48,264 nucleotides of DNA. It comes from a virus. The notes under the pieces are model-generated. The model saw only the letters and a program-made list of their open reading frames with translations. It was not told the DNA's origin and searched no databases. The DNA lies in IMG/VR virus record IMGVR_UViG_3300018077_000002, positions 1 through 48,264 of that record, one strand, 5' to 3'. Shown one piece after another: positions 1-48,264 of this stretch. The translations under genes were made by a program, and so were the position numbers. Position 1 is the stretch's first letter, and each line of letters opens with the position of its first letter.

Positions 1-123
1 CCTTGAGAGGCTTTGAGGAGTGGTGCGACAAGCGCAAGCCGACCCCGCTCTGCATCGAGCAACCCTCAGTCAACACGCGATACGGATTAGCTGGCTGTCC
101 TGATTTTAAGGGCGTGCTCTCCA
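1..123. repeat. Terminal direct repeat, left copy (circle joint)
   Basis: Bases 1-123 are identical to bases 48142-48264. The reading frame of the PD-(D/E)XK nuclease is continuous through the joint, which shows that the window is one circle (or terminally redundant molecule) opened inside that gene. A perfect overlap of this length is what an assembler leaves on a closed contig. It may also reflect circular permutation of the packaged DNA, but sequence alone cannot separate the two. Confidence 0.95.
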
Positions 124-389
124 TTTCAGAGCGACATCTTATCGGTGTCAAGGCCATCATCGAGCTCAAATTCACGGCAGCCCTAATCAAGGCGCATCGG
201 ATCCAGACGCGCACGTACCGGCGGCTCGACGGTTATCAGGATTGCCGGCTCGGCGTGCTCGTGCGCATCGACAGGGGGACCGGAGCGGTCGATGAGCAGA
301 TGGTCTTGTGGGATCAGGAACCACATCACGACGCAGCGGTGCTGCACGCGCTGGGGTTGCTGCAGTGGAGCCGCCAGCATGGTTCATAA
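1..389 (+). CDS. PD-(D/E)XK nuclease, C-terminal part (gene continues from 47844)
   Basis: This is the 3' part of a gene that starts at 47844 and crosses the joint; the full protein is 228 residues. The part here carries the core of a Cas4/lambda-exonuclease-like PD-(D/E)XK fold: an acidic residue in CIEQPS, then GLAGCPDF (the D), then IIELK (E-x-K), and further on a QTRTYRRL helix that resembles the QxxxY motif of this superfamily. Such enzymes resect DNA ends 5'-3' for phage recombination or replication. The next gene starts directly after the stop, and the gene before (47137) belongs to a family often seen beside phage exonucleases. The fold assignment is good; the exact substrate is inference. 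Confidence 0.75.
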   Translation, partial: LRGFEEWCDKRKPTPLCIEQPSVNTRYGLAGCPDFKGVLSISERHLIGVKAIIELKFTAALIKAHRIQTRTYRRLDGYQDCRLGVLVRIDRGTGAVDEQMVLWDQEPHHDAAVLHALGLLQWSRQHGS

Positions 390-557
390 ATGGCCATTTA
401 CCTAAAATCTCTCATACAGCCATGCAAGTGTGGAAAGAAGGCAACCGTTGAGGCATTCAATGCCAGCAATGCGAGCATCGGAATATTTTGCAAGAGATGC
501 GGTCAGCAGGAAATTGATAGAATCAACAAGGAACAAAGGAGGAGTTATGCCCAATGA
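390..557 (+). CDS. 55-residue zinc-ribbon microprotein
   Basis: An ATG directly follows the stop of the nuclease gene (TAA then ATG at 390), and the frame runs to TGA at 555-557, overlapping the start of the next gene by 11 nt. The peptide has two cysteine pairs, PCKCGKKA near residues 11-18 and FCKRCGQQE near 33-41, which look like a single zinc ribbon, followed by a charged helical tail. Tight coupling on both sides supports a real gene despite its size. Function is unknown; small zinc ribbons in phages are often nucleic-acid or protein binders. Confidence 0.65.
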   Translation: MAIYLKSLIQPCKCGKKATVEAFNASNASIGIFCKRCGQQEIDRINKEQRRSYAQ

Positions 558-1692
558 AGCGTTAGACACGCAGGAACTCGCCGTTGTCGTCGCACCGCCG
601 GACCGACCGTTAACCGTCGCCGAGATGCTGGGGCAGGCATGGATCGTTCAGCAGTTGCTCGATCACGTCATGCAAGAGGGTGTTCACTATGGGAAGATCC
701 CTGGGTGCGGGGATAGGCCTACTCTCTTGTTGCCGGGGGCCGAAAAGATCAACATGACGTTCCGGCTCGCCCCGAAGCTCCACGTCGAGGACCTCTGCCA
801 GCCGCCGGAGCGGTATCGCTACCGCGTGCGATGCGCCCTCTACACCATCCACGGCGGAGTGTTCGTCGGCGAGGCGTTCGGGGAAGCCTCCTCTGACGAG
901 GAGAAGTATCAGTGGGAGAAGGCGCTCAACACCAAGCACTACGAATCTGTGCCGCCGGATCAACGCCGGATCAAGTTCAGGAAGAAGTACAAGTCAGACG
1001 AGGTCGAGGAGATCGAGCAGGTCAAACAGAATGTGGCAGACCTGGCTAACACGGTGCTCAAGATGGCAGTTAAGCGCGCGATGATCTCGGCCTCCAGGGG
1101 GGCGACGGCCGCCAGCGACATCTTGGAAGTTGACCTCGACGAGGAGACGGTCGCCAAGATGGTCGCGGCCGAGGCGCAAGGCGAGCCGCTCCCGAAGGCC
1201 GAGAAGAAGGCCAAGCCGAAGCCAGCTCCATCGTTGCCGTTCGGCAGCTCGAAGGGCAAGGCCATCACTGACCAGAGCGTGCCGGTCGATGACCTTAAAG
1301 TCATGCTCGCGGCGAAGCAGCGTCATCTCGGTGACGACAAGCGGGACACGCGGTGGGACGCTGCCGACCAGGCGTTCATCGCGGCCATCAACGAAGAGCT
1401 CAAGATCAGGACAGAAGTGGCTGCTGCCGACGATAAGCCTCATCAACCTGCCGCGCAGCAACCCTCTGCGGCTGCGAAACAACCGGACACGAAACAGGCT
1501 GAACCTGCCGTGATTCAAGTGAGCGATGACGACTGGAGGACATTCATGCTCGATGCGACAGTTGAGCACGCGGACGTATTCCGCAAGCTGATGGCTGAGC
1601 CAGCGTTCCGCGTCAAAGTGGGCCTGACGCTCCCGCTAGAGAAGCGATCGAACTTCATGGCAAGGTTTCGAGAGTTGATCAAGTCTCAGTAG
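547..1692 (+). CDS. Conserved phage protein, candidate recombination/annealing factor (381 aa)
   Basis: The ATG at 547 is chosen because a strong AGGAGG lies just upstream; the open frame extends further 5' without another good ribosome site. Recognisable blocks are VHYGKIPG and LLPGAEKINMTFRL near residues 47-74, and ANTVLKMAVKRAMISA followed by ATAASDI near 167-192. These blocks belong to a widespread phage/plasmid family that I recall being encoded near exonucleases and ssDNA-annealing functions. The second half is low-complexity, rich in Lys, Ala, Pro and Gln, and probably a flexible linker to a C-terminal helical domain. Its place behind a PD-(D/E)XK nuclease fits a recombination pair, but the biochemical role is inference. 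Confidence 0.6.
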   Translation: MPNEALDTQELAVVVAPPDRPLTVAEMLGQAWIVQQLLDHVMQEGVHYGKIPGCGDRPTLLLPGAEKINMTFRLAPKLHVEDLCQPPERYRYRVRCALYTIHGGVFVGEAFGEASSDEEKYQWEKALNTKHYESVPPDQRRIKFRKKYKSDEVEEIEQVKQNVADLANTVLKMAVKRAMISASRGATAASDILEVDLDEETVAKMVAAEAQGEPLPKAEKKAKPKPAPSLPFGSSKGKAITDQSVPVDDLKVMLAAKQRHLGDDKRDTRWDAADQAFIAAINEELKIRTEVAAADDKPHQPAAQQPSAAAKQPDTKQAEPAVIQVSDDDWRTFMLDATVEHADVFRKLMAEPAFRVKVGLTLPLEKRSNFMARFRELIKSQ

Positions 1693-1710
1693 AAGGCCAG
1701 AAAATAACAC

Positions 1711-1739
1711 TTTATTTTAGCCAGATAATAGCCTATAAT
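1711..1739 (+). promoter_or_regulatory. Candidate sigma70-like promoter (TTTATT-N17-TATAAT)
   Basis: The hexamer at 1711-1716 and a perfect TATAAT at 1734-1739 are 17 bp apart, in an AT-rich gap between two genes. The -10 box sits only 2 nt from the ATG at 1742, so a transcript from here would begin near 1746. It would then give a nearly leaderless message starting at the ATG at 1748 or lower. The -35 hexamer is one base from that of the two other candidate promoters of this genome (TTTACT). Confidence 0.5.
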
Positions 1740-1741
1740 CC

Positions 1742-1933
1742 ATGCTCATGCAGATCAAGACCCAACGACGTGGGCGCCGGACCGTGCCGATGGAGCAGCG
1801 AGCATGTGCCTTCTGCAAGCGGATCTTTGAGCGGCCAGTCAACATGCCATACAAGGTCTATTGCCGGAACGTCTGCACGATGCTAGCCTTCTACGAGCGC
1901 GAGCTGGTGGCAGCTGGCAAGACGGTCACGTGA
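1742..1933 (+). CDS. Small Cys-rich protein (zinc-finger-like), 63 aa
   Basis: Short basic protein with CAFCKRIFERP and later CRNVC, i.e. CxxC...CxxxC spacing that resembles a treble-clef or zinc-ribbon knuckle, in a background rich in Arg and Lys. The start is uncertain: ATGs at 1742, 1748 and 1790 are in frame and none has a clear Shine-Dalgarno sequence, while a TATAAT box lies just before 1742. It precedes the replication protein gene, so a DNA-binding regulatory role is conceivable but unproven. The roughly 120 bases after it carry only weak inverted repeats and a short T tract near 2040; I see no convincing terminator there. Confidence 0.55.
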   Translation: MLMQIKTQRRGRRTVPMEQRACAFCKRIFERPVNMPYKVYCRNVCTMLAFYERELVAAGKTVT

Positions 1934-2056
1934 CACGATAAGACGATCCCTGCAGTCCCAGGGTAGAGCTTGCCACGGCAACGCGGCAAGAGAGAAAGGG
2001 TCAAGGCTTTGATTGGGACTGCGATTGAGGCCTGAAGCCCTTTTTCTTTGTTGGCC

Positions 2057-2821
2057 ATGTCTATCTATAGACCTGTCTGTACGTATGTGTGGAATGATGA
2101 TAAGTTCCCATTCCTTTCTGATGACGCCCAACTGGTGTGGTTTCACATCTTCACCCACCCAGCAAGCACCCCGCTTGGACTGCTCCGCACGTCGCTTGAA
2201 GGGCTGGCTGCCGACAAAGACAGAAATCGTGGGAAATGGACAATGAAACGATACCGGGAATCATTCACCGAACTAGCCCGGAATGATTTCGTGAATCATT
2301 GCGAGGAACACCTCGTCATCGGCTTTCCCAAGTTCTTCCGGACCGACCGCCAACCCAACCATCCCCGCAATCCGAACGTGCTTCGTTACTGGGGGAAAGT
2401 GTACGACGAGTTCCCGTCGTGCCACTTAAAAGATCATGTATATCAATCACTTAAACTATTGCTTGAATCATTCAAGGAATCATTTAGGCAATCATTCACT
2501 AAATCATTCGAGGCTTGTTCACCACCAGTAACAGTAACAGGAACAGTAACAGTAACTCCTCCTCTCTCTCTTTCTTTATCTGATAATCATGACTGCAGAA
2601 AGAAGGAAAAGAGTCGGCGCGTCATGGTTGATTTGCCCACCGATTGGCACTTCACTGATCGGCACAAGATCATCGCGGAAGGGCTCGGCGTGAACGTCCA
2701 CCGCGAGGCCGTGAAGTTCAAGGACCGATGCATCGCCAAGGGCCTCCAGTACAAGGACTGGGACGCGGCGTTCCGCATGTGGCTTACAAAAGCCCAAGAG
2801 TTCAAGGAGGCGCGTCCATGA
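2057..2821 (+). CDS. Phage replication protein (lambda O / DnaD-like organisation)
   Basis: A 254-residue protein. The N-terminal third looks like a winged-helix domain (FPFLSDDAQLVWFHIFTHP, then an LGLLRTSLEGLA helix), as in phage initiators that recognise iterons. The middle is low complexity and contains four tetrapeptides of the form xSFx encoded by 12-bp DNA repeats, then a Val/Thr tract. The C-terminal block (LPTDWHFTDRHKIIAEG, then AKGLQYKDWDAAFRMWL) is typical of phage replication proteins that hand the origin to a helicase or its loader. No helicase or loader was recognised nearby, so host enzymes may be recruited. The ATG at 2057 lacks a Shine-Dalgarno site; a TTG at 2048 is the alternative. 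Confidence 0.75.
   Translation: MSIYRPVCTYVWNDDKFPFLSDDAQLVWFHIFTHPASTPLGLLRTSLEGLAADKDRNRGKWTMKRYRESFTELARNDFVNHCEEHLVIGFPKFFRTDRQPNHPRNPNVLRYWGKVYDEFPSCHLKDHVYQSLKLLLESFKESFRQSFTKSFEACSPPVTVTGTVTVTPPLSLSLSDNHDCRKKEKSRRVMVDLPTDWHFTDRHKIIAEGLGVNVHREAVKFKDRCIAKGLQYKDWDAAFRMWLTKAQEFKEARP
2465..2512. other. Putative replication origin: four tandem 12-bp iterons
   Basis: Four head-to-tail 12-mers start at 2465, 2477, 2489 and 2501 and share the core AATCATT (forms GAATCATTCAAG, GAATCATTTAGG, CAATCATTCACT, AAATCATTCGAG). Related copies occur at 2258 and 2293, an inverted one near 2281 and a degenerate one at 2444. Just downstream come AGTAAC hexamer repeats and a long CT-rich tract (2521-2580). 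Iterons inside the initiator gene followed by a strand-biased tract are the arrangement of the lambda O/ori region. Function is inferred from position and repeat form. Confidence 0.6.
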
Positions 2822-3168
2822 TCTGCGGTCAATGCGAAGCTGAATTTGAGGGAAACAGATGCGAATGCGGTTGGACAGCCCGAGTGCAGCCTCTAATGCT
2901 GCATCGAGCATTGCACCAACCCGGCATCACGCTGGAGGAGTTCGGCGTGGACCTGTTCGAAGCGATCAAGACGGCCTCGGCGCTGACGTGGACGACGAAG
3001 ATGCGGAAGGCCGCAGCAGACGATCCGCGGCCCGATCGCATTGAACTATCGCTTCAGAATATGAGACACCGTGAAGCGGCCTTGAGCAAGCAACTTGTAT
3101 TGCTGACGAAGCGAGTTGGAGTTGATGATCAGCGGCGGATCGCAGAACTGTTGACACAAGGAGGGTAG
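2818..3168 (+). CDS. Zinc-ribbon protein of the replication region (116 aa)
   Basis: The start overlaps the stop of the replication gene as ATGA, so translation is coupled. The N-terminus MICGQCEAEFEGNRCECGW carries two cysteine pairs that form a probable zinc ribbon. The remainder is helical and charged, with no recognised domain. Coupling to the initiator suggests a DNA-replication accessory role, but no family was identified. Confidence 0.65.
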   Translation: MICGQCEAEFEGNRCECGWTARVQPLMLHRALHQPGITLEEFGVDLFEAIKTASALTWTTKMRKAAADDPRPDRIELSLQNMRHREAALSKQLVLLTKRVGVDDQRRIAELLTQGG

Positions 3169-3172
3169 CGCC

Positions 3173-3427
3173 ATGCCAGCCGTGCCGAAGCCATCACAAG
3201 CAGCGAAAGCCTCTCGGCCGACTCCTCAGCGAAGAGTGCCGCGGAAAGCGCATGAATTGCGACTGCCTCAGCGTGGCAAGATGGCGCGCGTCATGGAGGC
3301 TCTGCGCGCCAAGGGAGGCATGACGAAAGGTCAGATCACTGTTGAATGTCTCGTTCAAGGCTTGAGTGGGAACAGCGTGCGTATCGCCGCGTACCTGGCG
3401 AAGAAACTGACGCTGCTGAAGGCATAG
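3173..3427 (+). CDS. Small basic protein, possible winged-helix DNA binder (84 aa)
   Basis: The first 35 residues are rich in Lys, Arg and Pro and probably disordered. The second half (KMARVMEALRAKGGMTKGQI, then a helix ending AAYLAKKLTLLKA) has the helix-turn-helix pattern of small winged-helix domains that sense or bind DNA. It starts 5 nt after the previous stop with AGGAGGG upstream. The following gene begins 3 nt after its stop. No specific homolog recognised. Confidence 0.6.
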   Translation: MPAVPKPSQAAKASRPTPQRRVPRKAHELRLPQRGKMARVMEALRAKGGMTKGQITVECLVQGLSGNSVRIAAYLAKKLTLLKA

Positions 3428-3429
3428 CC

Positions 3430-3855
3430 GTGAGCGAGTTTGAATAGTTTGGCCTCTTTCAGGAGTTCGAGATTCCTCAAGCTAAAGAGGTACTACGCGT
3501 GGGCTGCTTGCCCAGCGTCGAGGATAACGGGGAGCTTGACGAAATCGGCGAGCCGGTCGCAGATGAGATCGTCGAGGAAACGATCGAGGCGAACGCGGAG
3601 CGAGGTGACCTCGAGCAGACGGCGTTCATCGACTTTGACGAGTGGTGGAAGGCCGAGTGGCATGGCATGCCTGAGTTCATTCAAGAAGATCTGAATCCGT
3701 GGAAAACGCTGTACGTTCACTTCAAGACGCGTGAAGACATGCACTCGTTCGCACGGCTTGTCGGGCAGCGACTCACGTTCGAGACCATCTCGATCTGGTT
3801 TCCACCGGACGCCATCGCGACCATCTATGACAGGCGGTACGTCAATGCACCCTAG
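3430..3855 (+). pseudogene. Conserved modification-region protein with an in-frame amber codon (functional restart possible at 3499)
   Basis: A GTG at 3430, 2 nt after the upstream stop, opens a frame that meets TAG at 3445-3447 (codon 6) and then stays open to 3855. The residues after the amber codon (FGLFQEFEIPQAKEVL) read like genuine protein and match what I recall of this family's N-terminus. The C-terminal part, with EWWKAEWHGMPEF, YVHFKTRED and SIWFPPD, is a conserved phage block often next to TAGT glycosyltransferases. A shorter 118-residue product could start at GTG 3499. TAG is a normal stop elsewhere here, so this is a nonsense mutation, a sequencing error, or evidence that the real start is 3499. 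Confidence 0.5.
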
Positions 3856-4711
3856 CTGTCCGATCTACATCATCTCGAAAGGGCGATGGGAGACGAGGCA
3901 CACGGCTAAGTCGCTCGACGAGCTCGACGTCGCCTACTCGATCGTGATCGAGCCGCAGGAATTTGAACAGTACGCAGCCGTCATCGAGCCTCGCAAGATC
4001 CTCACGCTGCCGTTCAACAACCTCGGGCAGGGCTCGATCCCCGCGCGCAACTGGATCTGGCATCACGCGCTCGGAACTGGCGCGGCGCGCCACTGGATCA
4101 TGGACGACAACATCGACAGGTTCTGGCGCCTGAACAGGAACACCAAGATTCCGGTCAAGACCGCGGCGATCTTCAAGGCGATGGAGGACTTCGTCGACCG
4201 CTACGAGAACGTCGCCATCGCAGGCCCGCATTACTACATGTTCGCGCCTCGTAAGGACAAGGTGCCGCCGTATTACTTGAACACGCGGATCTACTCGTGC
4301 ATCCTGCTCCGCAACGATCTGCCGTATCGGTGGCGCGGGCGCTACAATGAGGACACGGACCTGTCCCTCCGCGCCCTGAAGGATGGCTGGTGCACGATCC
4401 TGTTCAACGCCTTCTTGGCGAAGAAGCTCCCGACCATGACGATGATGGGCGGGAACACCGATGAGCTCTATCAGGGCGACGGGCGCCTCCTGATGGCTCA
4501 GTCGCTCAAAGAGCAGCACCCAGACGTCGTGCAGATCACGCGCAAATGGAACCGCTGGCAGCACCAAGTCGACTACAGTGGATTCAGAGCGAACCGCCTC
4601 ATCAAGCGGCCGGATCTCAACGTCGCCCCGGGGATCGACAATTATGGGATGGTGCTTCAGATCGACGGAGAAAGCGAGAGGAGCGCGCCGTGTCCACTAG
4701 TTCAGAAATAA
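3845..4711 (+). CDS. TET-associated-type glycosyltransferase (TAGT family, GT-A fold)
   Basis: A 288-residue protein whose ATG overlaps the end of the previous gene. Diagnostic blocks are YIISKGRWETRHT (residues 8-20), VIEPQEFEQYA (34-44), LPFNNLGQGSIPARN (55-69), HWIMDDNI (83-90, the DxD-like metal/sugar-nucleotide motif) and YNEDTDLSLRALKDGW (167-182). They match the TAGT family described around TET/JBP oxygenases and DNA hypermodification, related to the GREB1 C-terminal domain. Family knowledge predicts transfer of a sugar to a modified base in phage DNA. No TET/JBP oxygenase or hydroxymethylpyrimidine synthase was found here, so the acceptor is unknown; a glycan or protein acceptor remains possible. 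Confidence 0.8.
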   Translation: MHPSCPIYIISKGRWETRHTAKSLDELDVAYSIVIEPQEFEQYAAVIEPRKILTLPFNNLGQGSIPARNWIWHHALGTGAARHWIMDDNIDRFWRLNRNTKIPVKTAAIFKAMEDFVDRYENVAIAGPHYYMFAPRKDKVPPYYLNTRIYSCILLRNDLPYRWRGRYNEDTDLSLRALKDGWCTILFNAFLAKKLPTMTMMGGNTDELYQGDGRLLMAQSLKEQHPDVVQITRKWNRWQHQVDYSGFRANRLIKRPDLNVAPGIDNYGMVLQIDGESERSAPCPLVQK

Positions 4712-5211
4712 TAGAAGGCTGTCTGTTCGGGCCATCTGAACTTACGTCTCGGTTGATTCTCGTAGGTCAGGCACCGAACCGCGTCGGCAATCCTCTGACT
4801 CCGCTGGAAGGTCGCGCCGGCGCTGAGCTGTGTTCGCTGTTCGGCTGCACGATGTCAGACTATCTTCATAAGACGGTGCGCCTCAACGTGCTTCACGCAT
4901 GGCCAGGCAAGGCTGGCAAAGGAGATCGGTTTCCAAAGGCCGCGGCCAAGGTCAGAGCAAGGAAAGTCGCCTCGACGTTCAACGGACGGCAGGTGCTGTT
5001 CGTTGGGCTCGCGACGGCCGAGGCGTTCGGCGTCGATCACGACGCGCTGACGTGGCAGTCGTATGGCTGGAGAATGGCGCGAGGCTGGTCAACCTTCAAG
5101 GCGGCCATCGTCCCGCACCCGAGCGGCATCAATCGCTGGTGGAACAGCGCGCGTCATCGTCGTGCCGCAAGACGATTCATGCGCAAGACGTGGCGAGCAA
5201 TCATTCAATGA
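4690..5211 (+). CDS. Uracil-DNA-glycosylase-fold protein (173 aa)
   Basis: GTG at 4690 with AGAGGAG upstream; it overlaps the glycosyltransferase gene by 22 nt. Motif I is LILVGQAPNRVGNP (residues 22-35) followed by LEGRAGAEL, corresponding to the GxxPG...FxGxaG pattern of family 4/5-like uracil glycosylases. The second signature, VPHPSGINRWWN (141-152), matches the HPS(G) loop that enters the minor groove. The canonical acidic/Asn residue after motif I is replaced by Asn-Arg. The fold can excise or merely bind odd bases. Translational coupling to the glycosyltransferase and methyltransferase suggests work on a modified base, which is inference. Confidence 0.7.
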   Translation: MSTSSEIIEGCLFGPSELTSRLILVGQAPNRVGNPLTPLEGRAGAELCSLFGCTMSDYLHKTVRLNVLHAWPGKAGKGDRFPKAAAKVRARKVASTFNGRQVLFVGLATAEAFGVDHDALTWQSYGWRMARGWSTFKAAIVPHPSGINRWWNSARHRRAARRFMRKTWRAIIQ

Positions 5212-6008
5212 TCAGTTATAAACACGTGGCTGGCGGTGGCGTGCCAGGCGGACACAATGTACTGTATGACGGCAAACGTAGTCCGTTCATCACGCCGATG
5301 AAAGAATGTCAGTCGATTGAACTGCGGCATTCAGATGTCGTTGTCGACATCGGGGCGTACGTCGGAACGTATGCCATCAGGGCTGCACGATTTCCAGTGA
5401 AAAAGGTCATAGCATATGAACCGACGCCAGAGACGTTCGAGGTCCTCTCGCTCACCAAGCTGCCCAACCTTGAGCTGCACAGTGCTGCCGTCGTTGGTGA
5501 CGGCTGCTCATCAATCAAGCTGTTCATCTCTTCTGGCATCGGCGTCACGAACAGCACCGTCCTGTCGTATCGCAAGGCGCGCGCGGTTACCGTCCAGGCT
5601 GTGCAATATGAAGAGGCTGTAGCTGACGCCTCAATCGTAAAGATTGACATTGAGGGAGGAGAATATGGCCTGCCAATCGTGCAGCCCACGCTGAGGGCGA
5701 TCATCATTGACTTCCATAAGATTCCAGGTGACTGGCTGATGATGGCTGGGCGCATCATTGCTAATTTTGAGGCTGCTGGCTTCAAGGCAGTCATTAGTCC
5801 GAACTGGTCATGCGGCTGGACGTGCGCCGGGAGCTGGCTCAGGCCGATTGCAACAAGCGGTCAATGCGATGATCTGATGTCCGGGCAGTTCTGCTGTGGC
5901 TGTGGCTCTAAAATCCTCGCGTCACGTCGCGCGCTTTGCAGTGACTGCTGGCACTCATGGTCAAAGAAGCATCGTGATGGATATATGCAGGCGGTGAATA
6001 GCATATGA
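5208..6008 (+). CDS. FkbM-type SAM methyltransferase with C-terminal zinc ribbon
   Basis: 266 residues; the ATG overlaps the previous stop (ATGA). A Rossmann methyltransferase is clear: VVVDIGAYVGTY (44-55, SAM loop), AYEPTPETF (69-77, acidic residue binding the ribose), and VKIDIEGGEYG (144-154), the KxDxEG signature of the FkbM family. After residue 225 a separate module with FCCGCGSK and CSDCW looks like a zinc ribbon, which is unusual for FkbM enzymes and suggests nucleic-acid or protein binding. FkbM proteins usually O-methylate sugars, so methylation of the glycan added by the upstream glycosyltransferase is an attractive but unproven role. Confidence 0.8.
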   Translation: MISYKHVAGGGVPGGHNVLYDGKRSPFITPMKECQSIELRHSDVVVDIGAYVGTYAIRAARFPVKKVIAYEPTPETFEVLSLTKLPNLELHSAAVVGDGCSSIKLFISSGIGVTNSTVLSYRKARAVTVQAVQYEEAVADASIVKIDIEGGEYGLPIVQPTLRAIIIDFHKIPGDWLMMAGRIIANFEAAGFKAVISPNWSCGWTCAGSWLRPIATSGQCDDLMSGQFCCGCGSKILASRRALCSDCWHSWSKKHRDGYMQAVNSI

Positions 6009-6027
6009 ATTCAAAGAGGAGATAAGC

Positions 6028-6321
6028 ATGGGCGTGAAGACGAGTGTCATTCCGCAGTTGGATTTCCTGCTCCCGTCGCTGATGCTGACGTGCCACCGCC
6101 CGACGCGTTTGACTGGTCAGCACAACATCGAGGCGGCAGAGTCCCTGCGCGCAAAGGGGTTGGCCGGCATCACGAGCGAAGAGCTTGCGACTGAGCGCGG
6201 ATGGCTCGTGAACACGGCTGGGCCGTGCCTCGTTGAGCTCAGGTGGCTCAAGCTTGCGCGAAAAACCGAAGCGCAGCGAAACGGGAAGTCAGTCTATGTC
6301 TCGATTGAGGTGATGCCATGA
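6028..6321 (+). CDS. Small winged-helix-like protein (97 aa)
   Basis: A good ribosome site (AGAGGAGA) precedes the ATG. The stretch ESLRAKGLAGITSEELA followed by LVELRWLKLARKTEAQRNGK and a C-terminal beta hairpin (SVYVSIEVMP) has the spacing of a winged helix-turn-helix in which a Ser/Glu helix, a recognition helix and a wing follow one another. It overlaps the next gene by ATGA. Function unknown; a regulator or DNA-binding subunit of the surrounding DNA-metabolism genes is possible. Confidence 0.6.
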   Translation: MGVKTSVIPQLDFLLPSLMLTCHRPTRLTGQHNIEAAESLRAKGLAGITSEELATERGWLVNTAGPCLVELRWLKLARKTEAQRNGKSVYVSIEVMP

Positions 6322-6509
6322 CCATCACGTTCAGCGCGTCGCTTGACCCTAACAAGCAGGTGCTCATGTGGACGGGAAGTGGCGACGGGGTTCTGAAGCT
6401 TGACGTGCCTGCTTCGGATCTCCCGCAGCTGGCGAAGATGCTGCAGTTCTGTAGGCCTAGCGGGTCAGGCGTGCTGCTCAAGGTGATCATCGAACCTGAT
6501 AAACAATGA
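6318..6509 (+). CDS. Small protein of unknown function (63 aa)
   Basis: Starts in an ATGA overlap with the gene before and ends overlapping the ATG of the gene after, so it sits in a fully coupled chain. Its sequence alternates beta-type segments (ITFSASLDP, VLKLDVPASD, VLLKVIIEP) and one helix (LPQLAKMLQFC), suggesting a small alpha/beta fold. No motif or family recognised. Confidence 0.55.
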   Translation: MTITFSASLDPNKQVLMWTGSGDGVLKLDVPASDLPQLAKMLQFCRPSGSGVLLKVIIEPDKQ

Positions 6510-6970
6510 GTATCCATGAAAGAGGCTTCCGAGGGAAAAGCTGCGAGTGGGGTACGCCACAATTCCTGCTCTCCGCGCTCGGCCCATTCGATGATGATCC
6601 ATGCACGACAGATGAGTTCAACGGGCTATGGCGTCCATGGCTATGATTCGTGTTCATTAATCCTCCGTACGGCCCTGGTGCTGGTCGTTTCGTTGAGCGA
6701 CTTGCTGACCATGGTAACGGTATCGCCTTGATCTATGCGAGGACTGAAGCTAACTGGTTTCATGACCAAGTATGGAAAAGGGCTGATGCCATGTTGTTCT
6801 TCAGAGGGCGGCTTTCCTTCGTCGCACTTGATGGTCGCGACAACTCTGGAAGAGCGACTGGCCCAAGCGTTCTCGTCGCGTATGGACGCGAGGCCGAGAA
6901 GAGGTTGTCACGATCGAAGCTCAATGGTTTCTTTATTCCGCTCTTAGGTTGTAGGATGAAAGATGGATGA
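6506..6970 (+). pseudogene. Phage DNA N6-adenine methyltransferase (Dam-like), interrupted by an in-frame TGA
   Basis: Reading from ATG 6506 gives CEWGTPQFLLSALGPFDDDP, the usual start of phage Dam enzymes, then LWRPWL, a TGA at 6644-6646 (codon 47), then in the same frame FVFINPPYGPGAGRFVERLA with the catalytic NPPY, IALIYARTEANWFHDQ and FFRGRLSFV. The 154-codon frame covers the whole small phage Dam family, so only one codon separates it from an intact adenine methyltransferase. TGA ends many other genes here, so reassignment is unlikely. TGG to TGA would explain it, because Trp or a similar residue fits the spot. Either the gene is dead, the base is an error, or the stop is leaky. Confidence 0.7.
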
Positions 6971-7355
6971 AAGGCAATTACGACGCGAGCTGCCGTCGCG
7001 TCGTGAAACCGTCAGGCGGAAGGTCTGCATCGGCGGCAGGAACCTCTACCTGGACGTCGGGTTCTTCGAGGACGGGCGGCCTGGCGAGATCTTCATCGTC
7101 GTGGAGAAGTCTGGTGACGCCGAGCGCTTCCTGCTCGATCACGTGGCCCGCATGACCAGCATCGCCGTGCAGTACGGCGCGCCGCTCGATGAGATCATCG
7201 ATGGATGGCTTTGGACGAAGGGCATCATCTGCGGGCCGGTGGTCGGCGATCCCAAGGTGAAGATGGCGACGTCGGCCCTCGACTACTGCGCCAAGCACGT
7301 CTTGACGCATTATTTCGGACGGAAGGAATTGGAGCATGCTCATTCTGGGGATTGA
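6963..7355 (+). CDS. TSCPD-domain protein (ribonucleotide-reductase C-terminal-like)
   Basis: 130 residues overlapping the end of the Dam frame. The blocks LYLDVGFFEDGRPGEIFIVV, ARMTSIAVQYGAPLDEIIDG and KMATSALDYCAKHVL match the TSCPD domain found at the C-terminus of adenosylcobalamin-dependent ribonucleotide reductases and as stand-alone phage proteins. Here there is no reductase core in the window, so it is a stand-alone copy, perhaps acting with a host reductase. Its last 20 bases contain a near-duplicate of the start of the next gene. Confidence 0.7.
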   Translation: MDERQLRRELPSRRETVRRKVCIGGRNLYLDVGFFEDGRPGEIFIVVEKSGDAERFLLDHVARMTSIAVQYGAPLDEIIDGWLWTKGIICGPVVGDPKVKMATSALDYCAKHVLTHYFGRKELEHAHSGD

Positions 7356-7394
7356 TTATCAAGGAGTCTGATCGTGCTCATTCTCGGTATCGAT
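7336..7394 (+). repeat. Imperfect direct duplication of the RuvC-like gene start
   Basis: Bases 7336-7356 and 7374-7394 agree at 17 of 21 positions, and both encode M/V-L-I-L-G-I-D, the catalytic first strand of RuvC. The upstream copy lies in another frame over the end of the TSCPD gene and reads 11 codons before TGA. The differences are mostly at third codon positions, which points to two diverged homologous starts rather than a fresh slippage duplication. Confidence 0.7.
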
Positions 7395-7901
7395 CCAGGT
7401 CTCACCGGCGGTCTCGGTCTCGTGGCTGAAGACGGCCACTACGTCGGTGCCTGGCCGATGCTCACGATGCTGAAGAACAAATCTCAGCGCGAGGTGAACG
7501 CCGCTTGGCTGGCCGAAACCATCCATGCCTGCTTGATTGCCACCAACGTCAGCGTAATTGAACTCAAGAGACGTTCGATCTCTGATTTCGATGGGAAACC
7601 AATGGGATTCGTTGTGCTAGAGCGTCAGCGGCCATTCCCCGATCAGTATAGCCAAACCTCGTTCAGCTTGGGCGATTCAACGGGCATCGTGCGCGGGATT
7701 TGCGCCGCCTATGCCATTGGGTTGGTTTATACCGATCCGCACGTCTGGAAGAAATGGGCCAGGCTGCCTGGCAAAGACAAGGAAGCGGCGCGTGCGATGG
7801 CGATCCGCCTGTATCCGTATGCTCCGCTCAGTCGTAAGAAGGATCACGGCGTGGCCGAGGCGCTGCTCATCGCGCGCTGGTTCGCGCTGAAAGGAACATA
7901 A
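7374..7901 (+). CDS. RuvC-like Holliday-junction resolvase
   Basis: 175 residues from GTG 7374 with AAGGAG upstream. The first strand LILGIDPGLTGG supplies the catalytic Asp at residue 7. FVVLERQRPFP supplies the Glu (about residue 83) of the second acidic position, and SFSLGDSTGIVRG, VWKKWARLPGKDK and KKDHGVAEALLIARW (Asp157, Glu162) complete the phage RuvC pattern. Such enzymes cut four-way junctions before packaging or during recombination. It is of the usual phage length and intact. Confidence 0.8.
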   Translation: MLILGIDPGLTGGLGLVAEDGHYVGAWPMLTMLKNKSQREVNAAWLAETIHACLIATNVSVIELKRRSISDFDGKPMGFVVLERQRPFPDQYSQTSFSLGDSTGIVRGICAAYAIGLVYTDPHVWKKWARLPGKDKEAARAMAIRLYPYAPLSRKKDHGVAEALLIARWFALKGT

Positions 7902-8048
7902 ATGCGGTACGCGCCGCAGACTCGCGAGACTGTCGATCGGTCCAAAGCCGAGATCGAACGGCTCTTGAACCGGTATGGCGCCGATCAATTCGTCTCTGGA
8001 TGGACGGACGGCGGTGCGAAAATTGGCTTTCACGGCGAGCGGGAGTAG
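7902..8048 (+). CDS. Short conserved phage protein, probably C-terminally truncated (48 aa)
   Basis: The ATG follows the resolvase stop directly. The peptide QTRETVDRSKAEIERLL, then NRYGADQFVSGWTD and KIGFHGERE, matches the N-terminal half of a common phage family that I recall continuing with further beta strands after this point. The stop at 8046-8048 cuts it short, so it may be a decayed or shortened version. Function of the family is unknown. Confidence 0.55.
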   Translation: MRYAPQTRETVDRSKAEIERLLNRYGADQFVSGWTDGGAKIGFHGERE

Positions 8049-8055
8049 CCCAATT

Positions 8056-8160
8056 ATGAATTGTGAACGATGCCACCGCGCGATGCTGCTGTTGTGCAAG
8101 GCACTTAACGGCGCGCGGGTCTACTGGTGCCCTTCGTGCCGACTCGCCTGGGAGTGTTGA
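8056..8160 (+). CDS. 34-residue zinc-ribbon microprotein
   Basis: MNCERCHRAM, then VYWCPSCRLAWEC: two CxxC knuckles about 24 residues apart, the minimum for a single zinc ribbon. It ends one base into the ATG of the next gene (TGATG overlap), supporting translation as part of the chain. Small free-standing ribbons of this sort recur across this genome. Function unknown. Confidence 0.55.
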   Translation: MNCERCHRAMLLLCKALNGARVYWCPSCRLAWEC

Positions 8161-8354
8161 TGACAAAGCGTCTGTCGCGGCGGCAACAAGAACGCAACGC
8201 GGCGCGGCGGTTCGCCGAATTGCGCGCTGACGTGGCTGATCAAGTCCGGTCGCTCAAGCGCGGCACGCTCAGGAATCCGTATCCGAAAGGCTATCCAGAC
8301 GCGCTTTTGCTGAAGGCCAATCGGACTTCAGCGTTATTCGGGCGGTCAATTTGA
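8160..8354 (+). CDS. Small basic protein (64 aa)
   Basis: Begins in the TGATG overlap with the preceding ribbon gene. The first half (KRLSRRQQERNAARRFAELR) is a strongly basic predicted helix, followed by a Pro/Gly/Tyr stretch. It may bind nucleic acid non-specifically, but no domain is recognised. Confidence 0.5.
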   Translation: MTKRLSRRQQERNAARRFAELRADVADQVRSLKRGTLRNPYPKGYPDALLLKANRTSALFGRSI

Positions 8355-8410
8355 TGCAAGCTGAATTAACCGCCGCTCCTTTCTCCATGACAGCGTGGTG
8401 GATGGAATGA
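8354..8410 (+). CDS. Possible 18-residue coupled peptide
   Basis: An ATG overlaps the upstream stop (TGATG) and the TGA overlaps the next ATG at 8407 (ATGA). The peptide is MQAELTAAPFSMTAWWME. It could be a genuine micro-ORF that only keeps ribosomes moving to the next gene, or a gene remnant. Support is positional only. Confidence 0.3.
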   Translation: MQAELTAAPFSMTAWWME

Positions 8411-8697
8411 CTGGCGATCCCACGAAGTTATTCGATCGTTACTGGTGGGTGAAGAAGAGGCACCCAGAACGCCGCGGGCAGATGTGCGCCGTGCTTGAAA
8501 GGATGGGCAATTGTAATATCAAGGTGCTCTTCCGCGATGGATGCATCATCATTGGTTTAGAAGGCGATGTGCGACTACTGGAAGGTAACGGAATCAATAA
8601 ATGGAGACACACCATGGATTTGGAAACCGTAGACAAGAAGCGGGCGCGGCGGCGTGGTGGGGACACGCCTCTACTTAGCACAAAGTACGGCGGCTAG
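8407..8697 (+). CDS. Small conserved phage protein (96 aa)
   Basis: The first 55 residues (YWWVKKRHPERRGQMCAVL, then NIKVLFRDGCIIIG and VRLL) look like a small beta-barrel domain that I recall from short phage proteins. The C-terminal part is basic (KKRARRRGGD). The end of the gene overlaps the 5' part of the tRNA-like structure at 8643-8753. Function unknown. Confidence 0.5.
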   Translation: MTGDPTKLFDRYWWVKKRHPERRGQMCAVLERMGNCNIKVLFRDGCIIIGLEGDVRLLEGNGINKWRHTMDLETVDKKRARRRGGDTPLLSTKYGG

Positions 8698-8753
8698 TCG
8701 GTGCACGCACCTAGCCTTAATCACCGCAGCCGGTTCAAATCCGGCCCGTGCCC
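8643..8753 (+). other. tRNA-like folded element
   Basis: A canonical T arm is present: GCCGG-TTCAAAT-CCGGC at 8729-8745. The seven bases after it (8746-8752) pair fully, with one G-T wobble, to 8643-8649. Between them are a D-arm-like stem (GCGT/ACGC, 8652-8667), a 5-bp stem with a six-base loop (8672-8687) and a long hairpin (GGCTAG/CTAGCC, 8692-8716). At 111 nt with no seven-base anticodon loop it is not a normal tRNA. It may be a degenerate class II tRNA or a tRNA mimic. Confidence 0.35.
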
Positions 8754-8771
8754 ACTTTAACTGGAGGAGCC

Positions 8772-8957
8772 ATGAATAAATGGTGGGGCTACGAGCATGT
8801 GAACGGCAGTCTGCAAGCTAAGCGATACTTTGACGAACGGGATCTGACCGAGGCGCGTGAGTCTGCCTTCGTCGCACTGGTCGTGGGGCCGTTCAACTGC
8901 AACACGCGGGAAGAAGCCTTACGGCGGATCGCCGAAGCCCTGGGAACGAAGTCATGA
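8772..8957 (+). CDS. Small phage protein (61 aa)
   Basis: Good ribosome site (TGGAGGAG) before the ATG. The sequence NKWWGYEHVNGSLQAKRYF, then DLTEARESAFVALVVGPF and EEALRRIAEALG suggests a small alpha/beta protein of the kind common in phage accessory regions. No function assigned. Confidence 0.6.
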   Translation: MNKWWGYEHVNGSLQAKRYFDERDLTEARESAFVALVVGPFNCNTREEALRRIAEALGTKS

Positions 8958-8981
8958 CGCATCCTAGCCACAAAGTAGCTT

Positions 8982-9164
8982 GTGATTAAATGGCTCAGAC
9001 GACTTGGTTGCGGCGTGCTCGGCTGGCATTGCTACTATTCCCTCGCCGATTCACCGGAGACGATGCTCCTGCCGGAGCGGGGTGATTCGTATATCAGGGT
9101 GATGGCCAAGTGGCGGGAGACAACGATGCTACGATGCCAGTACTGTTCATATACGTATCCTTGA
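8982..9164 (+). CDS. Small protein with a C-terminal Cys knuckle (60 aa)
   Basis: GTG start without a clear ribosome site. The protein ends with TTMLRCQYCSYTYP, a CxxC knuckle right at the C-terminus, and has two Cys/His residues (LGCGVLGWHCY) near the N-terminus that could complete a zinc site. It resembles short Cys-containing phage proteins. Function unknown. Confidence 0.45.
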   Translation: MIKWLRRLGCGVLGWHCYYSLADSPETMLLPERGDSYIRVMAKWRETTMLRCQYCSYTYP

Positions 9165-9202
9165 CCGCCAGCAGCGCAAGTACCAGGGGAAGGAGGAGGT
9201 AG

Positions 9203-9412
9203 ATGCGTGACAAATTTGTAAGTGTGGAAATCACAGCGTCTGATTTGCGTGCGTTGTTATTTTGGGCCAACATTGGTGTTGGCAAAAGCGTAAATGGCAG
9301 CTATGGCTCAAACATTGAGGAGATTATTCGGTCATACGCCTCAACACTTAGTTTCAAGATCATACGAGCCCGCTTCCAAAGACCACGCCAGCACCAGCGA
9401 AAGGGGGAGTGA
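9203..9412 (+). CDS. Small protein of unknown function (69 aa)
   Basis: A strong AAGGAGGAGG precedes the ATG. One beta strand (FVSVEITASDL) and two helices (LRALLFWANIGVGK and IEEIIRSYASTL) are visible, followed by a basic tail. The stop overlaps the next ATG (TGATG), so it is coupled to the following gene. Confidence 0.55.
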   Translation: MRDKFVSVEITASDLRALLFWANIGVGKSVNGSYGSNIEEIIRSYASTLSFKIIRARFQRPRQHQRKGE

Positions 9413-9603
9413 TGGGAACTACATTTCGTGATGAACTGCATACCCTGATTAACCGCTACTCACAGGAGAATGCCTCGAACACACCTGATTTTATTCTCGC
9501 CCAGTACCTCGAAGGCTGTCTCGCCGTGTTCGCCACTGCGGTTCAACAACGCGAGACGTGGTATGACCGAGATGCGCGACCGGGCTCAAAGGTGAAGCCA
9601 TGA
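9412..9603 (+). CDS. Conserved phage protein (LINxxSxENxSNTPDFILA family), 63 aa
   Basis: FRDELHTLINRYSQENASN, then TPDFILAQYLEGCLAVF and ETWYDRD match a short helical family found in many unrelated phages of environmental and clinical bacteria. Its function has not been established to my knowledge. The start lies in a TGATG overlap with AAGGGGGAG upstream. Recognition rests on the highly conserved TPDFILA block. Confidence 0.7.
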   Translation: MGTTFRDELHTLINRYSQENASNTPDFILAQYLEGCLAVFATAVQQRETWYDRDARPGSKVKP

Positions 9604-9725
9604 CTGACTCTCCACGCCCGCAAGATAAATGGAAAGTCTGTGGCAGTTGGATGTGCCGACGATGGAACCGTTTGGGTGCCTGGGTGTGTCGTTGGTGCGG
9701 AAGGGATTGGCTCGATGGATTCTAA
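9600..9725 (+). CDS. 41-residue Trp/Cys-rich microprotein
   Basis: ATGA overlap with the previous gene. The peptide has KVCGSWMCRRW and VCRWCGRDW, i.e. two cysteine pairs each flanked by Trp and Arg, probably one small zinc-binding knuckle. The stop lies inside the start region of the next gene (9715). No known family. Confidence 0.5.
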   Translation: MTDSPRPQDKWKVCGSWMCRRWNRLGAWVCRWCGRDWLDGF

Positions 9726-9966
9726 TACCCCAGGAAGCGTGAGCAATCCGACTCACCAACAACGAGCGGAGCCGCTGTTCGTATTGGTGTTGCGCTGCAA
9801 GGATTGCGGTAGTGAACTTAATCGCTCGTATCCGCTGGCAGAGATAGAGCTAAGCGCTGCCCGCGTTAGTTCGGCGTTCGCTGCCGGGCCGTGTCCCAAT
9901 GGTTGTCGCAGCACATTCAGCGATCTAAACCTGAATACGACAACCACCGAGGAGGCTGTTCCATGA
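9715..9966 (+). CDS. Zinc-ribbon protein with shared N-terminal peptide (83 aa)
   Basis: From ATG 9715 the protein begins MDSNTPGSVSNPTHQQRAEP, whose HQQRA segment recurs at the start of several neighbouring small proteins. LRCKDCGSELNRSYP and PCPNGCRSTF give a CxxC...CxxxC zinc ribbon. The open frame extends upstream, but no better start is seen. It ends in an ATGA overlap with the next gene. Confidence 0.55.
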   Translation: MDSNTPGSVSNPTHQQRAEPLFVLVLRCKDCGSELNRSYPLAEIELSAARVSSAFAAGPCPNGCRSTFSDLNLNTTTTEEAVP

Positions 9967-10205
9967 GCGAGCCGACCAACCAGCAGCGAGCTAATTATCT
10001 TGTCACTGAACTATGGAACGAGTTTGCCATACCGTCAGTAAGTTTTTCTGAATTGGTTGCTGCGGTAGCAAAGGCCCTCGATGCCGCCGAGCAGCGGGAG
10101 AATGAGGCGTGCGCGTTACTAACTGAGAGCATGATCGGCGCAAGACCACGGGAGACTGCTGAGGCCATTCGCCAGCGCCGTGACCGAAGGAAGGAGGAAG
10201 TGTAA
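9963..10205 (+). CDS. Small helical protein (80 aa)
   Basis: Starts MSEPTNQQRANYLVTEL, the best copy of the repeated N-terminal segment of this region, followed by FSELVAAVAKALDAAEQREN and a charged C-terminal helix. A purely alpha-helical, possibly coiled-coil protein is likely. Coupled on both sides by overlapping stop/start codons. Function unknown. Confidence 0.55.
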   Translation: MSEPTNQQRANYLVTELWNEFAIPSVSFSELVAAVAKALDAAEQRENEACALLTESMIGARPRETAEAIRQRRDRRKEEV

Positions 10206-10369
10206 TGGATAAAAAGCTCCGTCAGCCTGAAATTGACACGGTGTTGAACCAGTGCGCTGAAGCGTTTGATCGCGGTGGCAGTAAATACCCCGGCATGACC
10301 TATGAGCAGGGTGTGGAAGCTGCGATACGTTGGCTCATAAAGGGTGGCGAGAACCCAATGACCGATTGA
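10205..10369 (+). CDS. Small conserved phage protein (54 aa)
   Basis: TAATG overlap with the preceding gene, with GGAAGGAGGAAG just upstream. The segment FDRGGSKYPGMTYEQGVEAA, then IRWLIKG resembles a recurrent small phage family whose YExGV...WL pattern I recall. It is all-helical apart from the Gly-rich turn. Function unknown. Confidence 0.6.
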   Translation: MDKKLRQPEIDTVLNQCAEAFDRGGSKYPGMTYEQGVEAAIRWLIKGGENPMTD

Positions 10370-10428
10370 TGGGAAGGAGGAGGCGAGGTGAGCGAGCAAA
10401 CCAAGGTGCTGCGAGGGAGGGGGAGGGG

Positions 10429-10689
10429 ATGGGTTACTTTTCCAACGGTACTGAAGGCATGATGTACGAGGAGGCCTTCTGCAATCGGTGCCTCCATCAG
10501 GGGGGGGGTGAGAAGGGGCCTTGGTGTACGGTTTGGCTGCTGCATGAACTCTACAACTCTGATGAGTGCAACAAGCCGGAGAGTTTTCTCCATGTGCTGA
10601 TCCCACGCTCGAAAGACGGCCTGAGCAACGAGCAATGCACGATGTTTCTCGAAGATCCGCATTGGAATCAGGAGACATTACCGTTCTGA
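10429..10689 (+). CDS. Conserved phage protein with Cys/His/Trp cluster (86 aa)
   Basis: MGYFSNGTEGMMYEEAFCNR, CLHQ, GPWCTVWLLHELYN, then SFLHVLIPRSKDGLSNEQC match a frequent phage family that always starts near (M)xYFSNGTEG. Conserved Cys residues (CNRC, WC, QC) suggest metal binding. A GTG at 10388 behind AAGGAGGAGG opens another frame (SEQTKVLRG) that runs into this gene out of frame, so a former N-terminal fusion may have been lost. Function unknown. Confidence 0.65.
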   Translation: MGYFSNGTEGMMYEEAFCNRCLHQGGGEKGPWCTVWLLHELYNSDECNKPESFLHVLIPRSKDGLSNEQCTMFLEDPHWNQETLPF

Positions 10690-11018
10690 CCCCCACCACG
10701 CCCCCGCAGACGAAGGAGCCGCAGCGGGTCAGGATTCCGTTCAAAGCTCGTTTTCGTGAGCCCATGTTGAGTGGGACGAAAATATATACGAGCCGCACGA
10801 AAGTCATGGGCAATGCTGGCGACACGTTCAAGGCGTTCGGGGCAACCTTCCTCATCATTGATTTATCGACTATAGGGCTTGATCAGGTGGCCGACCTCTG
10901 GAAGCCAGAAGGCTGCAAGAGCCGTGAGGACTTTATTCAAGTCTGGAACGAGATACATTCAGTTCGTGGCTATAGGCCAACCGACTCGGTGTACCTCCAT
11001 GAATTCAGGAAGCTATGA
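10662..11018 (+). CDS. ASCH/PUA-like domain protein (start uncertain)
   Basis: The recognisable part begins at RVRIPFKARFREPMLSGTK (from about 10725), continues YTSRTKVMGNAGDTFKAFG and ends with FIQVWNEIHSVRGYRPTD. This is the pattern of small ASCH-like domains (an RNA-binding PUA-related barrel) in phages. No ATG fits upstream: TTG 10662 or CTG 10683 are candidates, both overlapping or touching the end of the previous gene. ASCH proteins may bind modified nucleosides or RNA; the role here is unknown. Confidence 0.6.
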   Translation: MESGDITVLTPTTPPQTKEPQRVRIPFKARFREPMLSGTKIYTSRTKVMGNAGDTFKAFGATFLIIDLSTIGLDQVADLWKPEGCKSREDFIQVWNEIHSVRGYRPTDSVYLHEFRKL

Positions 11019-11080
11019 GCGACGAGACGAAGGAGCCGACCAACGAGCAGCGGGCGGACCAATGTAGCTGTGTCTATTGA
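11015..11080 (+). CDS. 21-residue peptide repeating the shared N-terminal segment (possible remnant)
   Basis: ATGA overlap start. The peptide is SDETKEPTNEQRADQ plus a short tail ending CSCVY. At DNA level it matches 9969-9992 closely (GAGCCGACCAAC then CAGCAG/GAGCAGCG). It looks like the start of a paralog of the 9963 gene whose remainder has been lost. It may still be translated because it lies in the coupled chain. Confidence 0.35.
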   Translation: MSDETKEPTNEQRADQCSCVY

Positions 11081-11092
11081 GAAGGAGAATAC

Positions 11093-11194
11093 ATGACGCC
11101 CTTTGAATACTCACTAAATTTTGCTCTTGTGATCCTCTTTGGCCTGGCTCTCCTGATGGCTGTTGGTGTGGGGTTCTGCCATCATGGATCATAA
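11093..11194 (+). CDS. 33-residue single-pass membrane microprotein
   Basis: AAGGAG lies 5 nt before the ATG. After a short polar start (MTPFEYSLN) comes FALVILFGLALLMAVGVGF, a clear transmembrane helix, then a short tail. The stop lies inside the next gene start (11184). Tiny inner-membrane proteins in phage accessory regions often affect superinfection or host physiology, but nothing specific can be said. Confidence 0.5.
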   Translation: MTPFEYSLNFALVILFGLALLMAVGVGFCHHGS

Positions 11195-11468
11195 ACAACG
11201 AGCGGAGCAGGTCATCGACACCGTGAAATCAGCCCTGGCTCCGATTTGGTTAGGCAATCGCCAGCGCATGTTACTGACACAAGCGATTGCCGCCGCCCTC
11301 CGCGACGTGGAAGCCGCAGCGGTGAAGGCGACGTGGGAGAAGGCGGCTCAGTCCATTGCTCCAGCGTGGTTTTCATCCCATGTCAGTGGAGCAGATCAGG
11401 GCGCTTTGTGTTATCCCGTTCGAGAAGACATCCTCAACTCGGCATCACATTATGTCAGGGTTGGTTAA
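11184..11468 (+). CDS. Small helical protein (94 aa), C-terminus possibly frameshifted
   Basis: Begins MDHKQRAEQVIDTVKSALA, another copy of the shared KQRAEQ-type start, and continues with QRMLLTQAIAAALRDVEAAA. The last third overlaps the next gene by 89 nt, an unusually long overlap in this tightly packed genome, and loses the helical pattern. An indel near 11380 may have altered the natural C-terminus. Function unknown. Confidence 0.45.
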   Translation: MDHKQRAEQVIDTVKSALAPIWLGNRQRMLLTQAIAAALRDVEAAAVKATWEKAAQSIAPAWFSSHVSGADQGALCYPVREDILNSASHYVRVG

Positions 11469-11817
11469 GATGATCGAGCAATTGGAAAATGCGAAAGTGC
11501 AAGGGGAGATATGGATCAACGGCAGTTTTATCACAGAGAAAATTGACCCAACTGATGTGGATATTCTCTTGCATGTCAAAGAGAGTTTCTACGACAATGC
11601 CAATACCGCACAACGAGATGCGATTGATTGGGTTAACTCAAATTTGAAGATGATCCATTTGTGCGATAGCTACGTTTGGGTTGAAGAAGATCGCGCTGGG
11701 TATGATCAAACAGAAAACGAATGGTGGCGGTCATACTGGATAAGGCAATTTGGGTTCAGCCGCGATGATGACCTGAAAGGCATGGCTCTCTATATATTGC
11801 CAGCAGGAATTCCATGA
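11380..11817 (+). CDS. Nucleotidyltransferase-fold protein (DUF6932-like)
   Basis: 145 residues from ATG 11380. EIWINGSFITEKIDPTDVDI contains the GS...DxD signature of the Pol-beta/MNT nucleotidyltransferase superfamily. The preceding helix (RHHIMSGLVKMIEQL) and the following acidic strands fit the DUF6932-type family. Enzymes of this superfamily transfer nucleotides to small molecules, RNA or proteins, and several are toxins or antitoxins. The next gene (11814), in ATGA overlap, matches the partner protein usually encoded beside this family, so the two form a module. Substrate unknown. Confidence 0.65.
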   Translation: MSVEQIRALCVIPFEKTSSTRHHIMSGLVKMIEQLENAKVQGEIWINGSFITEKIDPTDVDILLHVKESFYDNANTAQRDAIDWVNSNLKMIHLCDSYVWVEEDRAGYDQTENEWWRSYWIRQFGFSRDDDLKGMALYILPAGIP

Positions 11818-12377
11818 CTGAGCTAGTCGAAATTCAGGAAAAAATACAAGCAACGACAGAAGCCATATCTCGCCTTGAGCGGCAAATGGCGGCTCAACCA
11901 GCACGTCCTTCGCTGCTTGCCAATATGAAGTCGCTGCAAAATCGCTACACTGCCTTGGAGGCCGATTTTGCTGCGGCAGCAGCACGACAGGGAATTGATA
12001 TATGTAGCTATCGCATTTTTGCTGAGGGTGCCCGCCTCACGCTGAATGGGGTTGCGAAAGCTCTGATCAATTTTCAATCATTGGTTGCCCAGGTATACGA
12101 TTCCTTAAAGAGAGGACCGAGACGGAAAGGGCATCTCAGCGATGAAGCAGGCAGAGGTGGCGATGGCGAAGGCGCTAAAGGGAGGACCATGAGTGTTGCA
12201 ACGCTGGAAAAGGAGATTGTATTAGAAGCCAAGGCTAGTCTCAAGCGCCCCAAGTTACGCTTAAAAGACTTGATGGAGTGGAGCATATCAGAGGAACCAG
12301 TTAAGAAAAATGCTCGCGATACTGAGATTGTGGTTTATCTGCCAACCGTGAAAATATGGGCAGCATTCCTGAAGTGA
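11814..12377 (+). CDS. Partner protein of the nucleotidyltransferase, truncated and run into a second ORF
   Basis: A helical N-terminal part (IQEKIQATTEAISRLERQM, SLLANMKSLQNRYTALEADF, QGIDICSYRIF, LINFQSLVAQVYDSLKRGP) matches the protein I recall accompanying DUF6932-type nucleotidyltransferases. That partner normally continues for about another hundred residues. Here homology stops near 12115 and the frame enters a short Gly-rich stretch, then the independent small gene at 12189, in the same frame. This is a recombination scar: the partner has lost its C-terminal domain, and the open frame continues by chance or as a fusion. Confidence 0.5.
   Translation: MTELVEIQEKIQATTEAISRLERQMAAQPARPSLLANMKSLQNRYTALEADFAAAAARQGIDICSYRIFAEGARLTLNGVAKALINFQSLVAQVYDSLKRGPRRKGHLSDEAGRGGDGEGAKGRTMSVATLEKEIVLEAKASLKRPKLRLKDLMEWSISEEPVKKNARDTEIVVYLPTVKIWAAFLK
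12189..12377 (+). CDS. Small conserved protein, probable own start inside the longer frame (62 aa)
   Basis: ATG 12189 is preceded by AAAGGGAGGACC, a good ribosome site. The peptide runs from MSVATLEKEIVLEAKASLKR through KLRLKDLMEWS to EIVVYLPTVKIWAAF. It is a compact unit that I recall as a stand-alone small phage/bacterial protein, so it is probably expressed separately from the truncated gene in the same frame upstream. Function unknown. Confidence 0.5.
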   Translation: MSVATLEKEIVLEAKASLKRPKLRLKDLMEWSISEEPVKKNARDTEIVVYLPTVKIWAAFLK

Positions 12378-12418
12378 ATGCATCAGTGGTACCGCGAACA
12401 GGTGGCGCGGGAGGAGCC

Positions 12419-12580
12419 ATGAGCGAGCAAGTGAAAGCCACAACAGCCTACGAGCGTGTTGAGCGTTATTTTGCTCACGTGGATGTAAGCGCCATCGTCC
12501 CACAGGCCGACATTGAAGCGCTATTGGTTGACTACACCACCATCCAAGCGCGGCTGGCGAAAAGGAAAGGCATCGCTTAA
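12419..12580 (+). CDS. Small protein of unknown function (53 aa)
   Basis: GGGAGGAGCC precedes the ATG. The start MSEQVKATTAYERVERYF again resembles the MSE-type start of neighbouring genes, then VPQADIEALLVDYTTIQARL forms a helix. Nothing further is recognised. The 38 bp between the previous gene and this start carry only a 13-codon frame. Confidence 0.5.
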   Translation: MSEQVKATTAYERVERYFAHVDVSAIVPQADIEALLVDYTTIQARLAKRKGIA

Positions 12581-12601
12581 CATTCGATGAGAAGACTATA
12601 G

Positions 12602-12922
12602 ATGACTGCGCAAGAATGGAAGCGCAACGTCGCGTCGATCGGTTGCATCCTTTGTCAGTGTTTGAATCCGGAGATCTCTTTCGGGACGCACGATGGCAAA
12701 GCTCGCCAGCCGAACCTCCACCACGTTAGGGAAGGGCAAGGGATGAGCCAGCGAGCGTCAGACTTCCTCGTTGTGCCACTCTGCCGTGAGCATCACCAGG
12801 GCATGAGCGGTTGGCATGGACTCGGCAAGTTTCGATTCTATCAGCGCTACAAGATGGATGAGTTGGATCTGCTTGGCTCTACGCTCGAATCTATGGCCGC
12901 ACGGCTCTTCATAATAGAATAA
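12602..12922 (+). CDS. HNH-like nuclease of the Ref/DUF968 type
   Basis: 106 residues. GCILCQCLNP near the N-terminus, then LHHVREGQGMSQRASDFLV, VPLCREHHQGMSGWHG and a C-terminal helix show the His-rich and CxxC pattern of small phage HNH proteins related to P1 Ref and lambdoid Nin-region proteins. Those cut DNA in association with recombinases. The short protein keeps the HH pair and the REHH block, so it could be active. It closes the accessory region just before the late promoter. Confidence 0.65.
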   Translation: MTAQEWKRNVASIGCILCQCLNPEISFGTHDGKARQPNLHHVREGQGMSQRASDFLVVPLCREHHQGMSGWHGLGKFRFYQRYKMDELDLLGSTLESMAARLFIIE

Positions 12923-12926
12923 ATTA

Positions 12927-12955
12927 TTTACTTTTCTCTCGCGTTAGATTAGTAT
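12927..12955 (+). promoter_or_regulatory. Candidate late promoter (TTTACT-N17-TAGTAT)
   Basis: TTTACT at 12927-12932 and TAGTAT at 12950-12955 are spaced by 17 bp in the AT-rich gap just upstream of the HNH nuclease and terminase genes. The -35 and following bases (TTTACTTTTC) nearly repeat those of the promoter at 42552 (TTTACTTCTC). It would drive packaging and head genes. No other promoter was seen between here and the tail genes. Confidence 0.5.
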
Positions 12956-12995
12956 TATGGGCATGATGAGCCTTGCCCGAGGAAGATGAACCGTT

Positions 12996-13382
12996 ATGCC
13001 TAACCGGGCGCCTAAGCCATGCAGGAAAGACAAGTGCCCTCATCTCACCTCAGGACGCTACTGCCTCATCCATCAAGCAGATGAGGATAGTGGGGGGTAT
13101 GCTAAAAGAGAGCCAGCGTCAAGGCGCGGCTACGGCCAGGCGTGGGGAAAGCTCTCTCGGCGCATCCTGATGGAAGAGCCGATCTGCCGCATGTGCCAGG
13201 TGAGGCCATCTAAGCAGGTGGACCATATCGTGTCTCACAGCCGTGGTGGCACAGACGAGAGGCGCAACCTGCAAGGCGTCTGTTGGTCATGTCATTCACA
13301 GAAGACTGCCGCGCAGGATGGTGGCTTCGGCAACAGAGCACGCGTAGCCTTGGTGATGAGGGATGGGCCATCAAATGTCTAG
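12996..13382 (+). CDS. HNH endonuclease of the packaging module
   Basis: 128 residues. ICRMCQVRPSKQVDHIVSHS (zinc CxxC, then the DH catalytic pair), RRNLQGVCWSCHSQKTA (HNH Asn, second CxxC, His) form a complete HNH/treble-clef nuclease. Genes of this type directly upstream of terminase are known partners of the large terminase in cos-type phages and are needed for end cleavage. Its position 65 bp before the small terminase fits that role. Confidence 0.85.
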   Translation: MPNRAPKPCRKDKCPHLTSGRYCLIHQADEDSGGYAKREPASRRGYGQAWGKLSRRILMEEPICRMCQVRPSKQVDHIVSHSRGGTDERRNLQGVCWSCHSQKTAAQDGGFGNRARVALVMRDGPSNV

Positions 13383-13394
13383 CCGGTTGGCTAG
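13379..13394. other. Perfect hairpin/palindrome between HNH and terminase genes
   Basis: CTAGCC-GGTT-GGCTAG forms a 6-bp stem that includes the stop codon of the HNH gene. It is followed by an alternating GCGCGCGCGC tract near 13411. No T-run follows, so a terminator is unlikely. In cos-type phages the cos region lies at this place, which makes it a candidate packaging signal. Confidence 0.35.
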
Positions 13395-13446
13395 AAACCG
13401 TGCGCTTAGTGGCGCGCGCGCGATTCTTCATTAGAGTGAGGGGTGA

Positions 13447-13929
13447 ATGAGTCGTCCTGGCCCAAAACCGAACAGTCAGGGCATGAAACTCCTCCAAGGG
13501 CTGACGGCCCCAAGCAAGGGCATCAACGTCTACGCTCCGAAGCCTGCCAATGTAGCCCCGGACCCTCCAGCACCCGTACTTAATGATAAAGATGCCTTAG
13601 AAGAATGGCAGTACATCGTGCCGCAGCTCGATCAGCTGGGGATGCTGGCCAGGATCGACCGAACCGTGCTCGCAGGATATTGCGTGTGCTATGGCCGGTG
13701 GATGAAAGCCGAGCGCGCCATCAGGAGAGCCCGCTCGCTGACGGAGCTCACGACGATGGGGCGCATGCAGCGGCGAGAGGTGTCGATCGCGTTCATGTGC
13801 ATGAAGGAGCTGCGCCAGTACGTCGGGGAGCTGGGCTTATCTCCGTCGGCGCGGAGCCGGGTGATGGCTGGGAAGCCGCGTGGCGAAGAAGGTAAGAAAG
13901 ACAAAGGCCGTTTCTTCCGCACCGCCTGA
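13447..13929 (+). CDS. terS: Terminase small subunit (P27 family)
   Basis: 160 residues. The N-terminus SRPGPKPNSQGMKLLQG, followed by helical segments with ALEEWQYIVPQL, ARIDRTVLAGYCVCYGRWMKA and LRQYVGELGLSPSARSRV, is the P27-type small terminase pattern. It recognises the packaging site and recruits the large subunit. It overlaps terL by 50 nt, as is common. Confidence 0.85.
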   Translation: MSRPGPKPNSQGMKLLQGLTAPSKGINVYAPKPANVAPDPPAPVLNDKDALEEWQYIVPQLDQLGMLARIDRTVLAGYCVCYGRWMKAERAIRRARSLTELTTMGRMQRREVSIAFMCMKELRQYVGELGLSPSARSRVMAGKPRGEEGKKDKGRFFRTA

Positions 13930-15505
13930 GCCAGCGCGGAGCGCACCTCAGGACAGGGCCAAGCAGTTTTGGTTTGATCATGATCAGGCCGACACCGCGT
14001 GCGAGTTCTTCAGGGAATGCCTCCACCACGTCAAGGGCGAGAAGGCGAATCAGCCACTTATCTTGGAGCCCTGGCAAGAGCAGCAGATCATCAGGCCGCT
14101 GTTCGGGTGGAAGCGGCCAGACAGGACGCGGCGCTATCGTGTCTGCTACGTGGAGGTCCCCAAGAAGAATGGCAAAAGCACCTTGGCGGCCGGGATCGGC
14201 AACTATCTCCTGTTCTGTGATGAGGAGCCTGGCGCGGAAATCTACAGCGTGGCTGCTGACCGCGAGCAGGCGTCGATCATCTTCGACGTCGCCTCGGCCA
14301 TGTGCGAGCTCGAGCCGGAGCTGCAGGTCAGGGCGACGATCTACCGCCGCCAGATCACCGTCCAATCGACCAGGAGCTTCTATCGGGTGATGAGCGCCGA
14401 CGTGAAGACCAAGCACGGCCTCAACGCCCATGGCGTGATCTTTGACGAGCTCCACGCGCAGCCGAACCGCGACCTCTTCGACGTGCTGAAGGGTGCCGGT
14501 GCCTCGCGCCGCCAGCCGCTTGACTTCTACATCACGACGGCTGGCTACGACCGCACCAGCGTGTGCTGGGAGCAGCACGACTATGCAGACAAGATCTTGC
14601 GCGGCGTGCTGACGGATGATCATTTTCTCGCTGTGATTCACGCGGCCGACAACAAGGATGACTGGACCGACGAGGCCGTCTGGGCCAAGGTCAATCCAAA
14701 CCTCGGCGTGTCGCTCAAGCTTGACTTCCTTCGGCAGCAGTGCAAGGAGGCGATGGAGAAGCCAGCCTTCCAGAACACCTTCCGCCGCCTCCATCTGAAC
14801 CAGTGGACGTCGCAGGAATCGAAGTGGTTGCCGTTTGGAGCCTGGGACAAGTGCGGCGGCGAGGTGGACGACAAGACGCTGGAGGGACGCGAGTGCTTCG
14901 CCGGACTCGACCTGGCTCAGACAATTGACATCGCCGCCTTCGTGAGAGTCTTCTCGCCGCTGGAGGACGGCGGCCCGTACGTCGTCAAGCCGACGCTCTG
15001 GATCCCGCGCGAGAACATCCGCCAGCGGGTGGTCAAAGACCGGGTGCCGTATGATGCCTGGGTGCGCGACGGGTGGGTGGAGGCGACCGAGGGGGACGTC
15101 ATCGACTTCCGGGCGATTCGCGCCAAGATCAACGCGCTGGGCGCGCAGACTCCGATCCGGGAGATCGCGTTTGACCGGTGGGGAGCCACCGCGATCTCGA
15201 CGGATTTGCAGGAGGACGGCTTCACGATGGTCCAATTCGGGCAAGGCTACGCGTCCATGAGCGCCCCGACGAAAGAGCTGCTCAGACTCATCCTTCAGAA
15301 GCGCATCCTGCATGGCGGTCATCCGGTCCTGCGGTGGATGGCTGACAACGTCATGATCACCACTGACGCGGCGCAAAACATTAAACCGGACCGCGCCAAG
15401 AGCCGGGAGAAGATCGACGGCATCGTGGCGCTGATCATGGCCCTCGACAGAGCCCAGCGCGTGGCTGGCAGCGTCTACGATCACTCAGGAATGAAAGTCC
15501 TGTGA
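13880..15505 (+). CDS. terL: Terminase large subunit (ATPase and nuclease)
   Basis: 541 residues from GTG 13880. EPWQEQQI precedes the motor domain. Walker A is VEVPKKNGKST (91-101), Walker B is GVIFDELH (185-192), and the coupling block is YITTAGYD. The RNase-H-like nuclease has its first Asp in AGLDLAQTID (341-350), with later acidic residues in AFDRWGA and EKIDGIVALIMALDRA. Length and order match HK97/Terminase_1-type enzymes, which pump DNA into the prohead and cut it. Confidence 0.92.
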   Translation: MAKKVRKTKAVSSAPPEPARSAPQDRAKQFWFDHDQADTACEFFRECLHHVKGEKANQPLILEPWQEQQIIRPLFGWKRPDRTRRYRVCYVEVPKKNGKSTLAAGIGNYLLFCDEEPGAEIYSVAADREQASIIFDVASAMCELEPELQVRATIYRRQITVQSTRSFYRVMSADVKTKHGLNAHGVIFDELHAQPNRDLFDVLKGAGASRRQPLDFYITTAGYDRTSVCWEQHDYADKILRGVLTDDHFLAVIHAADNKDDWTDEAVWAKVNPNLGVSLKLDFLRQQCKEAMEKPAFQNTFRRLHLNQWTSQESKWLPFGAWDKCGGEVDDKTLEGRECFAGLDLAQTIDIAAFVRVFSPLEDGGPYVVKPTLWIPRENIRQRVVKDRVPYDAWVRDGWVEATEGDVIDFRAIRAKINALGAQTPIREIAFDRWGATAISTDLQEDGFTMVQFGQGYASMSAPTKELLRLILQKRILHGGHPVLRWMADNVMITTDAAQNIKPDRAKSREKIDGIVALIMALDRAQRVAGSVYDHSGMKVL

Positions 15506-15687
15506 ACGTGTCGTACACCGTGCGAGGGATCTGGCGTGAATTCGACGTCCTTGATCGGTATCTCCTGGTCGCCAACGCACTCATCTTCTCCGGCGTGACG
15601 GTTCTGTGGACCGTGTGGCACGCCATGATCGTCCTCGGAGGGACCATGCTCACGATCGCGTGTTATGGCATGGTGAAAAGAGGGTAA
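15502..15687 (+). CDS. Small membrane protein (61 aa)
   Basis: Starts GTG in overlap with the terL stop. Two hydrophobic stretches, LLVANALIFSGVTVLW and AMIVLGGTMLTIACYG, predict two transmembrane helices. A membrane protein between terminase and portal is uncommon. No function can be assigned. Confidence 0.5.
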   Translation: MNVSYTVRGIWREFDVLDRYLLVANALIFSGVTVLWTVWHAMIVLGGTMLTIACYGMVKRG

Positions 15688-15689
15688 GC

Positions 15690-16958
15690 GTGGGCATCCA
15701 TCGAAAATTGCTAGAACGCCGCATGACGCTCGACGACCTCGACCTCTTGATGGATCGCGTCGTGGGCGGAGTCGAGACGGCGGCCGGCGTGAACGTCACG
15801 CCCGATTCGGCCATGAGCATCATGGCGGTGATGTGCGCCGTTCGCATCTTCAGCGAAACCGTGGGATCACTGCCTTTGCACACCTACCGATCGCTCGATC
15901 GCGGGAAAGAGAAAGCGCTTGAGCATTGGCTCTATCCATTGCTGCACGATCAGCCGAATCCAGAGCAAACCAGCCTCGAATGGCGCGAGACCATGCAGGC
16001 GCATCTCTTGCTTCGAGGGAACGCGTATTCTGAAATCCAACGCGATGGCGGTGGCAAGGTGGTGGCCCTCTGGCCACTCCATCCAGACCGAGTCAGCGTG
16101 GAGAGGCAGGACCCGTTGGGCCCCTTGAGCTACGTGATTCTCTTGCCCAAATCTAACCAGAGGATACGCCTGGCCAAAGAGCGGGTGTTTCATTTGCGAG
16201 GGCTGTCCTCTAACGGCGTGACAGGATTTTCGCCGATCTTTCTTGCCGCGCAGGCCATTGGCCTGGCCGCCGCCGCGCAAGAATACGGGGCGCGATTGTT
16301 CAAGAATGACAGCCGACCTGGAGGATATTTGCGACATCCGAAGACTATGAGCAAGGTGGCCTACGAACGCTTGAAGACTGGATGGCTAGAAGCCCACCAA
16401 GGCCTCACCCAGGCGCACCGCATGGCCATCCTGGAAGAGGGTACAGAATGGCAGCAGGTGGGGATAAACCCGGACGACGCCCAATTTCTCGAATCGAGGA
16501 AATTCTCGGTCACCGAGGTGGCCAGGATGTTCAACCTCCCGCCACACATGCTGAAGGACCTCGATCGCGCGACCTTCACCAACATCGAGCACCAAGGCAT
16601 CGAGTTCGTGGTGTATTCCCTTCGCCCGTACCTGGTGCGATGGGAACAAAGGATTCTCATGGATTTGGTGCCGCCGCAAGATCGCCGGACGATTTTCGCC
16701 CGCTTTCTAGTGGAGGGCCTGTTGCGAGGCGACATCAAGAGTCGCTATGACGCCTATCGCCTCGCTAAGGGCGATGGCTGGCTGAACGCCAACGAAATCA
16801 GAGAACTTGAGGACATGAACCCGATCCCTGAGGAGCAAGGTGGCGAGGACTATTGGAGGCCCGTCAACATCGGGGTGATTGGGCAAGAACCAGCGATCGA
16901 GCAAGCCAGGCCATTTCCTCAACCAGAACCCGCGCACACAGAGGAACAACCAGCATGA
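15690..16958 (+). CDS. Portal protein (HK97 family)
   Basis: 422 residues from GTG 15690 (AGAGGG upstream). SAMSIMAVMCAVRIFSETVG, LPLHTYR, LHDQPNPEQTSLEWRETM, LLLRGNAYSEI, SRKFSVTEVARMFNLPPHML and EQGIE-type stem segments are the standard signature of HK97-type portals. Twelve copies form the DNA entry pore, bind terminase and later the neck. The C-terminal 30 residues are Pro/Glu-rich and probably flexible. Confidence 0.9.
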   Translation: MGIHRKLLERRMTLDDLDLLMDRVVGGVETAAGVNVTPDSAMSIMAVMCAVRIFSETVGSLPLHTYRSLDRGKEKALEHWLYPLLHDQPNPEQTSLEWRETMQAHLLLRGNAYSEIQRDGGGKVVALWPLHPDRVSVERQDPLGPLSYVILLPKSNQRIRLAKERVFHLRGLSSNGVTGFSPIFLAAQAIGLAAAAQEYGARLFKNDSRPGGYLRHPKTMSKVAYERLKTGWLEAHQGLTQAHRMAILEEGTEWQQVGINPDDAQFLESRKFSVTEVARMFNLPPHMLKDLDRATFTNIEHQGIEFVVYSLRPYLVRWEQRILMDLVPPQDRRTIFARFLVEGLLRGDIKSRYDAYRLAKGDGWLNANEIRELEDMNPIPEEQGGEDYWRPVNIGVIGQEPAIEQARPFPQPEPAHTEEQPA

Positions 16959-18397
16959 GCACCGCCAGAGGCGACATGCAAGGGTTTGCGCCAGGCCTTG
17001 CGGTGCAGGCTGGCAATCCAGAGGCGCTGAAGTATGGCCGGCTGTGGGAGATGGCCGAATACCGGCTCGTGGCGCCAGGCGAAGCGCTGGCCCAGCTCTT
17101 TTTGAGCCTTGCCAAGCCACGACCAGGCGCCTCGATCATCGATTGCGGCTGCGGGACGGGCCGAGGCGCGCTCATGCTTGCGCTCCTTGGGCGCATGAAT
17201 GTCACGATGTTGGATTTTGTGGGAAACTCGCTCGATCCTGACATTCGCAATGCTTTGGCGACGCAATCAGGCGTCCTTCGATTCCTGAAGGCCGATCTGG
17301 AGAAGAAATTGCCGGCGGCGGCTGAGTACGGCTATTGCACCGACGTCATGGAGCACATCCCGCCTGACAAGGTGGATGCGGTCTTGAACAACATTCTGCA
17401 GGCGTGCCAGCACGTCTTTTTCTCAATCGCTACCACGGAAGACAAATGCGGGAGCTTGATCGGAGAACCGCTGCATGTAAGCCTCCATCCTTATGCCTGG
17501 TGGCTGGAGCACTTTAACAAGCGCGAGTGCGTCGTCCATTGGTCGCAAGAGCAAGAAGGCGGCTGTGCCTTTTACGTCACTGCCTGGATGACCGGCAAGC
17601 AGGTGGTTGATGTAGGCGTGCTCAACATCGAAGAAGAGCAGGTGCGGAAGAATGTACGCCACAACATCGCTCAGGGATGGACTCAGATCTCTCCACATGC
17701 AACGAACGATCTTGAAGTCATGATCCTCGGTGCTGGGCCATCGCTCTCTGAATTTGAGGCAGACATCAAACAGAAGCGGGCCGATGGAGTGAAACTCATC
17801 ACCCTCAACGGGACTTATAATTGGGCGCTGGAGCACGGCCTCATCCCATCCGCCCAGATCATCGTCGATGCCCGCGCCTTCAACGCTCGTTTCACCAAGC
17901 CGGTTGTCGAAGATTGTCGCTACCTGATCGCCTCGCAATGCGATCCAGCGGTATTTGAGGGTTTACCGAAAGATCGGACCTTTATTTGGCATACCACAAC
18001 CGAGATGATCAAGGATGTCCTTAGTGAACAATATAAAGATGGATTATGGTGGGGTATCCCAGGCGGCTCTACAGTTCTGCTGCGGGCGATTCCATTGATG
18101 CGAATGTTAGGTTATAAGAAATTTTATCTATACGGCTGCGACTCCTGTCTGAGCGGCAACAGCCACCACGCCTATGCTCAACCTGAAAATGATGATAATC
18201 TGGTTGTCGCCGTTCGATGCGATCCTAGCGGACGCATTTTCTGGTGTCATCCCTTCATGATCAGCCAGGCCCATGAGATGATGGACCTGATCAAGTTCTT
18301 GGGCAATGAGATTGAATTGGAGATTTACGGCGATGGTTTGCTTGCTCACATTTTGAAGACTGGTGCATCGATGGCAGAGGAAGAAATAAGCCTATGA
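16955..18397 (+). CDS. SAM methyltransferase fused to a DUF115 (MptE-like) domain
   Basis: 480 residues, ATGA overlap with portal. The N-terminal half is a class I methyltransferase: IIDCGCGTGRGALML (61-75) binds SAM, TMLDFVG gives the acidic strand end, and YCTDVMEHIPPDKV (127-140) is the motif after strand 4. From about residue 253 VMILGAGPSLSEFEADI, ITLNGTYNWALEHGLIPS, IIVDARAF, GGSTVLLRAIPLMRMLGYK and LYGCDSC match the DUF115 fold of archaeal MptE and bacterial motility or glycan proteins. The pairing suggests synthesis or modification of a glycan or cell-surface component. Its place inside the head operon is odd. Confidence 0.75.
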   Translation: MSTARGDMQGFAPGLAVQAGNPEALKYGRLWEMAEYRLVAPGEALAQLFLSLAKPRPGASIIDCGCGTGRGALMLALLGRMNVTMLDFVGNSLDPDIRNALATQSGVLRFLKADLEKKLPAAAEYGYCTDVMEHIPPDKVDAVLNNILQACQHVFFSIATTEDKCGSLIGEPLHVSLHPYAWWLEHFNKRECVVHWSQEQEGGCAFYVTAWMTGKQVVDVGVLNIEEEQVRKNVRHNIAQGWTQISPHATNDLEVMILGAGPSLSEFEADIKQKRADGVKLITLNGTYNWALEHGLIPSAQIIVDARAFNARFTKPVVEDCRYLIASQCDPAVFEGLPKDRTFIWHTTTEMIKDVLSEQYKDGLWWGIPGGSTVLLRAIPLMRMLGYKKFYLYGCDSCLSGNSHHAYAQPENDDNLVVAVRCDPSGRIFWCHPFMISQAHEMMDLIKFLGNEIELEIYGDGLLAHILKTGASMAEEEISL

Positions 18398-18591
18398 CCA
18401 CAGAAGACAAAGCAAAACTGGTTCTGGAAGCCGTTCGTACTCGTTTTCTCTCCACTAATATCAAAGAATCGAACGGTGCCATTATTACCGCCATTGAAGG
18501 GTTGAAATGGATAGCTGGCCAGGAATCTGCTATAAATGAAGAATGGCTTCACGGCTATCTTGAAGACAACCTGGAAAGTCTTCTTTCGTAG
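18394..18591 (+). CDS. Small helical protein (65 aa)
   Basis: ATGA overlap with the methyltransferase fusion. The N-terminus MTTEDKAKLVLEAVRTRFLS is helical, followed by AIITAIEGLKWIAGQES and EEWLHGYLEDNLESLLS. The base composition is more AT-rich than the flanking structural genes, suggesting later acquisition. No family recognised. Confidence 0.5.
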   Translation: MTTEDKAKLVLEAVRTRFLSTNIKESNGAIITAIEGLKWIAGQESAINEEWLHGYLEDNLESLLS

Positions 18592-18798
18592 ATGGAATTA
18601 CCATCCTGGGTGAAAGGGACCATCGAACGCTTCGATGCTCCACCGACAGGGAAAGTCATCATCACATTGGAACGCTATCAAGGAGGTGTGACAAAAATGG
18701 AGATCGGTTCTCTTGTGAGGATCACTCCAGAGAAAGTAGATACTGAAATCCAACGAGAACGGGGTAACGCGCCAATTGTAAAAGTTCAGCCACGTTAG
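18592..18798 (+). CDS. Small beta-rich protein (68 aa)
   Basis: Starts directly after the preceding stop. LPSWVKGTIERFDAPPTGK, then VIITLERYQGGVTKMEIGSL reads as a short series of beta strands, perhaps an OB- or SH3-like barrel. Nothing else recognised; part of the same AT-richer insert as its neighbours. Confidence 0.45.
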   Translation: MELPSWVKGTIERFDAPPTGKVIITLERYQGGVTKMEIGSLVRITPEKVDTEIQRERGNAPIVKVQPR

Positions 18799-18814
18799 TA
18801 GGGTTGGAGAGTAT

Positions 18815-18991
18815 ATGACTAAGACCGATGCACAAACAATTAAGGATGCTGTTTTAGCTTATGCGGCTACCGATGAAGTGGAGAACGAAGCCGAATACGA
18901 TATATTGTACAGCTTCGGAATATGGTGTGCAGATCAAGCGGGTGCGGGAGACGTAGTTCTATCAGATTGGACACCACGAAGGAAAGTATAA
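18815..18991 (+). CDS. Small acidic protein (58 aa)
   Basis: GGTTGGAGAG precedes ATG 18815. The peptide (TKTDAQTIKDAVLAYAATDE, then YDILYSFGIWCADQ) is acidic and helical. It ends 71 bp before the next structural gene; that gap holds a short inverted repeat (GGTCC/GGACC at 19036-19052). Function unknown. Confidence 0.45.
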   Translation: MTKTDAQTIKDAVLAYAATDEVENEAEYDILYSFGIWCADQAGAGDVVLSDWTPRRKV

Positions 18992-19062
18992 AGTAATCAC
19001 CGGGCAGTTCGCCAGCGGCATGAAGCCCTTAACCGGTCCCTTTGCTGGACCAGGAGGGCGAC

Positions 19063-19536
19063 ATGGCCGCAGGAACGTGGAAAATCTATGCAAAGTCGAA
19101 GAAGTATGTCGGTAACGGCACGATCACGCTCGGCGCTGGCGTGTTCAAAATGTGCCTCCTCAGGAACAGCGCCACCACCCTTGGGATCCACGTCCTCTCG
19201 ACCCGCTCCACGTGGAATTCCGTCCGTGCCGCGGAAATCTCTGCCGTAGGCGGCTACGCCGTTCACGGCAGGAATGTCGCTCCAGCTACCGCGCAATGGA
19301 CGGTCGGGGCCTCCGCTAAGCAGTATAAATTCACCTACACCACGGTGGGCCTGGTTTTCACGGCCTCCGGCGCCTCACTCAGCAACATTCGCTTCGCGCT
19401 GCTGAGGAACAGCCTGACTGGCAGTACTGGGCGGTTGCTGTGCTTTTGCTCACTGAGTACGGCGGCGTTTACGATCACGAGCCCGAACACGCTCACGATC
19501 CTGCCGGCCGCGACGGGGGTGTTCACGCTGGCCTAG
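19063..19536 (+). CDS. Conserved virion-associated protein (157 aa)
   Basis: AGGAGGG before ATG 19063. TWKIYAKSKKYVGNGTITLG, FKMCLLRNSATT, GGYAVHGRNV and WTVGASAKQYKFTYTTVGLV are all beta-type and match a family I recall being encoded among phage head or fibre genes. There is no enzymatic motif. Likely a capsid-decorating or fibre component by context. Confidence 0.55.
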   Translation: MAAGTWKIYAKSKKYVGNGTITLGAGVFKMCLLRNSATTLGIHVLSTRSTWNSVRAAEISAVGGYAVHGRNVAPATAQWTVGASAKQYKFTYTTVGLVFTASGASLSNIRFALLRNSLTGSTGRLLCFCSLSTAAFTITSPNTLTILPAATGVFTLA

Positions 19537-19578
19537 AAAAAGGCGTGATTCGATTGTAGTTGTTCAGCGGGAGCGATT

Positions 19579-20655
19579 ATGCCCCCTTCTATCAGTTCAA
19601 CGAGCGGCGCATGGAACCACGGGAACAGCGTGACGATCAGCGGGTCAGGGTTTGGCACAAAGTCACCTGCGACTCCCCATTGGTGGGATGACTTCGAGAG
19701 TGGCATCCTCGGGAGTAACATCGAAGGCCGAACTCCACTGTATGGGCCAGCCAATTGGGATGCCGGAAGCATTGGGGGAACTAACCACGAGCCCACGATC
19801 ACGGACACTCAGCAACGACACAGTCTTTCGACACGCTGTGCGGTGTGCGATGATGACCCGGCAGAGGGCAACTGGAACATCCGTATCCGTGCCCCCATCA
19901 CGGCCCTTGGTGATGGCGCAAAATTCTATTACTTCTTCCGGCATCGGTTAAGTAAGAATGGCGTCTTCAGTGACAACTTCAAGCCCGCTGACCATTATAA
20001 CAGCGCCTTCAGCGCCGACCTCTACATTGGGATGGGTCACCCAGACACAGATCCCGTGCTGCGCACCGATAATGTGATGTCTGATGCGCCAGGAGCCTTG
20101 TTCAATGGATCGAGCCAATCTGCGGTCCTCGATACCTGGGTTGCGTATGAAGAAGAGATCGGCCTCGCACTGAGCGGCGGGACACGACGGGGGTGGCTGC
20201 ACACTCCTGGCGCAATCAGCCAGGTGTGGGACGATCAGGCGATGAATCGAACACTGACGGCCGGTAACACCATCGTCAACTGCACGTTTGGTGAGTACCA
20301 CAATACCGGCTATAATTACATCTACCATATCGACGAGGTGTACATCGATAATACCTTTGCGCGGGTGATGGTCGGGGACGCGGCGACCTTCACGGCGTGC
20401 GCGGTACGAGAGATTCAGATCCCAACTGCTTGGTCTAGCAATTCCATCACAGTCATCGTGAAACGGAACACATTCGGGCTATCGGCAACCGCATATCTCT
20501 ATGTCATTGACAGTAATGGCAGCCCAAACAGCAGCGGAGTTCCTATCACGTTCGGAGGCACAGGAGGGGACTTAATTACAGGATTGCGGGGAATTGGAAG
20601 TATAGCAGGAATTCCATCAACAATGGATTTAGGCATTAGGCCTTTAACCCCATAA
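19579..20655 (+). CDS. Virion surface protein with IPT-like and sandwich domains (358 aa)
   Basis: The first 35 residues (PSISSTSGAWNHGNSVTISG, then SGFGTKSP) form an IPT/TIG immunoglobulin-like unit. They are followed by WWDDFESG and a region with VLDTWVAYEEEIGLAL and YIYHIDEVYIDNTFARVMVG, typical of concanavalin/LamG-like sandwiches that bind carbohydrates. A second Ig-like segment (IQIPTAWSSNSITVIVKRN) follows. A Gly/Ile-rich tail ends the protein. Likely a head fibre or decoration protein that contacts glycans. Confidence 0.55.
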   Translation: MPPSISSTSGAWNHGNSVTISGSGFGTKSPATPHWWDDFESGILGSNIEGRTPLYGPANWDAGSIGGTNHEPTITDTQQRHSLSTRCAVCDDDPAEGNWNIRIRAPITALGDGAKFYYFFRHRLSKNGVFSDNFKPADHYNSAFSADLYIGMGHPDTDPVLRTDNVMSDAPGALFNGSSQSAVLDTWVAYEEEIGLALSGGTRRGWLHTPGAISQVWDDQAMNRTLTAGNTIVNCTFGEYHNTGYNYIYHIDEVYIDNTFARVMVGDAATFTACAVREIQIPTAWSSNSITVIVKRNTFGLSATAYLYVIDSNGSPNSSGVPITFGGTGGDLITGLRGIGSIAGIPSTMDLGIRPLTP

Positions 20656-20677
20656 AGTAGATGGACAGAGAAGCGTG

Positions 20678-21880
20678 ATGCCATATTATCTTGCCCCTTA
20701 CATTGGGAGCGGGAAAAGGTTCGATCCATGTCGACCCATCGGCAGTGAGCAATTAGGCTGGTCCGCCATCGACCTTCGGCCTGACGGTGGAGCGACGCCG
20801 CACGGGAGCGGATTGAATGCATGTCTGTTGTATCTACCACAGCATGATCCAAATCGTCGCCTCTATCAATTGGCCTCTCAGGAATCTGAGGCCATTGGTC
20901 CTCAGCAACGTCACCATTTATGCCACCGCCTCGGTTTCCAAGGTATTAGAAGCAAACGGTTCGATGATTTGGTCGTAGAACTGATGGTGCATCCTCCCAC
21001 GCACGGTTGGGGACCGGCGAGAGTTGATCATCTCGGCCGCCTCAATGTTCATCTGGGGCCGCTCCATCGCCGCCAGTATACTATCGCGGCTTTAACTCAC
21101 TTGGCTCTGCATCTACGTGCGGCGGCGGAAATCGCTGGCGTCAGTCTCGCGGCGATCCTCATGGATCCATCACCATGGCTCTTGATGCTTGGTATTATCA
21201 TCACAGAGAACTGGAACTGCGGCGACTCCACCAGCATCACCTGTCAACACACCTGGACGGAGGTCGTTACGACGGGCTGGAATCTGACCACGAACACAGC
21301 GCGGTTTACCTCAGGCAGCGGTGCTAACTATGGCGTAGCTAGGTGCGAAACCGCCTTGGCGACGGATGATCATTACGCGCAAGTCATTGCGGTCAATTAC
21401 AACGCTAGCACGAACTTTGGCGAGACCATTGAAGTTATGTGTCGCGTCGCTCCCTCAGGCGCTGATCCGAATCGCTACATGTATTACGGCCGTCAGGAGC
21501 TTGATGTCTCTGTAGATGAGCACAGGTTGGCCAAAAGGGTGTCTGGCGTGGAGACACAGCTTGGTTCCAGCGATCCAGCGGATGTGGCAGACGGCGAGAC
21601 TCTGTATGTCGAAGCAAACGGGGATCAAATCAAAGGCAAACTCAACGGCGTGACGAGCGTTGGCCCGATCACCGATACGGCGATAGTAGACAATCTGCGC
21701 GCTGGCATAAGCTCATATATAGGCATCAATGGAGACATCACGACGTTCGACAGTTTTGAGGCGGCCGATATAACCTCTAGTGCATCCATTACACCTGTCG
21801 ATGGCATATTGGCGGCCGCCGGATTGAGCGGACGCAACGACCGCGGACTTTTTCCGCGCACCATGGTCAGGGGAAACTGA
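20678..21880 (+). CDS. Composite virion-like protein (400 aa)
   Basis: Start ATG 20678 with GTG 20675 directly before it. The first 180 residues are rich in His, Arg and Leu and do not look like the beta-rich remainder. From about residue 185 WNCGDSTSITCQHTWTEV, then QVIAVNYNASTNFGETIEVM and LYVEANGDQIKGKLNG form a LamG-like sandwich. The last part (TPVDGILAAAGLSG) resembles one unit of the repeat in the giant protein downstream. The gene may be a fusion, or its front half may be out of its original frame. Confidence 0.45.
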   Translation: MPYYLAPYIGSGKRFDPCRPIGSEQLGWSAIDLRPDGGATPHGSGLNACLLYLPQHDPNRRLYQLASQESEAIGPQQRHHLCHRLGFQGIRSKRFDDLVVELMVHPPTHGWGPARVDHLGRLNVHLGPLHRRQYTIAALTHLALHLRAAAEIAGVSLAAILMDPSPWLLMLGIIITENWNCGDSTSITCQHTWTEVVTTGWNLTTNTARFTSGSGANYGVARCETALATDDHYAQVIAVNYNASTNFGETIEVMCRVAPSGADPNRYMYYGRQELDVSVDEHRLAKRVSGVETQLGSSDPADVADGETLYVEANGDQIKGKLNGVTSVGPITDTAIVDNLRAGISSYIGINGDITTFDSFEAADITSSASITPVDGILAAAGLSGRNDRGLFPRTMVRGN

Positions 21881-21884
21881 AGAT

Positions 21885-22095
21885 ATGGTAACTGTGCGCT
21901 GGACCTAATTCAATGATGAGATTAAATCCGGTGATGAGATTCTAGCGGGCACGTTCGATTCAACGCTAGAAGCGGCCTCATTTACACAACGGACGGACGC
22001 TCACCTATCAAGACAGCGTTGAGATGCGGCTTCTGAAAGTCTATACCGATGGACCTGTTGACAGCGTAGATCGTCCATTCATCATGAGGATTTAA
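21885..22095 (+). pseudogene. Decayed small gene with an internal stop and a 4-bp frameshifting duplication
   Basis: From ATG 21885 the frame reads MVTVRWT, TAA (21906-21908), then FNDEIKSGDEILAGTFDSTL and EAASFTQ. Near 22000 the tandem CGGACGGACG shifts the frame. Removing one 4-bp unit joins it to RTLTYQDSVEMRLLKVYTDG and DSVDRPFIMRI, which ends at TAA 22093-22095 overlapping the next ATG. The restored product of about 70 residues looks like a normal small structural-region protein. The combination of one stop and one duplication points to real decay. Confidence 0.55.
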
Positions 22096-25000
22096 TGGCA
22101 GTTGCCCACGATACTGCGGTCGAGTCACATACCGGGACAGCTGGTTCGACGAACGAAGCATCCTTCGACATCTCAATCACTCCCGCCAGCAATGTCAGAG
22201 GCATATTAGTTTTCACTTACGTCAATGCGGACGCCGGAGACGCCCTTAGCGTCAAGATCAATCCGGCCGGTGTGAACCTAGACGTACCAGCCGTGACCGG
22301 TGGCGAAGCGGCCGATACAGCTGCTGAAACTGGCAGATGCAAGGCTTGGCTGTTGGGATCAGACATTCCCGCAGGGACGTTGACGATACGAGTTAACAGA
22401 AACAACAACGGGAACGAGATGTATGCGGTCGTGATTTCGGTGACTGCGCTGACCGATGTTGAACCCACCGGCGTCGTTTTGGTCCAGGAGGATGGCACGT
22501 TGGCAGAGCAGAGCGTCACCGACGGCTCTCCAGGTACAAACAGCGTTCGGTATGCTGCGGTCAATTCGGGTCTCTCGACCATAGGGACTGCTGCTGCAGC
22601 AAATACCTGCATACCCGGAGCGAATAGCACCCGCCTCCTGAGCATTGATTTCGGAAACCGAGTCGCGGATTCGATGCTGGAGACCACGGCCGGGCAGGGC
22701 GCCCGCTCGGTGGGCTTTTCTTCGACTACTTCAGATGACCGGGCGGCGGTCCATCTGGCCATTCGTGAAACCGGCAAAACTCAACGCACACCATCCATCG
22801 CTAGCCTTTCGGCCTCAGGTAACGGTAGTAGCCCAGTTCAAAGCTTGCTTCTCTCTCCCATCGTTGGCATTCTGGCCTCCATAGGGTCAGCGGTACAGTT
22901 CTTAGGCCGCATGGCTCCTTTAGTTGGGGCTCTGGTGCTCACTAGCATCCCATCGGTGGCCGCTCAAAACGCGCTGATCACAAATGGCGGTATATTATTC
23001 TTCGGCTTGGATGAAGCGGCCAGCGCCAGCCTGACTCCAACCGTCGGGTTTCTTACGCTCAACGGTAACACGCCCAGCTTGCTTCGTGATACTCGACTCA
23101 CGCCTGACGCTGGCGCATTAGTTATAGCCAGCGCCGCACCTACGGTTAGCCAGAGTAGTCTTGTTACTCCACTTGTCGGAAGCCTCACAGTGTCGCCGAA
23201 TTCACCCTCGTTATTAGAGAATACTATTCGCGGGCCCCCAGACGGCACCGTGGCGCTGACTTCCTATGCGCCAACCCTGATTAACAATACCATTCAGCAG
23301 ACCTTGGTTGGATCGATAGCCTTCACCGTGGTTGGCCCAACCACGGTCCAAAGCATCGTTCTCACACCAGCCGCAGGCAGTATCTCATACGCTGGATCGG
23401 CCGCCAGTCCTATACAGTCAACTCTGCTCACACCGTCGGTTACGGCCATCGCCGCAAGTGGCGTCGCCGGGCAACTGAATTTCAGCGTCATCTCGATTGT
23501 AGGATCGGCTGCACTTACTGGGCTAACTCCAACAACTGAGCGTGGAACCAGAATAGATGTTTCAGCAGGTTCGTCAATTGCCCTTGGGATTAGCCCATCT
23601 CTTAATTATGGCATTCTTTCGAGCCTTGGCAGCATTACAGTAACCGGCCTTGCGCCAATCCTCCAAGTGCCAGGCGACACGACCATCACGCCTACCACAG
23701 GCGTGATTGCTACAAGCGGCAATTCTCTTGTCGTAAATCTTTCAATTGGACCAACCTCTGGATCTTTGGTTCTCACCGGGATTGGCTCGACATTCGATTG
23801 GGCAATTAGAGGTGATGTTGGAACTGTATTCATTGCCGGCAGTGCTCCCAACAACAACCTCGGACTTCAGCCGTTAAGCGCAACACTTAATATTGTCGGT
23901 ACCAGCCCACCGTTAAGTCTAACAGTCGCGCCCTCCTCAGGGTCGGCAGCATTCCTTCAGATCGCCCCTGTAGTCATCCAAGGCTCATTCTCATCGCCTG
24001 TTGTCGGCTCAATTTTATTGAGCGGCAGTGCCCCATATTCAAATCTTTCCATTCAACCTCTAACCTCAGGTTTAGCCATAGTTGGCGCCGCGCCAAACCT
24101 GGCTTCTGCCATTACGCCCGCCAGTGGATCGTTGGTGTTCATTGGATCACCGCCAACAGGCGGCGGCGCCAGTATATCTGCGTTCAGCGGAGCATTGGTT
24201 TTCGGTCTGGCCGGGGATGAAAACATCGTACCAAGCATTGGCGCTCTCTCGATAACAGGACGCATTCCAGGCCTTGAACCAGCGCCATTTGTAAAAACCC
24301 CAGCGTCCGGTCTAGCATTCTTTGGCCTTTCTGGTGACACTAATATCACGCCCGCTATTGCCTCGATCATCATCGCAGGCCAAACTTCCACGACTGAGCT
24401 TGGAAGCAGCGAGCGCACACCATCTATCGGCGCGCTGACTGTTGTTGGCCAAAACGCCCTGCTCAGCCAGATCTTCACCGCCTACATCATTCCAACTACC
24501 GGGACGTTGGTACTCTATAGAAATCCCACGCCACCTTCCCAAGACATGGGATTGACAGCGTCTGCTCCACTGTTGAACTTCACTCAGATCGGCGTGGTCG
24601 GCACTTTGGCGCTGGCGCCAAGCGCAAGCGGCCCAGTTCAAGGAAGGCCACAATCTCCTCTTGTTGCGACACTGATATTTGCAGGAGGAAATGCATTGTT
24701 AGATCTGGCCGTGGGACCAACCGTCGGCGCGTTGAGCTTGACCGGGTTCGCCTCTCAAGCATTCATCACGATCCAGCCATTGGCCGGCAATCTGATCGCT
24801 TTAGGAGCGGCCCCCATCGCAACGCAGAATCGTGATGCCACCGCAGCGGCTGGATCCATCACGCTGGCCGGCACGAGTTCCGTCGTGAATCGTGGCTGCA
24901 TCCCAGGTCTTGGCTCGCTCGCGCTGACAGGGCTGCAACCAACAGTTCAGCAAAGCGTGCCTGTTAACTTCAACATCCTCACGAATGCGGGAATTCTCTC

Positions 25001-25664
25001 GTCGACTATTCAAAGTCCGGCACTGTTGACGGCCCTCATCTTCACTCCTGCCACAGGCAGTTTAGCCGCGACTCCCCAAGGATCGCAATGGAATCTGACC
25101 GCGTCGCCGCAATTCGGAATCATAGCACTGGTGGGTTCCCAGCCATCGACGCAGCACCCGAATACGAGCGCGCCAGGCGTCGCCAGTCTAAATCTGACAG
25201 GTCAGCTGTTAACCGCGCTTGCTCCGGTCAACATCATTCCTCTGACAGGTTCGCTTGCACTCGCTGGCCAGACTTCTGCGTTCGGTCAACTCATCTCTCC
25301 GGTAACTGGAGTTGCGAACTTCGTGACCAGCTCACCGTCTCTGTTCCATGCAGCGATCGTACAGCCATCAACGGGTGCGCTGGCAGCCAGCGGACAGCAG
25401 GGGATGACTGGTCTGCTCGTCATCAGCGGTGCTGGCGCGCTCATCATCGATGGCCAGGTTGGCGTCCTAAGCGGCCCAGTTCTCCGCATTCCGCTTGGTG
25501 CTATGCTGGCCATCGTGACATCCCAGCCGACCGTCATCAGGGCCGAGCTATTGCCCCCCGAAATCATTCAATTGGCCGATCGCCGGTCTTACGTGGGTCT
25601 GGCCGATGCGAGAGTTTACGTCGCGCTTGCTGAATTACGTGATTATGTAGAAATTGGAGTATAA
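22095..25664 (+). CDS. Giant repeat protein, probable head fibre/surface adhesin (1189 aa)
   Basis: The longest gene of the genome. Residues 1-225 form a beta-sandwich (FDISITPASNVRGILVFTYV, AAVHLAIRE) like those starting many phage surface proteins. Residues 231 to about 1155 consist of roughly forty short units of about 20-27 residues with the pattern T-P-x-x-G-x-L-x-(hydrophobic)-x-G-x-x-P, for instance TPLVGSLTVSPNSP and SGSLVLTGIGS. The C-terminus ends LADRRSYVGLADARVYVALA, a short degenerate repeat seen at the end of similar phage proteins. The protein is almost free of Lys and Cys in the repeats. It lies between portal and protease, so a long filamentous head or neck fibre is likely. 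Confidence 0.65.
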   Translation: MAVAHDTAVESHTGTAGSTNEASFDISITPASNVRGILVFTYVNADAGDALSVKINPAGVNLDVPAVTGGEAADTAAETGRCKAWLLGSDIPAGTLTIRVNRNNNGNEMYAVVISVTALTDVEPTGVVLVQEDGTLAEQSVTDGSPGTNSVRYAAVNSGLSTIGTAAAANTCIPGANSTRLLSIDFGNRVADSMLETTAGQGARSVGFSSTTSDDRAAVHLAIRETGKTQRTPSIASLSASGNGSSPVQSLLLSPIVGILASIGSAVQFLGRMAPLVGALVLTSIPSVAAQNALITNGGILFFGLDEAASASLTPTVGFLTLNGNTPSLLRDTRLTPDAGALVIASAAPTVSQSSLVTPLVGSLTVSPNSPSLLENTIRGPPDGTVALTSYAPTLINNTIQQTLVGSIAFTVVGPTTVQSIVLTPAAGSISYAGSAASPIQSTLLTPSVTAIAASGVAGQLNFSVISIVGSAALTGLTPTTERGTRIDVSAGSSIALGISPSLNYGILSSLGSITVTGLAPILQVPGDTTITPTTGVIATSGNSLVVNLSIGPTSGSLVLTGIGSTFDWAIRGDVGTVFIAGSAPNNNLGLQPLSATLNIVGTSPPLSLTVAPSSGSAAFLQIAPVVIQGSFSSPVVGSILLSGSAPYSNLSIQPLTSGLAIVGAAPNLASAITPASGSLVFIGSPPTGGGASISAFSGALVFGLAGDENIVPSIGALSITGRIPGLEPAPFVKTPASGLAFFGLSGDTNITPAIASIIIAGQTSTTELGSSERTPSIGALTVVGQNALLSQIFTAYIIPTTGTLVLYRNPTPPSQDMGLTASAPLLNFTQIGVVGTLALAPSASGPVQGRPQSPLVATLIFAGGNALLDLAVGPTVGALSLTGFASQAFITIQPLAGNLIALGAAPIATQNRDATAAAGSITLAGTSSVVNRGCIPGLGSLALTGLQPTVQQSVPVNFNILTNAGILSSTIQSPALLTALIFTPATGSLAATPQGSQWNLTASPQFGIIALVGSQPSTQHPNTSAPGVASLNLTGQLLTALAPVNIIPLTGSLALAGQTSAFGQLISPVTGVANFVTSSPSLFHAAIVQPSTGALAASGQQGMTGLLVISGAGALIIDGQVGVLSGPVLRIPLGAMLAIVTSQPTVIRAELLPPEIIQLADRRSYVGLADARVYVALAELRDYVEIGV
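22785..25556 (+). repeat. Protein-level tandem repeat tract in the giant fibre gene
   Basis: The DNA does not show long identical copies: the units are conserved at protein level (G-x-L, then G-x-x-P) but diverged in nucleotides, so the array is old or under selection for diversity. The spacing between successive Gly-x-Leu motifs varies by a few residues. It is therefore a solenoid or beta-strand array rather than a recent slippage product. Confidence 0.7.
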
Positions 25665-25966
25665 TGATGGTTATATTAAAGAAGCAACCTTACGAGCGAT
25701 TTACCTATGCGATCGATTTCGCGCCAAAACTTCCGCCAGGCACCACGCTATTGTCTGGGACGATCAAGGCGATCGATAGCTATGGGCAAGACAAGACTGC
25801 CAGCGTACTTGGGAGTAGCACATTGACCGTTGTAGGCGCACAAGCGCGAACGCTGGTCCTCGCGGGCACGCATGGAGAGGATTACACCCTGACGTTTCAA
25901 ATGGTCCTCAACAACGGAACCGATTCGATCGAGCAGGACGTCCTCATGCAGGTCCGCAACAAGTGA
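25664..25966 (+). CDS. Small beta-rich protein coupled to the giant fibre gene (100 aa)
   Basis: TAATG overlap with the giant gene; a second ATG at 25667 is equally possible. KKQPYERFTYAIDFAPKLPP, TTLLSGTIKAID, STLTVVGAQARTLVLAG and EDYTLTFQMVLNNGTDSIEQ give an Ig-like beta sandwich of the kind found as partner of phage surface fibres. Probably a fibre-attachment or decoration protein. Confidence 0.55.
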   Translation: MMVILKKQPYERFTYAIDFAPKLPPGTTLLSGTIKAIDSYGQDKTASVLGSSTLTVVGAQARTLVLAGTHGEDYTLTFQMVLNNGTDSIEQDVLMQVRNK

Positions 25967-25973
25967 GGTTACT

Positions 25974-26939
25974 ATGCCATTGCCAACTCCAAATGATGGA
26001 GAGAGCAAAAAGGATTTCCTTGATCGGTGCATGGCCAATCCAACCATGAACGATGACTTTCCCGACAACGCTCAACGGTTCGCGGTCTGCAACTCGCAGT
26101 GGGACAAGGCCTCTGTTCGAGGGCCAGGCGCTCAACTCACTGCCAAGACTGAAAAACGATGGATCGACGTCGCGGAATTGCGGACCGATCGCATCGATGG
26201 TGACGATCCGGTGATCAAAGGGTACGCGGCGGTGTTCGACGCTCTGAGCCAACCGATCATGGGATTTCAAGAGATTGTGCGCAAAGGTGCCTTTCGCAAA
26301 ACCCTGAAGGAATCTGACGTGCGGGCTCTTCACAACCATGATGCCAATTATGTGTGGGGCCGAAAAGCGAATCGGACCCTGCGGATGCATGAGGACGAGA
26401 AGGGCCTCGCGGTCACGATCATGCCGCCAGATGCACAATGGGCACGCGACGTGATGGTCAGCATCGATCGTGGCGACGTGTCTCAGATGAGCTTTGGATT
26501 TCAAACCATCAAAGATCGATGGACTCAGGAAGAAAAGCTGATGCCGCTCCGGGAGCTGCTGGAGGTGCGACTCTTCGACGTCAGCACGGTCACCTTCCCA
26601 GCATACCCGCAGACGGAGGTTCATGTCAGGGCTATTATGGACGCCATGCTCTGCAAGCTCGATTCTGGAGAAGAGTTGAAACAGGAGGAGCGGTCGGCCA
26701 TGGCGGCCGCCCTTGATGCCATCAAAAAGCAATTAGTCCCTGAACCGCGTGCGCCGCATTCAGGGAAGCAGGAGCCGGGCAATCCCCACTCCATTCCGCC
26801 GCATAAATCTCAGCCTGGGAACGAACCGCGCCCACCGCATTCGCATCCAGGGGAGCCGGCCGCGCGCCACTCCGAGGAGGACGAGAGACGTGCCCTCCAA
26901 AGCCTGAGATTACGTCTGAATGAGTTGGAGCGGAGATAA
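25974..26939 (+). CDS. Prohead protease (HK97 U35 family)
   Basis: 321 residues. A short N-terminal domain (GESKKDFLDRCMANPTM, RFAVCNSQWD) known from many phage proteases precedes the catalytic part: PVIKGYAAVFDALSQPI, RKGAFRKTL, ALHNHDANYVWGR (His near 120-122), VSQMSFGFQTI (Ser 173) and LFDVSTVTFPAYPQT. After about residue 250 comes a Pro/His-rich linker with PHS repeats and a charged helix, which may act as scaffold. The enzyme trims the capsid protein's delta domain during maturation. Confidence 0.9.
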   Translation: MPLPTPNDGESKKDFLDRCMANPTMNDDFPDNAQRFAVCNSQWDKASVRGPGAQLTAKTEKRWIDVAELRTDRIDGDDPVIKGYAAVFDALSQPIMGFQEIVRKGAFRKTLKESDVRALHNHDANYVWGRKANRTLRMHEDEKGLAVTIMPPDAQWARDVMVSIDRGDVSQMSFGFQTIKDRWTQEEKLMPLRELLEVRLFDVSTVTFPAYPQTEVHVRAIMDAMLCKLDSGEELKQEERSAMAAALDAIKKQLVPEPRAPHSGKQEPGNPHSIPPHKSQPGNEPRPPHSHPGEPAARHSEEDERRALQSLRLRLNELERR

Positions 26940-26964
26940 CCTCAGGAGAGGGAGGATTGCAACA

Positions 26965-28350
26965 ATGGGAAGCCTGTCGGACCTACGCGCAAAGAAAGCG
27001 GAAGCGGCACGCGAGGCCCGCGAGATTTTGGATCTTGCGGATCAGGAGAAGCGTGCCCTGACTATCGAAGAAGACAAGAAAGTGAAGGGGTTGCTCGCTA
27101 CGATTGAAATCCTGAACGAGAAGATCGAGACGGAGCGCAAGCTGGCCGTCTACGAGAAGCAGCTGGCCGAACCGGAACCGAGCTTGACGAGGCCAGATCC
27201 AGGCGACGGAGGAGGCAGCAAGCGCGAGCCCGTCATCGTCCAAGAGGAAATACGGTGCATGATCAGGCAGGACAATGGCACGTATAAAGAAGGGCGCGTG
27301 ATTGATCCCACCAAGGAATTTCGCACCCTGGGAGATCAATTGCAGGCGGTCATGACAGCGGCCAGAACCGGCAACCGGGATCGGCGCCTCGAATATAGAG
27401 CGCCATCCGGCGCCTCTGAAAGCGTGCCGAGCGACGCGGGCTTTCTGGTCCAGAAGGACTTCAGCGCGGTGCTCTTGCAGCGGACCTACGAGAGCGGCCA
27501 GATCCTGCAGCGCGTGACCAGACTGCCGGTTGGGGCGAATTCCAACGGCCTCAAGATCAACGCGATCGACGAGAACAGCCGCGCAACTGGATCCCGGTGG
27601 GGTGGCGTGCGGATCTATCGTGCGGCCGAATCCGACACGGTTGCTGCGAGCAAGCCGAAGTTCCGGCAGATGGAATTGAATCTGAAGAAGTTGTTCGGTC
27701 TGTGCTATGCCACGGACGAAGTGCTGGCCGATGCCGACGCGCTCGAAGCGGTGATCATGCAGGCCTTCCCTGCCGAGTTCAGCTTCAGCATGGAGAACGA
27801 AATCCTCAACGGGGCAGGAGGAGGCGAGATGCTCGGTATTTTGACGAGCGGTTCGTTCCTTTCGGTGGCCAAGGAAGCCGGTCAAGCGGCTGCCACCATC
27901 GTGTTTGAGAATATCGTCAAGATATGGGCCCAGTGCTGGGCCAGGAGTAGGGTGAATGCCGCCTGGTTCATCAACCAGGAGGTTGAACCTCAGCTCTATG
28001 GGATGGGAGTGACCTTCGGGACCGGCGGCCAGGCGGTGTTCATGCCTGCCGGTGGACTGAGCCAATCCCCGTTCGCCTCCATCATGGGACGACCGGTGAT
28101 TCCGGTCGAGTATTGCGCGGCCTTGGGGACGCTGGGTGACATCCTCCTGCTCGATCTGTCGCAATATCTCATGATCGACAAGGGTGGGATGCAATCGGCG
28201 CAGAGCATTCACGTGCGCTTCCTGAACGACGAGACCACCTTCCGCTTCACCTTGCGGAACGATGGGCAGCCGATTTGGAACGCGCCGCTCACGCCATTCA
28301 AGGGAACCAACAAGCTGAGCCCGTTCGTGGGTTTGGCGACGAGGGCCTAA
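26965..28350 (+). CDS. Major capsid protein (HK97 fold)
   Basis: 461 residues from ATG 26965 (AGGGAGGA upstream). Residues 1-95 form a charged coiled-coil delta/scaffold domain (LRAKKAEAAREAREILDLA, IEILNEKIETERKLAVYEKQ). The mature body starts around residue 130 and shows PSDAGFLVQKDFSAVLLQRT, KKLFGLCYATDEVLADADAL, ENEILNGAGGGEMLGIL, AWFINQEVEPQL and a C-terminal FRFTLRNDGQPIWN, all typical of HK97-type capsids. It forms the icosahedral shell after cleavage by the upstream protease. Confidence 0.92.
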   Translation: MGSLSDLRAKKAEAAREAREILDLADQEKRALTIEEDKKVKGLLATIEILNEKIETERKLAVYEKQLAEPEPSLTRPDPGDGGGSKREPVIVQEEIRCMIRQDNGTYKEGRVIDPTKEFRTLGDQLQAVMTAARTGNRDRRLEYRAPSGASESVPSDAGFLVQKDFSAVLLQRTYESGQILQRVTRLPVGANSNGLKINAIDENSRATGSRWGGVRIYRAAESDTVAASKPKFRQMELNLKKLFGLCYATDEVLADADALEAVIMQAFPAEFSFSMENEILNGAGGGEMLGILTSGSFLSVAKEAGQAAATIVFENIVKIWAQCWARSRVNAAWFINQEVEPQLYGMGVTFGTGGQAVFMPAGGLSQSPFASIMGRPVIPVEYCAALGTLGDILLLDLSQYLMIDKGGMQSAQSIHVRFLNDETTFRFTLRNDGQPIWNAPLTPFKGTNKLSPFVGLATRA

Positions 28351-28426
28351 CCGGCAGAGCAGCATTGAATGATCGACACGCCGATCATGGTCAGGCCGGT
28401 GAATCTTACAGAGAGGAGTAACGATC

Positions 28427-28936
28427 ATGTCTAGTGAATCCTATTTGGCAGAAATTGTTGCGATTGTGCCGGCGATCATCCCCGTCGATCTCTCGACCGC
28501 CGACAACAACGGGGACTGGGTGTCGATGAAGAATTATGATCATTGCACGATCATGTTCTTTGCAGCAATCGGCACGGCCGGCCAAGATCCGGTATTCAAG
28601 CTGCAGCAGGCGAAAGACGTGGCGGGCACGGGAATCAAGGACCTGTTGTTCACTACCATCTACCATAAGGCTGGTGCCCTGCTGACGGCGGTGAGTGATT
28701 TCACGAAGGCGGTCCAGGCCGCCGCCACGTCGTACGTCAACACGGACCACGCGGAGGTCCAGAAGCTCTATGCGGTGGAAATCGACGCGGCGATGCTCGA
28801 CATCGCCAACGGCTTTGATTGCGTGCAGCTTTCTGTGGCAGACGTCGGAGCGAACGCGCAGCTCGGGTGCGGGCTCTATATCTTGAGCCGGGCGCGGTAC
28901 AAAGCCGCCACGGTCGAGAGCGCGATTGTTGACTGA
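28427..28936 (+). CDS. Head protein following the capsid gene (169 aa), possible decoration
   Basis: AGAGGAG precedes the ATG. IPVDLSTADNNGDWVSMKNY, CTIMFFAAIGTAGQDPVFKL, DFTKAVQAAATSYVNTDHA and DVGANAQLGCGLYILSRARY make a beta-rich protein found directly downstream of HK97-type capsid genes in a number of phages. Position and size suggest capsid decoration or stabilisation. No enzymatic motif. Confidence 0.6.
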   Translation: MSSESYLAEIVAIVPAIIPVDLSTADNNGDWVSMKNYDHCTIMFFAAIGTAGQDPVFKLQQAKDVAGTGIKDLLFTTIYHKAGALLTAVSDFTKAVQAAATSYVNTDHAEVQKLYAVEIDAAMLDIANGFDCVQLSVADVGANAQLGCGLYILSRARYKAATVESAIVD

Positions 28937-28957
28937 GGGTAGCTGGGGCGGTTGACC

Positions 28958-29022
28958 GGGGCCGGGAATGGGCCCGGCCCCTGACTGTTCCGCTCACTCG
29001 TGAGCGGCCAACTGGCCGGAAC
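28958..29022 (+). other. Structured intergenic RNA: strong hairpin plus perfect three-way junction
   Basis: A 9-bp stem GGGGCCGGG/CCCGGCCCC (28958-28966 with 28973-28981) is followed by a 36-base element in which every base outside the two tetraloops pairs. GTTCC/GGAAC (28987-28991 with 29018-29022) encloses GCTCA/TGAGC (loop CTCG) and GGCC/GGCC (loop AACT). No T-run follows either part, so they are not plain terminators. They lie after the capsid genes and just before the next ribosome site, suggesting mRNA stability or processing control. Confidence 0.6.
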
Positions 29023-29036
29023 AGGAGAGTGCAAAC

Positions 29037-29753
29037 ATGGGGACAAGGGCACGATATGAAAGCGGGCGCCTCAACTTTTTCGAATCGACTACACACGAGC
29101 GGGTGCTACCGATCGCGGCCGCTCTCTTCTACGATGATTTCTTCGGGAAGGATACGATCCCGCCAGAGCGGTGGAACTACGTGGACGTGTCGGTCGCCGG
29201 CAACACCACGCCGATCCTCGCGGCCGACGTGGCCAACGGCGTGCTGCGGCTACCGCTCGATGTAACCTCTGAGGCACAGGAGACTGGGGTCAATTGGAAC
29301 AATCAGCGCCCGTTGGTCTTGAATCAGACTCTGGTGATTGAAATGGGCGTCTCTCTGCAAACTCTGCCGACCCTCTTGGGCATTGGCGTGTGGGGATTGG
29401 CGGGCGACAAGAACGCGGTGGCCGACACCGTCGCTGAATCTATTTGGTTCAGGGCTGATGGGAATGGACAGGTCACGGTCGAGACCGACGACACGGTCAA
29501 CGAAACGGTAAAGGTCGCAACTGGCGTGACGTTCACGGCTGGTCAGAAAAAGATTTTCAGGATTGACTGCACGACTCCATCCGCCGTCAGGTTCTTTATT
29601 GACGGCGTTCAGGTTGCCGCGGCCACCGTGTTCAACATGAGCCAGGTCCTGACGCTTGCGCTCCAGCCTTATGTCCACTTGGCGAAGGCGAGCGGCGCGG
29701 GGCTCGGTGTGCTCGATGTAGATTATGTCCGAGTCTGGCAGAATCGCAGTTAA
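29037..29753 (+). CDS. LamG/concanavalin-like virion protein (238 aa)
   Basis: ACAGGAGAG before the ATG. FYDDFFGKDTIPPERWNYVD, LVIEMGVSLQTL, IWFRADGNGQVTVETDD, KKIFRIDCTTPSAVRFFIDG and LDVDYVRVWQNRS form the jelly-roll pattern of concanavalin/LamG-like lectin domains, ending in the usual V-D-Y-V-R-V-W strand. Among head genes it is probably a capsid decoration or fibre lectin that binds host glycans. Confidence 0.6.
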   Translation: MGTRARYESGRLNFFESTTHERVLPIAAALFYDDFFGKDTIPPERWNYVDVSVAGNTTPILAADVANGVLRLPLDVTSEAQETGVNWNNQRPLVLNQTLVIEMGVSLQTLPTLLGIGVWGLAGDKNAVADTVAESIWFRADGNGQVTVETDDTVNETVKVATGVTFTAGQKKIFRIDCTTPSAVRFFIDGVQVAAATVFNMSQVLTLALQPYVHLAKASGAGLGVLDVDYVRVWQNRS

Positions 29754-29961
29754 TGAACATCCTGACACGATCCTGATCGTTCGGATGCTCATGGGCCGAT
29801 ATGCCGGCGAGGAGCGCGGCTATCCGCGACGGATTGCCTTGAATTTGATATCACAAGGCTATGCCTCGTTGCTGGATGTGCCTGGAGAGATCGAGACGGC
29901 GGTGCGGGAGGCGCCGGAAGTGGCCGCTCTCCCGCACGGACGTAAGCGGATGAGGAAATGA
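29725..29961 (+). CDS. Small head-region protein (78 aa)
   Basis: Overlaps the preceding gene by 29 nt. LMGRYAGEERGYPRRIALNL, then ISQGYASLLDVPGEIETAVR resembles a short phage protein that usually sits just before the gp6-like connector. There is no clear ribosome site, so translation is probably coupled. Function unknown. Confidence 0.5.
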   Translation: MSESGRIAVNEHPDTILIVRMLMGRYAGEERGYPRRIALNLISQGYASLLDVPGEIETAVREAPEVAALPHGRKRMRK

Positions 29962-29978
29962 CCACACGATGGTAGGTA

Positions 29979-30884
29979 ATGTTACTCACTCGAAGTGAAG
30001 TTAAATCGTACAAGGGCATCGATAACGATGTCCACGATGCCGAGATCGATCGACTGATCGTGGCAGTCCGCAGCTTTCTCACTCAATACTGCCACCGAAC
30101 GTTCGAGGCGAACGCGACCATCTTGGAGTTCCACTCCGGTCGATCAGGTCAATCTCGCCTGCTCGTCAGGCAACCACCGATCAACTCCATCGCCAGCCTG
30201 TACGACGATCCTTTGCGGATCTACGGAGCCAGCACGCTGATCCCCACAACCGACTACATCATCGAGCACGCGGAGGCTGGCATCATCAAACTGGACGGCA
30301 GGACCTTCGGGAACGGATTGAACAACATTCGGCTACTCTACGCTGGAGGGTTCGCGCCATTGGCGCAGCCACCCACGCCGGTCATCACCAATCAAGGCAC
30401 ACCAGGCAGCGCGGCTTACGGCTACAAGATTGTCGCGGTCAATGAACGAGGCGCGACCGAAGCCTCTCTGGAAGGCACGACGGCGACTGGAGCGACCACG
30501 CTCGGCACGGTCAATTACAATAAACTGACGTGGACGGCAGTCGCAGGCGCCATCGGCTATGAAATCTATCGCGTGACCGGTGGGCCTAATCAAGGACTGA
30601 TCGGGGTGGCGCTCGATGGAGTGGCCACCACCTTCAACGATCAAGGCGGACTTGGCGACACGTTGCCTGCGCCGAAGATCAACACGACTGGCATCCCGCC
30701 AGATGTGCGCCATGCCGCCATTGAGTTGATTTGGCTGGCGAGAGACAAGGGCGAGCACTCGCTGCTGGGGATGCGCGCGAAATCCATCGGCGACGGGAAC
30801 ATCTCGCTGCTCGACAACAATTGGCCAGCAGGGGTGCAGGACATTCTGAACCACTACCGGCTCGACAACGTTGAGGTGCCGTGA
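29979..30884 (+). CDS. Head-tail connector (gp6-like) with an inserted FN3-like domain
   Basis: 301 residues. The N-terminal part, LTRSEVKSYKGIDNDVHDAE and IDRLIVAVRSFLTQYCHRTF, is the helical core of gp6/DUF3168-neighbour connectors, followed by the YAGGF strand end. From about residue 130 to 235 a fibronectin-III-like unit is inserted (TPGSAAYGYKIVAVNERGAT, LTWTAVAGAIGYEIYRVTG). The connector resumes at IPPDVRHAAIELIWLARDKG and ends with helices and DILNHYRL. Normal gp6-like proteins are about 100-200 residues, so the insertion explains the length and would project from the neck. Confidence 0.75.
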   Translation: MLLTRSEVKSYKGIDNDVHDAEIDRLIVAVRSFLTQYCHRTFEANATILEFHSGRSGQSRLLVRQPPINSIASLYDDPLRIYGASTLIPTTDYIIEHAEAGIIKLDGRTFGNGLNNIRLLYAGGFAPLAQPPTPVITNQGTPGSAAYGYKIVAVNERGATEASLEGTTATGATTLGTVNYNKLTWTAVAGAIGYEIYRVTGGPNQGLIGVALDGVATTFNDQGGLGDTLPAPKINTTGIPPDVRHAAIELIWLARDKGEHSLLGMRAKSIGDGNISLLDNNWPAGVQDILNHYRLDNVEVP

Positions 30885-31399
30885 TGCTCAGATGGGCATC
30901 AAAGCTCGAAGGGTTGACAGGAGAGGAATTGGAGAAGGCCGCTCAAGCCCTTCGATTTGATTTGAAGGCGCCAATTGAAAAGCACATGAAATTTGCGAAG
31001 GAGAGGATGGTGGTCATGGCGTCTGGGAGCGTGATTCGCCGTCGATCTGGCCGGACCGCGCGCGCCCTGGCGCGCGGCAAGGTTAGCTCAGAAGTGTTCG
31101 CAGATCGAGTCGAAGGGAGAATCGTCGACCGGGCCTTGATCTTGAACATCTTGGAAGGTGGCGCCCACATGCCAGCCGTGCTGATCAGGCCGAAGTTCGA
31201 TGAATCGCCCGTGATGCGGTTCTTCACGCCGTCCGGGCAGATCGTCTTTGTGAGAGGAGAGGTGCTGATCCCAGCGCGAACGATCGCGCCAAGACCTATC
31301 AGAAAGCCTGCACTCGAGGCCATTGTACCGGGGTTGATTATCGATCTCGAAAGGCAGGTTGAAGCGACGATTTTAGAACAGCGGGGAGTCAAGACCTAG
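30884..31399 (+). CDS. Neck protein (HK97 gp10/Mu gpG-like)
   Basis: 171 residues starting in a TGATG overlap. RWASKLEGLTGEELEKAAQA, SVIRRRSGRTARALARGKVS, ILNILEGGAHMPAVLIRPKF and IPARTIAPRPIRKPALEAIV match minor neck or tail-completion proteins that link connector and tail. The position between connector and tail terminator agrees. Confidence 0.7.
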   Translation: MLRWASKLEGLTGEELEKAAQALRFDLKAPIEKHMKFAKERMVVMASGSVIRRRSGRTARALARGKVSSEVFADRVEGRIVDRALILNILEGGAHMPAVLIRPKFDESPVMRFFTPSGQIVFVRGEVLIPARTIAPRPIRKPALEAIVPGLIIDLERQVEATILEQRGVKT

Positions 31400-31403
31400 A
31401 CGC

Positions 31404-31853
31404 ATGCCACCGACCGATCCAATCACCGAGCAATTGGTGGAGAAAATCGTGGCTCGGTTGGAGGCGATTCAGGAAGGAGAGACTTACTGGTACACACCGC
31501 TTGAGGTGGCGCGCGACTATAAGTTCCACACGGACGTGAAGGGCTTCCCATTCTATGGCGTCATCGACGACGAGAAGGCGGCGGAGGGAGAGGACAACCA
31601 GGACATTCATGACCTGTTCACGGTCACCATCGTCGGCTGGGTCAAAAGTGATCAGGACAGGCGGTTAACGGTTCGACGCGCGATCAGCGATGTGGAGCGC
31701 GCCATCTATAGCGATGAGACTTGGGATGGGTTGGCGATCTGGACGGAGTATCCATCGACCAGGACCGATCGCGCGGCCCTCATCGCCAAACCGTTCGCGT
31801 ATTTTGAAATGACCTTGGCGATTCATTACGATCACGGCAGAAAGACGACGTAA
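31404..31853 (+). CDS. Tail terminator/completion protein
   Basis: 149 residues. LVEKIVARLEAIQEGETYWY, FPFYGVIDDEKAAEGEDNQD, LFTVTIVGWVKSDQDRRLTV and FAYFEMTLAIHYDHGR follow the alpha/beta layout of gpU-type terminators, which cap the tail tube and set its end. The identification rests on size, secondary-structure pattern and genome position. Confidence 0.65.
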   Translation: MPPTDPITEQLVEKIVARLEAIQEGETYWYTPLEVARDYKFHTDVKGFPFYGVIDDEKAAEGEDNQDIHDLFTVTIVGWVKSDQDRRLTVRRAISDVERAIYSDETWDGLAIWTEYPSTRTDRAALIAKPFAYFEMTLAIHYDHGRKTT

Positions 31854-31868
31854 GGGGAGGACACCAAC

Positions 31869-33317
31869 ATGCCAACGGGATTGCAATTGCTGGCGCTGGC
31901 GGGGATGGGCAAGCAAAGCGTGTTTGAGACAAGCGTCGTGCCAAGCCAGCCCATCTATTTGATCAGTGAAAACCTCAAGGCCGATGCCTCTCCGTTCATG
32001 TCAGAGTTTCGACAAGGCAGTCGCGCCTCAGAATATCTTGGGCAGATGGGCCACGTACGGTGCGGCGGGCCGTTGGTGGAGCAGGTCCGCTACCTCTTGA
32101 CGAGCGAGCCAGCCCATCTCCTCTTGCAGCAGACCTTTGGCAAGGCCTATGGGCATCAATATCGCAATCTCTTGCGCGAATCGTGGGTATCGCTCAGGAT
32201 CGCCGCCGCTGACAATCAGGAACTCAGTTTCTCTTTCACGACTCCAGCCACGCCGACCACCCAAACGGTAGCCGCGGTGGCGTTCCCGCTGAAGCGGCTC
32301 CTGAATCCGTCTGGCAATCTCAGCGTTGAAATTCAAGCTGACACGGCTGGCGATCCATCAGGCACTCCGATCAGCAACGGGACGAGCGGCACCGTCGCCG
32401 CCTCGGCCATCTTGTTGGACGGCGGATGGATCTGGTTCCTTTTTGCGACGCCGCCAACGACGACGCCGGCCACCGCGTATCACGCGGTTCTCAAAGGCAC
32501 CTATTCGCCGTCAGCGACCGACAACATACAGGTGGGAGTGGAGGACGTGCCCTCCGGCGGGAATTTTGAAATCAAGGACGCCGCGTGGGCCAACGACGCG
32601 ACCAAGAACGCGACGGCCAGAGTCTTGTCGGGTTCCTTCATCGATTCGTTCATCATGGCGAATTCCATCGAAGGCTTGTTCGCCACCATCGCGGTGGACA
32701 AGCAGGTCAGCGTGCACGAATACGTGGGCATGAAGGTCCAGGATTGCACCATTCGATCGAGCCCTGCCGATCTGGTTCGGGCAACCTACGCCCTGGTGGG
32801 CTACGATGATGATCAAACTCCGACGAGCACGGCCGCGATGCTGGCTGGCTTGAAAAATGATCGGGATTTTCCAACCCATCAGAATCTCACCGTCTTGATC
32901 GGCGATCTTGTGGACGCGTTGGTGGTAGGCGATGCGGTCAAGCTGGACACCTTTGACGCCAAATTCACGAGGCCGCTCGATCAGGAATTCGTGTCAGGCA
33001 AGCAACAGGCGGAGGAACCGCTGGAGAACGGTCCAGGCCGCGTGACGGTCAGCTTATCGTTGCCAAGATACGCGGTCGACGCCTTTCGAGCCTGGCAGAA
33101 GGCCGGCACCTTGTTGCAAGCGAAAGCCCAATGGACGTTTGGCGGGAAATATCTCACCGCGCTGTTCCCGAAACTCCTGATCGATGGGCAAATTGAAATC
33201 CAGACTGGTGGGCAGGCTCCATATTCTCAGAAGGTGGAATTGATCGCCTTCAGGAACAACATGACCAACAGCCTGATGCTGGTAGAGGATGAAGCAGAGC
33301 TGAATTACCTTGCCTGA
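31869..33317 (+). CDS. Major tail (tube) protein with an inserted sandwich domain
   Basis: 482 residues, about twice the usual tube-protein size. The N-terminus GKQSVFETSVVPSQPIYLIS and the C-terminal block VDAFRAWQKAGTLLQAKAQW, YSQKVELIAFRNNMTNS are tube-like. Residues about 110-235 form an added domain (VAFPLKRLLNPSGNLSVEIQ, IWFLFATPPTTTPATAYHAV) like the choice-of-anchor or carbohydrate-binding sandwiches seen on surface proteins. The insert would decorate the tail tube along its length. Confidence 0.75.
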   Translation: MPTGLQLLALAGMGKQSVFETSVVPSQPIYLISENLKADASPFMSEFRQGSRASEYLGQMGHVRCGGPLVEQVRYLLTSEPAHLLLQQTFGKAYGHQYRNLLRESWVSLRIAAADNQELSFSFTTPATPTTQTVAAVAFPLKRLLNPSGNLSVEIQADTAGDPSGTPISNGTSGTVAASAILLDGGWIWFLFATPPTTTPATAYHAVLKGTYSPSATDNIQVGVEDVPSGGNFEIKDAAWANDATKNATARVLSGSFIDSFIMANSIEGLFATIAVDKQVSVHEYVGMKVQDCTIRSSPADLVRATYALVGYDDDQTPTSTAAMLAGLKNDRDFPTHQNLTVLIGDLVDALVVGDAVKLDTFDAKFTRPLDQEFVSGKQQAEEPLENGPGRVTVSLSLPRYAVDAFRAWQKAGTLLQAKAQWTFGGKYLTALFPKLLIDGQIEIQTGGQAPYSQKVELIAFRNNMTNSLMLVEDEAELNYLA

Positions 33318-33330
33318 GGGGTGACGAACC

Positions 33331-33735
33331 ATGGCGTTGCGAATCATCACGCAGAATGAAACCTATGAAATCGCCACCGAGGGCGCGAGCTTCGAATTGA
33401 AACGGCTGTCACCTGACATCGAGGCGGCCTTCTTTGACCGCTTGGAAACCGCCAAGACGCACGCCGATAAAGTGAAAGCCTCGCTCGAATTGCTCGATCG
33501 AGCCTTGGTGGGATGGCAGGGCATCGAAGGGCCAGACGGGCAGCTTGCCTTTTCAAAAGACCGTATACGGGATCTCGATTGGCTGTTGATAGCAACGCTC
33601 GCGGTGCGTGCGGCGACCGGAGGGGCCGCTCCGGACCCTTTGACGTGGGCGATCTCCAGGCACTCGACGAGTTCGCGGAATGGCAGCGAGCCAATCCCGG
33701 ACTCACCTGTCACCAGTGCCGAGCGGTCGCCCTGA
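33331..33735 (+). CDS. Tail assembly chaperone, short form (gpG-like)
   Basis: 134 residues. ITQNETYEIATEGASFELKR, IEAAFFDRLETAKTHADKVK and DLDWLLIATLAVRAATGG match G-type chaperones, which coat the tape measure protein before tube assembly. The frame contains the slippery heptamer CCCTTTG at 33636-33642, so part of the ribosomes make the long form. After the slip site this frame yields a nondescript Ser-rich tail, which supports frameshifting as the biologically important output. Confidence 0.75.
   Translation: MALRIITQNETYEIATEGASFELKRLSPDIEAAFFDRLETAKTHADKVKASLELLDRALVGWQGIEGPDGQLAFSKDRIRDLDWLLIATLAVRAATGGAAPDPLTWAISRHSTSSRNGSEPIPDSPVTSAERSP
33636..33642 (+). promoter_or_regulatory. Programmed -1 ribosomal frameshift site (C CCT TTG)
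   Basis: The heptamer fits the X-XXY-YYZ rule in the correct frame: the zero-frame codons are CCT and TTG, and after a -1 slip they become CCC and TTT. The -1 frame is open to TAG at 33951-33953, directly before the tape measure gene. Its position between chaperone and tape measure is that of the lambda G/GT site and its many relatives. Confidence 0.8.
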
Positions 33736-33953
33736 CCTCAGGCCAGCCGTTCGCGTGTCAAGCACGCGAGCCGTGCCGTCCTTTGTCGACCATGAACCTC
33801 GTCGCTTTGCATCTTTATGCGACGATGATGCTGCTTGGCACGGAGATGACGTTGGCGTTGACTGATCTCGAAATGACGAGCGACGAGGCCATGGGCCTAC
33901 GGCGGCGGCTGTTTCGATGCGCGAAGCTCTTTGGTCCACAGGCTCCTCGATAG
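33642..33953 (+). CDS. Tail assembly chaperone extension (gpT-like), -1 frame
   Basis: Read after the slip, this gives DVGDLQALDEFAEWQRANPG, a CHQCRAVALTSGQ-PFACQ cysteine-rich stretch and MNLVALHLYATMMLLGTEMT, ending LFRCAKLFGPQAPR. The fusion would be about 207 residues, the long form needed to bring tail tube subunits to the tape measure. The conserved helical block after the slip shows that this frame is selected. The four cysteines could bind zinc, an addition not found in lambda T. Confidence 0.75.
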   Translation, partial: DVGDLQALDEFAEWQRANPGLTCHQCRAVALTSGQPFACQAREPCRPLSTMNLVALHLYATMMLLGTEMTLALTDLEMTSDEAMGLRRRLFRCAKLFGPQAPR

Positions 33954-33961
33954 GGTGAACC

Positions 33962-35701
33962 ATGGCGCGAGGCGTCAAGATCACGTTGACGGTGAAGGAC
34001 GACGGCACGCCGGTCATTCAGAAGTTCTCGACGTCGATGAAGAAACTCCACCAGGACACGGCGCAAACCACCAGCGGCTTAAGCGCGACCTTTGGGAAGA
34101 TCAAGGAGCATTGGCTTGGGTTGACCGCGGCCATCGTTGGAACAGCGGCGACCTTGCGAGGGGCCTTCTCGGTTGCAGAAGAGGCGGCCGTCTTTGAGGA
34201 GAGCGTTGGGCGACTTCAGAGGCAACTCAGGCAATACGGTGAGACGGCGGCGACTTTGGTTCCGAAGATTCAGCAACTGACCGGCGGGCAACTCTCATTG
34301 AAACAGGCAGTTGAAGTGACCAGTCGCGCCCTCGCGGCAGGGCTGACTCCGGCCCAGGTGCAGACGTTCGTGCAATTTGCGGAGCACGCGGCAGACGTGT
34401 GGGGGACCACCATCCCGGAGGCGATGCAGCGCCTCCAGGCGAGCATGGCGGCCGGCAACGATCGGGCCTTGAAGCAGATCGGCATCGTGGTTGATCTGGA
34501 GCAGGTTTACCAAAAACTGGCGGTGGCGCAACTCTCAACCGCGGAAACGGCCAAGCTGAAGGCAAAGGTCGACGCCGAGGTCTCAAAAGAGATGGAAGAG
34601 TTGTCGAGGCAAACCGGCCTCAGCACGCTGGCGATGAAAGGCCACGAAGAAGTGGCGGTTCGTGCCAAATTCCAGACTGAAGAGTTGAAGAAAATCACCG
34701 CGGCCTACAAAGACACGCTCACCGAGCAGCAACAGATTCAGATCGCGACAACGGCCTCCATGGGGCAGATGCAGGCCACCATGAAAGCGCTTGGGACCGA
34801 CACCAATACCACGGCAGATAAATTCGCGGCCTTCAAGGCGCGGTTGGAAGACATGCGGTTGGGGCTTGGCGTGGGCATTCAAGCAGCAGCCGTCGCCATG
34901 CTTGGCGCATTGAATCTAGCCGTCGGTGGCTTGGCCAAGGTGTGGGAATGGATCGCGCGCGTCGAAATCGCGTGGTTCAAATTCCTCAGCTTGTTCACGG
35001 ACCGCTTTGCCAACGAGCTGAAAGCCTGGCAGGAGGATATGGCAGCAGCAGCGGCCATGTCCACTGATTTCTTCAAGAAAGGCATCGACGACATCACGGC
35101 TTCAATCGAGCGCTTGAAGTCGGTCAGCGATCCACTCACCGATGCGATCACTCGCACCAACGCAGCATTGAATCAACAGGGTGCCGCGATGGGTGGGGCT
35201 GCCGATAAAACCAAGCAAGCGACAACCGCCCAGCAGGATTTCACCGCTGCCTTGAATCAGACGGCGGCGGCGGCCGGACAAGCAGCGGACGCGGTGGGCA
35301 ATCTGGCTAGCGCGGAAGGCAGCCTTGGGGGAGGCGTCATCGGCGGTGGAGGAGGCTTGGCAGGAATCTTGCCATTCGGCGATTTGCCCATCGCCAGCGG
35401 CGCTGGACAAGGCAGTAGAAAGCCGGAAGAATATCTGCAGGCCATCAGAGACGAAATGTACGTGTTAACGGAACGACTGAAACCTGAGAATTGGCTCGGC
35501 ACGTTCGGTGCGAACAGAGCGATGCTTGCCTCGCAGCAATTGGCCCGCCTCCATGTTCTTGAAACCCAGGCCCTTGGGCAAATACCGCAAGGAGGAGTGG
35601 TTTTCAACATTAACGCGGGAGCCTTCTCGAATGGCTCTGATGTGATTGCCGCGATCAGAAACGTGCTCGTGCCTGAATTGCGGCGGCTTGGACTGATCTG
35701 A
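33962..35701 (+). CDS. Tape measure protein (579 aa)
   Basis: RGVKITLTVKDDGTPVIQKF, then TSGLSATFGKIKEHWLGLTA, KQAVEVTSRALAAGLTPAQV and PEAMQRLQASMAAGNDRALK are the helical repeats of phage tape measures; a hydrophobic segment (IQAAAVAMLGALNLAVGGLA) lies near residues 300-320. The C-terminal part is Gly/Ala-rich and ends with AGAFSNGSDVIAAIRNVLVP. At 579 residues it is short, and at about 1.5 angstrom per residue (general rule) it implies a tail near 85-90 nm. Confidence 0.85.
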   Translation: MARGVKITLTVKDDGTPVIQKFSTSMKKLHQDTAQTTSGLSATFGKIKEHWLGLTAAIVGTAATLRGAFSVAEEAAVFEESVGRLQRQLRQYGETAATLVPKIQQLTGGQLSLKQAVEVTSRALAAGLTPAQVQTFVQFAEHAADVWGTTIPEAMQRLQASMAAGNDRALKQIGIVVDLEQVYQKLAVAQLSTAETAKLKAKVDAEVSKEMEELSRQTGLSTLAMKGHEEVAVRAKFQTEELKKITAAYKDTLTEQQQIQIATTASMGQMQATMKALGTDTNTTADKFAAFKARLEDMRLGLGVGIQAAAVAMLGALNLAVGGLAKVWEWIARVEIAWFKFLSLFTDRFANELKAWQEDMAAAAAMSTDFFKKGIDDITASIERLKSVSDPLTDAITRTNAALNQQGAAMGGAADKTKQATTAQQDFTAALNQTAAAAGQAADAVGNLASAEGSLGGGVIGGGGGLAGILPFGDLPIASGAGQGSRKPEEYLQAIRDEMYVLTERLKPENWLGTFGANRAMLASQQLARLHVLETQALGQIPQGGVVFNINAGAFSNGSDVIAAIRNVLVPELRRLGLI

Positions 35702-35704
35702 GCC

Positions 35705-36097
35705 ATGCCAACGGTGATTTGGAACAGTGGAGCAACGACGGTGACCTTCGCAAAAGGGATCGTCCGCGGCGCACACAGCTTCGACCGCTCTCGGTCACTG
35801 ACCGACCGATTGGCCGGAGGAGCGATCGTGAGCTATGAGCTTGGGCTAGCAGCGCTGGAGATGCTTGATTGCGAGTTTCCCCATGTGACAAAAGCTCTGC
35901 TGACCGACGCCTTGACATTTAAGGATACGATTGTGAAGGACAGCCTCAACACGTTCACGCACACCGACAATTCAGAGAGTCCGGCTTTGGTGAAAACAGT
36001 GCGCTTGACGGACTTTCAGTTCAGTCCTGAAGCGTACACGGAGCCAGCCAACCCTCATTTCCGCATACGCGCCAAACTGCAGGTGGAGCCGCCGTAA
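35705..36097 (+). CDS. Small tail protein after the tape measure (130 aa)
   Basis: VIWNSGATTVTFAKGIVRGA, DCEFPHVTKALLTDALTFKD and LTDFQFSPEAYTEPANPHFR form a beta-rich protein in the position of distal tail or baseplate components. It starts 3 nt after the tape measure stop. No motif beyond that; role inferred from gene order. Confidence 0.55.
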   Translation: MPTVIWNSGATTVTFAKGIVRGAHSFDRSRSLTDRLAGGAIVSYELGLAALEMLDCEFPHVTKALLTDALTFKDTIVKDSLNTFTHTDNSESPALVKTVRLTDFQFSPEAYTEPANPHFRIRAKLQVEPP

Positions 36098-36118
36098 ATA
36101 GATGAGACCGAACCGAAC

Positions 36119-38869
36119 ATGCTGACGCTCACGACTAACTTCAGAAGCGAAACGGAAAAGTTGTCGGCCACGCGGCCGGTGGCGATTCTGAAGTGCGAGT
36201 TCGTGACTGGAACTGTCTACGTCGGTGATTTCAACTACACGGTTGCAACGTGGGAAGGAAGTGACCGCACAGTCCGCGGTTGGATCAAAGAGTGGGGCAC
36301 GCTCGATGACGTCGCCACCCTGAATCTCGCCGCGACCCCAGCCCTTGGAGGGGATTTATCCATCACCCTCTTGATACCTGGCGGGAGAGAAGGACCGGAT
36401 ACCTTCTGGACTCGTCTCGTTGATAGCGTGAATCTGCCAGAGCAAACCGTGGTGTCTCTGTATCTGTGGTTCCGAGATTTAACGGCCTCGACCGATCCTC
36501 CGCTCAAGCAGTGGGAAGGCACGATTCAATCTTGGCGTTGGCTCGACGAGTTGATGCTGCAGATTGATTTGGCCGATGGCCTGACGCGAGTCGATAAACC
36601 GATCAGTCGTGTGCTTAATACCTCCATATTTCCGAACCTTGATCCAGACGATGTCGGCAGAATTGAAAACGTCATCTATGGCTCCATCGAGCGCGTCCAC
36701 TGCCACGCCATCGACGCCGGGCCCAACAGCACCTTGTCGTTCGACTTGGCGATCGCCGGGACTGTTCTGTATTATTCAGAGAACGAAACGCCCTTTGCCG
36801 CATCAGGCAACATTTTCATCAGTGCCGAAAGGATCACCTACACCGGCAAAACCACCGAAACATTGAATGGCATACTTCACGGAAAACTGACTGGCCTCAC
36901 AAGAGGCACCGGCGGCACTACCGCCGGCGTTCATTCACGCGGGGACCCTCTTGTGCAAACACAAACCTTTTATGATTATCTTATCGCCGGTCACCCATGC
37001 AAGGCTGTCTTGAAAGTTTATGTGACTGGAGATCGTGGCGAGCCAATTACGGTGCCTGGCACCGATTATACGGTCGAATTAAACTGGACCGGCGCGACTG
37101 ACGGAATTGCGCGTACCAGAATCCGCATCAACACAACCGAGAAGTTACAAAAACAGATTGCGATCGCCGACTCGATTGCGGTAGCAGATAATTTAACTGT
37201 CGGCGATAATATCAATTTCCAGACGTCTCAAGATCAATCACAATCACAAAGTCCGGTCGCCGGGAATAGCGGTTCGTTTCCGCTTAATTCAAATGGCAAT
37301 AAATTCAACACATCCTTCGCAGCGCCATCGTTTGCGCCATCTCGTTATGATTACGCCGTCAACTTCAACATCTCAGGGTCGGTCAATAATGGCGCTCAAA
37401 TTCAGTGCCTGCATGGCGGGCAAATCTTTGTTGTGGCGTCATATTTTAATGGAATATGGTCAATCACTCCTAATTTTTCCCTCACCACGGCGAGCAATAC
37501 ATTGGCGTGGAATATGGCAGGATTTACGGTGTTTAATGGCACTTGTCAGATTAATAGTGTCAGCCGAACATGTTTTGGGCCATCCAGTATTTCCAAAACG
37601 GGATCAGCCTTTCGAGGATCGTCAGTAAGTAAGAGTGGCACAGTCACCGGCAACAGCGCAGCTGACGTTGTCGTTGGCTCAGCAGTCTACGCCGACGTGC
37701 AAGGCTACCAGGATGACGCAAGCGGAACCTATACTGGAACGCCGAACGCGCTGATCCAGCTTGCCAGAGATGTCTTGAAGCATTTCCTTAATGTGTGGTT
37801 GGGCATTGCATTGTCCGCTATCAAAACCTCTCAAAATCTTGCCGTGAAGATGGACACCGTCTATCAACTCAACGGGAACGTGGCAGAAGAACCTGGGCTG
37901 GTGTCGGCGATTGCGGCACGGCTGGCTTTCGAGGCTGGCTGTTGGCTGAAATTTCAGGCCGGCGGCGCCACCATTACATTTCGTGAGCGCTTGTTTTCGC
38001 CGAGCGTGCAGGTGACGACACACAGGTTGGCCTTTCTGCAGAAGGACCATGGATCGGCTGACGTGCGTCCGGTGCCAGTCGAGTGGATCATCAACAAAAT
38101 GAATCTCCGCTACGATCGTGATTGGATGCAGGGCAGGAGCTTTGAATCCTATCGTGGCGTTGAGGCGCGCGATGACACCTCAAGCCAGGCCAGGTACGGC
38201 ATCAAAGAACAACCTGAATTATTTTTCTGCAATTTCATCACGACATCGGCCCACGCTTCAGCCATCGCCAACCTTTACATGAACCTGTACAGTCGCCGGC
38301 GCAATGTCATTTCGTGGCGGACTCGCCTGCACCATGCGGATCTAGAATTCGGGGATCGCGTGCGCCTGCAGGATCGCATGGCTCCGAGGGTCGTCGGTGA
38401 GTTGGTCAGCGCCAACTACCAACCAGCTCACGCCGTCGATCAGCGGATGCCCGCCATGGATTTTCTTCTTTTGGAGATCGAGGAGGCCGATCGCATGTGG
38501 AACCGCGTCAGTAAAACAGGCAATTACACCTTGGTGAGCCCAGCCGATCAGTGGACCATCTTCGACAATCTTGGGACGGCGACCTTCATCACCTTGACGC
38601 TCCCACCTGCCACTGTCGGCATGCGCTTCTTGTTTTACGTGGCCGCGGCGCTGCAGATTAGGGTTGATCCGAATGGCACCGAACTCTTTTCGTTGAGCTT
38701 CACGAGCGGTTCGGCAACCGCCCCGCTTGGTTCATCGGTGCTCACAGATCAGGTGGCAGGCAAATACCTCGGCGCCACGGATGTTGGCGCGTGGATCGCA
38801 CTGGCGTGCTTCACGGCCGGGAAGTGGCAGGCCATTGGCAAAGTCGGAAACTGGACGATCGAACCGTAA
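36119..38869 (+). CDS. Large tail-tip/baseplate protein (916 aa)
   Basis: The N-terminal 250 residues (RPVAILKCEFVTGTVYVGDF, SITLLIPGGREGPDTFWTRL, QVDL-type LMLQIDLADGLTRVDKPISR) resemble DUF2163-like hub proteins that close the tail tube. A central AT-richer segment (nucleotides about 37140-37640) with Ser/Asn-rich beta strands looks like an inserted domain. The later part (FLNVWLGIALSAIKTSQNLA, FRERLFSPSVQVTTHRLAFL, LEFGDRVRLQDRMAPRVVGE) is a second hub-like unit. The last 120 residues form a knob (NYTLVSPADQWTIFDN, FITLTLPPATVGMRFLFYVA) such as those on receptor-binding tips. Confidence 0.7.
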   Translation: MLTLTTNFRSETEKLSATRPVAILKCEFVTGTVYVGDFNYTVATWEGSDRTVRGWIKEWGTLDDVATLNLAATPALGGDLSITLLIPGGREGPDTFWTRLVDSVNLPEQTVVSLYLWFRDLTASTDPPLKQWEGTIQSWRWLDELMLQIDLADGLTRVDKPISRVLNTSIFPNLDPDDVGRIENVIYGSIERVHCHAIDAGPNSTLSFDLAIAGTVLYYSENETPFAASGNIFISAERITYTGKTTETLNGILHGKLTGLTRGTGGTTAGVHSRGDPLVQTQTFYDYLIAGHPCKAVLKVYVTGDRGEPITVPGTDYTVELNWTGATDGIARTRIRINTTEKLQKQIAIADSIAVADNLTVGDNINFQTSQDQSQSQSPVAGNSGSFPLNSNGNKFNTSFAAPSFAPSRYDYAVNFNISGSVNNGAQIQCLHGGQIFVVASYFNGIWSITPNFSLTTASNTLAWNMAGFTVFNGTCQINSVSRTCFGPSSISKTGSAFRGSSVSKSGTVTGNSAADVVVGSAVYADVQGYQDDASGTYTGTPNALIQLARDVLKHFLNVWLGIALSAIKTSQNLAVKMDTVYQLNGNVAEEPGLVSAIAARLAFEAGCWLKFQAGGATITFRERLFSPSVQVTTHRLAFLQKDHGSADVRPVPVEWIINKMNLRYDRDWMQGRSFESYRGVEARDDTSSQARYGIKEQPELFFCNFITTSAHASAIANLYMNLYSRRRNVISWRTRLHHADLEFGDRVRLQDRMAPRVVGELVSANYQPAHAVDQRMPAMDFLLLEIEEADRMWNRVSKTGNYTLVSPADQWTIFDNLGTATFITLTLPPATVGMRFLFYVAAALQIRVDPNGTELFSLSFTSGSATAPLGSSVLTDQVAGKYLGATDVGAWIALACFTAGKWQAIGKVGNWTIEP

Positions 38870-38894
38870 CCACCCTTCACCAAGGAGGCACGCC

Positions 38895-39314
38895 GTGCGA
38901 AAATTGCTGACGCTTCTGATGATAGCAGTTGTTATCTTTCTGGGGTTCATGGCAGCGACCTTCGTTCTCGCCGAGACGCTGTTCCGATGCTCTGGCCAAG
39001 TTGAACTCTACACCAACGTGGCCGAGTATGGATGTCCGGTCTATGCCCCTCACTCCACGCTCGGGATTGTGCGACACGGGGCGACTCGCGAAGAAATCTT
39101 TCAGAAAGCAAGCGGATCGGTAACAGTGCCGGCACGAATGCCAACCGAGCAATTCATAACTCCTAAGGTCTGCACGCTCTATGCCGAATGGCTCGCCTTG
39201 AATGAGCGGACCGTGGGAGGCACGTTGAATCAGACCACCCAGGATCGGCAACGGTGGCAAGCGCTTGCCCGCATGTTCACCGTCGTTGGAATCCCCGTGG
39301 CCTGCAAAGATTGA
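38895..39314 (+). CDS. Membrane-anchored periplasmic protein (139 aa)
   Basis: GTG 38895 behind a perfect AAGGAGG. The N-terminus RKLLTLLMIAVVIFLGFMAA, then TFVLAET is a signal anchor or uncleaved signal peptide; the rest is soluble with four Cys. It opens the lysis and surface region. It could be a superinfection or lysis accessory protein; no family recognised. Confidence 0.55.
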   Translation: MRKLLTLLMIAVVIFLGFMAATFVLAETLFRCSGQVELYTNVAEYGCPVYAPHSTLGIVRHGATREEIFQKASGSVTVPARMPTEQFITPKVCTLYAEWLALNERTVGGTLNQTTQDRQRWQALARMFTVVGIPVACKD

Positions 39315-39317
39315 ATT

Positions 39318-39557
39318 ATGCTGGATCAGTGCTCACGATGCGGAGGGCTCTTGCGCGAAGAGTACGTCCCGTGCACCAAACGCGACCTGAGCCTGTGGCT
39401 CGCTGCCTGCGTGAATTGCGGGGATAGGCTCGATTTGGTCATCACACAGCACCGGCGTCTCTCTCGACCGCCTAACCCGAACGACTACGAACGCATCTGG
39501 GACGAGATCAGGCGCCAAATGCTGCAAGCAGAGCACAGATTTGTTGGAGCGAGATGA
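39318..39557 (+). CDS. Zinc-ribbon protein (79 aa)
   Basis: MLDQCSRCGGLLREEYVPCT with a second pair in LAACVNCGDRLDLV gives two CxxC knuckles 25 residues apart, then a basic helix with NDYERIWDEIRRQM. It sits 3 nt after the preceding gene and ends 3 nt before the endolysin. This is a typical phage zinc ribbon of unknown function. Confidence 0.6.
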   Translation: MLDQCSRCGGLLREEYVPCTKRDLSLWLAACVNCGDRLDLVITQHRRLSRPPNPNDYERIWDEIRRQMLQAEHRFVGAR

Positions 39558-39560
39558 GTG

Positions 39561-40082
39561 ATGCTTGAGCATCGCCACCTCGAACGGCTCGATGGAGCAC
39601 ATCCGGTGCACCGGGCCAGAATGGAGGAGTTTCTGCGCATGGCTATGGCGCATGGGCACGATCTCTTGATCGTCAGGGGCGCGGCCACGCCAACCGAGCA
39701 GCTCAGCAAGTGGCGGCTGGGACGGCGCTTTAACCTGGCGACGCGCTTGTGGGAGATCACCGACGTGAGGCTCGTCGTCACGCGGGCATCGCCAGGCAGC
39801 AGCCCTCACGAGGTCGTCACGCTCGCCGGGCAGCCGGCAGCCATGGCGACGGACATCGTGCCTGTGGACGTGGCCGGACGGCCTCAATGGCAGACGCCTG
39901 ACGAAGTGTGGAAGATCCTCTATGGCTATGCGGCGAAGGTTGGCCTCGACGCCCTCGGCGACCCGTGGGGCCGCTACCTCGGGTGGGACAAGGGGCACCT
40001 GGAAGAGCCAGCGTGGTCGCTCACCCTCAAGGCGCTCGGTCTGCGGATGCCAGATGTCTCGACGCTGCAGGTGGAGGTCTAG
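39561..40082 (+). CDS. Endolysin, M15-type peptidase
   Basis: 173 residues. MEEFLRMAMAHGHDLLIVRG, EQLSKWRLGRR, then the zinc ligands: SPHEVV (His 83), AMATDIVP (Asp 98) and DKGHLEEP (His 146), with GLDALGDPWGRYLGW between. This HxxxxxxD...H arrangement is that of VanY/L-alanyl-D-glutamate peptidases used by phages to cut peptide cross-links in the cell wall. No signal peptide, so it needs a holin; candidates lie just downstream. Confidence 0.8.
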   Translation: MLEHRHLERLDGAHPVHRARMEEFLRMAMAHGHDLLIVRGAATPTEQLSKWRLGRRFNLATRLWEITDVRLVVTRASPGSSPHEVVTLAGQPAAMATDIVPVDVAGRPQWQTPDEVWKILYGYAAKVGLDALGDPWGRYLGWDKGHLEEPAWSLTLKALGLRMPDVSTLQVEV

Positions 40083-40139
40083 ATGGCTGACAAGAACGGC
40101 GTTGAAGCCGGAGTTACTCAAGAAGAAGCAAAGGAGTGA
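40083..40139 (+). CDS. Possible 18-residue coupled peptide
   Basis: ATG follows the endolysin stop directly; the peptide is ADKNGVEAGVTQEEAKE after Met. It resembles an isolated hydrophilic tail and precedes the next ATG by 6 nt. It is supported only by packing; it may just carry ribosomes over the gap. Confidence 0.25.
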   Translation: MADKNGVEAGVTQEEAKE

Positions 40140-40145
40140 GTAGCG

Positions 40146-40502
40146 ATGCATCGTCCTCTCGGTCACGCACTGGCTCTGATCTTATGTTGGGCCGTGACGG
40201 CGCTGCCGGGCCGCGTGATCGACGGCGACACGTTCGATGTGAGCGCGTCGATCTGGCTCAGCCTGGCGGCAGTCGAGCGCGTGAGGCTGCTCGGCGTGGA
40301 CGCGCCAGAGCTGAAAACCGCGACCCTTGAGGCAGGGTTGGCGGCCAAACAATTCACGGAGCACTGGCTGGCCCAAGGACCGATCCACCTGACGGCGTGC
40401 AAACGAGATTCGTTCGGGCGCCTCTTGGCGAAAGTCCAGAATGAACAAGGCGAAGATTTAGCCGAGGCATTGATCAAAGCGGGACTAGGGATTTCGAGAT
40501 AG
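40146..40502 (+). CDS. Thermonuclease-like (SNase) protein with secretion signal
   Basis: 118 residues. A hydrophobic N-terminus (LGHALALILCWAVTALPG) looks like a signal peptide, followed by the SNase OB fold: RVIDGDTFDV (Asp near 26-28), RVRLLGVDAPEL (Arg, Asp 52, Glu 55) and CKRDSFGRLLAKV (Arg 87), all catalytic positions of staphylococcal nuclease. The mature enzyme would act outside the cytoplasm and degrade DNA and RNA. Phage-borne secreted nucleases may free DNA from lysates or attack competing DNA, but this is inference. Confidence 0.75.
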   Translation: MHRPLGHALALILCWAVTALPGRVIDGDTFDVSASIWLSLAAVERVRLLGVDAPELKTATLEAGLAAKQFTEHWLAQGPIHLTACKRDSFGRLLAKVQNEQGEDLAEALIKAGLGISR

Positions 40503-40518
40503 CCAGCGAGGAACTAAT

Positions 40519-40857
40519 ATGGGCAACGACACGGCACCGGAAAATAAGAACTCGCTCAAACTGGGATGGGGCGCGGCTTCCCTGCAGGCTAGTGGACCGT
40601 TAACGACGATTGTGATCCTTTTCCTCGCGCTCGCACTCGTCAACAGCGGCGTGGTTCTGTACCATCACTGGGGTATCGGTGAACTTCACACGGCGATGAT
40701 CGACGGTCTGAAAGACTTGACCGAGGCCCAGAGAGAAACCACGTACCTCAGCACGCTCACTGAGCAGGAGCGGCAGGCATTGTGCCTCGACATGCCGTCC
40801 AGCTTGAAAAGCAAAATTCAGAGGAATGGCGGCGCGCATCCTTCAAGACGGTGTTAG
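40519..40857 (+). CDS. Single-pass membrane protein (112 aa)
   Basis: PLTTIVILFLALALVNSGVV forms one clear transmembrane helix after a hydrophilic N-terminus of about 28 residues, then a helical soluble part (IDGLKDLTEAQRETTYLS). Holin-like or antiholin function is possible by position, but the topology with a single helix fits an accessory protein as well. Confidence 0.5.
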   Translation: MGNDTAPENKNSLKLGWGAASLQASGPLTTIVILFLALALVNSGVVLYHHWGIGELHTAMIDGLKDLTEAQRETTYLSTLTEQERQALCLDMPSSLKSKIQRNGGAHPSRRC

Positions 40858-40872
40858 CGAACGACGCATACA

Positions 40873-41217
40873 ATGTTCTACCTTGAGTCATCCATGAAGC
40901 TGGTTGGCGCGGCCGTCGGCAGCCTGGCCGTGATCGTCAGCTCACTGTGGGGCAGCTTCACGTACCTCGACGGCAGATACGCTCACCAGACCGATCTGTT
41001 ACTGGTCGAGATGCGTCTTGATCAGAAGATCCAGAGCGACCAGGTCAATCAAATGCAGCAGCGGCAGTGGAAAATTGAGGATCAATATGGCCGAGATTTG
41101 AAAGGCGCTCCTGATACCGTCAAAGAAGAATACCGGCAATTGGACAAGGAGAAGCGCGAGGCGCAGCGGGAGCTCGACGCGCTCTATCAGCATCAGCGCG
41201 GGCGGGCGAAGAAGTAG
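40873..41217 (+). CDS. Membrane-anchored coiled-coil protein (i-spanin-like)
   Basis: The N-terminal helix LVGAAVGSLAVIVSSLWGSF is membrane-spanning, followed by a long charged coiled coil (DLLLVEMRLDQKIQSDQVNQ, EYRQLDKEKREAQRELDALY). A start at 40894 would give a tighter signal anchor. This layout is that of inner-membrane spanins. Two lipoproteins downstream could serve as the outer-membrane partner. Confidence 0.5.
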   Translation: MFYLESSMKLVGAAVGSLAVIVSSLWGSFTYLDGRYAHQTDLLLVEMRLDQKIQSDQVNQMQQRQWKIEDQYGRDLKGAPDTVKEEYRQLDKEKREAQRELDALYQHQRGRAKK

Positions 41218-41238
41218 TCAACCAAGAAGGAGGACTCA

Positions 41239-41454
41239 ATGGGAAGCGCATTCTCAAGCATCAAGACCACGCTGTCTGGGATCGGCGTGCTGATTTGTTC
41301 AGGGACCAGCTACGCAGGGATCTTGCCAGAGAAGTTCAACAGCCTTCTCTTGTTGATCTGCGGCGTGCTGGTCGCCTTCGGTTTGATCGCGGCCAAGGAT
41401 GCCAATAAGAGCAACGCACTGCACCCAACGGAAACGCCGAACACGGTCGGCTAA
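41239..41454 (+). CDS. Holin-like protein (71 aa)
   Basis: AAGGAGGA precedes the ATG. IKTTLSGIGVLICSGTSYAG and FNSLLLLICGVLVAFGLIAA give two hydrophobic segments around a short loop, followed by KDANKSN and a polar tail. The FGLIAAKD ending resembles a small phage holin-like family. A protein of this type would release the endolysin by forming membrane lesions. Function by context. Confidence 0.6.
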   Translation: MGSAFSSIKTTLSGIGVLICSGTSYAGILPEKFNSLLLLICGVLVAFGLIAAKDANKSNALHPTETPNTVG

Positions 41455-41485
41455 CCGACGTTTTGACCAGGACTCACAATGCACG

Positions 41486-41689
41486 ATGTTTGTGTATATT
41501 CTATGGATGGTCCTGCTCACGCAGGGCGGAGGCCAGGTCTTCATCGCCGAATACGCCGGCGAAGGTGCCTGGAAGGCTTGCAACATGATGCGCACTCAGC
41601 TCACGCTTGAAATGCACCAGGCGTATCAAGAGGAAAGCGACCGCGACGTGTATTTTTATTGCGAGCCGAAGATGCGGTCGATGCGGTGA
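41486..41689 (+). CDS. Small protein of the lysis region (67 aa)
   Basis: Start chosen at ATG 41486. MFVYILWMVLLTQGGG is hydrophobic, probably a signal sequence, then VFIAEYAGEGAWKACNMMRT and YFYCEPK with two Cys that may form a disulfide. It looks like a short exported protein. The open frame extends upstream without a ribosome site. Confidence 0.45.
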   Translation: MFVYILWMVLLTQGGGQVFIAEYAGEGAWKACNMMRTQLTLEMHQAYQEESDRDVYFYCEPKMRSMR

Positions 41690-41704
41690 GCAAGGGAGGC
41701 TAGG

Positions 41705-41914
41705 ATGCCTGGCGACGTTGGCGCCGTGGCCACGCTGCTGAACACGTGGTCCAAGTTCTTCCTCGATCCGGATGGATACAAGAGCATGACTCGCGAGGCC
41801 AAGCTGAAACATTTGCGGGAGGCGATCGATGTGGCCCTTGAGCATCAAGCCTATGATGCTGCTGATCGTGTGTTCTCTGAGTATCGCCGGCTGCGCGAAG
41901 AAGGCGCCGCCTAA
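41705..41914 (+). CDS. Small soluble helical protein (69 aa)
   Basis: GGGAGGC before ATG. GAVATLLNTWSKFFLDPDGY, then MTREAKLKHLREAIDVALEH and YDAADRVFSEYRRLREEG are purely helical. It overlaps the lipoprotein gene by 86 nt in another frame. Function unknown. Confidence 0.55.
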   Translation: MPGDVGAVATLLNTWSKFFLDPDGYKSMTREAKLKHLREAIDVALEHQAYDAADRVFSEYRRLREEGAA

Positions 41915-42065
41915 CGCGATCGACTATTCTCGATCCGTTCAATGTCGACCGACACTGGAGCGACCGTGCGCCTCAGTCACGCCTGGCTTCATCGACGAAC
42001 ATGCGGCCCTGTTCGATGAGGTGATCAGATTGAGGGCCGCGCTGACTGCTTGCCAGAAGAAATAG
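41829..42065 (+). CDS. Lipoprotein (o-spanin candidate) overlapping the previous gene
   Basis: In another frame, IKPMMLLIVCSLSIAGCAKK is a lipoprotein signal peptide with lipobox SIAG-C. The mature part is short (about 57 residues) with Pro and Cys and a C-terminal helix (FDEVIRLRAALTACQKK). Start ATG 41829, 41853 or 41856. Short lipoproteins encoded in overlap with another lysis gene are typical of Rz1-type outer-membrane spanins, but the overlapping gene here has no membrane helix. Confidence 0.55.
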   Translation: MWPLSIKPMMLLIVCSLSIAGCAKKAPPNAIDYSRSVQCRPTLERPCASVTPGFIDEHAALFDEVIRLRAALTACQKK

Positions 42066-42112
42066 ATGACGCGGCATAAACCACTCACCTGTGCTTCACC
42101 AAGGAGGGTACC

Positions 42113-42373
42113 ATGAAAAGCGCGCTCATCGCAGTGTTGTCTCTGAGTGTGGTCAGCCTCTTCGGCTGCGCCCAAGTGCAGAGCTGGCTTGGCGCGGCCG
42201 GTCAGACACCAGCCGTCAAGTCGTTCTGCACGTACGCCCCGGTCATCCTCGGGGCCGTGAACGGCGCGATCGAGAAGGCCGCGCCAGGGACCGACAAGGA
42301 TAAGCTGGTGCAAGGGCGGGATGCCTTCGTGGCCGCCCAAGGACTCCTCTGTCCTCCTGCTCCAGCGCCCTGA
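42113..42373 (+). CDS. Small lipoprotein (86 aa)
   Basis: AAGGAGGG before ATG 42113. KSALIAVLSLSVVSLFGCAQ is a lipoprotein signal peptide with lipobox LFG-C at residue 19. The mature part (VQSWLGAAGQTPAVKSFCTY, then GAVNGAIEKAAPGTDKDKL) is helical with two further Cys and a Pro-rich end. Surface lipoproteins of phages often block receptors against superinfection. It closes the lysis region. Confidence 0.6.
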   Translation: MKSALIAVLSLSVVSLFGCAQVQSWLGAAGQTPAVKSFCTYAPVILGAVNGAIEKAAPGTDKDKLVQGRDAFVAAQGLLCPPAPAP

Positions 42374-42551
42374 GGTCGTCCTTAGGAGAGCTAGGCTCAA
42401 GGATAGTTCACTGAACCCACGCCAGTTTAAGCCTATTTAAGGGCTATCTGTAGAACGGTTCGAGATGGCGAGCCAATCCTGATTTATCAGCTTGTCTTGA
42501 AGTAATATCCTAACCGATTGATAAGTAAGGACTATATATTTTCAACAAGGC

Positions 42552-42579
42552 TTTACTTCTCCACTTAAAGGGTTATAAT
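42552..42579 (+). promoter_or_regulatory. Strong candidate early promoter (TTTACT-N16-TATAAT)
   Basis: TTTACT at 42552-42557 and a perfect TATAAT at 42574-42579 lie in the largest non-coding gap. Transcription would start near 42586, where an ATG lies behind AGGAG. The message then passes through a strong RNA fold and the hammerhead ribozyme. The -35 region TTTACTTCTC nearly repeats that of the late promoter at 12927. Confidence 0.6.
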
Positions 42580-42585
42580 AGGAGC

Positions 42586-42720
42586 ATGAGAAACCGCTAT
42601 GAGACTCCCTCACACATTCTATCTAGGCCCGTGCAGGCGCGAGCGGCGCGTCCTCATAGCCGCGTCTCACCGCCACAGGGCTCGCAGAGCACGGGCCGCT
42701 CTCAGGAGGAAGCGCTATGA
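42586..42720 (+). CDS. Possible 44-residue leader peptide
   Basis: ATG 42586 is almost at the predicted transcript start, with AGGAG right before it (partly inside the promoter). The frame ends TGA 42718-42720 overlapping the next ATG. The peptide is basic and rich in Arg, Ser and Pro. Because the same DNA forms a strong RNA fold, the frame may be incidental, or translation may control the fold as in leader-peptide attenuation. Confidence 0.3.
   Translation: MRNRYETPSHILSRPVQARAARPHSRVSPPQGSQSTGRSQEEAL
42626..42697 (+). ncRNA. Structured 5' leader RNA
   Basis: A perfect 9-bp stem, GGCCCGTGC (42626-42634) with GCACGGGCC (42689-42697), encloses a perfect 6-bp stem, GCGAGC (42639-42644) with GCTCGC (42680-42685), separated by a small purine-rich internal loop. 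A 4-bp GGCG/CGCC stem and a 22-base loop lie inside. The fold ends 6 nt before AGGAGG of the first gene. It matches no riboswitch class I recognise. Confidence 0.55.
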
Positions 42721-42923
42721 GACACTACCAACAGTTAATCGTTGAGGCAACTGGCTGTTCGGTTGCCGATGCCGTCGAGATTGAAGAAATCATGCGGCAA
42801 GACATCTTCCATTCCACACTGGACTGGATGAGCAGTCAAACGCTGGAGCGTGCGGCCAGATTAGCCATGGCAAGCATGCACGCAATTAAGCGGCAAATTG
42901 CAGCTTATCGTGCCATTCAATAA
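42717..42923 (+). CDS. Small conserved early protein (68 aa)
   Basis: First gene after the early promoter, behind the module AGGAGGAAGCGCTATGA. The sequence YQQLIVEATGCSVADAVEIE, then EIMRQDIFHSTLDWMSSQTL is helical with a conserved STLDW block that I recall from short phage proteins. Function unknown. Confidence 0.6.
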   Translation: MRHYQQLIVEATGCSVADAVEIEEIMRQDIFHSTLDWMSSQTLERAARLAMASMHAIKRQIAAYRAIQ

Positions 42924-42935
42924 GGAGGAAGCGCT

Positions 42936-43160
42936 ATGAAAATCAATCAACGCACACGCACGAGAGAATCTATCAGCAGCAGCATTCGCGAGGATGACAT
43001 CATTTATGCAGCAGGAGATGTAAGAGCTGCGATGGTTACAACTGCTCGTCATTTGTATCGGTTCAAAATCGATATGCTTCAAATGACGAGATCAGAACAA
43101 GAAACATTTAGGATAGCTATCAACCAGATGTTGAAAGATGGCCTTGAAATTAAATGTTGA
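42936..43160 (+). CDS. Small early protein (74 aa)
   Basis: Carries the same start module (AGGAGGAAGCGCTATGA) as the gene before. The protein is basic and helical: RTRTRESISSSIREDDIIYA, then MVTTARHLYRFKIDMLQMTR. Its stop codon lies inside the extended stem I of the hammerhead ribozyme, so ribosomes finishing this gene would disturb ribozyme folding. Function unknown. Confidence 0.55.
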   Translation: MKINQRTRTRESISSSIREDDIIYAAGDVRAAMVTTARHLYRFKIDMLQMTRSEQETFRIAINQMLKDGLEIKC

Positions 43161-43163
43161 TAA

Positions 43164-43219
43164 CTCCCCTGATGAGTCGCTGAGATTCGACGAAACCGGC
43201 CTTCAAGGCCGGTCGGGAG
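43164..43219 (+). ncRNA. Type I hammerhead ribozyme
   Basis: All core elements are present in order: CTGATGA at 43169-43175; stem II GTCG/CGAC (43176-43179 with 43188-43191) closed by an 8-base loop; GAA at 43192-43194; A43195 pairing T43213; stem III CCGGCC/GGCCGG (43196-43201 with 43207-43212) with a 5-base loop; C43214 as the cleavage-site base. Stem I is CTCCC/GGGAG (43164-43168 with 43215-43219) and continues as GTTG/CAAT beyond an asymmetric internal loop, the usual place for the loop II contact. The open helix is stem I. Self-cleavage is predicted between 43214 and 43215, 64 nt before the DUF932 gene. Confidence 0.92.
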
Positions 43220-43278
43220 GCAATGACGCAGCCCACCGCAGGACTTCCGGTGAAAGAGGCCCGCAAGAGGAGGACGCT

Positions 43279-44376
43279 ATGAGAGGAAGAACCTTACAGG
43301 AATTGGCCGCAGAGATCGAGCGGCAGGCTACCAGCAAGCGCGACTTCGTCGCGCCAGCCAACAAGTTGCAGTTGGAAGAAGTCCATGCTGGCGATCCGCA
43401 AAGACGCGCGGTACAACTCGCCATGCAGAACGGCAATGGAGGTATGCGCTTCGGCCTCACCAGCCTGGCTCATGAGCAGCTGGCGTCGAGGCTGGAGATC
43501 CCGAAGAGCTACTATGATAGATGCTTGGGTGAGGCTCCATGGTTGCTGACGGACAACGTCAACCACTGGCTCAGCACGAAGCCGGGGAAGTACATGGTGC
43601 GGACGCTCGACGGGCAGGCGCGGGCATTCCTGAGCGAGCGCTACCGGCCGCTGGACAATGTGGACCTGGCCGAGGCAGTGCTGCCGATTATCGCCGACAA
43701 GCGCTGGATGGTCAGGGACTGCGAGATCACGGAGCGGCGCCTCTACATCAAGGTGGTGTCGCAAGAACTCCAGGCCGTGATCCATCACAACAAAGCGCGG
43801 CACGGCAACGATCACGTGGTCCACCCAGGGCTGGTGATCAGCAACTCCGAGGTGGGCTTAGGCATGGTGCGCGTGGCGCCGTCGCTCCACTGGCCGCACT
43901 GCTTCAACATCGCGCTGGTGGACGAGGCGGGGACGAGCCGCATGCACGTCGGGAAGAAAGACGAGCGCTTCGGCGACCTGGCCGAGGAGTTCTTCGCCGA
44001 CGAGACGCGCAGGCAGAGCGACCGTGCTTTCTGGCTCAAGGTCCATGACGTGGTGTCGGCCACGCTCACCCAGGCGCTGTTCGAACGCATGGTGGCGAAG
44101 TTCGAGCTGGCCACCGCGGCGGAGATCGAGGGCGACCCCGTGAAGGTGGTCGAGCTATCCGCCAAGCGGTTCGGCCTGAACGAGGGCGAGCGAGTGTCGG
44201 TCCTCAAGCACCTGATCGAGGGCGGCGACCTGACGCTGTACGGGTTGAGCGGGGCCATCACGCGCGCGGCCCAGGACGACAGCCTGTCGTACGATCGCGG
44301 CACCGAGCTTGAGAAGCTGGGCGGCGAGATCGTCGAGTTAGATCGGCACGCGTGGAAAGAGCTTCAGGCCACGTAG
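43279..44376 (+). CDS. DUF932-family phage/plasmid protein (365 aa)
   Basis: ATG 43279 behind AGAGGAGGACGCT. Diagnostic blocks are SYYDRCLGEAPWLLTDNVNH, VRTLDGQARAFLSERYRPLD (residues about 110-130), CEITERRLYIKVV and PGLVISNSEVGLGMVRVAPS with HVGKK. DUF932 proteins are common on phages and plasmids; their function is not established, though a link to DNA replication or anti-restriction has been proposed. The open frame extends upstream through the ribozyme, but only this start has a ribosome site. Its mRNA should have a ribozyme-generated 5' end. Confidence 0.8.
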   Translation: MRGRTLQELAAEIERQATSKRDFVAPANKLQLEEVHAGDPQRRAVQLAMQNGNGGMRFGLTSLAHEQLASRLEIPKSYYDRCLGEAPWLLTDNVNHWLSTKPGKYMVRTLDGQARAFLSERYRPLDNVDLAEAVLPIIADKRWMVRDCEITERRLYIKVVSQELQAVIHHNKARHGNDHVVHPGLVISNSEVGLGMVRVAPSLHWPHCFNIALVDEAGTSRMHVGKKDERFGDLAEEFFADETRRQSDRAFWLKVHDVVSATLTQALFERMVAKFELATAAEIEGDPVKVVELSAKRFGLNEGERVSVLKHLIEGGDLTLYGLSGAITRAAQDDSLSYDRGTELEKLGGEIVELDRHAWKELQAT

Positions 44377-44386
44377 GCTGGGAGGG

Positions 44387-44435
44387 GCAGGGACTTCGGT
44401 CCCTGCTAACCAACAGCCCGGTCCCAAGTCCGGGC
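44387..44435 (+). other. Two intergenic hairpins, one with a UUCG tetraloop
   Basis: GCAGGGAC-TTCG-GTCCCTGC (44387-44406) is a perfect 8-bp stem with the extra-stable C(UUCG)G loop. It is followed by GCCCGG/CCGGGC (44416-44421 with 44430-44435) with an 8-base loop. No T-run follows, so these are more likely mRNA stabilisers or processing signals than terminators. The next ribosome site comes 7 nt later. Confidence 0.6.
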
Positions 44436-44454
44436 GCAACCAAGGAGGAATGCT

Positions 44455-44874
44455 ATGAGGTGTCCAGACTGCAACAAGTTCGTCGGGTATGACGAGGCCG
44501 ATCCAGAAGTGAATTCGCTTGAAGTTGATGACGAGGGTCAGGTCAGCGCCGAGGTCCGCATCGTCAATTGTTGCCAGGATTGCGGCAATGAACTGAAAGA
44601 GGCGAACTTTCAATTTGAGACTGATCACGCCGACGATGTGAAGGAGCACGTTGGCGAAGGCCACGGCCTAGAGATCGAAGAAGAAAGCTGCGAGCGGACG
44701 AGCCGGTCTGGCAATTTCAAAAACGGCGTGTTCATCCCAGGCGGTGGGCGGTATGCGAAGACCTTCTATGGCGTGAGTCTCGGCTATGCGATCAAGTGCG
44801 AGTGCGAGAAGCTCGATCTGCATGGCACGTTAGAAGATGAAGAGCAGGCGAGCGGCATGGAGGAATTGGTCTAA
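44455..44874 (+). CDS. Zinc-binding acidic protein (139 aa)
   Basis: Start module AAGGAGGAATGCTATGAG. MRCPDCNKFVGYDEADPEVN and VNCCQDCGNELKEANF give two zinc knuckles (CPDC, CCQDC), followed by DHADDVKEHVGEGHG and a YGVSLGYAIKCECEKLDLHG segment with further Cys. Overall very acidic. I recall similar proteins in other phages beside DUF932 genes. Function unknown; acidic zinc proteins may mimic DNA. Confidence 0.6.
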   Translation: MRCPDCNKFVGYDEADPEVNSLEVDDEGQVSAEVRIVNCCQDCGNELKEANFQFETDHADDVKEHVGEGHGLEIEEESCERTSRSGNFKNGVFIPGGGRYAKTFYGVSLGYAIKCECEKLDLHGTLEDEEQASGMEELV

Positions 44875-44887
44875 AGGAGGAAATGCT

Positions 44888-45526
44888 ATGAGACTCATCA
44901 ACAAAACCCATTGGCGCACCGATCACCTGAGGGCGATCATCCAGCGCGTGGCCCTTGAGGAACTACAGCCAGCGGAGCGCAAACGCATGACCGTGACAAT
45001 CCAATACGGGCACGGTCGCCGTCTTGGGCATGCGCCTTTCGGGCAAAAGTCGATCGGCCAGTTCTGCGCATGGAACAGCGGCCGCATCACGTTGTTCGTA
45101 AATCGTGAAGGCGTGGAGAGCAAGCGCGATCAGTTAGCGCACACAGCGGCCCACGAGTTTGCCCACACACGCGGCATGCGGCACCACGAGATGGCTGGGC
45201 CGCGGTACAACTGGGATGTTGGATGGGAGAGCTTGTACGCCTGGGCGGTAGAAATGCCGCTTGAGAAGAAGGTAGTTAGGCCAGCACCGAGACCAGAAGA
45301 GATCATGGAGAAGCGGCGCGGCGTCGCGCTCCTGCAATTGGCCAAGTGGCTGACTCGCGTCAAGCGCGCGCAGACGTGCCTCAAGCGCTGGCAGCGGCGA
45401 GTGCGCTATTACGACAAGAAGGCGGCGGCTCATGGTTTATCTGGAAGAGCGGATGATCCTGGGCTGGGTATACCTAATCATGTATCATGGATTCGTGCTT
45501 TGGGCGATGTTTCTCAAATAAGGTAG
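44888..45526 (+). CDS. Zincin-type metalloprotein with HExxHxxGxxH motif (212 aa)
   Basis: ATG 44888 in the module AAAGGAGGAAATGCTATGAG. AHTAAHEFAHTRGMRHHEMA carries the full HEFAHTRGMRH zinc-binding motif (residues 89-99), the arrangement of metzincin peptidases, preceded by a strand RITLFVNREG. The C-terminal 70 residues are basic and helical. There is no signal peptide, so it would act in the cytoplasm, for example on a host protein. A proteolytic role is inferred from the motif only. Confidence 0.65.
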   Translation: MRLINKTHWRTDHLRAIIQRVALEELQPAERKRMTVTIQYGHGRRLGHAPFGQKSIGQFCAWNSGRITLFVNREGVESKRDQLAHTAAHEFAHTRGMRHHEMAGPRYNWDVGWESLYAWAVEMPLEKKVVRPAPRPEEIMEKRRGVALLQLAKWLTRVKRAQTCLKRWQRRVRYYDKKAAAHGLSGRADDPGLGIPNHVSWIRALGDVSQIR

Positions 45527-45547
45527 TGGAGCAACTAGGAGGAGAAT

Positions 45548-46270
45548 ATGACACCAACACCAACATCGGTAGTGCCGTTTCAAACATTTCGTGACTTATT
45601 ACATAGCCGGTTTAATGGACTTCTCCTCCGAGGCAAGCATAAGCGGAATAGCCAAGCGTGTACGCTCGAACTCGCTCATGCGGCAGTCGGGGATGCATGG
45701 TCTGATACCCCGGATAAATGGCCAGACCTGCGCGCCCTGAATGACGCGCCGTGGTCCAACGATTTAGCCCGGACCGCTGGCCTTGTGCCGGTCATGGAGG
45801 CGTATTGGGAGTGGGACGCCTGGCCTCGCACTCGACAGGTAGAGACCATTACGCGCCTAGCCATCCTCACGGTGCAACGTATCATTGCTGACCTGCCCGA
45901 TTTGCCCGCTGCCGTGAGAACACAATGTCGAGCGGTTGCGACGCTCAAGGAGGCGGCGCAGGCGGCGTGGGGGGCGGCGCAGGCGGCGGCGGGGGCGTGG
46001 GCGGCGCAGGCGGCGGAGGCGGCGGCGGGGGCGGCGCAGGTGGCGGCGCTGGCGTGGGCGGCGCAGGCTGTGGAGGCGGTGGCGTGGGCGGCGCAGGCGG
46101 CGGCGCAGGCGGCAGGGGCGGCGGTGGCGGCGGCGGCGCAGGCGGTGGGGGCGGTAGCGGGGGCGGAGGTGGCGGCGGCTGGGGCAGCCGATGCCGTCTT
46201 GCAGCGAGCCTGTGCATGCTGGATTGAAGCGGCAGCCATGAAAGCGGAGCCAGAACGGAAGTTATCATGA
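45548..46270 (+). CDS. Protein with a long Ala-rich AAQAA-type repeat (240 aa)
   Basis: The N-terminal 130 residues are ordinary (VPFQTFRDLLHSRFNGLLLR, WPDLRALNDAPWSNDLARTA, VPVMEAYWEWDAWPRTRQVE). From about residue 135 to 218 the sequence is almost only Ala with Gln, Gly, Val, Glu and Trp (AAQAAWGAAQAAAGAWAAQA), then normal helix resumes (ADAVLQRACACWIEAA). It reads as an amphipathic helical repeat domain, not as random low complexity, because flanking sequence and frame are kept. I recall similar Ala-rich proteins in other phages and bacteria. Function unknown. Confidence 0.6.
   Translation: MTPTPTSVVPFQTFRDLLHSRFNGLLLRGKHKRNSQACTLELAHAAVGDAWSDTPDKWPDLRALNDAPWSNDLARTAGLVPVMEAYWEWDAWPRTRQVETITRLAILTVQRIIADLPDLPAAVRTQCRAVATLKEAAQAAWGAAQAAAGAWAAQAAEAAAGAAQVAALAWAAQAVEAVAWAAQAAAQAAGAAVAAAAQAVGAVAGAEVAAAGAADAVLQRACACWIEAAAMKAEPERKLS
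45951..46195. repeat. GGCGGCGCAGGC-type low-complexity DNA repeat
   Basis: About 245 bases consist of GGC/GCG/GGG triplets with interspersed GCAG, nearly all G and C, with strong purine (G) bias on the + strand. Several frames are open across it for that reason. It encodes the Ala-rich domain. Such a tract can slip during replication, so its length may vary between virions, and G-runs could form quadruplexes. Confidence 0.75.
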
Positions 46271-46563
46271 AGCCATGGCGAATGAAAGAATTGTGCGCGG
46301 ATTGCCCTTTTGCTGTAAACGGGCCAGGTCGTCAACTTCGGGCAAGTTTGGGGCTGAGTCGTTGGGCGGAAATTCTCTTCGCGCTCAAAAGGGATGGCCA
46401 TTTTACCTGCCACAAGACGAGTGATGAAACCGGCGATGGATCGAATCTGCTGTGCGCTGGGGCTATTCAGTGGCAGGAAAAGCGCAACCTCAGTTCGCAG
46501 CTTGTTCGGATAGGCGAACGGCTGGAATACTTCGCGGCTCATCGAAAAGGAGCTACGCCATGA
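46267..46563 (+). CDS. DUF6283-like small Cys/His protein (98 aa)
   Basis: ATGA overlap with the Ala-rich gene. ELCADCPFAVNGPGRQLRAS, HFTCHKTSDETGDGSN and LCAGAIQWQEK match a phage/bacterial family with conserved CxxCPF, CHKT and CAGA blocks that probably bind zinc. Function of the family is unknown. Confidence 0.65.
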   Translation: MKPWRMKELCADCPFAVNGPGRQLRASLGLSRWAEILFALKRDGHFTCHKTSDETGDGSNLLCAGAIQWQEKRNLSSQLVRIGERLEYFAAHRKGATP

Positions 46564-46847
46564 CCACCTATTCTGAGCACTGTCCGCGCTGTGAGCGCAT
46601 CACGGACCACATCACCGATCCGCAGAGCGCCTTCGCCGCGATCTGCCTGTACTGTAATCTGCGGCGGCCGGTCATTGGCTCTCCAAGTCTTGTCAGCCGC
46701 CGCGACCCGACGCTACAGCAGCCCGAGCCGGTCGGCTTCTATCACGAGTCGCCTACGCGATGGGTAGATTGGCTTTTATGGGGATCGCTGGCCTTAATCA
46801 TCATGACGGTCATCTATGCAGTCATTATAGGCCTGTTTCTCACATAG
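46560..46847 (+). CDS. Zinc-ribbon membrane protein (95 aa)
   Basis: ATGA overlap. HCPRCERITDHITDPQSAFA and CLYCNLRRPV form a zinc ribbon; the C-terminal WVDWLLWGSLALIIMTVIYA, then VIIGLFLT is a transmembrane helix. A tail-anchored protein with the ribbon in the cytoplasm is predicted. Unknown role. Confidence 0.55.
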   Translation: MTTYSEHCPRCERITDHITDPQSAFAAICLYCNLRRPVIGSPSLVSRRDPTLQQPEPVGFYHESPTRWVDWLLWGSLALIIMTVIYAVIIGLFLT

Positions 46848-46931
46848 CTCCAATGCGTGGAAACCTACGACGCCCATGCCTTTCCACAGGAGTGGCCCCG
46901 TCCATCGGAGCGCAAACAGGGTATACGAAAA

Positions 46932-47117
46932 ATGGATATAATTGATCGCTCTGGACAGCTTCGGACGAAAGCTGAATTACAAGCAGCGATCGAGGTAGTC
47001 ACACGCCGATTAATCCAGCACGCGTCACTGCCAGCCGATCGAGATACAATCGAATTGTTTGTCCTATTTCCAACCATTCTCGATGCCCTTAAAGAGTGTG
47101 CTGCCAGGAGAACGTAA
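46932..47117 (+). CDS. Small helical protein (61 aa)
   Basis: From ATG 46932 it reads DIIDRSGQLRTKAELQAAIE, then VVTRRLIQHASLPADRDTIE and LFPTILDALKECAARR. The same frame is open upstream to GTG 46857, giving 86 residues; the upstream part looks unrelated and lacks a ribosome site. Function unknown. Confidence 0.5.
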   Translation: MDIIDRSGQLRTKAELQAAIEVVTRRLIQHASLPADRDTIELFVLFPTILDALKECAARRT

Positions 47118-47136
47118 AATATAATAAGGAGGCATT

Positions 47137-47835
47137 ATGGCAATTCAAGCCCTGACCATCCCATCCGCTCACGCGGTCGAGGCGACCGCCAAGGCTGTCT
47201 TGGAACTCGTGATCAATTCGCCTGACTCGAAGAGCGAGGGCGAAGAGATGCTGGTGGCCGTCTCGACGGCTGGCAGGAATCTTGAGCACGATGAGGAAAT
47301 CCTGAAGCGTCCGCACCTGGATGCCCTCGACGAGATCCGCGCGGTCACGCGCCCCTACAAGGAATTGCTGAACACGCGGCGCAAAGAGCTGAGCGACAAG
47401 CTGATCATCTACGACAACTATTGCGAGAAGGAGGCGGCCAGGAAGCAGGCGCTGGAGAACAAGCGGTACGAGGAGAAGGTGCAGCGCGCCGAGGAGAAGG
47501 CCGAGCTGTTAGGCAAGCCAGTGCCGATCATCCCGCCTCCGCCGGTGATCGCTCCGCCGCCGAATACCAGCGTAACATCATCTGGCGCGCAGCTCAGCAA
47601 GCGGGTGACGCGCGATTGGCAGCTACCGGTCATCATATTTAACGGCCGTACCATCGCGATCGATCGACCAGAGCATCTCACCTACGCCGACGTGATTCAA
47701 TATAAGCTCAGAATCGACCCGAAGTATTTTGTGCTTGACACGGCCAGGGTCGGCCGCGTGATTCGCTCTGGCGAGGACATCTTGGGCATCGAGACGATCA
47801 CGCAGAAGGGCCTGTCAGTCAAACAAGGGTCGTGA
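47137..47835 (+). CDS. Conserved phage coiled-coil protein of the recombination cluster (232 aa)
   Basis: ATAAGGAGG before the ATG. After a short N-terminal region comes a long helix pair (EEILKRPHLDALDEIRAVTR, YDNYCEKEAARKQALENKRY, EKVQRAEEKAELLG), a Pro-rich linker (PIIPPPPVIAPPP) and a C-terminal alpha/beta domain (KRVTRDWQLPVIIFNGRTIA, LRIDPKYFVLDTARVGRVIR). I recall this three-part family beside exonuclease genes in many phages; its function is not known, though a nuclease-inhibitor or DNA-annealing role would fit the neighbourhood. The nuclease gene follows 8 nt later. Confidence 0.65.
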   Translation: MAIQALTIPSAHAVEATAKAVLELVINSPDSKSEGEEMLVAVSTAGRNLEHDEEILKRPHLDALDEIRAVTRPYKELLNTRRKELSDKLIIYDNYCEKEAARKQALENKRYEEKVQRAEEKAELLGKPVPIIPPPPVIAPPPNTSVTSSGAQLSKRVTRDWQLPVIIFNGRTIAIDRPEHLTYADVIQYKLRIDPKYFVLDTARVGRVIRSGEDILGIETITQKGLSVKQGS

Positions 47836-47843
47836 CGGCCCGC

Positions 47844-48264
47844 ATGAGTACCCTGCAAACCATAGACCACAACGGGCGCCGGTGGTACATTGACGGCGAC
47901 GGCAAGCACTACGTCAGCGTGACGCAGGCCATCAGTTATATTTCTGACTTTCTTGGTGAGGATGAATGGGCAGGCGTGCCGAAGTCAATTCTTGAAGTCC
48001 ATAGGTTGGAGGGTATCGGCTGTCATGAGGCATGCCTGAACTGGCTCGCGTTCACGCACGGCCTCTACTCGCGCTTTGATCTGCCAGTGAAGCCGCCGAA
48101 CCACCCCGACGAGGGCCGGTGGAAGAACGTGATCGCGAACGCCTTGAGAGGCTTTGAGGAGTGGTGCGACAAGCGCAAGCCGACCCCGCTCTGCATCGAG
48201 CAACCCTCAGTCAACACGCGATACGGATTAGCTGGCTGTCCTGATTTTAAGGGCGTGCTCTCCA
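47844..48264 (+). CDS. PD-(D/E)XK nuclease, N-terminal part (continues at base 1)
   Basis: ATG 47844 begins STLQTIDHNGRRWYIDGDGK, YVSVTQAISYISDFLG and LEVHRLEGIGCHEACLNWLA, the helical N-terminus with the conserved GxxxHxxC/L pattern before the catalytic core that lies across the joint. There is no strong ribosome site, and the gap to the previous gene is only 8 nt, so translation is probably coupled. The full product is 228 residues. Confidence 0.75.
   Translation, partial: MSTLQTIDHNGRRWYIDGDGKHYVSVTQAISYISDFLGEDEWAGVPKSILEVHRLEGIGCHEACLNWLAFTHGLYSRFDLPVKPPNHPDEGRWKNVIANALRGFEEWCDKRKPTPLCIEQPSVNTRYGLAGCPDFKGVLS
48142..48264. repeat. Terminal direct repeat, right copy
   Basis: Identical to bases 1-123, inside the nuclease gene. 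It must not be counted twice: the circle has 48,141 unique bases. Confidence 0.95.

Follow-up and report, generated by a model that had tools for sequence, protein, structure and literature searches.

The DNA analysed in this study, hereafter the window, comprises all 48,264 nt of the IMG/VR virus record IMGVR_UViG_3300018077_000002. The record carries genes for a terminase, a portal protein and a major head protein and belongs to a tailed phage, and no DNA similarity to the window was detected in GenBank phages. At the centre of the locus is a DUF932-like gene (phrog_1362; 43279–44376, plus strand, as are all features below) that encodes a protein of 365 residues and is preceded by a Shine-Dalgarno sequence, AGGAGG, at 43268–43273. 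Three further genes around it were taken from the list of open reading frames (ORFs), none of which has a family match: ORFs of 68 and 74 residues upstream (42717–42923 and 42936–43160) and an ORF of 139 residues downstream (44455–44874). The 68-residue ORF is the first gene past a candidate sigma-70-like promoter, TTTACT-16-TATAAT (42552–42579; 10 of 12 matches), which may mark the transcript start. Two such sites occur in the window versus 1.2 expected in shuffles, making the promoter weak evidence on its own, and it is on this promoter-like site that a location of the genes in an early operon is considered plausible.

The assignment of the 365-residue protein to DUF932 (PF06067) was made via its relatives, as four proteins that are 40–45% identical match DUF932, while its own Pfam score gives no DUF932 match. 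Its predicted fold matches phage DUF932 models, and a fold search of the PDB with the DUF932 model returned no match among solved structures. Elsewhere in the window, there is a strong match to a TET-associated glycosyltransferase (PF20691; 3731–4711), a protein that may take part in modification of the phage DNA. An FkbM-type methyltransferase and a staphylococcal-nuclease-like protein are found at 4899–6008 and 40146–40502, and a 240-residue ORF with a long alanine-rich, AAQAA-like repeat and no family match lies at 45548–46270.

Between the 74-residue ORF and the DUF932 gene is a type I hammerhead ribozyme (HHR) whose core and inner stems occupy 43164–43219, as located by the core pattern, a three-stem descriptor, a check of the pairing and the position of the Rfam match. 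All core bases characteristic of the type I HHR are present: C3 to A9 as CTGATGA (43169–43175), G12 A13 A14 as GAA (43192–43194), the closing pair A15.1-U16.1 as A43195-T43213, and H17, a position that excludes G, as C43214. Stem I, which is the open stem as in other type I HHRs, pairs CTCCC (43164–43168) with GGGAG (43215–43219); stem II pairs GTCG (43176–43179) with CGAC (43188–43191) around the loop CTGAGATT; and stem III pairs ACCGGCCT (43195–43202) with AGGCCGGT (43206–43213) around the loop TCA. The 5, 4 and 8 pairs of these stems are all Watson-Crick (17 of 17), in full agreement with the complete core and perfect stems that had been described in an initial reading of the letters and ORFs (the sequence-only reading). 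That reading had also extended stem I across an asymmetric internal loop, and there are indeed three more pairs (43157–43159 with 43221–43223) past an AUAA/G loop, which form a weak outer helix and bring the HHR to 43157–43223. Both this internal loop and the 8-nt loop II are available for a tertiary contact, which we infer from their presence. The TGA stop codon of the 74-residue ORF (43158–43160) is located in the outer helix, and the predicted cut, C43214^G43215, is 64 nt upstream of the DUF932 start at 43279, both as previously claimed.

The reading frame of the DUF932 gene continues upstream without a stop codon as far as an ATG at 43138, giving a 412-residue ORF (43138–44376) in the ORF list, and consequently the hammerhead-like stretch might be considered to encode an N-terminal extension of the DUF932 protein. 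Homology of the protein begins at the ATG at 43279 with its strong Shine-Dalgarno sequence, however, and relatives begin at the equivalent codon, which makes a coding role for the stretch exceedingly improbable.

How often such a motif arises by chance depends on how much of it is specified. The bare HHR core pattern is not rare, with 0.36 occurrences expected per shuffled window, whereas the three-stem descriptor, which covers all three HHR topologies (types I, II and III), gave seven matches with a stem sum of at least 16 in 6,021 dinucleotide shuffles (0.0012 per window); the stem sum of the window HHR is 17. The same descriptor found no match in the reversed sequence of about 2 Mb of related loci. 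A window-wide scan with the Rfam type I model (RF00163), which the sequence-only reading had put forward as a check, had its sole match exactly at 43164–43219, with a score of 16.6 bits against a cut-off of 34. That low score says little, since the same cut-off misses nine of the ten HHRs in the array at locus L444, only one of which passes it. At the gathering threshold, no HHR of any family was identified by Rfam in the whole window. Weak matches to the HHR were also obtained with RF00008 and with the RAGATH-1 hammerhead model (RF03152; 43135–43219, 26.3 bits against a cut-off of 56.3), and the plain type I layout describes the HHR better than that of RAGATH-1 does. Covariation in the stems at related loci, also suggested as a check, was found: across six type I HHRs compared at DUF932 loci, 10 of the 14 paired positions differ in sequence while pairing is retained, a result to which the descriptor itself contributes by requiring short stems. 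Together, these data confirm the motif as a real hammerhead at the level of sequence and secondary structure, and support the original claim that a type I HHR lies in phage DNA with a small gene on one side and a DUF932-type gene on the other.

The one confident Rfam RNA match in the window, and the only one to pass the gathering threshold, is to a second ribozyme that was overlooked in the sequence-only reading. This is a Twister-P5 (RF02684; 44379–44433, 57.6 bits against a cut-off of 37.6, E = 1.7e-9) that starts 2 nt past the DUF932 stop codon (44374–44376), between that gene and the 139-residue ORF and on the same strand. Every position of the Rfam model, which is without pseudoknots, is matched, and its predicted cut, placed as is usual for twisters, is U44407^A44408. 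The motif itself is an ordinary Twister-P5; what is notable is its position after a stop codon and opposite an HHR. Its recognition changes the locus from a gene with a single leader ribozyme to a bracketed gene, as the DUF932 gene is enclosed by two predicted self-cleaving ribozymes of unrelated classes.

The explanation that we favour is gene separation. On a polycistronic transcript, cleavage by the HHR between 43214 and 43215 and by the twister near 44407/44408 would release nucleotides 43215–44407 as a 1,193-nt (1.19-kb) mRNA that carries DUF932 alone, has a Shine-Dalgarno sequence of its own and is thereby separated from the genes before and after it. The most likely benefit would be that the DUF932 message becomes independent of its neighbours in stability or translation. 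The sequence and secondary structure of the HHR and twister, their shared strand, their exact place at the ends of the gene, and the recurrence of ribozymes at the same boundaries in distant relatives are observed; that the RNA is cleaved, constitutively and with such a benefit, is inferred. On these features, we consider that the pair probably acts in constitutive gene separation on a long phage transcript.

The released RNA could also have a different fate, in which its 5'-OH and 2',3'-cyclic phosphate ends would be joined by a host RtcB-type ligase to give a circular DUF932 mRNA or other spliced product. The order of the ribozymes should give exactly such ends, and both would be on one 1.19-kb RNA. 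However, no helix that clearly joins the ends was seen, and Perreault et al. sought spliced or circular products of such ribozyme arrays and found none (PMC3088659). We therefore regard a circular product as very improbable.

To place the gene separation reading in a wider context, relatives of the DUF932 protein were collected. A search of IMG/VR with the protein alone yielded no relatives and an alignment query was needed; three such alignment-based scans led to a tree of 132 distinct proteins, including those of three GenBank phage loci, and the gene maps of the relatives are based on DUF932 homology only. HHRs were identified at DUF932 boundaries in seven other phages, counting one near-identical contig pair once. 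Those upstream of the gene are of type I at L223 and L294 (paired with L293), type II at L060 and L274, and type III at L071 and L197. Type I HHRs were found downstream at L019 and L274, and at L019 the DUF932 stop codon is inside the hammerhead core. Twisters occur at such boundaries as well, with one just upstream of DUF932 at L603 (62 bits) and one at the DUF932 stop at L017 whose score, 34.7 bits, is slightly under the cut-off. A single gene boundary thus has four ribozyme architectures across phages: HHR types I, II and III and twister. For the seven upstream HHRs, that of the window included, the predicted cut is 35–75 nt before the start codon (64, 75, 69, 70, 39, 54 and 35 nt).

HHRs in these phages are also clustered. 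Eight contigs analysed over their whole length, about 290 kb in total, contain 21 HHRs, every one of them close to DUF932 and on its strand; four of these are in contig G053. The most extensive set is at L274 (G051; IMGVR_UViG_3300049458_000012), where nine HHRs, eight of type II and one of type I, surround DUF932 on one strand within 5.5 kb (49–5591) at a spacing that resembles one per gene. A search of fifty whole records with the type I/III core pattern identified four true HHRs, each within about 4.5 kb of DUF932. Other searches were negative: eight loci of named or GenBank phages that encode a DUF932 relative carry no ribozyme near the gene, no credible HHR was obtained from the DUF932 loci of prophages within bacterial genomes (two weak matches were judged to be due to chance), and an exact pattern combining the HHR core with loop II of the window had no match in IMG/VR. 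In Gordonia phage VanLee (L006:1–983), the gene for a Ro-like protein, near a DUF932 relative, adjoins two sub-threshold matches to YrlA, a Y RNA-like RNA.

The ribozyme arrangement is not required by these genes, as approximately 90% of DUF932 relatives are without a recognised ribozyme, a proportion that refers mainly to HHRs and Twister-P5. Mapping onto the tree requires 7 changes for the boundary label and 11 for the presence of any nearby ribozyme, indicating repeated gains or losses of ribozymes. The rarity of ribozymes among the relatives, together with the score of the window HHR under the Rfam cut-offs and a competing stem II register (GAGUC/GAUUC) that is favoured by ~1.5–4 kcal/mol in nearest-neighbour folding, which ignores the core and tertiary contacts, would be consistent with an inert or decaying motif, a remnant shaped like a hammerhead with no function. 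Against this, the core is complete and none of the 17 inner pairs is lost, a combination with the low chance frequency given above; the HHR has an intact twister as its partner, and ribozymes recur at the same DUF932 site in other phages. Functionless decay is accordingly quite unlikely in our estimation.

The relatives also bear on whether cleavage is controlled. The HHR could be a regulated switch, under allosteric or translation-coupled control, in which ribosomes at the stop codon, or a ligand, would determine cleavage of the mRNA; such a mechanism would make use of the stop codon that the 74-residue ORF has in outer stem I. Consistent with it, the TGA of the core closes an upstream frame of at least 60 codons in 29 of 153 phage type I HHRs sampled, versus 9 and 5 for the other frames. 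However, the ribozymes at DUF932 boundaries differ in topology and class and have no common stop position or aptamer-like domain, and the presence of another ribozyme downstream of the gene is more in keeping with processing. The coupling of translation to cleavage proposed in the sequence-only reading is likewise not borne out, as no stop-codon position is kept in relatives, the boundary ribozymes differ, and the outer helix is short, at 3 to 5 pairs. Because the architecture of the cutter changes while the cut stays at a near-fixed distance from the start codon, selection appears to act on the cut itself and not on a particular RNA, which argues against a one-RNA switch. We consider regulation of this kind unlikely, and gene separation remains the reading that we prefer.

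Both ribozymes and their arrangement are of a known kind. Clusters of HHRs of types I, II and III that flank single genes or short gene blocks have been described in prophages, with processing into single-gene mRNAs proposed as their role, cleavage in vitro demonstrated for three and activity in vivo for one (Perreault et al. 2011, PMC3088659). The window differs from those clusters in having a twister on one side, and in that the genes flanked there are not constant, whereas here the DUF932 family is flanked repeatedly and by changing ribozyme types. With the RAGATH approach, HHRs and twisters have been found to share the genes near which they are enriched, frequently those of Mu-like phages, and to be enriched in each other's vicinity as well, for a reason stated to be unknown (PMC10085705); DUF932 is not named among the associated genes in the text of that study, the gene lists of Roth 2014 and Weinberg 2015 aside. 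The HHphage ribozyme of haloviruses HF1 and HF2 is a variant HHR located 13 nt upstream of an early gene, and the 5' end of the transcript has been mapped close to its cut (PMC3088659). Unlike the window HHR, it has a variant core, an archaeal virus as its source and a helicase gene as its neighbour, and no second ribozyme is described in that study. The initial claim that no HHR is tied to this gene pair stands insofar as no paper in the literature searched joins DUF932 and ribozymes, but not for the general arrangement, since HHRs flanking single phage genes have been published (PMC3088659). The notable aspects are the mixed HHR/twister bracket and the swapping of ribozyme classes at one site. 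What self-cleaving ribozymes do in phages is viewed as an open question (PMC6155905, PMC10085705), for which the window, with its HHR and twister around one gene, offers a compact, testable case.

Ribozyme arrays extend far beyond DUF932. Unbiased HHR pattern scans of IMG/VR returned at least 120 loci per pattern, and of the 240 loci among the matches listed the descriptor confirmed 228. Two or more HHRs occur in 91 loci among the matches listed, on one strand in every case (91 of 91), at a median spacing of 630 nt, the longest series having 11. At L582, L444, L535, L399 and L455 there are eight to eleven consecutive HHRs on one strand, most of them under the Rfam cut-offs. Twister-P5 arrays were found as well: a phage contig (L615, 5672–11422) has fourteen above the Rfam cut-off, all on the same strand within 5.8 kb, and there are ten at L592, eight at L608 and seven at L613. 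Sets that mix the two classes are uncommon but real, as Twister-P5 was found in none of 49 multi-HHR contigs, whereas an HHR accompanies the twister in five of 39 twister loci, always on its strand. L588, L591, L600, L607 and L621 are further phage loci at which a twister and an HHR are close together on one strand.

Judging from these arrays, operons separated by ribozymes can far exceed in length the examples with two and three ribozymes described by Perreault et al. (PMC3088659). It is quite possible, although we would stop short of calling it probable, that HHRs of types I, II and III and twisters are interchangeable, general gene separators in long operons, with up to 9–14 in succession, and that the cut is kept 35–75 nt before a given start codon. 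HHRs were rejected as DUF932-specific markers, as DUF932 is present in only three of the 240 HHR loci listed and two of the 39 twister loci; it is one of many genes with ribozymes nearby. The 29 of 153 cases given above, in which the TGA of the core CTGATGA is the stop codon of the upstream gene, refer to the type I HHRs of loci L343–L582, and the feature is exemplified at L019:4074.
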